Part shown: one piece after another, positions 1 through 42,517 of the stretch
Position numbering within the stretch: the stretch's first letter is position 1
Layout of the letters: every line of letters starts with the position of its first letter
Assembly (NCBI GenBank): GCA_019241525.1
Contig: JAFAWY010000053.1
Coordinates: 1-42,517, forward strand
Length of the DNA stretch: 42,517 nt
Direction: 5' to 3'
Source: Pseudonocardiales bacterium
GTDB lineage: Bacteria; Actinomycetota; Actinomycetes; Mycobacteriales; Pseudonocardiaceae
Program-made: the position numbers and the translations under genes
Notes under the pieces: model-generated
The model's database searches: none
Told to the model about the DNA's origin: nothing
Seen by the model: the letters and a program-made list of their open reading frames with translations, nothing else

Positions 1-1026
1 GCCGAGGCCGGCCAGCACGGTGGATTCCAGAAGGAACTGTTCCAGGATCGCGCGGCTGGTGGCACCGATGGCTTTGCGGATGCCGATCTCGCGGGTTCGT
101 TCGGTCACCGAGACCAGCATGATGTTCAGCACCCCGATGCCCCCGACAACCAGCGACAGCCCGGCCACAGCCGGCGTGAACAGCACCAGGATCGTCACGA
201 TCTGGTTGAAGCTGGCCAGCCGCGACCCCAGAGACTGAATCTGGAAATCGCGCATCTGAGGGTCGGCGATGTGATGGCGGGCATCCAAGATGCGGTTGAT
301 CTCAGCCATCGCGGCGGGCACCCTGGCCTGCTGGGTGGCTTGCACGGTGATCTGGTTGACCTGGTCGCCGGTGCTGCCGATGCCCAAGCCGATGAGGTAG
401 CGGCGGGTCGTTCCCAACGGGACGACTGCGGTGTTGTCCTGCTGCTGACCGTAGCTGGCCATCACTCCGATGACCCGCAGCAGCACATGGTTGATCTGCA
501 CGGTCTGATCCAGCGCCGCGGCCGGGTCGCGACCGAACAGGGTGCGCGCGACGCTGGGGCCAAGGACCACAACCTTGGCCGCCGAACTGGCCTGGTTTTC
601 GTCAAAGAAGGACCCGGCGGTGAGGGCGCGGTTGTTGGTGATAACCCACTGGTCGGTGGTCCCAATGACATTGCCGGAGAGAAATTGCGCCGAGCCGGTC
701 TGGATAGTGGTGGTGCCAGTGGAACCCGCGACAGCCGGGGTGACGGTGGCGATATCAGGCGCATCCTGCAACGCCGCAACGTCAGCCTCGGTCAGCGGCT
801 GCGCAGTCGGTGCTCCCGGAACGTCAGCAGCCTTGGGCACGATGGTGATGTTGTTGGAGATCGGTTCGATGCGGGCATCGACGGCGTTTCGCACCCCAAG
901 TCCGCATGCGGACAGCAAGACCACCGCCGAGACGCCGATGATCAGACCAAGCATGGTCAGCGCGGAGCGCAGCCGGTGAGCGCGCACCGCGCGCAGCGCG
1001 ATAATGAACGCCTCTTTCAGGCTCAT
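1..1026 (-). CDS. MacB/FtsX-type ABC transporter permease (C-terminus outside window)
   Basis: Integral-membrane permease subunit of a MacAB-like ABC transporter, expected to couple cytoplasmic ATP hydrolysis to export or to extracytoplasmic mechanotransmission. The visible 342 codons start at ATG 1026, with GGAAGG about ten bases upstream. The N-terminus has the family's first helix with LGLIIGVSAVV. A large extracytoplasmic MacB-PCD-like domain follows (about residues 45-250, rich in Thr and Gln). A second helix near residue 285 leads into the FtsX signature ERTREIGIRKAIGAT (about 308-322). The reading frame stays open to base 1, so the last helices and the stop lie outside. No ATPase or MacA gene is visible upstream, so the partner is probably further downstream on this strand. 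It follows the efflux gene at 1205-2872 by 178 bases and may have its own promoter. The substrate cannot be told. Confidence 0.88.
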   Translation of the reverse strand, partial: MSLKEAFIIALRAVRAHRLRSALTMLGLIIGVSAVVLLSACGLGVRNAVDARIEPISNNITIVPKAADVPGAPTAQPLTEADVAALQDAPDIATVTPAVAGSTGTTTIQTGSAQFLSGNVIGTTDQWVITNNRALTAGSFFDENQASSAAKVVVLGPSVARTLFGRDPAAALDQTVQINHVLLRVIGVMASYGQQQDNTAVVPLGTTRRYLIGLGIGSTGDQVNQITVQATQQARVPAAMAEINRILDARHHIADPQMRDFQIQSLGSRLASFNQIVTILVLFTPAVAGLSLVVGGIGVLNIMLVSVTERTREIGIRKAIGATSRAILEQFLLESTVLAGLG

Positions 1027-1204
1027 CGGGCGCACCTTCCATCCACACTCAGAGTTGCCGACCGCACACCCAGGAAGTACCTGTTATGGGCGTCACATGC
1101 AAGGAATCCAGCGAATCTCCAGGAAGTTCGCAGCGTATTCCCATGTTGATCATAAGGACTCAAATGATTGCCGGCTACTATGCACGGAAAATGACGCAAC
1201 AGGG

Positions 1205-2872
1205 CTAGCCGGGTCTATTTGCGCCCTCCTGATCGGGCGCCGGGAGGGTAATCTGCGAGCCGGGCTGGCCGTCGTTGCCGAATTTCCCGTCGGAAGAGGG
1301 GACGGTTTGCTGCGTGGTCGGCCGGGAACCAACTGCCGAGCTCGTCACCGCAGGCCCCGATCGAAGCAGTAATGCTCCCAAGGCAGCCAGACCACTGATT
1401 CCAGTGGCGATCAAGAATAGGTCGTCGATGGCACCCACAAAAACGTGTTGCTGGGTCTGCTGGTAGACGGCATAGATGCTTAACCAGTCGGGAACTGATG
1501 GGCCACCAATGTGCGGTGTAGGGGTATTGGCGGGAACGAGAGCGGCGCGTCCGGCGAGTTGTTCAGCTCTCTGGCTGGTGAGGATGGCGGTGAGCACAGC
1601 CAGCCCGATCGCGCCCGAAACGCGTTGGACGACGTTGTTCAGGGCGCTGGCGGCGCTGGTTCGGTTGAGCGGGATGACCGCGACCCCTCCGGTCAAGATG
1701 GGCATGAAAGCGAGGCCGAGTCCCGCTCCGAGCAGTGTCATCAACCACATGACCTGCTGACGGGCGGTATCGACGGTGAGAGTGTGGAGCAGGTAGGTGC
1801 TGACGGCCACGGTGGTGAGGCCGATGGTCGCCGGCCAGCGAGGTCCGATGCGGTCATAGATCCGGCCGGCCAGCGGCATGAGCACCGCCATCACTGCCGC
1901 TTGCGGTAACACGGTAAGCCCGGCGTCAAATGCGCCCCATCCTTGAACTAGTTGCAGGAACTGTGGAACGTAGAACAAGATCCCGTACATGACCGTCATC
2001 AGCACGGCGATCAGCACCAATGAGTTCGTGTAAGGAAAGTAGCGGAATATCCGGATGTCCAGCAACGGGTCGTCGACTTCGAGCTCAATCACCACAAACA
2101 ACGCCAGGCTGAGGATGCTATAAGTGAACAAGCCCAGGACTTGGTAGGAGCCCCAACCCCAGTTCTCACCTTCAGAAGTTGCCAGCAGCAGCGTGAACAA
2201 CCCGCTGCCCACGGTGAGGAAGCCTAGGGCGTCGAAACGTCGTCCCGCCAAGCGGGGGAATTGCGGCAACACCAATGTTGCGGCCAGCGCACCCAGGATA
2301 CCGATCGGTACGTTGATGTAGAAAATCAGCCGCCAGTTGACGTATTCCACCAGGTACCCGCCCAATACGGGTCCGATTCCGGGAGCGAACACGATCCCGA
2401 GCCCGTACAGGCCCATGGCGGCTCCCAGCTGGTGGCGGGGGACAATCCGCAACAATATGGCCAGGGTGATCACCGGCAGGATGCCGCCGGGGATCGCTTG
2501 CAGTATCCGGAAAATCACCAGGCCGTTCAGGTTTCCGGCAAGTCCACACAACGCCGACCCGGCGGCGAATGCCAGCAGCGCGAGGTTGTACAGCTGTTTT
2601 AATCCAACCCGGTCCCCGAGCCATGCGGTGATCGGCACCACCACACCCAAGGTTAATGTATAACCAGTAACCACCCACTCCACATCGTCGGTGGTGCCCC
2701 CAAACTCGTTCTGGATGGTGGGGATGGCCACGTTGACGATACTGGTGTCAAGCACCGACATGAACATTCCGATGATGAGCACCAGCAGGGGCAATCCCCA
2801 TCCGTTTTGAGCGTCCTGCCTGGCGGCCGCTGCACCGGTGGGCCGAACTGGTGCCCTCGCAGGCGAGCTCAC
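1205..2872 (-). CDS. DHA2-family drug:H+ antiporter (EmrB/QacA type MFS)
   Basis: Proton-driven multidrug exporter of the 14-helix DHA2 branch, in the cytoplasmic membrane. The 555-residue protein has a short hydrophilic N-terminus and then the classical first helix with MSVLDTSIVNVAIPTI (about residues 37-52), the hallmark motif D1 of EmrB/QacA proteins. Motif A (WLGDRVGLKQLY) and motif C (GPVLGGYLVEYVNWRLIF) follow. The length fits the family. The last 60 residues are a polar cytoplasmic tail rich in Ser, Gln and Pro. The GTG start at 2872 has GGAG about eight bases upstream. No TetR or MarR regulator is adjacent, although such exporters often have one. A possible -10 (TAGAAT, minus strand, 2913-2918) sits 41 bases upstream of the start. 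Confidence 0.93.
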   Translation of the reverse strand: MSSPARAPVRPTGAAAARQDAQNGWGLPLLVLIIGMFMSVLDTSIVNVAIPTIQNEFGGTTDDVEWVVTGYTLTLGVVVPITAWLGDRVGLKQLYNLALLAFAAGSALCGLAGNLNGLVIFRILQAIPGGILPVITLAILLRIVPRHQLGAAMGLYGLGIVFAPGIGPVLGGYLVEYVNWRLIFYINVPIGILGALAATLVLPQFPRLAGRRFDALGFLTVGSGLFTLLLATSEGENWGWGSYQVLGLFTYSILSLALFVVIELEVDDPLLDIRIFRYFPYTNSLVLIAVLMTVMYGILFYVPQFLQLVQGWGAFDAGLTVLPQAAVMAVLMPLAGRIYDRIGPRWPATIGLTTVAVSTYLLHTLTVDTARQQVMWLMTLLGAGLGLAFMPILTGGVAVIPLNRTSAASALNNVVQRVSGAIGLAVLTAILTSQRAEQLAGRAALVPANTPTPHIGGPSVPDWLSIYAVYQQTQQHVFVGAIDDLFLIATGISGLAALGALLLRSGPAVTSSAVGSRPTTQQTVPSSDGKFGNDGQPGSQITLPAPDQEGANRPG

Positions 2873-3272
2873 CTGCAGCTCCGTAGAGTGCTCCGTCGCT
2901 CACCCGCCGACAATTCTACTTGCTTCATACAACTAACGTAACACTTTTATATGCGTCGGCAATGTGGCAGACGTTTTCCAGCAGTTCTTGCACTGAAAGC
3001 GAAAAACTGGCTACTGACCGTGTCGAAATTGATCGAAATTGCCCATCGGCGGGCATTGCGTGACTGCGCCACGGATCTGCTGGGAACCCCCTACCGGTGT
3101 CCGCCGATCAGATCTCGCACCGACGTCAGCTTGCTCCGGCGTGCTGAGTCGCGGTGGGGGGACCAATGAGGTTTAGTTCAGCGGCTGTAGGGGCATGGCA
3201 TGACGGCTCGGCGACGGGCGAGTGGTCACCAACATCATCGAAAGGGAGCCGGGACGGCGGGGAGGTGTCGCG
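2873..3272. other. Divergent intergenic region with short direct repeat
   Basis: No convincing gene lies in these 400 bases between the minus-strand efflux gene and the plus-strand small protein. It should hold promoters for both. On the minus strand TAGAAT at 2913-2918 is a possible -10 for the exporter. A nine-base direct repeat, TCGAAATTG, occurs at 3023-3031 and 3033-3041, a period of ten bases or about one helical turn, so it could be a regulator site. Short ORFs here lack family features. Confidence 0.4.
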
Positions 3273-3590
3273 GTGGATCGAGTGCTGGGTGAGGTGCTCC
3301 GGGCAGCGGTGTGGGATCGGCTGCATTCGCTCGAGGAAGTGGCAAACTGCGCTGACGACGACTCAGTGCTGGTGGTAGTGCGCAGCGAGCTGCCTCGATT
3401 GGTCGCTGGGTGGCGAGCCGTGCTGGCCGATCATTCACCGGATATCCGGGGTCACTGCCCGGCATGCTCGAGCTTCTGGCGCCCCTGGGTAGCGCCGTGC
3501 ACAGTCTGGCTGTCCGCGTACAAGCACCTGGTCTACGCCGAGAGCTTGAGCTCGGAACAGTTTGAAGAGTCGGCCGCGTCGAGAAGTTGA
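3273..3590 (+). CDS. Small zinc-finger-like actinobacterial protein, function unknown
   Basis: A 105-residue protein of unknown function. I chose the GTG at 3273 because GGAGG (3261-3265) sits seven bases before it. An upstream start at 3222 would add 17 residues of poor composition. The N-terminal half is amphipathic helix (MDRVLGEVLRAAVWDRL). The centre carries GHCPACSSFWRPWVAPCTVW, with a CxxC and a further Cys. This resembles small actinobacterial hypotheticals with a His-Cys-x-x-Cys then Pro-Cys-x-x-Trp pattern, so metal binding is an inference from residue spacing. There are no membrane segments. It stands alone upstream of the redox two-component unit and shares its strand. A role cannot be assigned. 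Confidence 0.6.
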   Translation: MDRVLGEVLRAAVWDRLHSLEEVANCADDDSVLVVVRSELPRLVAGWRAVLADHSPDIRGHCPACSSFWRPWVAPCTVWLSAYKHLVYAESLSSEQFEESAASRS

Positions 3591-3699
3591 CCCCTCCGGT
3601 GCGCGAAACCACGTTGAGCGCACTCTCCCCTCGGCGCTACTGGCGCAAGTGCTGCGAGTAGCACTCCGGGATCACGCCGTAGCCACCCGCATTAGCTAA

Positions 3700-3720
3700 A
3701 TACTTCTACTCTTGAAGTAT
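3700..3720. promoter_or_regulatory. Perfect inverted repeat, candidate operator of redox signalling operon
   Basis: ATACTTC (3700-3706) and GAAGTAT (3714-3720) form a perfect seven-base inverted repeat around a seven-base spacer. It is A+T-rich in an otherwise GC-rich window and lies 52 bases upstream of the GTG start at 3773. The half-site spacing of about 14 bases centre to centre and the position fit a dimeric regulator binding the promoter. The DNA-binding protein is unknown. Neither protein of the downstream pair has a DNA-binding domain, so autoregulation by them directly is unlikely. Confidence 0.45.
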
Positions 3721-3772
3721 CGAGCCAAGCCATGGCTGATGGCGGGCACGGCATTAGGGGGCATTCGCCAAG

Positions 3773-5440
3773 GTGACCCAGATCGCCAAACCGGTGTTGT
3801 TGACGGTAGACGATGACCCAGGTGTGTCCCGGGCGGTGGCGCGGGACCTGCGTCGCCGTTACGGCGAGCAATATCGGGTGGTCCGGGCCGAGTCCGCGCT
3901 GGATGGCCTGGACGCGCTGAAAGAGATCAAACGCCGCGGTGAACCGGTCGCGGTGATCCTGGCGGATTACCGGATGCCGCAGCTCAACGGCATCGAGTTC
4001 CTCGAGCAGGCGATGGACCTGTTTCCCCGGGCTCGCCGGGCGCTGCTGACGGCCTACGCCGACACCGATGCGGCAATCCAGGCCATCAACGTCGTCGACG
4101 TGGACCACTACCTGCTCAAACCGTGGGATCCCCCGGACGAAAAGCTCTACCCGGTGGTGGATGCGCTGGTGGAAATGTGGCGCGCCGTCGGGGACACCAG
4201 CGTCGAGGAAACCAAGGTGGTGGGGCACCGGTGGTCGGCGCCGTCATTCAAGGTGCGGGATTTCCTGGCCCGCAACGCGGTTCCCTACCGCTGGTTCAGC
4301 GTGGAGGAACCGGAGGGCCAACGGCTTCTCGACGCAGCCGGGTTGGGTCCCGCGGACATCCCCGTGGTGATCACGCCGGAGGGTCATTCCCTGCGCCAGC
4401 CCACCGGCGGGGAGATCGCTGCCGCGGTGGGGCTGTCCACGCAGCCGGCGGCCGAATTTTATGACTTGATCGTGGTCGGTGCCGGTCCGGCCGGTTTGGG
4501 TGCGGCGGTCTACGGCGCCTCGGAGGGGCTGCGCACGGTGCTGGTGGAGCGCCTGGCCAGTGGTGGCCAGGCCGGGCAGAGCTCGCGCATCGAGAACTAC
4601 CTGGGTTTTCCCGACGGGGTCTCGGGCGCGCAGCTGACCGACCGGGCCCGCCGGCAGGCGCAGAAGTTCGGCGCGGAGGCGTTGTCAGCCCGCGATGTCG
4701 TCGGGTTGGCGGCCCGTGGATCATCACGGGTGGTGCAGTTCGGTGACGGCAGCGAACTCGCCGCGCACGCCGTGGTGCTTGCCACCGGCGTGTCCTACCG
4801 CGCGCTGAACGCGCCCGGCGTCGCCCAGCTCACCGGCCGCGGCGTCTACTACGGCTCGGCGATGACCGAGGCCGCTGCCTGCGCCGGTCAGGACGTCTAC
4901 GTGGTCGGGGGCGCCAACTCCGCCGGCCAGGCCGCGGTGTTCTTCTCCCGCCACGCCCGTCGGGTGGTCTTGCTGGTGCGCGGCGACACCCTCACCACGT
5001 CGATGTCGCATTACCTCGTCCAGCAGTTGGCCACGCTGGACAACGTCACGATACGCACTTGTACCCAAGTTGTTGCGGCGCACGGTGATGAGCACCTGGA
5101 TGGCCTGACCCTGCGTGATACTCGTGCTGCCGCTACCGAAGACGTTGCCACCGAGCACCTGTTCATCTTCATCGGTGCAGCGCCGCGGACCGACTGGTTG
5201 GACGGGGTGGTAGCCCGGGATTCGCGTGGATTTATCAGGACCGGCCCGGATTTACTGGTCGACGGGCGCCGCCCACCCGGGTGGGGCTTGGACCGTGACC
5301 CCTACTACCTCGAATCCAGCCTGCCGGGGGTGTTCGTGGCCGGTGATGTGCGCGCCGAGTCCGTCAAGCGGGTCGCCTCTGCCGTCGGCGAGGGAGCCAT
5401 GGCGGTGACGTTGGTGCACCGCTACCTGGAGGACCAATGA
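3773..5440 (+). CDS. Response regulator-glutaredoxin-like-thioredoxin reductase-like fusion
   Basis: A 555-residue soluble signalling flavoprotein with three domains. Residues 1-135 are a CheY-like receiver with acidic pair D13/D14, phosphoacceptor D65 in ADYRMP, T93 and K116. Residues 145-222 look like a glutaredoxin fold, but the usual CPxC is replaced by WSAPS (154-158). Residues 230-555 are an FAD/NAD(P)H two-dinucleotide fold with GAGPAG (236-241), GGQAGQSSRIENYLGFP (264-280), a second nucleotide motif GGANSAG (379-385) and the C-terminal GVFVAGDV. The thioredoxin-reductase CxxC is absent: its place holds AAACAGQ, with a single C370. There is no DNA-binding output domain. The GTG start at 3773 follows a purine-rich AGGGGG (3756-3761). 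The stop overlaps the kinase start by four bases (ATGA), so the pair is co-translated. I infer that phosphorylation tunes an NAD(P)H-dependent redox activity. Confidence 0.92.
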   Translation: MTQIAKPVLLTVDDDPGVSRAVARDLRRRYGEQYRVVRAESALDGLDALKEIKRRGEPVAVILADYRMPQLNGIEFLEQAMDLFPRARRALLTAYADTDAAIQAINVVDVDHYLLKPWDPPDEKLYPVVDALVEMWRAVGDTSVEETKVVGHRWSAPSFKVRDFLARNAVPYRWFSVEEPEGQRLLDAAGLGPADIPVVITPEGHSLRQPTGGEIAAAVGLSTQPAAEFYDLIVVGAGPAGLGAAVYGASEGLRTVLVERLASGGQAGQSSRIENYLGFPDGVSGAQLTDRARRQAQKFGAEALSARDVVGLAARGSSRVVQFGDGSELAAHAVVLATGVSYRALNAPGVAQLTGRGVYYGSAMTEAAACAGQDVYVVGGANSAGQAAVFFSRHARRVVLLVRGDTLTTSMSHYLVQQLATLDNVTIRTCTQVVAAHGDEHLDGLTLRDTRAAATEDVATEHLFIFIGAAPRTDWLDGVVARDSRGFIRTGPDLLVDGRRPPGWGLDRDPYYLESSLPGVFVAGDVRAESVKRVASAVGEGAMAVTLVHRYLEDQ

Positions 5441-6873
5441 CCAGTACTGCCCCGCGGCTGTCCCGCACGGAACTGCGTGAACTGTTTCTGTTCGCCGACT
5501 TGACCGATACCCAGCTGGACTGGGTGCGTGACCATGGCGACATCGTGCCGGTCAGCAACGGCGAAGTCGTTGTCCGTGAAGGTGAGCCGGCCCGCTGCTT
5601 TTACGTGCTGCTGTCGGGCACGATCCGGATGACCCGGTTGGTTTCCGGCGAGGAGGTGGAGATCACCCGCACCGACCAGCTCGGGGCCTACTTCGGTGCG
5701 GTGCAGTTCTACCTCGGTGATCAGGTTGACCAGATCTACTCGGCGTCAGTGCGGGCGCTGTCCGATGGCACGGTTCTGGCGCTGCCCAGCCGCGAGTTCC
5801 GTGAGGTGTTCCACCACTGGTACCCGATGGCGGTGCACCTGCTGCAGGGCTTGTTCGTCGGCCTGGCCAATACCAACGCCTTGGTCGGGCAACGCGAACG
5901 GCTGCTGGCTTTGGGCAAGCTGTCCGCAGGGCTGACTCACGAGCTGAACAATCCGGCGGCCGCGGCCAGCCGGGCGGCCGAGACATTGCGGGAGCGGTTG
6001 GCCGGGATGCGGCACAAGCTGGCCGCGCTCGCCCAGGGCCGGCTGGACAAGACCATGCTGTGCTCCCTGACCGAACTGCAAGATCGATTCGTGGAGTTCG
6101 GGGACAGCGCGCCAACGCTGACCGCGCTGCAGACCGGTGACCTTGAAGACGAGCTGGCCGACTGGCTCGACGACCACCAGATCAGCCAGGGTTGGGATTT
6201 GGCGGCGGTGTTCGTGGCAGGCGGGCTACGGGTGCCCGACCTGGAGGAAGTTGCCTCCGCCGTGCCCGACGAGTCGCTGGAGGGCGCGCTGCGCTGGCTG
6301 GCCTACACGGTGGAAACCGAAAACCTGCTCCGCGAGATCGGCGACGCCATCGGGCGGATCACCGCGCTGGTGGACGCCGCCAAGCAATACTCCCAGCTGG
6401 ACCGCGCCCCGCACCAGGACATCGACCTGCACGACGGCCTCGATGCCACCCTGGTGATGCTGGCCCGCAAACTCGGTGACGGCATCCGGGTAGTCAAGGA
6501 CTACGACCGCGAGCTACCCGCCATACCCGCCTACCCCGCCGAGCTCAACCAGGTGTGGACCAACCTCATCGTCAACGCCATCGACGCCATGCAGGGACAC
6601 GGCACTCTGACCGTGCATACCGCACGCGATGGTGAGTTCGCCCTGGTCGAGATCGGTGACACCGGATCCGGTATCCCACCCGAAGCCATGCAGCGGATCT
6701 TCGAACCTTTTTTCACCACCAAACCCGTCGGTCAGGGCACCGGGTTGGGGCTCGACGTCAGCTGGCGGGTGGTGGTCAACCGCCACCACGGCGACATTCA
6801 GGTGCAATCCCGCCCTGGTGATACCCGCTTCCAAGTTCGTCTTCCGCTGCGAGAACCGGCGCAAGGGTCGTAA
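5437..6873 (+). CDS. Histidine kinase with N-terminal cyclic-nucleotide-binding domain
   Basis: A 478-residue cytoplasmic sensor kinase, partner of the receiver-reductase fusion it overlaps by four bases. Residues about 13-135 form a CRP/cNMP-binding-like beta-roll (EGEPARCFYVLLSGTIRM, then the phosphate-cassette region GAYFGAVQF), which could bind a nucleotide or another small ligand. The dimerisation/phosphoacceptor box is GKLSAGLTHELNNPAAA with H168. The catalytic ATPase domain has an N box (N376-N380), a G1 box DTGSG (408-412), an F box FEPFFTTKP and a G2 box GQGTGLGL (433-440), so it appears fully active. There are no transmembrane segments, so the signal is intracellular. Between H168 and the ATPase domain lies a long helical insert of about 180 residues. 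The ligand is unknown. Confidence 0.93.
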   Translation: MTSTAPRLSRTELRELFLFADLTDTQLDWVRDHGDIVPVSNGEVVVREGEPARCFYVLLSGTIRMTRLVSGEEVEITRTDQLGAYFGAVQFYLGDQVDQIYSASVRALSDGTVLALPSREFREVFHHWYPMAVHLLQGLFVGLANTNALVGQRERLLALGKLSAGLTHELNNPAAAASRAAETLRERLAGMRHKLAALAQGRLDKTMLCSLTELQDRFVEFGDSAPTLTALQTGDLEDELADWLDDHQISQGWDLAAVFVAGGLRVPDLEEVASAVPDESLEGALRWLAYTVETENLLREIGDAIGRITALVDAAKQYSQLDRAPHQDIDLHDGLDATLVMLARKLGDGIRVVKDYDRELPAIPAYPAELNQVWTNLIVNAIDAMQGHGTLTVHTARDGEFALVEIGDTGSGIPPEAMQRIFEPFFTTKPVGQGTGLGLDVSWRVVVNRHHGDIQVQSRPGDTRFQVRLPLREPAQGS

Positions 6874-6894
6874 GATCTATCGCCGGAGGAGATC

Positions 6895-8250
6895 ATGGGG
6901 GCGAAATCTACGGCGGGCACTGCACCTGGAGCATTGCCGTTGCTCGGTCATACTTTGTCATTGTTGTCTGATCCGCTGAGTTTTTTGACTTCCCTGCCCG
7001 AACACGGCGATTTGGTGCGTATCAGGATCGGTCCTTTGCAAGCGATGGTGGTATGCACGCCAGAGCTGGCTCGCCAGGTTATGCTCAATGACCGCATCTT
7101 TGATAAAGTTGGTCCTATCTTTGACCGCGCCCGAGACGCATTCGGTGACGGCCTCGCCAGCTGCCCACACAGCCGGCACCGACGGCAACGTCGCCTCGTC
7201 CAACCAGCCTTCCACCCGGCGCGATTTCCTGGGTACGCCCAGGTGATGACCAAGCATATCGCCGAGGTCACCGAATCCTGGCAGCATGGCCAGATTCTCG
7301 ACGTCGTCCCCGAGATGATGGCTCTCACTGCGAGGATTGCCGTCGAGACGATGTTCTCTGACGCGCTGGCTCCAGCCGTCCTGCAAGCGGTGCTCGATGA
7401 TTCCGACACGATCCTGTCGGGTATTTACATCCGCACGGTCGTCCCGCCGCCACTGGACAAGTTGCTTATTACGCGGAATCGCCGCTTTGCCCGGGCCCGC
7501 GTCCGCCTGCGTGAAGTCATCAGCGGCGTGATCACCGACCGCCGGACCCACGGGGCCGATCGTGGCGATCTGCTCTCAACGCTGTTGACCGCAGGCGACT
7601 CCAGCGAAGATCAGGGTCTGTCCGATGTCGAGATATTCGATCAAGTTATGACGTTTTTCGTGGCCGGATCAGAAAGCACCGCCAATGCCTTGGCCTGGGC
7701 GGTGTATCTTCTGGCAGGCCATCCCGACGTTGAAAGACAGCTCCACGCCGAAGTCGATGCAGTCCTCGGAGGGGCAGCCGCCCGCTTTGAAGACCTACCG
7801 AAGCTGGAGCTTGCTGGCCGGGTCGTCCTCGAGACTCTGCGGATGTACCCGCCTGGGTGGACGCTGCCTCGCACCGCCGCCACCGATACCCGCCTGGGCG
7901 AGCATTTCATCCCAGCGGGGACCATCTTGGTGTGCAGTCCCTATCTGCTTCACCGCCTTCCTGATCGGTACCCCGAGCCCGACCGCTTCGATCCCGACCG
8001 CTGGGCCGACGGGCACGATGCCCTGCCATCGCGCGAGGCTTTTATCCCCTTCGCCGCTGGGGCGCGCAAGTGCATCGGCGATACGTTCGCCCTCACCGAA
8101 GCCACCTTGGCTCTGGCCACCCTCGCCGCTCGCTGGCGCTTACAGCTGCTTCCCAGCCAGCACATTCGCCCTACGCCATCCGTCGTGTTGCATCCACGTA
8201 GCCTACGGATGCGCGCAATCCAACGAGGCGAGTGGCGCAACGAGCTGTGA
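6895..8250 (+). CDS. Cytochrome P450
   Basis: Soluble bacterial P450 monooxygenase of 451 residues, needing a ferredoxin or ferredoxin-reductase partner that is not encoded nearby. The ATG at 6895 has a strong RBS (GGAGGAG, seven bases upstream). It begins with the proline-rich PGALPLLGH. It carries the C-helix motif RQRRLVQPAFH, the I-helix oxygen-activation motif AGSEST (257-262), ExxR (E313-R316) and the heme-ligand loop FAAGARKCIG with C393. All key residues are present. Overall pattern resembles actinobacterial terpene oxidases (the pentalenene and epi-isozizaene oxygenase branch), but that is from memory of motif style, and no terpene synthase is in the window. It begins 21 bases after the kinase gene, so it may be read through from the signalling operon. 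It converges with the flavoenzyme gene at 8290-10107. Confidence 0.93.
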   Translation: MGAKSTAGTAPGALPLLGHTLSLLSDPLSFLTSLPEHGDLVRIRIGPLQAMVVCTPELARQVMLNDRIFDKVGPIFDRARDAFGDGLASCPHSRHRRQRRLVQPAFHPARFPGYAQVMTKHIAEVTESWQHGQILDVVPEMMALTARIAVETMFSDALAPAVLQAVLDDSDTILSGIYIRTVVPPPLDKLLITRNRRFARARVRLREVISGVITDRRTHGADRGDLLSTLLTAGDSSEDQGLSDVEIFDQVMTFFVAGSESTANALAWAVYLLAGHPDVERQLHAEVDAVLGGAAARFEDLPKLELAGRVVLETLRMYPPGWTLPRTAATDTRLGEHFIPAGTILVCSPYLLHRLPDRYPEPDRFDPDRWADGHDALPSREAFIPFAAGARKCIGDTFALTEATLALATLAARWRLQLLPSQHIRPTPSVVLHPRSLRMRAIQRGEWRNEL

Positions 8251-8289
8251 CCGCTAGCGGCACGAATTGGCTAGTCGGTAAGGGCCCTC

Positions 8290-10107
8290 CTACGGTAAGG
8301 GCTCGTCATCAAAAAGGTTCGGCTGTTGCTGGCGGTAACGGGTGCGATCAACCGACTTGAGGTGTTCGAATTCAGGTGGCCGGAACAACCCGTGCAAGCT
8401 ACAGCGGGGAGCGAGCGAGCCGGCCGCGTCGAGGAGGGCATTAACCGCCTGGCGAGCACCCTCATTCGCTCCTTCCATGGTGGCGAGGTTGATGTCGGTG
8501 CGGACCCAATCACCGGCAAGGAATAGATTCCGGATCGCGGTGGCCGATTCGGGCCTGTCGGCCCAGGAACCTGCGTTCTGGATGAACAGTGGCTCGTCGT
8601 TGGCCACATGGGAAGTGCCGGAACCGGTGATCGCCGGGTCAAGAAACCACGAATGAAGCAGATCGTCGGTCAGCGTATTCTCACCGGTATCGTTGAGGTG
8701 CGCCTTGATCTGCGCCCACACCTCCCGGGCAATCTCGTCGGGGGAGCAGTCCTTGGCGGGCTTGTTGTTGACGCTTCCAGCCGTGTTCCAGTCGGAGATT
8801 ATCGTGGACAGGCAGTCCAGGGCAGCGCCATCGCCGTAATCACGAAAGTCGCGCCGCCAGAACTGGGCTTGGCTGATCGAGGTAAGCGCCCACGGTGAAT
8901 CGACATAATTGACATGTCCTGGCGCCAGCGGCAACCTGCGACGTAGATAGAACATTAATCCGTTCATCCAGTCGGTACGGAGTTGGCGTATTCTTTGCAG
9001 GCCCGGGTCCGCGGCAAGCACTTCAGGATTAAGCAACTGCCCGAAACGTTCGACCGGGACCGCCGACACGAACCAATCCGCAGTAATGGGCCGAGTTTGC
9101 CCTGCGGGATCACGTACCGTCACCGCAGCTATTTCATCCTTCACCACGTGCAGTCTCTCGACTTTATGGCCTACGCAGAAGTCAACGCCGAGGGCACGCA
9201 AACGGGCTACCCATGGATCGACCAGTCGCTCACTGGTGGAGCCATTGAGCAGCCGGTCCACACTGCCCCCGGGCTCGTTACCTCGACCCAAGGAACTCCA
9301 TATGACGGCCTCACCTACCAACCCGACAGTATGTGCACTTGCCTCGTGCGCCTTGGTAGCCACCAGATTTTGAGTAGCGCCGTGTACGAATAATCGGCGG
9401 TACTCCTGCGACATTGTGTCAGCACGAAGGAAGTCACTCCAGGTGACATGCTCCCACTGGCCGAATCGACGCTCGTCACAGCTCGTCACGTACACAAGCA
9501 TCCGGCGTGCGAAGTAAGCAGCCTCCTGAGCAGGCAGCCGGAATGCTTCGCGCAGCCCCGCCGCAATACTCTCCACCAAACTTTCCGGCGTATAGAACAC
9601 CGGATTAGGCGAAGGCGAGAACGGTAAGGGAACTGTTAAATCGGGGCCTGCTGAACGGGAGAGCCGGTATGCGCTTGCATGGACCAGGTTACCCCAGGCG
9701 CCTTGTTGATTTCCCGCGAACGGGATCCGGCGCATGGTGTCACCAAGATTCCAATAAAAGCCAGGAAAAAACCGGAATCCATGCTCGCCGGGTAGCGGCC
9801 GACGGCCGGAAGTCCCACTTCGCGGCACTGGGATGCTCCGCGCCTTCCCGCCCAGCGCCTTGCGCTCATAGACCGTGACCCGGAAGTTTCGCTCGGCCAG
9901 TTCGAGCGCCGCAGACAACCCAGCCACTCCGCCGCCGAGTACAGCCACCCGCGGTCCGGACGGTGCTACCCCGGCCGATGCTGGTATGCCCACCGACCCG
10001 GACATGGTCGCCAGACCCGCCAATGCCGTACCGCGGAGAAACTGCCTGCGCGACCGACCTGTATGCACTGGGTCTTGCCACATGCTAGCTGCTCGCCCCC
10101 GCCCCAT
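8290..10107 (-). CDS. Tat-exported phytoene desaturase-like FAD amine oxidase
   Basis: A 605-residue flavin oxidoreductase of the amine oxidase/phytoene desaturase/hydroxysqualene dehydroxylase superfamily. The N-terminus has a twin-arginine signal (SRRQFLRG, R20-R21) with a hydrophobic stretch, so the folded holoenzyme is probably exported. The FAD fold follows with VLGGGVAGLSAALELAE (57-73) and GGKAR (86-90). The family element GEHGFRFFPGFYWN (107-120) and the C-terminal FAD motif with AGDWVRTDINLATMEGA are present. Start choice is open: ATG 10107 or ATG 10083 (residue 9), neither with a strong RBS. Both leave the Tat signal intact. The substrate is unknown; polyisoprenoid-like lipids are plausible for this family. 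It converges with the P450 gene, 39 bases apart. A joint lipid or terpene modification role is conceivable but unproven. Confidence 0.85.
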   Translation of the reverse strand: MGRGRAASMWQDPVHTGRSRRQFLRGTALAGLATMSGSVGIPASAGVAPSGPRVAVLGGGVAGLSAALELAERNFRVTVYERKALGGKARSIPVPRSGTSGRRPLPGEHGFRFFPGFYWNLGDTMRRIPFAGNQQGAWGNLVHASAYRLSRSAGPDLTVPLPFSPSPNPVFYTPESLVESIAAGLREAFRLPAQEAAYFARRMLVYVTSCDERRFGQWEHVTWSDFLRADTMSQEYRRLFVHGATQNLVATKAHEASAHTVGLVGEAVIWSSLGRGNEPGGSVDRLLNGSTSERLVDPWVARLRALGVDFCVGHKVERLHVVKDEIAAVTVRDPAGQTRPITADWFVSAVPVERFGQLLNPEVLAADPGLQRIRQLRTDWMNGLMFYLRRRLPLAPGHVNYVDSPWALTSISQAQFWRRDFRDYGDGAALDCLSTIISDWNTAGSVNNKPAKDCSPDEIAREVWAQIKAHLNDTGENTLTDDLLHSWFLDPAITGSGTSHVANDEPLFIQNAGSWADRPESATAIRNLFLAGDWVRTDINLATMEGANEGARQAVNALLDAAGSLAPRCSLHGLFRPPEFEHLKSVDRTRYRQQQPNLFDDEPLP

Positions 10108-10267
10108 GCCCGCTGAGTGACAGAGAAATCACGCACAGTTGTTTTCACCAGGCGCCGGACCTTATCGCGACTGCTCGCTGGGCCTATTTGCTGGGACGCG
10201 AGGACACTGCGGTGCACCTCGAGGACGGTCCAACTGCCTTCGGTCCGCGCACCGGAGGCAGCCGGAC

Positions 10268-10465
10268 CTAGCTTGTGAGTTTGTCACGCTGGCACTGTGG
10301 GCAGATCTGGTCGGGATCTGATGGCGATGCGGCCAGCGCGAGACGGTCATAGGGCAAGGGCCGGGGCTTGAAGACTGCGCCGCACACGGCGATCACCTGA
10401 CCATCGGGTTGCAGGTCGCCGTAGTGAGTGTCCCGGTCAGCGAGCGAACGCAGGTACCACGGCAT
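10268..10465 (-). CDS. Small CxxC protein (65 aa), function unknown
   Basis: A 65-residue hydrophilic protein. The ATG at 10465 has an excellent RBS (GGGGGAG, about seven bases upstream). A longer reading frame to 10714 exists, but its N-terminal part has no protein-like features. It begins MPWYLRSLADRDTHYGD and has C28 in VCGAVF and a C-terminal CPQC (C55, C58), giving three Cys plus H14 as potential zinc ligands. Small actinobacterial proteins of this kind usually occur as stand-alone genes of unknown role. A perfect 14-bp palindrome lies 27 bases upstream of its start, suggesting dedicated regulation. Confidence 0.65.
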   Translation of the reverse strand: MPWYLRSLADRDTHYGDLQPDGQVIAVCGAVFKPRPLPYDRLALAASPSDPDQICPQCQRDKLTS

Positions 10466-10492
10466 GAGATTCTCCCCCAGTGCTCTATTTGT

Positions 10493-10506
10493 CCGGTACG
10501 TACCGG
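10493..10506. promoter_or_regulatory. 14-bp perfect palindrome, candidate operator
   Basis: CCGGTACGTACCGG is a perfect 14-base palindrome with no spacer. It lies 27 bases upstream of the ATG of the small CxxC protein on the minus strand, within the expected promoter. Immediately beyond it, CGTGC (10511-10515) and GCACG (10520-10524) form a second, shorter inverted repeat. Position and symmetry fit a regulator site. The regulator is unknown, and the divergent DCC gene start is too far (about 320 bases) to be the obvious target. Confidence 0.5.
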
Positions 10507-10524
10507 TGCGCGTGCTATTGCACG

Positions 10525-10823
10525 TACGGCGCAGCTGTCCGGTCAAGAGGCTGGCAGGTTGGCTTGACGGTGACGCGACCGCGCCTTGCAGTGTGCTCAG
10601 GGGAGGACCGTGGCGGCGGCCGTGGCCATAGAGCTCCATGCTGCGGTCAGGGCATCGGAGCCGTTGCGCGCCATACGGCCGTGACTTACAGGCCCACATC
10701 ACTGCCAGCACCAACCTAGATCGTTACGCTAGCTGGCAACATGAGTGCCAGGTGGCTACAAATGATCCGGAAACTGCTGGCACGCATTGTCGCCGGCAGC
10801 GCGGTGGTCCACCGGAGGTGACC
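10525..10823. other. Intergenic stretch without recognisable gene
   Basis: About 300 bases between the divergent small CxxC gene and the DCC-family gene. Open frames crossing it are extensions of the neighbours with no RBS or family features. The stretch presumably contains the plus-strand promoter of the DCC gene. I see no strong -10/-35 pair or further palindrome. Confidence 0.4.
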
Positions 10824-11231
10824 GTGAACGCGGGCGTGCTCGTATTCGACGGGCGGTGTGGATTCTGTACCCGCAGCGTTGGGTGGCTGCGCCGGCTGGA
10901 TCGGCACCGGCGAATCGAGCTGCTGCCGCTACAGCAGCCGGGTGCACCCGCGCGGGTAGGAGCGACGGTTGAGCAGTGCTTGGCGGCGGTGCGCTGGCTC
11001 GGCACCGATTTGTCACAAGCCGCAGCAGCCGAGGCCATCAACGCCGCATTGGCCGCGGCACTAGGCACCCGCGTCCCGCTGCTCGTATACAAGCTGACTC
11101 GCCCGGCGCAAGAGCGCCTATACCAGTGGGTGGCCAATAACCGCCACCGCCTGCCAGGCGCCACACCTTGGTGTGAGCATCGCCCCGCCGACTGCGCTGA
11201 GGGCTTAGGCGTGCCGAAAACGGGCTCATAG
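10824..11231 (+). CDS. DCC-family thiol-disulfide oxidoreductase (DUF393/YuxK-like)
   Basis: A 135-residue protein of the DCC family, small thioredoxin-fold proteins named after the conserved Asp-x-x-Cys-x-x-Cys motif. Here the motif is FDGRCGFCTRSVGWLRRLD (D9, C12, C15 with the chosen start). The rest is helical (residues 50-85), and the C-terminus has GATPWCEHRPADC with two more Cys. I chose GTG 10824 because GGAGG (10814-10818) ends five bases before it; GTG 10818 would overlap the RBS. Family members are generally considered redox-active, but the substrate is rarely known. It is a stand-alone gene here. Confidence 0.85.
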   Translation: MNAGVLVFDGRCGFCTRSVGWLRRLDRHRRIELLPLQQPGAPARVGATVEQCLAAVRWLGTDLSQAAAAEAINAALAAALGTRVPLLVYKLTRPAQERLYQWVANNRHRLPGATPWCEHRPADCAEGLGVPKTGS

Positions 11232-11631
11232 GATGCTCGGGAACCTCGGCAGCTGGACGGGCGGTAATTCATCTGCTCAAAGGCGGCCGCGCGGTCGGAG
11301 ATTCTTGACTCCGATCAACGGGCAGGCAGGGCGATGAGAGTTCTTATTGATGGCGAGTTGTGCGCTTGCTCAGGCGTTGATATGCCTACTGCTGGCGATG
11401 CCGTCCTCGATCGGAATAACAGTCGCGTTGGTGGCCAGGCTTGCCATATTCGCCACAATTGCCGGTTCAGCACACAACGCCTTGGTGACTGACTTGGTCC
11501 CTGTGCAGTACCTATTGCGGGCAAGTTTATGATCTCTCGCATTTCCTTTGACCAATTCGCGCTGTTCACCCAGCTCGGTCTCATACCCATATCCGGTGGA
11601 GATTCCCACTAGAAAAGACCGATAACAGAAT
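11232..11631. other. Intergenic region with possible remnant of a membrane protein
   Basis: These 400 bases separate the DCC gene from the convergent SDR gene. A short plus-strand frame (11347-11532) encodes about 60 residues with two hydrophobic runs (ALICLLLAMPS and ARLAIFATIAG) followed by ALVTDLVPVQYLLRASL. This faintly recalls a mid-portion of an MFS transporter, so it could be a decayed fragment. It lacks an RBS and stops abruptly. The base composition is lower in GC than the neighbours. No intact gene is supported. Confidence 0.3.
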
Positions 11632-12363
11632 CTACGGCACAGTGGTGAGCTCAGGTTGTTCGGCGCCGTGGGGAATGTCGATGCGCTCCTCGCCCGTGCG
11701 CAATGCACGCACAATCACCTGAGCGACGTACTCGGGTCGGTGCGCGATCATCCCCGGTCGAGCCTCCTTGCCCACCTGGTACCGGCCACCGCCAAACTCG
11801 GTCCCGGTGATCGACGGCAACACCAGCGACACCACGATGCCGTCGGCATCCAGTTCCTTGCGGGACACCAACGTGAGCATGTTGACCGCGGATTTCGTCG
11901 CGGCATACCCTCCAGCACCCGGCAGCACCGTTCGCGTGCTGCCCGAGCTGATGTTGACAATCCGGCCTGACCGTTGAGCCCGCATTGCCGGCAACACCGC
12001 CTGCGTCATGGCCACGACGCTGACCACGTTGAGGGCCAGCACGCGGGTGAACTCGTCGAGATCCAACTCGTCCAGACGCCCGTACAGGCTGACACCGGCA
12101 TTGTTGACCAGCCCGTCGATGCGGCCATGCCGGTCCAACGTCGCCTCGACCAACCGCTGGATTGCCGCACGGTCGGTGACATCAGTGGGCACCGCCAGCG
12201 CGCCGGTGAGTTCGCTGCTCAATGCCTCAAGCCGGTCACCACGGCGGGCCGCCAGGACGGGGTACCCACCGACCTGATGCAGCAGCCGTGCTGTCGCCGC
12301 ACCGATCCCCGAGGACGCCCCGGTAACGATCACAGTCTTGCCAGCCGGATCCCATTGCTCCAC
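11632..12363 (-). CDS. Short-chain dehydrogenase/reductase (classical SDR)
   Basis: NAD(P)-dependent oxidoreductase of the classical SDR family, about 243 residues with the chosen start. The cofactor motif TGASSGIGAAT (14-24) is followed by DVT, NNAG (87-90), the catalytic serine in NISSGS and the Tyr-x-x-x-Lys pair in YAATK (Y153, K157), so it should be catalytically competent. The R in LAARRGD after beta-strand 2 favours NADPH. I chose GTG 12363, since the Rossmann fold then starts at the usual residue 8. GTG 12399, with AGGTGG close by, is an alternative that adds 12 residues. The substrate cannot be predicted. It is divergent from the F420-dependent oxidoreductase, sharing a roughly 100-base promoter region. 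Confidence 0.9.
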   Translation of the reverse strand: MEQWDPAGKTVIVTGASSGIGAATARLLHQVGGYPVLAARRGDRLEALSSELTGALAVPTDVTDRAAIQRLVEATLDRHGRIDGLVNNAGVSLYGRLDELDLDEFTRVLALNVVSVVAMTQAVLPAMRAQRSGRIVNISSGSTRTVLPGAGGYAATKSAVNMLTLVSRKELDADGIVVSLVLPSITGTEFGGGRYQVGKEARPGMIAHRPEYVAQVIVRALRTGEERIDIPHGAEQPELTTVP

Positions 12364-12461
12364 AACCCCATACTGCCTGCCGTGGCAGCGAGCAGGCACG
12401 CCACCTGGAGATCACCTCGCCAGCAGGACATCCTCCGCGGCGTCACCGACAATGTGTGCAC

Positions 12462-13442
12462 ATGGAGATCGGATACACCCTGATGACCGAGCAATCCGGG
12501 CCGAATGACCTGGTGCGCTACGCGGTGGCTGCCGAGCAGGCTGGATTCACCTTCGAGGTCTGCAGCGATCATTACTTCCCGTGGTTGGACGCGCAGGGCC
12601 ACGCCCCGAACGCGTGGACCCTGCTGGGCGCCGTCGCTCATGCCACCGAGCAGGTCGAGCTGATGACCTACGTGACCTGCCCAACCATGCGGTATCACCC
12701 CACCGTGGTGGCCCAGCAAGCGGCCACGATGGGGCTGCTGTCGGGAGACCGGTTCACCCTGGGCCTAGGGTCGGGTGAGAACCTGAATGAGCACGTGGTG
12801 GTGCATGGCTGGCCGCCGGTCTCGGTGCGCCACGAGATGCTCATCGAGGCGGTGCACATCATCAGTGCCCTCTTCGACGGCGGTTACGTCACCCGGCTCA
12901 GCCCGTTCTACCAAGTCGACTCCGCGAAGCTGTGGGATCTGCCGGCGCAGCGGGTGCCGATCGCAGTGGCTGTGTCGGGCGCGGAGTCGTGCGAGTTGTT
13001 CGCCCCGCTGGCTGACCACATGGTCGCCGTCGAACCGAACGCCGAACTGGTCAAGATGTGGGATGCCGCGCGGCGTGGAAAGAGCACCAGCCGCCGAATC
13101 GGTCAGTTGCCGATCTGCTTTGACGCTGATCGGCAGGCCGCGATTGCTCGGGCGCACGAGCAGTTCCGCTGGTTCGCCGGGGGCTGGAAGGTCAACGCCG
13201 AGATGCCCTCAACTGCTGGGTTCGCCGCCGCGACCCAATTCGTCCGGCCCGACGATGTCGCCGACAACATCTCCTGCGGGCCAGACGTCGAGGCGCATGT
13301 TGCGGCAGCGCGGCCCTTCGCCGAGGCGGGGTTCACCCATCTCGCGCTGGTGCAGATCGGCGGCGAGCCGCAGCACCAGGAGCCGTTTCTCGACTACGCG
13401 CGGGACAAGCTGCTGCCCGCGATGCGTGCCGAGTTCACATAA
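12462..13442 (+). CDS. F420-dependent LLM-class oxidoreductase (FGD-like)
   Basis: A 326-residue TIM-barrel oxidoreductase of the luciferase-like monooxygenase family, closest in pattern to F420-dependent glucose-6-phosphate dehydrogenase-related proteins (the TIGR03557 group). Diagnostic elements are MEIGYTLMTEQSGP at the start, CSDHYFPW (about 35-42), TCPTMRYHPTVVAQQAATM, and the phosphate-binding GLGSGENLNEHV (about 104-115). The family uses deazaflavin F420, supporting an actinobacterial host. ATG 12462 is preferred over GTG 12456 because the conserved family start is MEIGYT. No clear RBS is present, so the transcript may be leaderless. The substrate is unknown. Confidence 0.9.
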   Translation: MEIGYTLMTEQSGPNDLVRYAVAAEQAGFTFEVCSDHYFPWLDAQGHAPNAWTLLGAVAHATEQVELMTYVTCPTMRYHPTVVAQQAATMGLLSGDRFTLGLGSGENLNEHVVVHGWPPVSVRHEMLIEAVHIISALFDGGYVTRLSPFYQVDSAKLWDLPAQRVPIAVAVSGAESCELFAPLADHMVAVEPNAELVKMWDAARRGKSTSRRIGQLPICFDADRQAAIARAHEQFRWFAGGWKVNAEMPSTAGFAAATQFVRPDDVADNISCGPDVEAHVAAARPFAEAGFTHLALVQIGGEPQHQEPFLDYARDKLLPAMRAEFT

Positions 13443-13630
13443 CGCCCGAACGGGGCGGCAACAGGACCTGCGCCGGCAAGCAATACGCGCACGATGCAGG
13501 TGCCGGTGTCGCCGTCCCGCGCCGGGCTGAAAATCTTCGCGGCGAGCGCAAGCACCTCGAGATCGAGAGTTTGATCGCTCCGGACATCGACCCGGTCACA
13601 AGCGGTATCGTCCAAGTCCCCGCTCCCTTT

Positions 13631-13694
13631 CGCAGTCTGGATGCAGACTGCGATGTGAGAGGCCTCGATAACCGCAGTCTGCATCCAGACTGCG
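13631..13694. promoter_or_regulatory. 64-bp compound palindrome: two identical 22-bp operator-like dyads
   Basis: Two 22-base palindromes occupy 13631-13652 and 13673-13694. Each consists of half-site CGCAGTCTG, a four-base spacer and CAGACTGCG. The second site is the exact reverse complement of the first (spacers GATG and CATC). Their centres are 42 bases apart, four helical turns. The 20 bases between them contain GAGGCCTC (13659-13666) centred exactly on the axis of the whole 64-base array (13662.5), making a nested dyad. The array ends 33 bases before the ATG at 13728, so it probably overlaps the promoter. A -10-like TAGGTT lies at 13696-13701. A pair of dimer sites on one DNA face is the simplest reading; a large hairpin is the alternative. 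Confidence 0.75.
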
Positions 13695-13727
13695 GTAGGT
13701 TGAGTCGCCAACCTTGGAGAAACGTTC

Positions 13728-14219
13728 ATGACGGCAAACGAGCAACTGAGCACCTACCTCAATGACCACCTGGGCGGCGCCAACGCTGGCGTGGAGATGG
13801 CTCGTAAGCTTCACGACGAGATCCAGGGAGAACCGGAAGCCGAAGTGCTCGGCCGGCTACCGGAAGAGATCGAGGAAGATCTCCAGACGCTGCGGGATCT
13901 GATCGACGCGGTCGGTGCCGCTAACCACCCCATCAAGCAGGCCGCAGGATGGGTGGCGGAAAAGGCTCACCGATTGGGAATCGCGGAGCCGCGCACCGGA
14001 AGCCCGCACCTGAGCCGGATGTTGCAGGCCGAGACCCTCGCCCTGGGTGTGGAAGGCAAGCGTTGTCTCTGGCTGGCGCTGAGCGAGGTGACATCCACTC
14101 ACCCGCAACTTGCCGCTGTTGACCTGCAAAGACTCCTCGACCGGGCCGCAGATCAGCGTCAACGCCTTGAGGTGGTGCGGCGGGCTGCCGCGCGGCGAGC
14201 TTTCGCGACCGCCGACTAA
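13728..14219 (+). CDS. Helical protein of unknown function behind double palindrome
   Basis: A 163-residue, almost entirely helical, soluble protein. The ATG at 13728 has GGAG about ten bases upstream. It begins with LSTYLNDHLGGANAGVEMAR and has an acidic stretch with LPEEIEEDLQTLRDLIDAV (about 45-63), a middle AAGWVAEKAHRLG and a C-terminal Arg-rich helix. The four-helix pattern with scattered Glu and His vaguely recalls ferritin-like or DUF892-type bundles, but I cannot identify a di-metal Glu-x-x-His set with confidence. Similar small helical proteins occur in actinobacteria without known function. The double palindrome in front of it implies tight regulation. It stands alone between convergent neighbours. 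Confidence 0.78.
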   Translation: MTANEQLSTYLNDHLGGANAGVEMARKLHDEIQGEPEAEVLGRLPEEIEEDLQTLRDLIDAVGAANHPIKQAAGWVAEKAHRLGIAEPRTGSPHLSRMLQAETLALGVEGKRCLWLALSEVTSTHPQLAAVDLQRLLDRAADQRQRLEVVRRAAARRAFATAD

Positions 14220-14239
14220 CGCCGACTAGTCCGGCGCCC

Positions 14240-14695
14240 TCAGCCCCACGCAAAGCGGTTGGTATCCAGCGGCGGGCGTCCGTGCCGCCGCCACGCCCAG
14301 TTCAACGTCGCCACCACGGCCTCGATCCATCCCGGGCGCCCCTGTAACCGGGCAGGCAGCGGGCGGCTACCGGCCAGTTGCTCTGCGGCGTGACATTCCG
14401 CTTCGATCAAATCGTCGTAGGCAACTTGGAGTCGTCGCGTTACTGGCGACGGCGCAAGGCGCCATTGTTCGGTCTTCGGCTCCACAATCGCCAACCAGCG
14501 GCAGGTTTCCACCACGCCGGCGCCGTACCAATCTGGTACGCCGCGGCGGAGTTGCTCATCGTGGAACTGCTCGGCCGCCTGCCACAGCGCGACGAATTCG
14601 GCCCGCGAGACCCGCAGATTACTGGCAGGAATCTTGGCGACGTCGGCTGGAGACACTTTCACGCCTTTGATACTCACATGCCCGATAACGGACAT
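14240..14695 (-). CDS. Actinobacterial protein of unknown function
   Basis: Soluble protein of about 151 residues from ATG 14695. The reading frame extends up to GTG 14770, and no start has a clear RBS, so the N-terminus is uncertain. The segment VSPADVAKIPASNLRVSRAEF leads into WQAAEQFHDEQLRRG. The most characteristic part is DWYGAGVVETCRWLA with a conserved-looking Trp/Cys, and the C-terminus has WIEAVVATLNWAWRRHG. I recall comparable actinobacterial hypotheticals with a GV-x-x-TCRWLA element, but no function. It is convergent with the helical gene and lies downstream of the peptidase operon on the same strand with a 103-base gap. Confidence 0.6.
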   Translation of the reverse strand: MSVIGHVSIKGVKVSPADVAKIPASNLRVSRAEFVALWQAAEQFHDEQLRRGVPDWYGAGVVETCRWLAIVEPKTEQWRLAPSPVTRRLQVAYDDLIEAECHAAEQLAGSRPLPARLQGRPGWIEAVVATLNWAWRRHGRPPLDTNRFAWG

Positions 14696-14798
14696 CCAAG
14701 CACCACACAGCAGCGTTTTCCCAAGAGTAACAATCCCGTAACACGGTCCTGTTAGTGAAGGAATGACCACGAATGGTAGCGGATTAACTCACCGAGGA

Positions 14799-16673
14799 TC
14801 AGGCGCTGCGCTCGGTGATGCCAAGCAGGTGAGTAGTCAGCCAATGCACGGTTTCCCGCACGAATAACGCACGGTTACTGGTACTGAGAATTTCGTGCCC
14901 ATCATCGGCCAGCACCAGGTAGCCGGGGGAAGCGCCGTGGTCGCGCAGTGCCGCAACGAGTTGCTCGGCCTCGATGGTGGGCACGTTGGTGTCGTGCGCA
15001 CCATGCACCACCAGAAGGGGCGCTCTCAACTGCCCAATGCGGTGGATCGGCGACAGCTCACGCAGAAGTTCCGCATCTCGTCGGGGATCACCGTATTTGG
15101 TCACGGCGGCTGCGGAGATCCACGGCTCGGTATGCGTGTAGAACGTGTGAAAGTCGGAGATACCGCATACATCGACACCGACCCGGAACAGCTGAGGATA
15201 AGTCACCATCGCGGCAACGGTCAGGTAACCACCGTAGGAACGGCCACCGCAGCCAATCGCGGCGGGATCAGCGAGCCCGGCGTCCACCAGGTATCGGACC
15301 GAATCGGAGACATCGTCGATCGCGGCAAACCGCAGAGAGCCGATGTCCGCATTGACGAACCGGTGCCCGAAACCCGAGGAACCACGCACGTTGGGCGCGA
15401 ATACCGCAACGCCATGGCTGACCAACGCTTGATAAAGAGGGTTGAAGATGGGCCGCTCCTGCGCCTCTGGACCGCCGTGCAACCAGATCAGCGTGGGTAC
15501 TGTTCCCAGAGCCCCAGCCGGCCGGTAGAGCCATCCGGACAGCGTGAGGCCGTCTTGGGCCTGCCACCGATGCAGCTCCGGCCGGGCTGGCGCATCCGGC
15601 GGCCACGGGGCAGCCGCGAAGGGAGCCATCCGCACCGACTCAGCAGGCGGCAGTGGGTAGCGCAGGACGTGCGGTGGTTCGGCACCAGATTCCACGGCAA
15701 GGACCAGCGACCCACCGTCCTGGGCGAAGGCGCAGCCGGTCACCACCTCGGCCGGTGGCGGCGGCAGCACCCGATCTTCCCCGCCGGCCAAGTCGATGAG
15801 CTCCAGCTCGCTTCGCCCCTCGACGTTCCACACCGCAAGAATCGCCCGGCCGGTCGGCTCGAGGGCAAACCTGTCCAGCTCGACGCTGTCGCGTGCGGCA
15901 ATCAGCTCGGCAGCATCGGGATAGCCGGCAGCCACTCTCGGCAGCGCCAGCAGCGCAGTGAACTCGCGACCTGCATCGGTATGCAGGTAGATCGTTCGGG
16001 CATCAGGCGCGAAACGCGCGTCGGCGACGGTGGCATCGGCACCGAGCAGCTCAACGCAGCTGCCGGCTCGGGTGTCGACGAGCAGCAACCGGCGGCCACC
16101 ACGGCGGCCGACGCGCACCACGGCGTAACGCCCGTCGTGGCTGAAGGTGCACACCACCGCGGCGGTGCCACTGACCAGCGGGTGGCGACGTGCCGAGCAC
16201 ACGTCGACCGCGTACGCGGTAAGCCAGGCCGGGTTGGTGTCGCTGCTTTCCACCAGGCCAACGACACGGCCGCCAGGCTGCCAGGGACCCAGCGACGCCA
16301 TGCCCACCGGAGTTCCCGCGATGATCCGGGCATCGGTGCCGTCCGGGCGCAGCGCGCGGACCACCGTGCGCTCGCCGCCGCCGGCCGCTGTGGTCAGGCA
16401 CAACCACTCGCCATCAGGTGACCAGCTGACCGCCCGGACATAGTCCGGGCCGGTGTCCAGCCGCACCGGGGGACCGGACTCGGTGACCGGGGTGAGCCAA
16501 ACGCGGGGAGCGCCATCCCGGTCGGAGACCACGGCAAGGGTACGACCATCTGGGGACAGCGCGGGCGAGATACAGGTCTCGGCGGCGAGCCAGTCAAGGG
16601 ACGGTGAGGCGGCGGCCAGCCGGTCCAGCCGGCGGCGTGCGAAGTCACTGGCCCTCTCCAAGCTCGCATCCAC
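14799..16673 (-). CDS. S9-family prolyl oligopeptidase-like serine peptidase (operon member)
   Basis: A 624-residue cytoplasmic peptidase with no signal sequence. The N-terminal two thirds form a beta-propeller-like region with repeated SPDG/TDAGREF-type blades. The C-terminal alpha/beta hydrolase domain starts near residue 395 (LSGWLYRPAG), with the oxyanion region WLHGGPEAQ and the catalytic triad S479 (GRSYGG), D561 (GAHDTNVP) and H593 (DDGHEIL). It should therefore cleave short peptides or acyl-amino acids. The GTG start at 16673 directly follows the amidotransferase stop with no gap. An AGGAG-type RBS lies inside the upstream gene, so the two are tightly co-expressed. In this operon it may process or recycle the amidated product. 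Confidence 0.9.
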   Translation of the reverse strand: MDASLERASDFARRRLDRLAAASPSLDWLAAETCISPALSPDGRTLAVVSDRDGAPRVWLTPVTESGPPVRLDTGPDYVRAVSWSPDGEWLCLTTAAGGGERTVVRALRPDGTDARIIAGTPVGMASLGPWQPGGRVVGLVESSDTNPAWLTAYAVDVCSARRHPLVSGTAAVVCTFSHDGRYAVVRVGRRGGRRLLLVDTRAGSCVELLGADATVADARFAPDARTIYLHTDAGREFTALLALPRVAAGYPDAAELIAARDSVELDRFALEPTGRAILAVWNVEGRSELELIDLAGGEDRVLPPPPAEVVTGCAFAQDGGSLVLAVESGAEPPHVLRYPLPPAESVRMAPFAAAPWPPDAPARPELHRWQAQDGLTLSGWLYRPAGALGTVPTLIWLHGGPEAQERPIFNPLYQALVSHGVAVFAPNVRGSSGFGHRFVNADIGSLRFAAIDDVSDSVRYLVDAGLADPAAIGCGGRSYGGYLTVAAMVTYPQLFRVGVDVCGISDFHTFYTHTEPWISAAAVTKYGDPRRDAELLRELSPIHRIGQLRAPLLVVHGAHDTNVPTIEAEQLVAALRDHGASPGYLVLADDGHEILSTSNRALFVRETVHWLTTHLLGITERSA

Positions 16674-18452
16674 CTAGATCTTCCTCTCCTGTAACCACAT
16701 TTCCAGCAGGGCGACCTGCCATAAGGCATTGGATCCCAGCGTTGTCCGCTCAGTGTTGGGACTGGCAAGCATGCGATGCAACCAGTCCGGGCGGAAAAGA
16801 CCGCGATCCTTGGCCACCGGATCGGTCACGGCATCACGAACCCGGTCCAGCAACGATCCCGACAGGTGGCGGATGGCCGGTACCGGGAAGTACCCCTTGG
16901 GCCGATCGATGATCGTATCCGGGATCACACCACGGCTGGCTGCCTTCAGCACGCCCTTGCCCCCGCTGGCGAGCTTGAGCTCGGGCGGGCAGGCGGCGGC
17001 GAGTTCCACCAGCTCATGATCGAGGAACGGAACCCGCGCTTCGAGTGCCCACGCCATGGTCATGTTGTCCACCCGCTTGACCGGGTCATCGATCAGCATG
17101 ATCGTGGTATCCAGCCGCAACGCCGCATCCAGCGCGGTGTCAGCGCCCGGCGCGGCGAAGTGGCTGTCAATGAACGCCTGGCTGTGATCCCGGGTAAAGA
17201 AGTCACCGGCGGCCAGCCACTCGGGCTCCAGCAAATCGCTCATCGCGCTGTGCGGGCGGTCGACAAACACTGCCGCGTACGCTGCGGCGGCCTGCTCCCG
17301 CGGCACGTTGGCCAGCGGCGGGTACCAGTCGTAGCCGGCGAACACCTCGTCGGCTCCCTGCCCGGACTGCACCACGGTCACCGAGCGGGATACCTCCTGC
17401 GCCAGCAGGTAAAACGCGACGCAGTCATGGCTGACCATCGGTTCACTCATCGCCTCGATGGCCGCGTCCACCGCAGGCAGGAGACGATCCGAGGTGATCA
17501 TGATCTTCTGATGGTCGGTGCCGAAGTGCGCCGCGACCAGGTCGGAGTACTGGAATTCGTCCCCCGACTCCCCACCGGCAGCCTCGAACCCGACGCTGAA
17601 CGTGCGCAGCTGCTGGCCGCCCTCCGCGAGCAGCGCCACCACCAGGCTGGAGTCGATCCCACCGGAAAGCAGGATGCCCACCGGGACATCGGCCACCATG
17701 CGCCGCTCCACCGCCACCCGCAACGCAGCCAGCACTGCAGCCGGCCAGTCGGTGATATCGGAGCGGCGGGAGAACACCGGCCGCCAGTACTGGCGGTCTT
17801 CTTGACGGCCGTCGGGGTGCACGGTGCGGACCGTGGCCGGGGGCAGCTTGCTGACTCCGGCGAGGATCGTACGCGGAGCAGGCACGACGGAGTGGAAGCT
17901 CAGATAGTGGTGCAAGGCCACCGGATCGATCGAGGTATCCAGCCCACCTGCGGCAAGCAGCGCGGGCAACGTCGAGGCGAAGCGCAACCGGTTGCCGGTC
18001 TGGGTCAGGTACAGCGGTTTGATCCCGAGCCGGTCACGGCCGAGCACCAACCGGCCACTGTCGCGTTCGAGTACCGCGAAGGCGAACATGCCCAGGAAGT
18101 GATCCACGCAGCGGGTGCCCCACCGGTGATAGGCCTTGAGCAGTACCTCGCTGTCGGAATCGGAGAAAAACCGGTAGCCGGCGGCACGCAGCTGCGCACG
18201 CAGCTGGCGATAGTTGTAGATCAAGCCGTTGAACACCACGGTGAGCCCCAGCTCCGGATCCACCATGGGCTGCACCGCCCGATCGGACAGGTCGATGATC
18301 TTCAACCGGCGGTGTCCGAGCGCGGTGCACCCGCTTGCGTGGATGCCCCAGCCATCGGGGCCGCGGCGGCGCAGCGCGGCGGTCATGGTGGTGACCGCAT
18401 CGACGTCGGCCGGGACGTCGTCGAATCTGATCTCTCCGGTGATGCCGCACAT
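16674..18452 (-). CDS. Asparagine synthetase-like (NAGGN-type) amidotransferase
   Basis: Glutamine-dependent amidotransferase of 592 residues. It hydrolyses glutamine in an N-terminal Ntn domain and transfers ammonia to an adenylated carboxylate in a C-terminal synthetase domain. Start ATG 18452 makes Cys2 (MCGITGEIRF) the N-terminal nucleophile after Met removal; a strong RBS (AAGGAG) precedes it. Key elements are RRGPDGWG, NGLIYNYRQLR, the PP-loop SGGIDSS (about 262-268), SGQGADEVFAGYDWY and RVPFLDHELVE. Overall pattern fits the trio-type amidotransferases (TIGR03104) of N-acetylglutaminylglutamine amide synthesis more than housekeeping AsnB. It follows the ligase/ATP-grasp gene by 13 bases. 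Its likely substrate is a product of that ligase, not free aspartate; this is inference from context. Confidence 0.9.
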   Translation of the reverse strand: MCGITGEIRFDDVPADVDAVTTMTAALRRRGPDGWGIHASGCTALGHRRLKIIDLSDRAVQPMVDPELGLTVVFNGLIYNYRQLRAQLRAAGYRFFSDSDSEVLLKAYHRWGTRCVDHFLGMFAFAVLERDSGRLVLGRDRLGIKPLYLTQTGNRLRFASTLPALLAAGGLDTSIDPVALHHYLSFHSVVPAPRTILAGVSKLPPATVRTVHPDGRQEDRQYWRPVFSRRSDITDWPAAVLAALRVAVERRMVADVPVGILLSGGIDSSLVVALLAEGGQQLRTFSVGFEAAGGESGDEFQYSDLVAAHFGTDHQKIMITSDRLLPAVDAAIEAMSEPMVSHDCVAFYLLAQEVSRSVTVVQSGQGADEVFAGYDWYPPLANVPREQAAAAYAAVFVDRPHSAMSDLLEPEWLAAGDFFTRDHSQAFIDSHFAAPGADTALDAALRLDTTIMLIDDPVKRVDNMTMAWALEARVPFLDHELVELAAACPPELKLASGGKGVLKAASRGVIPDTIIDRPKGYFPVPAIRHLSGSLLDRVRDAVTDPVAKDRGLFRPDWLHRMLASPNTERTTLGSNALWQVALLEMWLQERKI

Positions 18453-18465
18453 CAGCAAGCTCCTT

Positions 18466-21012
18466 TCACCGCAGGATCCAGGTGTCCTTGGCGCCGCCGC
18501 CGCGCGAGGAGTTGACGATCATGCTGCCGTGGCAGGCGACCCGGGTCAGAGCGGCCGGCGGCACCTCAGCCCGTTCACCGAGCAGCACGAACGCGCGCAG
18601 GTCGATCGCGCGCGGTTCCAGACAGTCGCCCGCGAACGTGGGATGCGTGGACAGGGAAATCAAGTCCTGAGCGACCCAGTTCTCCGGGTGCGCCCGGACG
18701 GCGGTGGCGAGTTCGGCCAACTCTGACCGGTCGGCAGCCGGTCCGATAACGACGCCGTGCCCACCGGAGCCGTCCACCGGCTTGAGCACCAGCTCGTCGA
18801 GCCGGTCCAGCACGTGGACAAGCTGCAGCGGGTCGGCGCAGGGATAAGTCGGCACCTGGGGGAGTAGCGGCTGTTCACCCAGGTAGTACGTGATCATGTC
18901 GGGCACGTAGGCATAGACGCGTTTGTCGTCGCCGAGCCCGTTGCCCAGCGCGTTGAGCAAGCTCACCCGGCCATCAGCCAGGGCCGCGCAGATCGCGGGC
19001 CCGATGCGCCGGCCGTCCGCCCCGGTCGCCTCGAGCAGGGTCTGCTCGTCGAGCCGCCGGTAGAGCACGCACAGCCGCTGATCCCCGGCGTACACCCCGC
19101 TATCGGTAACGGTCAGTTCTGCCGGGGTCACCAGCCGCAGACCCATCTGGTCGGCCAGCAGCTGATGCTCGTAGAAAGCGGCGTCGATCGGGCCGGCGCT
19201 GAGCACGGCGATCGTGTCGTCACAGGCGCCTTCCGGAACTGCAGCCAGCAGCGTCTTGCGCAGCAGTTCGGGCACCCCTTCCAGGGGAACGACGCCGGCG
19301 GGTGGCTCCAGAGCGGGTAACACACTGCGCACCAGCCGCCGGCTGGTCATCGCGTACCCGATGCCCGAAGGCACCCGCAGGTTGTCTTCGAGGACCAGCC
19401 AGCGGTGGGCGCTGTCACGTACCAGATCGATACCGCTGACGGCGGCCCGTACCGTGTCTGGAGCCGCCAACGCCCCCAAACGGCTCCAGCCAGGCGAACT
19501 GTCGACCACCGACGCCGGTAACACCCCATCCCGGATGGCCGACCGCCGGCCGTAGGCGTCATGCAGGAACGCCTCCAGCGCACACACCCGCTGGATCAGA
19601 CCCGGCGTCAGCATCGCCCAGTCCTCGGCGGTCACGATGCGCGGTACCAGATCCAGCGGGAACAGCCGATCCGGCTCGTCGTCGGACACCCGGAACGTCA
19701 CACCCCGAGCCCGCTGCTCGGTGTGCATGGCAGCAACCGCTGCATTCATGCCCGGTGCCCCCAACCGGTCGAGTGCTCGGAACAGCCACCCGTAGTGCGG
19801 CACCACGCGACCGCCTACCTCGACTGCCTCGTCGTAACCGGAACACCGGTATCCATTGAGCAAAGCCGGCGTTACCGGCACCGTGATGGGTGGGGTGCGG
19901 GGCAGCGATTCTCCGCGGGTCAGCGCCAGCAGATCGCGCACCACGTCGGTGAGCTCACCGCGCCGGCCGAACGTCCGGCGCTGGCGAGCTGCTGAGCTGC
20001 CCGCGGCAAGCGAGCGCTTGGACAGCTCAGCGACCTGCTTCCAGTCGCCGAAAGCATCCAGCTCCGGTCGCAACTCGCTGACCAGGCGTTCGATCAGCAG
20101 CGATGGCGGCACGAGAACCGGCCTGCCGTTACCAGCAAGGTCGACAAGGTCCCCCTCCAACCCAGACCGGGCGGCCCGCCAGGTCGCCGCCCGCAGCAGC
20201 TCATGGCGGATCTGGGGAAACGGCTTGCCTTCCTCGACCCATCCGCGGGCCCGCTGCACCAGCGCCCGGAACAATCCGGCGATGAGCACGACGTCATCCA
20301 CCATCGGGCAGGCATCACAGATCCGCAATTCGACGGTGGGCAGGTGCGACGACGGGCGGATGTCGAAATACACCATGCCGGGGTCGCTGATCGTTCCGGA
20401 GGTAACCAGGTCAGCCACCATGGCGTCGTAGTCGGCGGCGTTGCGCATGGGCCCTGGTGGCCCGGCGGTTGGCCAGCGCTGCCAGACCATGCAGCGGTAG
20501 CTGGCGTAGCCGCTGTCGATCCCGCGCCAGTACGGTGAACTGGCCGACAGCGCAAGGAACAGCGGTAGGTAAGGCGACACGTGCTGCACCACGGCAACCG
20601 CGACGTCCCGATCGGGCACGTCGACGTGCACCTGAGCGCCGCAGATGTGCTGCTCCCGGACCAGCATCTGGTACTCGTGCTGCATCCGCTCGTAGCGCGC
20701 GCCCGCCGAGATGTTCGTGCCGACCAGGTCCACCAGCGGGACAGCGCCGGCTGCCACCACGCCCAGCCCGAGTGGATCAGCCACTTCGGTCAACCGGCGG
20801 CGCAGCCGGCACAACTCCGCCCGCAGCTCGTCGAGGCTCTCACACGGCAACGTGTTGGCCTCAACCAGCGACCGCTGCAGCTCGGGAAAGAAAGAATCGC
20901 CCTCCAACTGCGCGAGCATGGCATCGACAGCCGGCGTGGCTTCGCACGTCTGCAGATCGACGAGGTGAAACTCCTCCTCAACACCGATACGCGGGATCGC
21001 AAAACTACCCAT
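18466..21012 (-). CDS. Carboxylate-amine ligase (GCS2)/circularly permuted ATP-grasp fusion
   Basis: An 848-residue fusion of two ATP-dependent ligases. Residues 1 to about 355 are a glutamate-cysteine ligase type 2 (YbdK-like) domain: GVEEEFHLVD (10-19), QVHVDVPDRD and the metal-site-like RPSSHLPTVELRICDA. Residues about 375-848 are a circularly permuted ATP-grasp domain: HYGWLFRALDRLG, DLVPRIVTAEDW, LEDNLRVPSGIGYAM (about 538), NALGNGLGDDKRVYAYVPDM, LVLKPVDGSGGHG and the terminal NSSRGGGAKDTWIL. Both halves look intact. Together they could form two amide bonds in sequence. The ATG at 21012 has only a weak AGG upstream. It leads an operon with the amidotransferase and S9 peptidase and lies 117 bases downstream of the heme peroxidase. 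The product is unknown. Confidence 0.9.
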   Translation of the reverse strand: MGSFAIPRIGVEEEFHLVDLQTCEATPAVDAMLAQLEGDSFFPELQRSLVEANTLPCESLDELRAELCRLRRRLTEVADPLGLGVVAAGAVPLVDLVGTNISAGARYERMQHEYQMLVREQHICGAQVHVDVPDRDVAVAVVQHVSPYLPLFLALSASSPYWRGIDSGYASYRCMVWQRWPTAGPPGPMRNAADYDAMVADLVTSGTISDPGMVYFDIRPSSHLPTVELRICDACPMVDDVVLIAGLFRALVQRARGWVEEGKPFPQIRHELLRAATWRAARSGLEGDLVDLAGNGRPVLVPPSLLIERLVSELRPELDAFGDWKQVAELSKRSLAAGSSAARQRRTFGRRGELTDVVRDLLALTRGESLPRTPPITVPVTPALLNGYRCSGYDEAVEVGGRVVPHYGWLFRALDRLGAPGMNAAVAAMHTEQRARGVTFRVSDDEPDRLFPLDLVPRIVTAEDWAMLTPGLIQRVCALEAFLHDAYGRRSAIRDGVLPASVVDSSPGWSRLGALAAPDTVRAAVSGIDLVRDSAHRWLVLEDNLRVPSGIGYAMTSRRLVRSVLPALEPPAGVVPLEGVPELLRKTLLAAVPEGACDDTIAVLSAGPIDAAFYEHQLLADQMGLRLVTPAELTVTDSGVYAGDQRLCVLYRRLDEQTLLEATGADGRRIGPAICAALADGRVSLLNALGNGLGDDKRVYAYVPDMITYYLGEQPLLPQVPTYPCADPLQLVHVLDRLDELVLKPVDGSGGHGVVIGPAADRSELAELATAVRAHPENWVAQDLISLSTHPTFAGDCLEPRAIDLRAFVLLGERAEVPPAALTRVACHGSMIVNSSRGGGAKDTWILR

Positions 21013-21129
21013 GCCTGGTCACGCTAGGCGACTGTTGTTACCGCTACTTTGCCTGGCGTCAGGCTTTCCTCGTGCTGCCGAACACGAATGAGGACGCCAA
21101 GCAGCCAGCGAACAGTCGGGACAGGGCCA

Positions 21130-22719
21130 CTACTGCCCGCGGCTGGCTGGGTCCACCCTGGCCCAGCGGAGCAAATCAGTGATCGTGAATGTGCCGGGAG
21201 CCTGCCTGGGTAGCGACGGCCGGAAGCCGGTGTTGAGGTAGGAAGACGAGTCGAGCTGGAGCAGACCGATGATCGCCTCCGCGACGATCCTGCCCCCCAC
21301 GGGGCCCAGCTGCGCGCCGTTGTGGAAGACGCTGGCCTCGCGCAGGATGTAGTACCACAGCGGGGTGCTGGCATCCAGGCCCAGGCGGTATTTCCGCAGC
21401 TCGGGGAAGTGCTCGGAGCCGAGCACCGGTGATCCCGTCGATGCGGCGATGCGCTGGCCCGATGGCATCGACCAGGTCAGGTGCCGCAGCAGGGTGCGCT
21501 GCGGTAGCGCGGTCGGCCCGTTGTGGCTAGGAATGGCCGCCAGCGGCAAGCGGAACAGCGGTGAGGAGATATTGGTGTCGATCAGCTTGTTCGGCCGGAC
21601 GTGCTGAGTCTGATCGCCGCCGAAGTCGAAGAAGGTCTGCCAACCGACGAACCGCCGCCGGGCCCGCGCTCCACCGCGCAAGTCGACCGGGTCGTCCTGG
21701 TGCTCGCCGGCCGGATCGAAGATGAACCCGAAAAATGCGGGCGCACCGGTGGCCGGATTGCCGCCAGGATCGCCGTGCAGGTTCACCCGGTAGGAAGGCC
21801 GGACAATGCTGTGCCCGAACCGGTAGGCACCGGTTTGAAATTCCACCGGCATGCTCGGCTTGGTGAAGCGGTACCAGCGCCGACCGTTGCGCAGGATGTC
21901 ATCCACCAGCGAGTGCCCGACGACCTGTGGCAGGAACTGGTTCACCACGATCCACTGCCAGTGCAGCGTGATCAGGCGCCGGCTATCGGCGAAGGCGTCA
22001 CCGGGCCGGTGGTCGGCCCGGTGCGCATCCACGGCCCGGTTGTGGGCCAGCAGGAACGCCGCGTGCAGGCCCGCGACGATGAGGTTCTCGTCATTGCGCG
22101 GGTCAGCGATGACCGCGGTCATATCCCGGTTGCGGGGCAGGTCTTCGAATAGCCCACCACTTTCCACCCGCAGCTTGGCGCGGTCGGATGCCTCGTACAG
22201 GTGCGGGCTGACCGCCGGCCCGCCACCGTAGATCGAGTCGAGATCGAACGTGGGAACCCGGGTGTTGGGAGTCGCCGCGGGGTCGGCAACCACGCCTAAC
22301 CGGGAGGTGTTGTCAAAGGTGATGTCGTGGTCGAGGAATTGCCCGAGAAACGTCGTGCCCGCGGTCATGTGGTGGACGTCTTGGTCGCGATTTCTCGGAC
22401 TGAGTTCCGGGTTGGTGATCAGCCGTACCGGTCCTTGGTTCAACGGATCTGCAGCATCCAACAATCCACCAGGCTTGCCGATATCGATCATCGCATCACG
22501 GACCGCCGAGGATCGCGGATCGGCGAAAGCGGGAAGCTGGAACATCCGGCTGAATCGGGGATCCGGCGCCGAGTTGGGCACCGGTCCCTCCACTTTCTCG
22601 GCATGCGCTTCCACGTTGTTCAATACCAGCGCACCGACCGTACCGACCCCAAGCCCGGTAAGAAATCGACGCCTGCCGATCCCACACCGATCTACCAGTT
22701 CATTACCCGATCTGGACAT
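21130..22719 (-). CDS. Tat-exported heme peroxidase (animal/cyclooxygenase superfamily)
   Basis: A 529-residue peroxidase-cyclooxygenase superfamily protein. The N-terminus has a twin-arginine signal (GRRRFLTGLG, R16-R18) followed by a hydrophobic stretch, so it is predicted to be exported folded. It has the distal motif GQFLDHDITFD with H131 and the adjacent D132 (heme-linking/calcium region), the catalytic-type R208 in ADPRNDEN, AFLLAHNRAVD, and the proximal heme ligand H303 in YRFGHSIV. All key residues are present. ATG 22719 has CGGAG upstream. It would oxidise halides, phenols or lipids with peroxide. It precedes the ligase operon on the same strand and might be its first gene, though the 117-base gap allows an independent promoter. 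Confidence 0.92.
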   Translation of the reverse strand: MSRSGNELVDRCGIGRRRFLTGLGVGTVGALVLNNVEAHAEKVEGPVPNSAPDPRFSRMFQLPAFADPRSSAVRDAMIDIGKPGGLLDAADPLNQGPVRLITNPELSPRNRDQDVHHMTAGTTFLGQFLDHDITFDNTSRLGVVADPAATPNTRVPTFDLDSIYGGGPAVSPHLYEASDRAKLRVESGGLFEDLPRNRDMTAVIADPRNDENLIVAGLHAAFLLAHNRAVDAHRADHRPGDAFADSRRLITLHWQWIVVNQFLPQVVGHSLVDDILRNGRRWYRFTKPSMPVEFQTGAYRFGHSIVRPSYRVNLHGDPGGNPATGAPAFFGFIFDPAGEHQDDPVDLRGGARARRRFVGWQTFFDFGGDQTQHVRPNKLIDTNISSPLFRLPLAAIPSHNGPTALPQRTLLRHLTWSMPSGQRIAASTGSPVLGSEHFPELRKYRLGLDASTPLWYYILREASVFHNGAQLGPVGGRIVAEAIIGLLQLDSSSYLNTGFRPSLPRQAPGTFTITDLLRWARVDPASRGQ

Positions 22720-23055
22720 TGAGGGCTCCGGGATGATTAATTTGGTGGATTAGATTTTTGCGGTATGCGCAAAATGCCGTCAAATTAGGTAAATCAGGGG
22801 AGGGCGCAACGTCAGCGTGGCACAGCGCGCGCGAGTTGATCTCATACTTCCAACCCCCAGTGCGTGACGGCGGGTGCCGATCGGCGTCGGCTCGGCACTG
22901 TGCTTGTCGCTAACACGTGGCGTAACGTTTCATAACAATACGTGATCAACAGGCGGGCTCACCGCAACCCACGCTGGCGAGTAAGGTGCTTGCGGTACAG
23001 GCGCTGGAGGTTTTCGTCGAACGTGTACCGGCAAGGTCGAGGTAGACCAGCCACG
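22720..23055. other. Divergent intergenic region, no gene recognised
   Basis: About 335 bases between the heme peroxidase (minus) and the GGDEF-EAL gene (plus). It is comparatively A+T-rich at both ends. A GTG at 22942 opens a frame continuous with the downstream gene, but the added 38 residues are Arg-rich and without RBS, so I treat them as untranslated leader. TTTCATAACAATACG near 22928-22942 could contain a plus-strand -10. No palindrome stands out. Confidence 0.4.
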
Positions 23056-25215
23056 ATGTCCCGCCCAGATCGGCAAGCGTTCGCCCGGCGATGGGCCGAC
23101 GCGATCACCGGCACGAGTTACGTGTCGATGGAACGCGATGAGCTCATCGCACACCTCGCCGGGCTGGTCGACCGTCTGGTTGCGGCAGTGCTGGTCCGCG
23201 AGCTCGATCCGGACGCCGGCAACCGTATCGGCGCTGGACTTGTCGCCACGCACTTCACGAGTACCGACACGCTCGGTAAGACGCTCGCGCTGATCCTGGA
23301 AGGGTTGCCGGATCTTCTGCGCGGCGCAGTACCAGAAGCCGCAGACGTCGCGATCGAGGCCTGCATCGCCCAGCTGACCGGCGACATCGCAGCGGGTTAC
23401 GCCAGTGCGCTACGTGAGCGCAGCCTCGATGAGCAGGACGAGATCTACCGCGCAGCGCTGCGCGCGCGCAGGCAGGCCGAACAGGCGTTGGCGTCCAACG
23501 AGGCTCGGTTCCGGCAGGTGTTCTATTCCTCTCCGGTAGGCGTCGCGATCTGCGAGCCCAGCGGAGAGATCATCCAGTGCAACCGGTCGCTGGAGGACAT
23601 CCTCGACTACGCCCCGGGGGAACTCGTGGGGCGCGATCTGAGCGAGCTGTTCTCGCCAGGTGATCGCTCTGCCATGCGCGAGCGTTATTTCGACCTCATC
23701 GCCGGGCGGCTTCCGCGGTTACGGGGCCGCTTCCCGTTGCGCCGGGTCGACGGTGAGCCGGTCTGGGCCAACCTGGACACGTCGGTGTTGCCTGATGCCC
23801 AGGCCGAGCCCAGATACGTCGTAACGATGGTCGATGACATCACTGACTTGCAGTTGCTCGAGCAGCGGCTGCAGCACCAGACGCTGTACGACCTGCAGAC
23901 CGGCCTACCGAACCGGCAGTTCCTGCTGACTCACCTGGAGGCGGTACTCGCCCGGTTTGAGCCGTCAGCCACTGTCACGCTGTTGCACCTGGATCTGGAC
24001 GGCTTTTCGGCGATCAACGATGGCCTGGGTTACGGCGCAGGCGATGAACTGCTCGACGTCGTGGCGCGCCGGCTGGAAGGCGTGATCGCGGACCGTCCGG
24101 GCATGGTGGCCCGGCTTGGCGCCGACGAGTACGCAATCTTGCTGGAGCCCTCCGGGGAAAACAGCGCTTCCGCACCTGACATCGGAGTGCTCGCCGAGAG
24201 CATCAATACCGAACTGGCTGAGCCGCACTACATCGACGACGTCGGCATCGCGCTGACCGCGACGATCGGTATCGCACAGCTGCCGGTCGGCAAGTGCCGG
24301 CCCGAGGAGTTGATGCGCGCCGCCGGCGTGACCCTGCGCCGGTTACGCAACCAGGGCACCCGGCAATGGGCGCGGTATGACCCCGACACCGATCGTGCCG
24401 AGCGCGTGAAGCTCCAGCTGGCCGCGGCGCTGCCTGGTGCGCTGGAAAACGGCCAGCTGCAGATCACCTACCAACCAGTGGTCACCTTGGCTGATCACCA
24501 CCTGGTGGCCGTGGAGGCAACTCTGAGCTGGGACCACCCGCAGTTCGGCCGGCTGTCTCACGAGCGCTGCGCGCGTGCCGCCGAGCGGACGGGGGCCAGC
24601 TACGCGCTCGGCCGGTGGCTGCTCGAGACCGCGGCACGGCAGGCGACCACCTGGCGCCAGCAGAGGACGACTGTGCCACCGATCGCGGTGAACCTGTCCC
24701 TGGCACAGGCTCAGGATCCGGATTTAGTCGCCACTGTGACCGCAGTCCTCGCCGAGACCGGCCTGCCGGCGGCCCAATTGGAGTTACGCGCGCCAGTTGC
24801 CGCGATCCGCACTGACGGCGGGGAATTTGCCGGCAGCGGTGGCGGTGAAAGCGGCGCGCAGGCCGAGGACAACCTTCGGGTGTTGCGTGAACTCGGCATC
24901 CGCACCGGCCTTGACGACTTCGCCGGGGGCATCGGTGCGTTGCGCTGCGTGGCAGAACTGTCGCCGCTCACCGTGCGTCTTGCCGCGCTGATGGTGGCCG
25001 GACATGGCCTGGGCCCGGTCCTGTCTGAGGCGGCCCACACCGCGGTGCGCTTGGTCCGGGTTGCTGGTGCCAATGTGATCGCCTACCCGACGGACAGCGG
25101 TGAGCAGGCTGCCTACTACGGCTCCATCGGGGCCAACTGGGCGGTGGGTGCGCTGTTCGGCGCACCGGGCCCACCCCAGGGCATCGAGGCGCTGCTCGCT
25201 GCGCAGGCCAGCTGA
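23056..25215 (+). CDS. PAS-GGDEF-EAL protein with degenerate catalytic motifs
   Basis: A 719-residue cytoplasmic protein built like a c-di-GMP regulator. Residues 1-140 are a helical sensor region (FARRWADAITGTSYVSMERDE) of actinobacterial type. A PAS domain follows (about 148-270, SNEARFRQVFYSSPVGVA). The GGDEF-like domain has HLDLDGFSAINDGLGYGAGDELL, but its signature is GADEY (355-359). The EAL-like domain has E487-A-T in place of Glu-Ala-Leu. It keeps NLS and LDDFAGGIGAL but lacks the catalytic Glu after the NLS segment (LELRAP), the Lys of the KID motif and the distal Glu. I infer a dead phosphodiesterase and a weak or dead cyclase, perhaps a c-di-GMP or GTP sensor. ATG 23056 is chosen by family start; the RBS is poor. 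Confidence 0.88.
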   Translation: MSRPDRQAFARRWADAITGTSYVSMERDELIAHLAGLVDRLVAAVLVRELDPDAGNRIGAGLVATHFTSTDTLGKTLALILEGLPDLLRGAVPEAADVAIEACIAQLTGDIAAGYASALRERSLDEQDEIYRAALRARRQAEQALASNEARFRQVFYSSPVGVAICEPSGEIIQCNRSLEDILDYAPGELVGRDLSELFSPGDRSAMRERYFDLIAGRLPRLRGRFPLRRVDGEPVWANLDTSVLPDAQAEPRYVVTMVDDITDLQLLEQRLQHQTLYDLQTGLPNRQFLLTHLEAVLARFEPSATVTLLHLDLDGFSAINDGLGYGAGDELLDVVARRLEGVIADRPGMVARLGADEYAILLEPSGENSASAPDIGVLAESINTELAEPHYIDDVGIALTATIGIAQLPVGKCRPEELMRAAGVTLRRLRNQGTRQWARYDPDTDRAERVKLQLAAALPGALENGQLQITYQPVVTLADHHLVAVEATLSWDHPQFGRLSHERCARAAERTGASYALGRWLLETAARQATTWRQQRTTVPPIAVNLSLAQAQDPDLVATVTAVLAETGLPAAQLELRAPVAAIRTDGGEFAGSGGGESGAQAEDNLRVLRELGIRTGLDDFAGGIGALRCVAELSPLTVRLAALMVAGHGLGPVLSEAAHTAVRLVRVAGANVIAYPTDSGEQAAYYGSIGANWAVGALFGAPGPPQGIEALLAAQAS

Positions 25216-25216
25216 G

Positions 25217-25576
25217 TTAAGCGCTGCAGGCGGTGTCGATCTCGGCATCGCGTGCTTGGACGGCATCGAAGGGTTGGCCGGGGCCCCCGACGATGTTCTC
25301 TTCGGCGAGGTACGCGATCACCCGCTTGAGGAGCTCGTTTTCCCGCTCCAGACGCCGCTTATCCCTACGCAACTGCGCGAGTTCACGTTTCTCCGCACTG
25401 GTCAACCGCGAATCGCTTCCGTTGTCGTCGACGTCGGCCTGCACCACCCACCGGCGCAGGCATGACTCGCTGATCTGCAACTGCCGGGCTACCAGGGCGA
25501 TCGGTCGATCGCCGCGACGAGCCAGCTCTACCGCTCGCCGGCGGAACTCCGGCGGGTGAGGCGTGGGCACGATCAT
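25217..25576 (-). CDS. Orphan IS3-type transposase OrfA-like protein
   Basis: A 119-residue protein with the OrfA architecture of IS3-family elements. It has a helix-turn-helix (PPEFRRRAVELARRGDRPIA, then QISESCLRRWV) followed by a leucine-zipper helix (LRRDKRRLERENELLKRVIAYLAEENI). ATG 25576 has GGGAGAG upstream. In an intact IS3 element a DDE-type OrfB would follow in the next frame, but the plus-strand GGDEF-EAL gene ends one base away, so no OrfB fits. The C-terminal 25 residues (after AEENI) are not IS3-like. I see no terminal inverted repeats. It is a remnant or a domesticated DNA-binding protein. Confidence 0.75.
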   Translation of the reverse strand: MIVPTPHPPEFRRRAVELARRGDRPIALVARQLQISESCLRRWVVQADVDDNGSDSRLTSAEKRELAQLRRDKRRLERENELLKRVIAYLAEENIVGGPGQPFDAVQARDAEIDTACSA

Positions 25577-26305
25577 GTCGTCTCTCCCGGGGCTGTGGTC
25601 GCGCAGCACCCGCAGGCGCTGCGCGACCCCCCCGACCGCGAGACGCGGTGCGGCCCCCGGACATCAACCTCTTTAGTGGCCTGCCCGGCAGCACGGGCTC
25701 CCAATATCCGCCGCCGGACCGGGTCACCGAGACAGTCGAACGCAGGCACCTCCCGACTGTCGCACCATGGCGCCGACCAGTCAATACGCAGATACGTTTA
25801 TCGAAGCAATTTTTCCCCGCTAAAGCGTAATCATAGCCCTACAGCATCCGCGGTCGCGGGTAATCTGCTGCGCGGGCCGTACGGCGAGCGCGTGATCATA
25901 CTTGCCCAGCACGGGATCCGTGATGAGTAAAGCCACGCCGTCACCGCACCCGCGCGATGAGCATCCAGGGCAATTGCCGGATTTCGGACCTGTGCTGACC
26001 TCGTCTGGTGGCACCGTCTTTTCCTCATCGGGTGCCCACAGGGGGTCCCACCAGCCCGTGCCGGCTTGGTCCGGCGCACGCCGGACCCCGACGATCTGCG
26101 CCGCGTCGTGCTCGCCGTGACCAGCACGACAGCCAGATGCTCGGCAAGATCGACCCAGACACTGCCCGCCGCTTGCAGTCCGTGCTGACCACCATGGGCT
26201 CGGCCGCCCAGCGGGTCCTTCACCGAGGTCCTCAAAGACACCCCGCGGCGCCTGGCCTGCTAGCAGGCAATCCCCGATCCGGAGTCGATACGGCACTATC
26301 AGGGA
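25577..26305. other. Long stretch without a supported gene
   Basis: About 730 bases between the OrfA remnant and the second S9 peptidase. Open frames on both strands lack RBS, family motifs and consistent composition. Short peptide-like patches exist on the plus strand (for example RTPDPDDLRRVVLAV near 26070-26115 and KIDPDTARRLQSVLTTMGSA near 26140-26205), in different frames. This looks more like decayed coding sequence than designed intergenic DNA. Together with the adjacent OrfA, it may be an old insertion or deletion scar. No terminal repeats were found by eye. Confidence 0.4.
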
Positions 26306-28168
26306 GTGACCGCAGCGCCGCATGCCGCGACCGTCCCTGACGTCTTGTTCGACGACCCGGAGGCGGAGGCCCGCTGGCGCGCTCGATTCACCGCTCCCCG
26401 GGTCAGCCTGCCCCAATGGGCCCGCGACGTGCCGGATCGCTGCCTGTATACGTCCAACGCGTCGGGCACCTGGGAGGTCTACGCCTGGGATCGGCTCACC
26501 GGAACCCACCGGCAAGTCACCGACCGGCCGCACGGCACCCATATCGCGACCCTGACACCCGACGGCGCGCAGGTGTGGTGGTTCGCCGACATCGACGGCG
26601 ACGAGTTCGGCAACTGGGTGACCGAACCTTTCGCGGGACGACCGAAGGATCAGCCTCCTGTGCCAGCGCTACCCGGCACCGCCTTGGGCTACCCGGCCGG
26701 GATGGATCTGGGCCGGCACACCGCAGCGGTTGGTTCCGCCACCGACGAGGGCACCACGGTATGGATATCCCGCCACGGCCATGCCGAGGTCGTGTACCAC
26801 AGCGCCTACGACGCTGGAGTGGGCTCGCTATCCCGCGACGAGCAACTGCTTGCGATCGTGCATTCGGAGCACGGTGACTCCCGGCATCCCGCGGTGCGGG
26901 TGCTCAGGGTGGGTCCCGGTGACCCCGTCGACGCCGTCGCCGAGAAGTGGGATGGCCCGGGCAAGGGCCTGGAGGTCCTGGGGTTTGCCCCGGTGGACGG
27001 CGACACCAGGCTGTTGCTGGCGCACGAACGGCGCGGCCGCCAGGAACTGCTGCTCTGGGACATCGCCACGGACACCGAGACCGAGCTCGCGTTACCGCTT
27101 ACCGGCGAGCTCACCGCCGACTGGTATCCCGACGGCACGGCGCTGCTGGTCGAGGACCAGTACGCGGCCCGGTCAACGCTGCATCGCTACGAACTGGCGT
27201 CTGGTGCGCTGAGCGCGCTACAGATTCCCCGCGGAACGATCGGCGGTGCCGCAGTGCGCCCTGACGGCACCGTCGAGTACGCCTGGTCCTGCGCTGCCGA
27301 GCCACCCACCATCCGGGCGCTGCACTCCGACGGCACCGACCGCCCACTGTTGCAACCGCAGGGCGAGCCGGCACCGGGTTCGCAGCCGCTCGTCGATCAT
27401 TTCGTGCCGATCTCGCAGGGTTCGGTCCATGCACTGGTGAGCCGGCCGCCAGGCACACCAGATGGCTCCGCCGGCCGAGCCCTTCCGACGGTGTTCCTGC
27501 TGCATGGCGGACCGCACGCGGCCGACGAGGACCGGTTCTCCGCTCACCGGGCGCTGTGGCTGGACGCAGGTTTCGCCGTGGTGCACGTCAACTACCGCGG
27601 ATCCACTGGCTACGGTTCGGCCTGGCGTGATGCCATCGAGGGCCGGCCCGGGCTGTGTGAACTGGAAGACGTCGCCGCGGTGCACGACTGGGCCATCTCC
27701 AGCGGGCTTGCCGACCCGGCGCGGTGCGTGGTGGAGGGCTGGTCGTGGGGAGGCTATTTGGCATTGCTTGCCCTGGGCACGCAGCCGCAGCGGTGGGCCG
27801 CCGGGGTGGCCGGGGTGCCGCTGGCCGACTACGTCACCGCCTATGCCGATGAAATGGAACCACTGCGGGCTTTCGACCGCGCCCTGTTCGGCGGCGGACC
27901 CGACGAACTGCCCGAGCAGTACACCAGATCGTCCCCGATCAGTTACGCTGCTGATGTCCGGGCACCGGTGCTGGTGCTGGCTGGGGACAATGATCCGCGC
28001 TGCCCGATCCGGCAGATCGACAACTACCTGGCCCGGCTCGCCGAGCTCGGCAAGCCCTACCGCTACTACCGCTACGACGCCGGACATGGATCGCTGGTGG
28101 TGGCCGAGAACTTGCGGCAGGCAGCCGCGGAAGTGGCTTTCGTCCGCGAGGTGCTGCGCAGCGTTTGA
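26306..28168 (+). CDS. S9-family prolyl oligopeptidase-like serine peptidase (second copy)
   Basis: A 620-residue cytoplasmic serine peptidase of the S9 family, distinct from the one at 14799-16673. A propeller-like N-terminal part (LYTSNASGTWEVYAWDR, TPDGAQVWWFADIDGDEFG) precedes an alpha/beta hydrolase domain. That domain has FLLHGGPHAADEDRF, NYRGSTGYG and the triad S480 (GWSWGG), D563 (DNDPRCP) and H594 (DAGHGSL). Start GTG 26306 gives the normal family N-terminus. The bases before it (CACTATCAGGGA) look like a -10 with a very short or absent leader, so translation may be leaderless. It is followed after 63 bases by the ACT-GNAT gene on the same strand, a probable co-transcription unit. 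Confidence 0.9.
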   Translation: MTAAPHAATVPDVLFDDPEAEARWRARFTAPRVSLPQWARDVPDRCLYTSNASGTWEVYAWDRLTGTHRQVTDRPHGTHIATLTPDGAQVWWFADIDGDEFGNWVTEPFAGRPKDQPPVPALPGTALGYPAGMDLGRHTAAVGSATDEGTTVWISRHGHAEVVYHSAYDAGVGSLSRDEQLLAIVHSEHGDSRHPAVRVLRVGPGDPVDAVAEKWDGPGKGLEVLGFAPVDGDTRLLLAHERRGRQELLLWDIATDTETELALPLTGELTADWYPDGTALLVEDQYAARSTLHRYELASGALSALQIPRGTIGGAAVRPDGTVEYAWSCAAEPPTIRALHSDGTDRPLLQPQGEPAPGSQPLVDHFVPISQGSVHALVSRPPGTPDGSAGRALPTVFLLHGGPHAADEDRFSAHRALWLDAGFAVVHVNYRGSTGYGSAWRDAIEGRPGLCELEDVAAVHDWAISSGLADPARCVVEGWSWGGYLALLALGTQPQRWAAGVAGVPLADYVTAYADEMEPLRAFDRALFGGGPDELPEQYTRSSPISYAADVRAPVLVLAGDNDPRCPIRQIDNYLARLAELGKPYRYYRYDAGHGSLVVAENLRQAAAEVAFVREVLRSV

Positions 28169-28231
28169 CTTTACCCTTGGTCAACGTGGCCGTAACGCCA
28201 CTGGAGCAGGATGGGTCGGGAGGTGGTCACT

Positions 28232-29284
28232 GTGACCCTGTGGCGGCTGCACGTCGACGTTGCCGATCAGCCAGGCCAGTTGGGCGCCCTCGCCGCCGCG
28301 ATCGGAGGCTGTGGGGCGAACATCGTTTCTTTGCATGTTGTCGGGGAGCCTGCCCAGGACGGGGCGGTCACCGACGAGTTACTCGTGCGGGTGCCGCGAC
28401 AGCTTGCGGTGCCCGATCTGGTGGAAGCTGTCGAGGCCAGCGGGTTCCGGGTGACCGTGGTGGTGCAGGCCGACGCGCAGGCGCTGGCTGATCCGGTGAG
28501 CACCGCGCTGGCGCTGGCGCACTGCGTCGCCGTCGACCCCGGTAGCGCCGCGCAGGCCGTGGCCGCCCTGCTGCGGGCTGACCTGGCCGGTGACGGAGCT
28601 CCGCCAGCGGCCCACCACGCCGAGATCGGCACCGGCCCTACCCGGGTGCGGTTACGCCGCAGCTGGCCGTTCACCGCCACCGAGATTTCCCGGGCCGCCG
28701 CGCTGATCGAGCTGGCCAGTAGCTCCGACGGGCGGCGGCCACCGCCAACCCGGATCAGCGTGCAGCTGACCGACGGGGCACAGGTCCTGCTGCGTCCGGC
28801 GACCGCCGCTGATGCACCACTGGTGGCGGCACTGCACGCGCGCTGCTCACCCCAGACCCGATCGTTGCGTTCCCTGCCCACCAGGCCGGTACTGAGCGCC
28901 ACTGTGCTGCACCAGCTCATCGGCGCCGACGGCTCCGCCAGCCTGCTCGCGGTAACCCCCGATGGCGGGGCCGCGATCGGGTTGGGAAACCTGATCCGCT
29001 CCGCACCTGACACGTCGGAAATCGCGCTGGTGGTGGAGGACGCCTGGCAGGGCCGGGGAGTGGGCACCGCGCTGGCGCGCAACCTGGTCGAGCTGGCCCG
29101 GGGGGATGGAGTCACGGAGATCGTCGCGCTGTCCCAAGCGGGCAACAGCGCGTTGACGCGGGTGCTGCGCCGCGCCGGGTTACGCCCACGTGGCCGGTTG
29201 GAAGGAGGCGCTTTGCGCGTCCGCGCCAGCCTGCAACCCGACGAACCCCTCCCGGCCACGTCCACCCAGGCCAGCATGGCGTAG
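28232..29284 (+). CDS. ACT domain-GNAT acetyltransferase protein
   Basis: A 350-residue cytoplasmic protein. Residues 2 to about 75 form an ACT-like ligand-binding domain (LWRLHVDVADQPGQLGALAA, a typical amino-acid-sensing start). A linker region of about 90 residues follows. The C-terminal GNAT domain (about 175-330) begins VLLRPATAADAPLVAAL, with the acetyl-CoA loop QGRGVGTALA and ALSQAGNSALTRVLRRAGL. GTG 28232 is chosen because GGGAGG (28218-28223) lies eight bases upstream. The in-frame ATG 28211 lies upstream of this RBS. I infer an amino-acid-regulated acetyltransferase. The ACT-GNAT combination is known in actinobacteria but the acceptor is unknown. It pairs with the S9 peptidase gene. 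Confidence 0.85.
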   Translation: MTLWRLHVDVADQPGQLGALAAAIGGCGANIVSLHVVGEPAQDGAVTDELLVRVPRQLAVPDLVEAVEASGFRVTVVVQADAQALADPVSTALALAHCVAVDPGSAAQAVAALLRADLAGDGAPPAAHHAEIGTGPTRVRLRRSWPFTATEISRAAALIELASSSDGRRPPPTRISVQLTDGAQVLLRPATAADAPLVAALHARCSPQTRSLRSLPTRPVLSATVLHQLIGADGSASLLAVTPDGGAAIGLGNLIRSAPDTSEIALVVEDAWQGRGVGTALARNLVELARGDGVTEIVALSQAGNSALTRVLRRAGLRPRGRLEGGALRVRASLQPDEPLPATSTQASMA

Positions 29285-29414
29285 CTGCGCTGGGTAACCA
29301 CAAGCTGCCGCGCTGCTGTCCTGGCAAGCTGCTCCAAAAAAAATGCTGTATCAGGGGCAGTCTCAATGTTCTCATAATCTCTGAGGGGTCCATCACGCGT
29401 AAGGACGGATCAAG

Positions 29415-30236
29415 ATGTCTGCTAGGGGACGGACACAGTTGATTTGTTCAGTGCTGCTTGGCTCGCTAGCTATTTCCTGTAGCGCGCCCCCCCGTACACG
29501 GGGCACCGCAACCCGTACCGCAGGACGCACAGCAACAGGTGGACGATCAGCAACCGGTAAGAGGCGGTGAGCAACAGGTGCCCGACCAGCCGGCGCCGGC
29601 TGAGCCGCAACAACCCGTCGAGCAGCAGCAACCGGCCGAGCACCAGCAACAACCGCCCCGCGCAGCGCAACCAGAACCTGGCACCGCAAACCAATCGAAG
29701 CCCTCGACGGGGGTGCAATCGCGACCGTCAAGCGACCCTCCCGGGATCAATAACTCACTTCCCACCATAACGGCTGACTATGCACAGAAAGCCGACTGGT
29801 AGAAGTCCCGGCGCCAAGCATGCAAAGACGCCCTCGGCCCGGGCCACGATAACTGCATAACGTTCCAGTACCAATGGTTCGAAGAGACTGAACCGGGGAA
29901 GTTCGGCACCGGGCACGCGATCAGCGACCCCACACCAGATTATCAAGACCCGCCTTACACAATGTGCCAGGTAGAGAAGATGAATCCCCGAGCGGCCACC
30001 CCGTGCCGGCCGGTACGGTAATAACCATAAAAATCGGTTGTTCCCCGCCTCGACAGCAGGCGCAATCAGATGATAATCAAAACACGGTGAACACCAAGAG
30101 TCAATCGAACACCCAGAACCAGCAAAAAACTCAGGTGGAGAACCAGCACAATCACCAGCAAACCAACCACCAGCAAACCGAGGGAACGAAGCCACATAAT
30201 AACCAGCAAACTCAGGGGACGAACCAACACAACTGA
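29415..30236 (+). pseudogene. Broken secreted lipoprotein with Gln/Pro-rich and PASTA-like regions
   Basis: One gene appears to be interrupted by three lesions. ATG 29415 (RBS AAGGA) opens a lipoprotein signal peptide ending in LAISC. A C7 run (29487-29493) then throws translation into a frame that stops at 29568. Removing one C continues into PVHGAPQPVPQDAQQQVDDQ and a Gln/Pro-rich stretch up to KADW, where TAG (29800-29802) stops it. The same frame continues after the TAG with RRQACKDALGPGHDNCITF and YTMCQVEKMNP. At a C4 run (29986-29989) adding one C joins it to SGHPVPAGTVITIKIGC, which resembles the end of a PASTA repeat, and a Gln/Asn-rich tail ending at 30236. The continuity of protein-like sequence across all three breaks supports a single ancestral ORF. 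Sequencing error at the C runs or phase variation cannot be excluded. Confidence 0.62.
30153..30179 (+). repeat. Tandem repeat in Gln/Asn-rich tail of the broken lipoprotein gene
   Basis: CACCAGCAAACC occurs at 30153-30164 and again at 30168-30179, a 15-base period encoding His-Gln-Gln-Thr-Asn units. A looser third unit (AACCAGCAAACT) lies near 30201-30212. It is an in-frame coding repeat, A+C-rich and much lower in GC than the rest of the window. Confidence 0.6.
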
Positions 30237-30249
30237 GAGGGTCCAGAGG

Positions 30250-31266
30250 GTGACTGTCATCGCATCGGCACCCGACGGTAGTTCCGCCCAACCGTCGCCC
30301 GAAGCGACATCATCCTCTGACCACGCCGGCCAGCAGGAAACCAGCACCCTCAAGAATACCGACTTCGAAGCCGCTGCCGCACTGCCCCAATTTATGAAGG
30401 TTGTCGGGACTATTGTCGCTCCCACAACCCTCTTGACGGCCCTCATGTTCTACTTCGGGTTGATGTTCGCCATCGGATACTTCCGGTATTTCGGGGTGAA
30501 TTGGACGGTTCTCAACCTCCCAGTCCAAGACTATCTGATCCTCAGCGCGAGCAGTGGAATCATTCCATTGATGTATCTCGCGGGCATCATGCTGGTCGTC
30601 ATCTGGCTGTACCAGCTGCCACTTCACAAACTGTCCACCAGGACCCGACACATTGTGCTGCAAGTGTTGATGCCATTCGTAGCCATTACCGGGTTGTTCT
30701 TGCTCGGCGTGGCCATGGTTGACGTCTGGTATCCCATACTCGGTCTGAGTTTTCCCCTGGAAACCCGGGGGATCAGTCTTTCCATCGGAGTGCTGCTCCT
30801 GGCCTACGCCGCCAGGCTGCGCCGGATGCTCGCCGTAAAGCAGCGAGCCGTGCCGTCACCACCGCACGTTCCGGTAGGAATGATCGTGACCAAGTGGGGC
30901 GCAGTCTTCATCCTGATCAGCGTCGGTCTGTTCTGGGCAGTCTCCAGCTACGCCCTCAATGTGGGAGCGACGAAAGCCCAAGGCCTCGCCGGCGCTTTGT
31001 CCTGCGAAACGGATGTGGTGCTCTACAGTGAAAAGAGCTTGAACCTGCACGCGCCAGGCGTGCGCGAGGAAGGCAAGCAAAGTTCTGACGCGGCTTACCC
31101 GTTTCGCTATGAGGGCCTCAAGCTCCTGCCACAGTCCGGGAACATGTACCTTTTCGTGCCGGCCAATTGGACGTATGGCAAAGGTGTAGCTATGCTGCTG
31201 CCGCGTAGCGATAAAATTCGACTAGAGTTCAGTCAGCCAATGGGGGCGCAAAATGGAATGTGTTGA
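30250..31266 (+). CDS. Multi-pass membrane protein, function unknown
   Basis: A 338-residue cytoplasmic-membrane protein. After a Ser-rich cytoplasmic N-terminus (about 45 residues) come about five hydrophobic segments, near residues 53-75 (LMFYFGLMFAIGYFRYFGV), 97-120, 137-160, 175-190 and 215-240. A C-terminal soluble domain of about 95 residues follows (CETDVVLYSEKSLNL, LLPQSGNMYLFVPANWTYG). The FGVNWTVLNLPVQDYLILS loop between helices 1 and 2 is typical of a family of actinobacterial membrane hypotheticals. GTG 30250 has GAGAGGGT upstream. It starts 13 bases after the end of the broken lipoprotein gene and was probably co-transcribed with it, which suggests a cell-envelope role. Function is unknown. 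Confidence 0.8.
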   Translation: MTVIASAPDGSSAQPSPEATSSSDHAGQQETSTLKNTDFEAAAALPQFMKVVGTIVAPTTLLTALMFYFGLMFAIGYFRYFGVNWTVLNLPVQDYLILSASSGIIPLMYLAGIMLVVIWLYQLPLHKLSTRTRHIVLQVLMPFVAITGLFLLGVAMVDVWYPILGLSFPLETRGISLSIGVLLLAYAARLRRMLAVKQRAVPSPPHVPVGMIVTKWGAVFILISVGLFWAVSSYALNVGATKAQGLAGALSCETDVVLYSEKSLNLHAPGVREEGKQSSDAAYPFRYEGLKLLPQSGNMYLFVPANWTYGKGVAMLLPRSDKIRLEFSQPMGAQNGMC

Positions 31267-31291
31267 CGCTCGCTACTGTTGACGTCGCTGT

Positions 31292-31891
31292 TCACCGCGG
31301 CGTAAGTCGTGGATTGGGGTCTTTGAGCACACGCGGGTTATGCCCCAGCGCGAATTTCACCACTTGCTCGCCGATGGTGCGCAGGGTGCGCTCGACGGTG
31401 GGATCAGAGGGCATGCCGTGCGCGTCGAAGGCAACTTCGCCGGAGTTCAGCGCCGCACCGAGCGGTGTGGGCCAGCCGCGCAGCGCGTGCACGATCGAGC
31501 GTAAGGCGGTCAGCGTGGTCACCGCCGCCTGCCAACCCAGCGCCATCGCGACGCAGCCGATCGCCCGCCCATCCAGGTAAGGCCGGGTATCAGAGCGCAA
31601 GTCCTCGACGTAATCCAGCGCGTTTTTCACCAACCCGGAGACCGTGCCGTGATAGCCGGGAGAGACCAGCACCACCCCGTCGGCCTCGCGCAACGTCTCG
31701 ACCAGCCGAAGCGCCGACCCGCTGCGCTCGAGCACCGCGGGGTCATAAAACGGCAGCACCAGGTCCGTACCGGTGATCGCGAGGGTGTCCGCGCCCGCAA
31801 GGCGGGCGCTGTGCAGGACAACGTTCAGGGCACGCTCGGTCTGGGAGTCCGCACGGATCGAACCACCGATGCCGACCACGGTGATTCCCAT
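31292..31891 (-). CDS. NAD(P)H-dependent FMN reductase-family protein
   Basis: A 199-residue flavodoxin-like FMN reductase. The FMN phosphate-binding loop is GIGGSIRADSQTERAL (7-22), followed by the beta-strand ADGVVLVSPGYHGTVSGLVKNALDYVED containing the flavin-ring loop SPGYHGTVSG. The family reduces free FMN, quinones or other acceptors with NAD(P)H and often feeds monooxygenases or azo/quinone detoxification. No dedicated partner is adjacent. ATG 31891 is the only start that keeps the canonical GITVVGIGGS strand. It is downstream of the catalase on the same strand, but the strong hairpin at 31957-31993 separates their transcripts. Confidence 0.88.
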   Translation of the reverse strand: MGITVVGIGGSIRADSQTERALNVVLHSARLAGADTLAITGTDLVLPFYDPAVLERSGSALRLVETLREADGVVLVSPGYHGTVSGLVKNALDYVEDLRSDTRPYLDGRAIGCVAMALGWQAAVTTLTALRSIVHALRGWPTPLGAALNSGEVAFDAHGMPSDPTVERTLRTIGEQVVKFALGHNPRVLKDPNPRLTPR

Positions 31892-31956
31892 ACTGGTTGA
31901 CCTTACGCGGCGACCACACGAGGCCCCTACGAGCTCTGCTGTCGGCTCACAGACGG

Positions 31957-31993
31957 CGAGGGCCCGGCAACCCCCAGTCTTGCCGGGCCCTCG
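31957..31993 (-). terminator. Strong hairpin terminator downstream of catalase
   Basis: A perfect 14-base inverted repeat (31957-31970 and 31980-31993, arms CGAGGGCCCGGCAA and TTGCCGGGCCCTCG) encloses a nine-base loop. It begins 12 bases after the catalase stop in the direction of transcription. No U-run follows, as is common for actinobacterial terminators. It should insulate the downstream FMN reductase gene. Confidence 0.85.
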
Positions 31994-32005
31994 ACTGTTG
32001 ACAGG

Positions 32006-33529
32006 TTAGGCCTTGCTCTGTGCGGCTGAGCGGGCCGGGTTGGTTTGCTCGGCTGCCTTCGGGTCCTTCTCGGACTGCTTGGCGCGAACTCCCTGCTCGA
32101 CCCGATCGCCCAGATCCTTGTCCACGTTGCGCCAGTACTCGAAGGCACGGACCAGGATGGGCTCGGTCACCCCGTTGAGCAGGTGACCGACGATGTTGTC
32201 CACCAGCCTGCCCCGGGCCGCGTCATCGAGGACTTCCCGGACCATGGTGCCGGGCTGGCGCCAGTCGTCATCTTCGGCGTGCGGCGTGTAAGCGGCGCGA
32301 ACCATGTCTCCGTCGGCGTGCCAGCCCGCCGGCTCGCCGTAGCGTGCGGTGTCAGCCTTCGGACCGCCGTAGGAGTTCGGCGCGTACACCGGGTCGGAGA
32401 CGTTGTGGTAGCGCATCGCGCCCTCTTTGCTGTAGCTGTGCACCGGCACTTGCGGCGTATTGACCGGAATCTGCTGGTAATTCACACCGAGCCGGGCCCG
32501 GTGCGCGTCGGCGTAGGAGAACAGCCGAGCCAGCAGCATCTTGTCCGGGCTCGGACCGATCCCGGGCACGAGATTGTTGGGCTGGAAAGCCGCCTGCTCC
32601 ATCTCAGTGTGGTAATCGGTCACATTGCGATCCAGCGTCATCCGGCCGACCTCAATGAGCGGGTAATCGCCGTGCGGCCATACCTTGGTCAGGTCGAACG
32701 GATTGAACCGGTAAGTCTTGGCGTCCTCAAACGGCATGATCTGCATGTTGAGCGTCCAGCTCGGGTGATCGCCCTTGGCGATGTGCTCGTAGAGATCACG
32801 CTGGTGGTAATCGGTATCGATGGCGGCCATCTGGTCGGCCTCGTCCTGGGTGAAGAACTCGATACCCTGGTCGGTCTTGAAATGGTACTTAACCCAGAAC
32901 TTCTGCCCTTTCGCATTGACCCACATGTAGGTGTGGCTGGAATAGCCGTTCATGTGCCGCCAGGTACGCGGGATGCCCCGGTCGCCCATCAGCCAGGTGA
33001 CCTGGTGGGCAGATTCCGGGGACAATGTCCAAAAGTCCCACTGCATGTCGTGGTCACGCAGGTTGTTGTTGGCCCGGCGCTTCTGGGAACGGATGAAGTG
33101 CTGGAACTTCAACGGATCCTTGACAAAGAAGATCGGCGTGTTGTTGCCGACCATGTCGTAGTTGCCCTCAGTGGTGTAAAACTTGATCGCGAAGCCACGG
33201 GGGTCACGCCAGGTGTCCGGGCTGCCCCGCTCACCGGCCACCGTGGAGAACCGGATCACCAGATCGGTCTTGGTGTTCGGTTGGAACACCGCGGCCTTGG
33301 TGTACTCACTGACGTCCTTGGTCACCTCGAAGCGGCCGAAGGCGCCGCCCCCCTTGGCATGCGGCTGGCGCTCCGGGATGCGCTCGCGGTTGAACTGCGC
33401 CATCTGCTCGATGAGATAGTGATCCTGCAGCAGGATCGGGCCGTTCGGGCCGACGGTGAGTGAGTGTTCGTCGCTCTCGACCGGGATGCCGGCATCTGTC
33501 GTCGTCGGCTTGGGGTTGGTGGTGGTCAC
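32006..33529 (-). CDS. katA: Monofunctional heme catalase (clade 3 type)
   Basis: A 507-residue small-subunit catalase that dismutates hydrogen peroxide in the cytoplasm. It starts with the family sequence [18 protein letters not shown]. The distal active-site His lies in [14 protein letters not shown], the catalytic Asn in [15 protein letters not shown], and the proximal Tyr ligand in [14 protein letters not shown]. All are intact. The length matches clade 3 enzymes and lacks the C-terminal flavodoxin-like domain of large catalases. Start GTG 33529 has a strong RBS (GAGGAGGGAC). A truncated fur-type remnant lies directly upstream on the same strand. In related actinobacteria a Fur-family repressor gene often precedes the catalase gene, so its usual local repressor is apparently lost here. 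A strong terminator follows. Confidence 0.95.
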
Positions 33530-33551
33530 TACCGTCCCTCCTCGTGGTGGT

Positions 33552-33692
33552 TTTAATCCTTAGCGCTACTCCGGAGCAGATCTGCTCGACGGGGGCGTGT
33601 GGGTGGCCGGCCGCCCACTGCAGCACAGACTCGCGGGGTGCGGTCACCCGCAAGCCTGCCTGGCGTAGCTGGTACTTGATCTGGTGAGAGGA
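33552..33692 (-). pseudogene. N-terminal remnant of a Fur-family (FurA/CatR-like) repressor
   Basis: Upstream of katA, the minus strand encodes about 47 residues with a clear Fur N-terminal pattern: YQLRQAGLRVTAPRESVLQW, then GHPHAPVEQICSGV. This is the first winged-helix helix pair of peroxide- and iron-sensing Fur proteins. No start codon exists in frame at the normal place; a TGA lies a few codons upstream, and the only internal start would be TTG 33653. Fur similarity stops after SGVALRIKT, with no recognition helix continuation, dimerisation domain or metal site, and the frame runs on into katA out of phase. It is a deletion remnant. FurA-katG and CatR-catA pairs are known; here the repressor has decayed. 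Confidence 0.68.
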
Positions 33693-33759
33693 CCATGCCG
33701 CAGGTCACTATTCCGCGCTATCTGGAGTCAGTCAAGAAACCAACGGGTGGGTATGCGAC

Positions 33760-34764
33760 TCAGGACACGACCAGGAGGTGATCTCCCAGCGGGGCCAGTT
33801 CGCCGATCACCGCAGCACCGGGGACTTCGCCGGCTACCAGCAGGCCACCGGACGTTTGCGCGTCGGCGAGCAGCAGCAAGTCATCCTCGCTCACGGAGGC
33901 CGACGCGGACAGGTGCGGCCGGACCCACTCCAAATTGCGCCGGGTACCCCCGCTGACATAGCCGTCGGCTACCGCCTGGCGAGCGCCGTCCAGGTAGGGT
34001 ACGGCGGCCGCGTCGACCACCGCCGATACTCCGCTGGCCCGGGCAAGTTTCAACAAATGCCCGAGCAAGCCGAACCCGGTGATGTCGGTGGCACAGCGCG
34101 CGCCAGCCGCAACCGCAGCCGCCGCGGCGGTGGCGTTGAGCGCGGTCATCGTCTCCACAGCCTGCGGAAACACCTCACCGGTGGCTTTGTGCCTGGTGTT
34201 GAGCACCCCAATGCCCAGTGGCTTGGTCAGCGACAGCGGCACCCCGGCCACGCCGGCATCGTTGCGCAAGATCACCTGGGCATCGGCGACACCCGTGACG
34301 GCCATGCCGTATTTGGGTTCCGGGTCGTCCACGCTATGCCCGCCGGCCAGGTGGCAGCCGGCGCTCGCGCACACGTCACGGCCGCCGCGCAGCACCTCGG
34401 CAGCGAGTTCGAAGGGCAGTACGTCGCGCGGCCAGCCGAGCAGGTTCACCGCCACCACCGGGCGCCCACCCATCGCGTACACATCCGACAGGGCGTTGGC
34501 CGCCGCGATACGGCCCCAGTCATACGGATCGTCGACGACCGGGGTGAAGAAGTCCGCGGTGGCGATGATCGCAAGCCCGTGCCGGATCTGCACCACCGCG
34601 GCGTCGTCGCCGTCATCCAGACCGACGACCAGCTCCCCGGCTGGATCGACCACGTCTGCGCCGATCAGCCCAGCCACAACCGATTCGAGCTCACCGGGAG
34701 GGATCTTGCAAGCGCAGCCACCGCCGTGCGCGTACTGGGTCAGGCGGGTTCCGGTAGCCGTCAT
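33760..34764 (-). CDS. selD: Selenide, water dikinase (selenophosphate synthase)
   Basis: A 334-residue enzyme that makes selenophosphate from selenide and ATP, the selenium donor for selenocysteine and selenouridine. The ATG at 34764 places the active-site motif GGGCACKIPPGE so that C17 and K20 match the E. coli SelD numbering. The position is Cys, not Sec. Further family features are DDAAVVQ, ATADFFTPVVDDPYDWGRIAAANALSD (about 71-97), GGHSVDDPEPKYG and TDITGFGLLGH. A longer frame upstream to 34998 has no such features. The RBS is weak (AGGCG). No selA, selB, selC or selenouridine synthase gene is in the window. It lies between the fur remnant and the phosphoribosyltransferase, all on one strand. 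Confidence 0.94.
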   Translation of the reverse strand: MTATGTRLTQYAHGGGCACKIPPGELESVVAGLIGADVVDPAGELVVGLDDGDDAAVVQIRHGLAIIATADFFTPVVDDPYDWGRIAAANALSDVYAMGGRPVVAVNLLGWPRDVLPFELAAEVLRGGRDVCASAGCHLAGGHSVDDPEPKYGMAVTGVADAQVILRNDAGVAGVPLSLTKPLGIGVLNTRHKATGEVFPQAVETMTALNATAAAAAVAAGARCATDITGFGLLGHLLKLARASGVSAVVDAAAVPYLDGARQAVADGYVSGGTRRNLEWVRPHLSASASVSEDDLLLLADAQTSGGLLVAGEVPGAAVIGELAPLGDHLLVVS

Positions 34765-34847
34765 AACGCCTACCGTAACCGCCCCGAACGCACACCGCGC
34801 CACAAATGCCAGCCCACCCACCAGCCGGCAATGCCGCCGAGAAATGG

Positions 34848-35501
34848 TCAACGCTGGATTGCACTGCGCAACCAGGTAACAACCTCGTCGTCGGAACTTT
34901 GCGAGAAGTCTGAGTACCACATCCCGATCGCTTGCAGCTGCGGTGGGGTGATCAGCGCCACGAACTCGTCGGCGGCGTCGGATAGCGCGCGGACCCAATC
35001 GGCGGGCGCCACCGGGACGGCCAGGACCACCCGCGCTGCGCCCTGCGCGCGAGCGACCTGGCAGGCGGCGCGTGCGGTTGACCCGGTCGCGATGCCGTCA
35101 TCGACCACGATCGCGGTACGCCCGGTCAACGGGATCCGGGGGCGATCGCCGCGGAACCGCTCGGCACGGCGCTGGAGCTCAGCCCGCTCCCCGCGTTCTA
35201 CGTTTTCGAACGCCTCCGGCGTGACACCTGCCCGGTGGACCGTCTCGGGCAGCACGATCCGCACGTCACCCTCGCCAAGGGCGCCCATAGCCAGCTCGGG
35301 CATCGACGGGACGCCGAGTTTGCGGACGACGATGACGTCCAACGGGGCGTCGAGGGCGGCTGCTACCTCGGCCGCCACCTGCACGCCGCCGCGCGGCAGG
35401 CCCAGCACCACGGGGTCAGTGCCCCTGAGGTGCAGCAGCCGCTCACCGAGCTGCCGGCCCGCGTCAGCTCGATCGACGAACACCGCATCGTCTCTGTCCA
35501 C
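34848..35501 (-). CDS. Phosphoribosyltransferase-domain protein
   Basis: A 217-residue soluble type I phosphoribosyltransferase-fold protein. The PRPP-binding motif is AIVVDDGIATGSTARAA (about 129-145). An N-terminal LGLPRGGVQVAAEVA supplies the second substrate-side loop, and DVIVVRKLGVPSMPELAMGAL (54-74) is characteristic of this actinobacterial and proteobacterial subgroup of unassigned PRTases, often annotated only as phosphoribosyltransferase. GTG 35501 is the outermost start; the upstream GGGGAT may act as RBS. The C-terminus has TPPQLQAIGMWYSDFSQSSD, diagnostic for the subgroup. It lies upstream of selD on the same strand with an 83-base gap. The base substrate is unknown. Confidence 0.85.
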   Translation of the reverse strand: MDRDDAVFVDRADAGRQLGERLLHLRGTDPVVLGLPRGGVQVAAEVAAALDAPLDVIVVRKLGVPSMPELAMGALGEGDVRIVLPETVHRAGVTPEAFENVERGERAELQRRAERFRGDRPRIPLTGRTAIVVDDGIATGSTARAACQVARAQGAARVVLAVPVAPADWVRALSDAADEFVALITPPQLQAIGMWYSDFSQSSDDEVVTWLRSAIQR

Positions 35502-35542
35502 CAGTATTGATTATCCCCGTTTTAGACCGGGGTACACGCTGA

Positions 35543-35968
35543 TCAGGGGTGCGGTACGACGGTGAACGTGGCGGTGAGCTGTTGCGTGCCGCAGGTGGCA
35601 GAAACCGGGAAGGCTCCAAGAGGCGCATCCGGGCGTACGGTGGCAGTTCCGAACAGGTGCCATGGCTGGTGGCCGTTCGGGTCTGGCTGCAGCGCAGCGA
35701 CATCAAGCACCGGCGAGCGCACCGCACCAAGGTCGTCCAGGCATGCCACATCGAGCTTCACCGTTGCGTTTCGCAAGCCCTCCTGCGGCGACAGCCGCAG
35801 CCAGCTCCCCCCGGAAGTGGGCGCTGGAGTCGTCGCCGGCACCGGCGATGTGGTGGTCCGGCTCGGTGTGGACCTGACGTCGGTTCGGCTGGCGGCTCCT
35901 GCGCATGCCGCCGCCAGCATCCCCACACTGGCGATGCTGACACTTGCCACCACGATCCGCACTCTCAT
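35543..35968 (-). CDS. Secreted lipoprotein, function unknown
   Basis: A 141-residue predicted lipoprotein. From ATG 35968 the signal peptide reads MRVRIVVASVSIASVGMLAA, followed by the lipidated Cys of lipobox LAAAC (about residue 22). A Ser/Thr/Pro-rich linker (about 25-55) precedes a small domain starting LRLSPQEGLRNATVKLDVACL and ending with VSATCGTQQLTATFTVVPHP. Two Cys probably form a disulfide. The beta-rich ending resembles small immunoglobulin-like envelope domains, but no function is recognised. An upstream GTG at 36019 would add 17 residues before the signal and is unlikely. It is downstream of the symporter gene on the same strand. Confidence 0.8.
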   Translation of the reverse strand: MRVRIVVASVSIASVGMLAAACAGAASRTDVRSTPSRTTTSPVPATTPAPTSGGSWLRLSPQEGLRNATVKLDVACLDDLGAVRSPVLDVAALQPDPNGHQPWHLFGTATVRPDAPLGAFPVSATCGTQQLTATFTVVPHP

Positions 35969-36049
35969 GTCCCGGCCAGCATGCCACCCACCGGCCTCCG
36001 GCACGCTCAGCCACGCCAACCCTGCCTCAGTCTGCGAAAAGTGGCGGGC

Positions 36050-37696
36050 TCAGCGGAGCATGTTGGCGACGGGTGCCAGGCGGGGAGAACCTTCGTCTTC
36101 GTGGTAGTCGGCTGGGTCGGTCTCATCAGTGCCGTTGAACAGGCGGAGCTGGCGGGCCACGATCGTCACCACCGCCGCAACGACAAGATTGCCGATCAGC
36201 GCAACAAAACCCACGTAAATCTGCGTCAGCGAACCGGCAAAGGGGTGCCAGCCGGCGATCGACAGCTTACCCAGCGCGAGCGCGGAACCACCGAAGTGCT
36301 GCCTCCCGGTCGCAGGATTGGGAATGCCGTAGAGCATGACCAGCCCCCAGCCCATGCCGGCTACCCATCCGGCGAGCAATCCCCAGATATGGAACCAGCG
36401 CGTGTACAGCGCGATGGCCACCATGGGCAGCGTCTGCAAGATGATCACACCACCGATCAGCTGCAGGTCGATCGCATACTGGGGATCGATGACGACGATG
36501 AACAGCACCGCGCCGAATTTCACCACCAAGGAGGCCAGCTTGGCTTGCTGCGCCTCGGCCCGGGAGTCGGCATCGCGACGCAGGTAGGCCTTGTAGATGT
36601 TGCGGGTCCACAGGTTCGCCGCGGCGATCGACATGATCGCCGCCGGCACCAGCGCACCGATCCCGATGGCAGCGTAGGCAATGCCGGCAAACCAGTCCGG
36701 GAACTGGCTGTTGAACAGGACCGGGACGATCGTGTTGGAGTCCGGCCGGCCGGTGGCCCCGTTGACGATCGGCCGCGTGTTCGCAGCGATCGCCACGTAC
36801 CCCAGCAACGCGATCATCCCGAGCAGCAGCGAGTACGCCGGCAGCGCCGACATGTTGCGTTTGATCACGTCCCGGCTGCGGGAAGCCAGCACCCCGGTCA
36901 CCGAGTGCGGGTACAAAAACAGCGCGAGCGCCGAGCCGAACGCCAGCGTTGCGAATTGCAGCTGGTTGTTGACGTTGAGCAGCAGCCCGTCAGCGGGCGT
37001 CGCCGTTTTGGTGAACTTCGTGTCCGCAGCACCGAAGATGGTGTCCCAGCCACCGAGCTTCGCTGGCAGGTAGAACACCGCCACCGCGATCACCAGGTAG
37101 ATCAGCACATCTTTGACAAAGGCGATCAGCGCCGGGGCCCGCAACCCGGACCGGTAGGTGTAAGCGGCGAGGATAACGAAGGCCACGATCAACGGCACGT
37201 GCCCGACGAGGCCGGTACCGTTGAGCCCCATCGTGCGTAGCACCGCTTCCAACCCGGCCAGCTGCAGCGCGATGTAGGGCATCGTCGCGACGATCCCGGT
37301 GACCGCCACGAGCAGCGTGAGCGTCGGCGCGCCGTAGCGACCCTGCACGAAGTCGGCGGGTGTGACGTACCCGTGCACCCGGGATACCGACCACATCCGC
37401 AGCAACGGCAGGAACACCAGCGGGTAGGCAATGACTGTGTAGGGCAGCGCGAACAAACCCAGCGCACCTGCGCTGAACACCAGCGCTGGGACGGCGACGA
37501 AGGTGTAGGCGGTGTAAAGGTCGCCGCCGATGAGGAACCAGGTGATCCACGAGCCGAACTTGCGGCCGGCGAGCCCCCATTCGTCCAGATGGTCCAGCCT
37601 GGTCGGCTGCCCCCACCGCACCGCGATAAAACCAAGTAGGGTGACCAGGACAAACAGTGCAGCAAAAACGATAATCTCAGTCCACTGTGGGTTCAT
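36050..37696 (-). CDS. Sodium:solute symporter, monocarboxylate permease type (MctP-like)
   Basis: A 548-residue symporter of the SSS family with about 13 transmembrane helices. The N-terminal part has HLDEWGLAGRKFGSWITWFLIGGDLYT (about 35-61), the substrate-site GDLYTAYTFVAVPAL and RVHGYVTPADFVQGRYG, which fit the MctP/ActP monocarboxylate branch that takes up acetate, pyruvate, lactate or propionate. ATG 37696 overlaps the DUF3311 gene by four bases (ATGA), and AAGGTGATC supplies the RBS. The gene pair is typical, with DUF3311 as a small accessory membrane protein. Uptake of monocarboxylates would complement PEP carboxykinase encoded nearby; this link is inference. Confidence 0.92.
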   Translation of the reverse strand: MNPQWTEIIVFAALFVLVTLLGFIAVRWGQPTRLDHLDEWGLAGRKFGSWITWFLIGGDLYTAYTFVAVPALVFSAGALGLFALPYTVIAYPLVFLPLLRMWSVSRVHGYVTPADFVQGRYGAPTLTLLVAVTGIVATMPYIALQLAGLEAVLRTMGLNGTGLVGHVPLIVAFVILAAYTYRSGLRAPALIAFVKDVLIYLVIAVAVFYLPAKLGGWDTIFGAADTKFTKTATPADGLLLNVNNQLQFATLAFGSALALFLYPHSVTGVLASRSRDVIKRNMSALPAYSLLLGMIALLGYVAIAANTRPIVNGATGRPDSNTIVPVLFNSQFPDWFAGIAYAAIGIGALVPAAIMSIAAANLWTRNIYKAYLRRDADSRAEAQQAKLASLVVKFGAVLFIVVIDPQYAIDLQLIGGVIILQTLPMVAIALYTRWFHIWGLLAGWVAGMGWGLVMLYGIPNPATGRQHFGGSALALGKLSIAGWHPFAGSLTQIYVGFVALIGNLVVAAVVTIVARQLRLFNGTDETDPADYHEDEGSPRLAPVANMLR

Positions 37697-37902
37697 CGTC
37701 GATCACCTTGTGTTTTCAGGTACACGACGATGGTGCACGACACCGCAATCGGAATCCAGAGGAATTGGTACCAGTAAAAGAAAGGAAAGCCCAGTACGCG
37801 TGGCTCGATACGGTTGTATACCGGCGTTATCAGCATCAATAGCGGCACGAGCAGCAGCAGATTCCAATTGCTCCAGCGCTGCGACGGCGAGCGGGGCGGC
37901 AT
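37693..37902 (-). CDS. DUF3311 small membrane protein
   Basis: A 69-residue membrane protein with two transmembrane segments (LLLLVPLLMLITPVYNRIEP and FFYWYQFLWIPIAVSCTIVV, about residues 15-34 and 41-60). The NRIEPRVLGFPFFYWYQ loop is the DUF3311 signature. These proteins are almost always encoded immediately upstream of SSS-family symporters and are thought to act as small accessory subunits. The stop overlaps the symporter ATG by four bases, so translation is coupled. Confidence 0.92.
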   Translation of the reverse strand: MPPRSPSQRWSNWNLLLLVPLLMLITPVYNRIEPRVLGFPFFYWYQFLWIPIAVSCTIVVYLKTQGDRR

Positions 37903-38031
37903 CCCGACATTATGCTCAGTGCTCTTGACCGCTTACGCAGGGCCGTTCGTGTACTTCCTGCTGACCTCCGCCGAACCTTAGCCTGGGTAGGTTGTTTTCT
38001 GTGACCGCGCGCTGTCAAGGAGGCATCAGTC

Positions 38032-39726
38032 TTGCTCAACCCAGGAACGGCGCTGGCTCGCGTGCTCGTGGACGAACTGGCGCGGGGCGGGGTGACCGAA
38101 GCGGTGATCGCCCCAGGTTCGCGGTCAGCGCCATTGGCGATTGCCTTCGCCAGTCATCCGGGGATCCGGCTCCATGTCCGTATCGATGAGCGCTCAGCCG
38201 CCTTTCTGGCCCTCGGCTTGGCCAAGGCATCGGGCACCCCCGTTCCGGTCGTCTGCACCTCGGGTACCGCCGCGGCCAACTTCCACCCTGCCGTGCTCGA
38301 AGCTGCCCACTCGAGGATCAGCCTCGTCGTACTGACCGCGGACCGGCCGCCCGAGCTCCGTGGTACCGGCGCCAACCAGACCGTCGACCAGATCAAGCTG
38401 TACGGGGATGCCGTCGGCCTTTTCGCGGAATTAGGTATTGCCGAAGCCCGGACCGGTTCGGTCGGCTACTGGCGATCGGTGATCTGCCGTGCCCTCGCGG
38501 CCGCCACCGGCAACGGCCCGGTCCATCTCAACGTGGCGTTCCGGGAACCGCTGATACCTGATCCCGCCGACGAGGAATGGCCAGAGCCATTGGCAGGGCG
38601 ACCCGACGGCAAACCGTGGACGGTCATACACCCGGTTTCCGCGCCAGCCGAAATGGTAGACGAATTAGTGGACCCGCCACAGCGAGGAATTCTTGTGGTG
38701 GGAGATGGCACCGGGCAGCCCGACGATGCGGTCGCTTTCGCACAAGCAGCGGGCTGGCCGATATTCGCTGAGCCCATGAGCGGGGCGCGGATCGGCCCGA
38801 ACGCGGTCACGACATACAGCCAGCTCGTCGCTACGCCGGAGATCGTCAGCAGGTTACGCCCTGAGCTGGTGGTCACGGTGGGCAAACCGGGATTGGCTAA
38901 ATTCCTGCACAACCTCTACTCACAAAGCCGGCACATTGTGGTCGATCCGAATGCGCAATGGGCGGATCCCACGCGCACCGCACGAGAAGTAGTCTCCACT
39001 TTGCCCACCCTGAAAAGCGCCCGGCAATCATCCGCCCGACAATCACCGGAGTGGCTTGGAGCGTGGCAGCACGTGGAGGCCGCCGGGCGCGCAGAATTGG
39101 ACCGGATCCTGGGCCGGGAACCCGAGTTGAGCGAACTGCGGCTGGCCCGAGACATGGCTGAGCTGGCAGGTCCGAACACGATGTTTTTCGTTGGCTCCAG
39201 CATGCCGATCCGTTGCCTCGACCTGGTCATGCGCGCCGGAGCCGGGCCGTGGGTGCTGGCCAACCGGGGCGTCAGTGGCATCGACGGGTGCATCTCGACC
39301 GCCGTCGGCGCCGCTCTGGCACACCAGGCGACCGGCGGTGGTCCCTCCTTCGCGATGCTCGGCGACCTGGCGGTCATCCACGACCAGAACGGTCTGGTCA
39401 TCGGGCCGGGCGAACCGCGGCCTGACCTGACCATCGCGCTCGTCAACAACGATGGCGGAGGGATTTTCTCCTTCCTGCCTTACGCGGGCATGGATCAATT
39501 CGACAAGCTGTTCGGCACACCGCATGGTGTCGACTTCGCCCACATGGCTGCCGCTGCCGGGTGGGACTACCAGCGAGTGGCCGGCGCCGACGAGTTGTCC
39601 GGTGCCCTCAAGGGCGGTGGCACCCGGCTCCTCGAGATCCGCACGGACCGGGAGGCCAGTGTCGCGTTCCAGCGGCGGCTACGCGCCGCCATCAGCAAGG
39701 CGGCGCTGGCTGCACTGGATGGGTAG
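38032..39726 (+). CDS. menD: SEPHCHC synthase (menaquinone biosynthesis)
   Basis: A 564-residue thiamine-diphosphate enzyme that joins isochorismate and 2-oxoglutarate-derived succinic semialdehyde, an early committed step of menaquinone synthesis. Start TTG 38032 follows a strong AAGGAGG (38017-38023) by eight bases. The N-terminus has [20 protein letters not shown] (about 13-32), with the catalytic Glu in [18 protein letters not shown] and [16 protein letters not shown]. The C-terminal ThDP-binding part has [30 protein letters not shown] and [13 protein letters not shown]. All are characteristic of MenD. Its stop lies within the 3' end of convergent pckG (35-base overlap). No other men gene is in the window. 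Confidence 0.95.
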
Positions 39727-41560
39727 CGGTGGACAGCCGCACCTTCAGGGCGTGAAGTTCGTCGCGCAGCGTGGTGGGCAGCGCGTCGCCGATCGTGGTG
39801 AACCACTGCTCGATGAGGGGAACCTCGGCTCGCCACTCGTCGGAGTCCACCGCCAGGGCGGCGCGCACGTCTTCGATCGGGGTATCCAGCCCGGACAGGT
39901 CGAGTTGATCGGGGCTGGGGACCCGGCCGATCGCGGTGTCGACCGCTCCGCAACGGCCCTCGACCCGCTCGAGGATCCACTTGAGCACCCGGCTGTTCTC
40001 CCCGAAGCCCGGCCACAGGTAGCGACCGTCGGCACCGCGGCGGAACCAGTTGACGTAAAAAATCTTCGGCAGCTTGCTCGCATCGGCTGCCTTGCCCACA
40101 TCGATCCAGTGCTGGAAGTAATCGCCGGCGTGGTAGCCGATGAACGGCAACATCGCCATCGGATCGCGGCGCACCTGGCCGACCGGACCGCTGGCTGCTG
40201 CAGTCTTCTCGCTGGACAGCGTGGCGCCGAGAAACACCCCGTGTTGCCAGTCGAAAGCCTCGTTGACCAAGGGAATGGTGCTCGCCCGGCGGCCGCCGAA
40301 CAGGATCGCCGAGATCGGCACACCCGCCGGGTCGTCCCATTCATCAGCGAGCACCGGGCACTGCGCCATCGGCGTGCAGTACCGCGAGTTCGGGTGCGCG
40401 GCGCGCTGCCCGCCGGCGCCGTTGGCTGGGGTCCAGTCCTCGAGCCGCCATGAGGTGAGGTGCTCGGGCTGGCCTTCCATGCCCTCCCACCAGATGTCCC
40501 TGTCGTCGGTGAGCGCGACATTGGTGAAGATCGAATTACCCAAGCAGAGCGTGCGCATGGCGTTGGGATTGGTCTGCCAGCTGGTGCCCGGAGCGACCCC
40601 GAAGAACCCGGCCTCGGGATTAACCGCGTACAGCCGGCCATCGGCCCCGAATCGCATCCACGCGATGTCGTCACCCAGAGTCTCCGCTTTCCAGCCGGGG
40701 ATGGTGGGCGCGAGCATCGCCATGTTGGTCTTGCCGCAAGCAGACGGGAATGCCGCTGCCACGTAGTGCACCTGTCCCTGCGGGCTGGTCAGCTTGAGGA
40801 TGAGCATGTGCTCGGCGAGCCAGCCCTCATCACGGGCCAGCACCGAGGCGATCCGCAGCGCGTAGCACTTCTTGCCCAGCAGCGCGTTGCCTCCGTAGCC
40901 AGAGCCGTAGCTCCAAATCATCCTTTCCTCGGGGAAGTGGCTGATGTACTTGATGTCGTTGCACGGCCAGGGCACGTCCGGCTGGTCAACTTCCAGTGGA
41001 TAGCCCACCGAGTGCAGGCACGGCACGAACGGTGCATCGCTGCCGTCGGGTCGGACAAACTTGCGCAGCGCGGCGGTACCCATCCGCGTCATGATCCGCA
41101 TCGAGCACACCACGTAGGCCGAGTCGGTGATCTCGACGCCGAGCTTGGGTTCGGGGTCGTCCAGCGGGCCCATGCAGAAGGGCACGACGTACATCGTCCG
41201 GCCGCGCATGCAGCCTCGGTAGAGCCCCGTCATGATCTGCTTCATCTCGTCGGGAGCCATCCAGTTGTTGGTCGGCCCGCAGTCGCGCTCCGCCCGGGAG
41301 CAGATGAAGGTGCGCTGTTCCACCCGGGCTACGTCCGATGGATCAGAGACAGCCCAGAAGGAGTTCGGTTTGTGGTGCAGCCGGGTGAAGGTGCCCGCGT
41401 CAACCAGCTGCGCGGTGAGCCGTCGCCACTCCAACTCGGATCCGTCGCACCACTCGATGCAGTCAGGCTGGGTGAGCTCGGCCGTCTCGCGCACCCATTG
41501 AAGCAACTGGGCATGACGGGTAGGGGTGTGATCGAGGCCTGGAATGGTCGCGATAGTCAC
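39692..41560 (-). CDS. pckG: Phosphoenolpyruvate carboxykinase (GTP)
   Basis: A 622-residue GTP-dependent PEP carboxykinase that converts oxaloacetate to PEP at the start of gluconeogenesis. Start GTG 41560 follows AAGGAG by six bases. A longer frame to 41953 has no support. It has the P-loop [13 protein letters not shown] (about 268-280, with the hyper-reactive Cys), the metal/kinase-2 motif LGDDIAWM, the PEP-site [19 protein letters not shown] and [12 protein letters not shown]. The length is near the usual 600 to 615; the final 10 residues ([11 protein letters not shown]) overlap menD and look like a drifted extension. It is downstream of the HTH regulator on the same strand. A seven-base dyad at 41615-41635 precedes it. 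Confidence 0.95.
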
Positions 41561-41614
41561 TGCCGTCTCCTTGCTCGTGTCCTCCGGAGAGCCAACCGGC
41601 TCCCATCCGACCGA

Positions 41615-41635
41615 CGGCGTTCGCCGGAAACGCCG
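41615..41635. promoter_or_regulatory. Inverted repeat upstream of pckG
   Basis: CGGCGTT (41615-41621) and AACGCCG (41629-41635) form a perfect seven-base inverted repeat with a seven-base spacer, 55 bases upstream of the pckG GTG. It might be a regulator site for carbon control or simply a leader hairpin. Its GC-rich composition makes chance occurrence more likely than for the A+T-rich dyad at 3700-3720. Confidence 0.3.
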
Positions 41636-41733
41636 AGGACCGCCGCATGCTGCGCACGGGCGGTGGACGTCGAAGGGATCAAGAGTCACGGTAGTCCGGG
41701 AGGTGAACGGCCGCCCCTCATTTGAGAAATTCC

Positions 41734-42516
41734 TCACAAAAGACTGCCTGTGGCGCTGCTCACTCGCAGCAGGTGCTGTGCCAGTGCCGTAGCTGCCGCC
41801 CCGAGAGCCTGCGATTCCAGCAACACCGCCAGGGGTATCACCGGCACGTCGATAGCAGTGCGATCCGAGACAAACTGGCGTTGCACACTGATCACCTTCG
41901 CCACCGGAAGATCGTCGACCACCAGGACCTGGATCGTGCCGACCAGCGCGCACACGGTGAGCTCACTACCGGACGTGACGTCTTCTGGCGCGAGACCATC
42001 CAGTGAGGATCCCGGGACCCCAAGCGTGCATCGGGCGGTGCACACCACCCGATGAAATGCATCAAGATCCACTAGTCGCACATGCAGGACGATCTGTGGA
42101 TCTTCAATCGGAACGCATTGCAGGGCCGCCGCAAATTCTCCGCCGACGACTAGTGGTACTCCCGCCCCGAGCGCCGGGCACACGACACGGTTCGCCAGCA
42201 ACCAGCTGTCCAGGCCTATCGCATCGGTGCCCAATGCCAGGCGCTCGTCGAGAGCAGCAGTGCTCGGCTCCATCCCGAACGTCACGGCAAGGCCGAATTC
42301 GCCCAGTACCTGACGGAGCATCGCCAAGGTGGGCTCGCGTACGCCATTCTCCCACCGGCACAGCTGATACCTGCTCAGCCCGGTGCGCCCCGCGAGCTCG
42401 TCTTGCGTCAGCACGTACACGTCACGGATTGCTCTGATGAGTTCGGCTGAGCTGCGGTATGTGCGGTCGTGGATACGGTTTCTCATGCCGTGCATGATGT
42501 CGGGCAACGTCGACAC
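41734..42516 (-). CDS. XRE-type HTH transcriptional regulator with unassigned C-terminal domain
   Basis: A 260-residue regulator. The helix-turn-helix occupies about residues 24-75: [39 protein letters not shown] and [14 protein letters not shown], the Cro/CI pattern. The C-terminal two thirds (80-260) are a mixed domain with [21 protein letters not shown] that I cannot assign. Start codons GTG 42516, ATG 42495 and ATG 42486 are all in frame; the first lies one base from the window end, so the true start could even be outside. It is 173 bases upstream of pckG on the same strand and could regulate it, but it may also act elsewhere. Confidence 0.72.
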
Positions 42517-42517
42517 C

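Follow-up and report, generated by a model that had tools for sequence, protein, structure and literature searches.

We report an operon of a Pseudonocardiales bacterium that encodes a fused ligase, an AsnO-type amidotransferase and an S9 peptidase. With a probability of roughly 0.45, we read it as a variant of the N-acetylglutaminylglutamine amide (NAGGN) pathway in which the last step is kept and the product carries a gamma-glutamyl cap. The more general reading, that the ligase and AsnO together yield an amidated small glutamine-type peptide, is highly probable, and the gamma-glutamyl cap itself falls slightly short of even odds. The NAGGN pathway, which Sagot et al. are said to have set out in 2010, comprises asnO, ngg and the gene for an M42 peptidase. 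The whole stretch of DNA that was analyzed (42,517 nucleotides; contig JAFAWY010000053.1 of assembly GCA_019241525.1) is called the window below. Its relevant features are as follows.

18466..21012, minus strand: fused ligase of 848 amino acids, with an N-terminal GCS2 domain (YbdK-like carboxylate-amine ligase) and a C-terminal circularly permuted (CP) ATP-grasp domain.
20158..20985, minus strand: GCS2 domain (ligase residues 10-285), assigned by Pfam; predicted to form the gamma-glutamyl bond.
18535..19644, minus strand: CP ATP-grasp domain (ligase residues 457-826), assigned by Pfam; predicted to form a peptide bond.
16674..18452, minus strand: AsnO-type glutamine-dependent amidotransferase, assigned by TIGR03104 score, tree and junction.
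14799..16673, minus strand: S9 peptidase with N-terminal PD40/beta-propeller-type repeats, assigned by Pfam; predicted turnover enzyme.
21130-22719, minus strand: animal-haem-peroxidase family protein, assigned by Pfam; twin-arginine-like signal by eye.

The ligase, AsnO and S9 peptidase ORFs are all intact and lie on the minus strand. The ligase stop codon (TGA) is followed by 13 bases (AAGGAGCTTGCTG) and then by ATG-TGC (Met-Cys), and the TAG of AsnO is followed by the GTG of the peptidase with zero gap. These junctions agree with an earlier note on this DNA, which had described a GCS2-CP ATP-grasp fusion, a 13-base gap, an amidotransferase, a zero gap and an S9 peptidase. The AsnO ORF reaches a TTG at 18458; the Met-Cys ATG lies six bases on, at 18452, and is probably the true start, judged from the Cys nucleophile that it exposes.

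The amidotransferase scored 941.4 bits against TIGR03104 (NAGGN AsnO), whose cut-off is 570.1. A quick midpoint-rooted tree of 106 rows gave 99% SH-aLRT support to the branch leading to 103 AsnO rows and placed three asparagine-synthase-like proteins of the window's own genome outside it. The score and the tree ruled out a housekeeping AsnB and bore out the earlier assignment of this protein to the NAGGN type. One AsnO group (48 rows, support 89) contained the proteins of fused-ligase loci, those of Streptomyces-type and Nonomuraea clusters with GCS2 alone, and those of loci L083 and L308. The other (54 rows, support 95) included all 42 Ngg rows and also took in a third Micromonospora type, L129, and the loci with CP ATP-grasp alone (L109, L111 and L115); AsnO of L089 lay outside both groups. 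A comparison of the 48 fused/GCS2 rows with the 42 rows from Ngg loci gave only three positions that distinguish them at the 85% level, and the two groups therefore probably act on substrates with the same acceptor end. At residue 571 (numbering of the 594-aa ORF), all 48 fused-group rows have Arg, and 98% of Ngg rows have Leu.

The other two parts that define the asnO-ngg-M42 system were not found, Ngg in the genome and M42 beside AsnO. In the window's own genome, the best match to Ngg (TIGR03103) reached 22 bits against a cut-off of 569, and none of the 10 genomes reached from fused-ligase records, Pseudonocardia dioxanivorans CB1190 (locus L180, genome G457) being one of them, had an Ngg over the cut-off; two of these 10 had weaker partial matches, the stronger with 175 bits over the ATP-grasp part. 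AsnO loci over the cut-off were then collected: 61 relatives contributed 19 loci and 396 genomes of the phylum contributed 46, which gave 62 distinct loci. Sixty were compared, two partial ones being left out; partners were detected by tblastn, and representative ones were confirmed by profile. Because the genus of the window is heavily represented among the relatives sampled, these loci cannot be treated as independent. Ngg was present in 34 of the 60 loci, 13 with M42 and none with S9, and absent from 26, this locus included, 22 of which had S9 and none M42. The loci without Ngg comprised 16 GCS2-CP fusions (16/16 with S9), GCS2 alone with S9 (four) or with neither S9 nor M42 (one), CP ATP-grasp alone with S9 (one) or without it (three), and one with S9 and no ligase.

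The Ngg/M42 and non-Ngg/S9 kits do not mix. The earlier note had held that the partner functions are supplied here by other protein families, and the GCS2-CP ligase and S9 indeed recur in a three-gene unit without M42. The operon shares with asnO-ngg-M42 (TIGR03104/TIGR03103/TIGR03106) the AsnO family and the organization as a ligase-amidotransferase-hydrolase unit, but GCS2-CP-ATP-grasp replaces Ngg (GNAT plus ATP-grasp), S9 or an EgtC-like protein replaces M42, and AsnO belongs to a separate group. Since neither Ngg nor M42 was found, we do not regard the operon as a member of that system.

Searched against Pfam, the ligase gave 194.6 bits for GCS2 and 389.9 bits for CP_ATPgrasp_2 (PF14403, gathering cut-off 32), and its residues 9-290 passed TIGR02050 (YbdK type) with 288.8 bits over a cut-off of 176.4. 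Solved relatives in the PDB are 3n6x for the CP half and YbdK (1tt4/1r8g) for the GCS2 half. Both halves hold motifs conserved across 10 aligned ligases, those of the CP ATP-grasp half including LEDN.RVPSG and NSSRGGGAKDTW. An AlphaFold model of the ligase was poor (pLDDT 61), and no reading given here rests on it. GCS2 enzymes are gamma-glutamyl ligases; for the CP ATP-grasp family we know of no settled reaction. COG2308-type CP ATP-grasp proteins are known from Anbu/alpha-E neighborhoods, and no alpha-E, transglutaminase or Ntn-protease neighbor was found among six window proteins scanned with Pfam.

The CP domains of fused ligases (30/30) formed one clade (support 97) that contained none of eight generic copies, and those of L109, L111 and L115 formed a separate clade. 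The CP half of the ligase is thus of the same domain family as the COG2308-type proteins (3n6x), but the fused halves make up a clade of their own and have AsnO as partner. The GCS2 domain is likewise shared with the YbdK, EgtA and GshA ligases and is over the TIGR02050 cut-off; here, in contrast, it is fused to CP ATP-grasp, linked to AsnO and placed in its own clade. That clade united the GCS2 domains of fused and GCS2-alone clusters (support 99 in a first tree and 98 in a wider one) and shut out all 10 other YbdK-like copies sampled; GCS2 of L129 formed a separate long branch. The idea of a GCS2 type dedicated to AsnO was dropped because the wider tree placed 12 GCS2 copies with no AsnO nearby inside the same clade (98%). 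Judged from this tree, the GCS2 type of the fused ligases is not bound to AsnO, and the AsnO-less genes (L367, L369, L371 and L373-L381) may serve another pathway. Several of their loci share neighbors, which by eye are small ORFs, an MFS-like gene and a polyketide-cyclase-like gene.

A survey of co-occurrence across genomes had been suggested beforehand as a check on the unit, and the unit held. All 10 loci of the same genus (L070-L079, L070 being the window) had ligase, AsnO and S9 in that order, the AsnO match of L071 being in two pieces and the contigs of L071 and L079 ending inside S9. Named genomes were also scanned with the alignment of ligases, which gave 582 confirmed loci; the best 80 of these, all from Actinomycetota by their titles, were examined. 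Among these best 80, AsnO lay downstream of the ligase in 77 and S9 (over 200 bits) was present in 67, and neither Ngg nor M42 was detected in the examined stretches at E 1e-15. The three lacking AsnO were L189, L197 (a 4.9-kb contig) and L210. The fused ligase was found in Pseudonocardia, Frankia, Micromonospora, Actinoplanes and others; it is rare in the phylum sample (5 of 396 genomes, one of which, G374, is not among the AsnO genomes). The flanks vary while the ligase-AsnO-S9 unit stays.

Ligase and AsnO lie as much as about 2.7 kb apart in some Pseudonocardia. Genes in these gaps (luciferase-like monooxygenases, toxin-antitoxin-like genes and others, by eye) were considered as a missing step and rejected, and no acetyltransferase was recognized in the gaps of 12 Pseudonocardia-type loci, with ORFs called in 11. 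The earlier note had also associated the upstream peroxidase with the operon. The gene is present at the position listed above, but it occurs in only two of the 10 same-genus loci (L070 and L078); it was discarded as an operon part together with a 176-aa downstream ORF (2/10 same-genus loci). A SigB-like motif, which we take to be a general-stress promoter, had upstream matches at three of 93 loci, against a mean of 0.43 and a maximum of 3 under shuffling, and is not conserved. NirB/NirD-like genes (by eye, from L074) lie upstream of the ligase in three of the 10 same-genus loci (L071, L074 and L075), and L077 has a nitrate-reductase-like ORF (by eye) near the unit. From such neighbors, a nitrogen-assimilation setting is possible in some same-genus loci.

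The S9 protein matched Peptidase_S9 with 141.7 bits and PD40 with 38.7 bits, and its catalytic residues are kept (GxSxG with Ser479, Asp561 and His593). Its nearest solved relatives are 5l8s, an amino acyl peptidase, and 8wt1, an S9 family peptidase, followed by acylamino-acid-releasing enzymes; it fell short of the Dpp5 equivalog cut-off (66 versus 900 bits). By these matches it appears most like the acylaminoacyl peptidases, which act on N-blocked peptides, and a role in turnover is predicted. A second, weak S9-peptidase match (27% identity) is located on the plus strand at about 26687-27994 of the window.

In five of the best 80 named-genome loci, S9 is absent and an EgtC-like gene directly follows AsnO. 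A family sample of 150 genomes contained 26 fused-ligase loci, of which 22 were fetched and four (L201, L203, L206 and L232) had already been examined. The EgtC-like gene was present in 15 of the 26, i.e., in these four and in 11 of the 22 fetched loci (L227 among them); seven fetched loci had S9 (L231 among them), four lacked AsnO, and none had both hydrolases. Five EgtC-like copies scored 204.5-217 bits on TIGR03442 (5/5 under the cut-off of 218.65), kept Cys2 and showed a few fixed differences from EgtC, including His to Leu at 112. Their substrate may therefore differ from that of EgtC. In a tree, the five copies formed one clade, apart from the over-cut-off EgtC that all five genomes also keep. 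Among solved structures, PDB 4zfk, named amidohydrolase EgtC, is nearest to the L232 copy.

EgtC takes off a gamma-glutamyl group, and by analogy the exchange between S9 and the EgtC-like protein fits a gamma-glutamyl-capped product made by GCS2. In one lineage, the clusters thus share with EgtA/EgtC of ergothioneine biosynthesis the logic of a GCS2 ligase and an EgtC-like hydrolase. They differ in that the EgtC-like copies of the clusters form their own clade and score below the EgtC cut-off, and in that AsnO is found instead of EgtB/EgtD, which belong to the ergothioneine pathway.

Variant clusters bear on whether one product is made throughout. GCS2-only AsnO clusters were found at six loci, with six more in the family sample, where 18 GCS2-only loci were fetched (6 GCS2-AsnO-S9 and 12 without AsnO). 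At E 1e-8, no CP ATP-grasp was detected in four genomes with GCS2-only clusters (G083, G186, G251 and G303), and no GCS2 in G054, the genome with the CP-only cluster L083. Neither domain is thus always needed, and the product probably varies. The fused ligase also occurs without AsnO, in 3 of the best 80 named loci, in 4 of the 22 family-sample loci and in L300. Tree placements, including those of the 12 AsnO-less GCS2 copies, indicate that domains and neighbors were lost or gained more than once.

In L109, L111 and L115, CP ATP-grasp stands alone beside an AsnO that groups among Ngg-type AsnO, and in this lineage it seems, from these placements, to have taken the place of Ngg. The three loci share a gene family after AsnO, whose L109 member (8562-9284) is DUF1028; the three genomes with this combination of CP ATP-grasp, AsnO and a DUF1028-type protein belong to a single family. 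For products of this type, DUF1028 may represent a third kind of hydrolase.

All 121 Micromonospora genomes had AsnO; 83 had Ngg, 22 the fused ligase and 17 neither ligase. Fused ligase and Ngg were found together in one of the 121 with ~15 expected (Fisher p 3e-12, not corrected for kinship). Clusters of the two types have different flanks in Micromonospora, which gives no support to a replacement of Ngg in place. Five fetched genomes of the 17 without either ligase had a third AsnO type. In L287-L290 and L301-L303, this type (about 900 bits) and a YbdK-like GCS2 gene converge; that GCS2 falls in another clade and is missing in L291, and ABC-transporter-like and MarR-like genes lie near these loci (by eye). 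At L300 (Micromonospora G578), the fused ligase is followed by neither AsnO nor S9, and the downstream flank is that of L293; the AsnO of G578 lies elsewhere and is of the third type (L301). AsnO followed by S9, with no ligase beside it, was observed in L308 (a plasmid of Streptomyces sp. NBC_01276) and in L089.

We propose the following series of reactions, predicted from the domains. GCS2 would link an amine, most likely the one on glutamine, to the glutamate gamma-carboxyl, such that a gamma-glutamyl cap would replace the acetyl group. CP ATP-grasp would form a second peptide bond, and AsnO would amidate the C-terminal alpha-carboxyl with nitrogen from glutamine. Fused-ligase clusters would then yield gamma-Glu-Gln-Gln-NH2, and GCS2-alone clusters gamma-Glu-Gln-NH2. 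Whenever the pool has to be lowered, S9 (or the EgtC-like amidohydrolase in one lineage) would open the product, which likely serves as a compatible solute or nitrogen store. A single product across all cluster variants is unlikely. The earlier note had named an amidated gamma-glutamyl or glutamine-type peptide, which remains the best guess in view of the EgtC exchange; for the cell-wall peptide that it also considered, nothing was found.

A broader extension, somewhat unlikely in our estimate, is that AsnO is the fixed last step in making a whole family of amidated glutamine peptides that differ in their caps and are each served by a separate hydrolase. The caps would be acetyl (Ngg), gamma-glutamyl (GCS2) and gamma-glutamyl plus an extra residue (GCS2-CP-ATP-grasp), CP ATP-grasp alone would add some further cap, and the hydrolases would be M42, S9 or EgtC-like, and DUF1028.

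The main competing explanation is that the product is NAGGN itself, with CP ATP-grasp or GCS2 coupling N-acetylglutamine, supplied by an unlinked acetyltransferase, to glutamine before amidation by AsnO. The authors of a Frankia study take NAGGN as the product, together with FRAAL2171, an Acyl-CoA N-acyltransferase that is unlinked (PMC5768760). AsnO also hardly differs between the fused/GCS2 and Ngg groups, and CP ATP-grasp can occupy the position of Ngg next to AsnO. We nevertheless consider this explanation unlikely: neither the clustered neighborhoods nor the gaps examined contain a recurring acetyltransferase-like gene next to ligase and AsnO, GCS2 enzymes are generally known as gamma-glutamyl ligases, and an EgtC-like hydrolase is ill-suited to an acetyl cap. 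Micromonospora provocatoris makes NAGGN, but the available text describes the strain with asnO and ngg (PMC8146288), and it therefore says nothing for this operon.

In ergothioneine biosynthesis, EgtA/EgtC use gamma-glutamyl as a temporary handle. If the clusters worked in this way, the ligase would add the group, AsnO would amidate, and S9 or EgtC would free glutaminamide or Gln-Gln-NH2, a scheme mirrored by the pairing of GCS2 with an EgtC-like protein and by the position of the hydrolase directly after AsnO within the unit. A hydrolase in the operon fits turnover equally well, however, and the peptidase of the Ngg kit has been proposed, in the accessible part of the report, to balance the pool (PMC5563000); we regard a temporary handle as quite improbable. 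It is very improbable that the three genes are unrelated neighbors (a gamma-glutamylation enzyme, a stray AsnO and a general S9 peptidase), as AsnO with S9 lacking a ligase (L089 and L308) and fused-clade ligases lacking AsnO are set against AsnO downstream at 77 of the best 80 of 582 ligase loci, S9 in 16/16 fused-ligase loci of the AsnO-based sample, and a unit that stays while its flanks change.

As far as the accessible text goes, a 2017 study of Frankia applied the name NAGGN to a set consisting of an AsnO (identity above 60%), a dipeptidase and an 'Ngg' whose identity was below 15% (PMC5563000). L083 has the same order as this 'asnO-dipeptidase-ngg' arrangement, with S9 and CP ATP-grasp; in that part of the text, in contrast, the ligase is taken as a low-identity Ngg, and no other fold or GCS2 is named. 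A Frankia proteome links the amidotransferase FRAAL1888, 2.2-fold up with PEG, to NAGGN, although this may not be the present AsnO (PMC5768760). The accessible parts of antiSMASH surveys count NAGGN clusters as core in Micromonospora (PMC11537254, PMC12915310), and a Streptomyces plasmid record labels GCS2, AsnO and hydrolase as glutamate-cysteine ligase, NAGGN amidotransferase and alpha/beta hydrolase. The open-licence literature searched yielded no description of a GCS2-AsnO-S9 unit and no established product for the fused ligase. The word "undescribed" in the earlier note has to be qualified, in view of the AsnO, dipeptidase and 'Ngg' of Frankia, as given in the accessible text (PMC5563000), and the AsnO named in the plasmid record.

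Actinomycete clusters with this AsnO carry NAGGN names in record annotation. In many actinomycetes, other families supply the ligase and the hydrolase, so the metabolite predicted for them may be incorrect. The EgtC-like copy may represent a second role of the EgtC fold, apart from ergothioneine. The operon also provides an inexpensive way to test what chemistry the CP ATP-grasp family performs and, if the proposed reactions are true, the fused enzyme would give this family a defined peptide-bond reaction.
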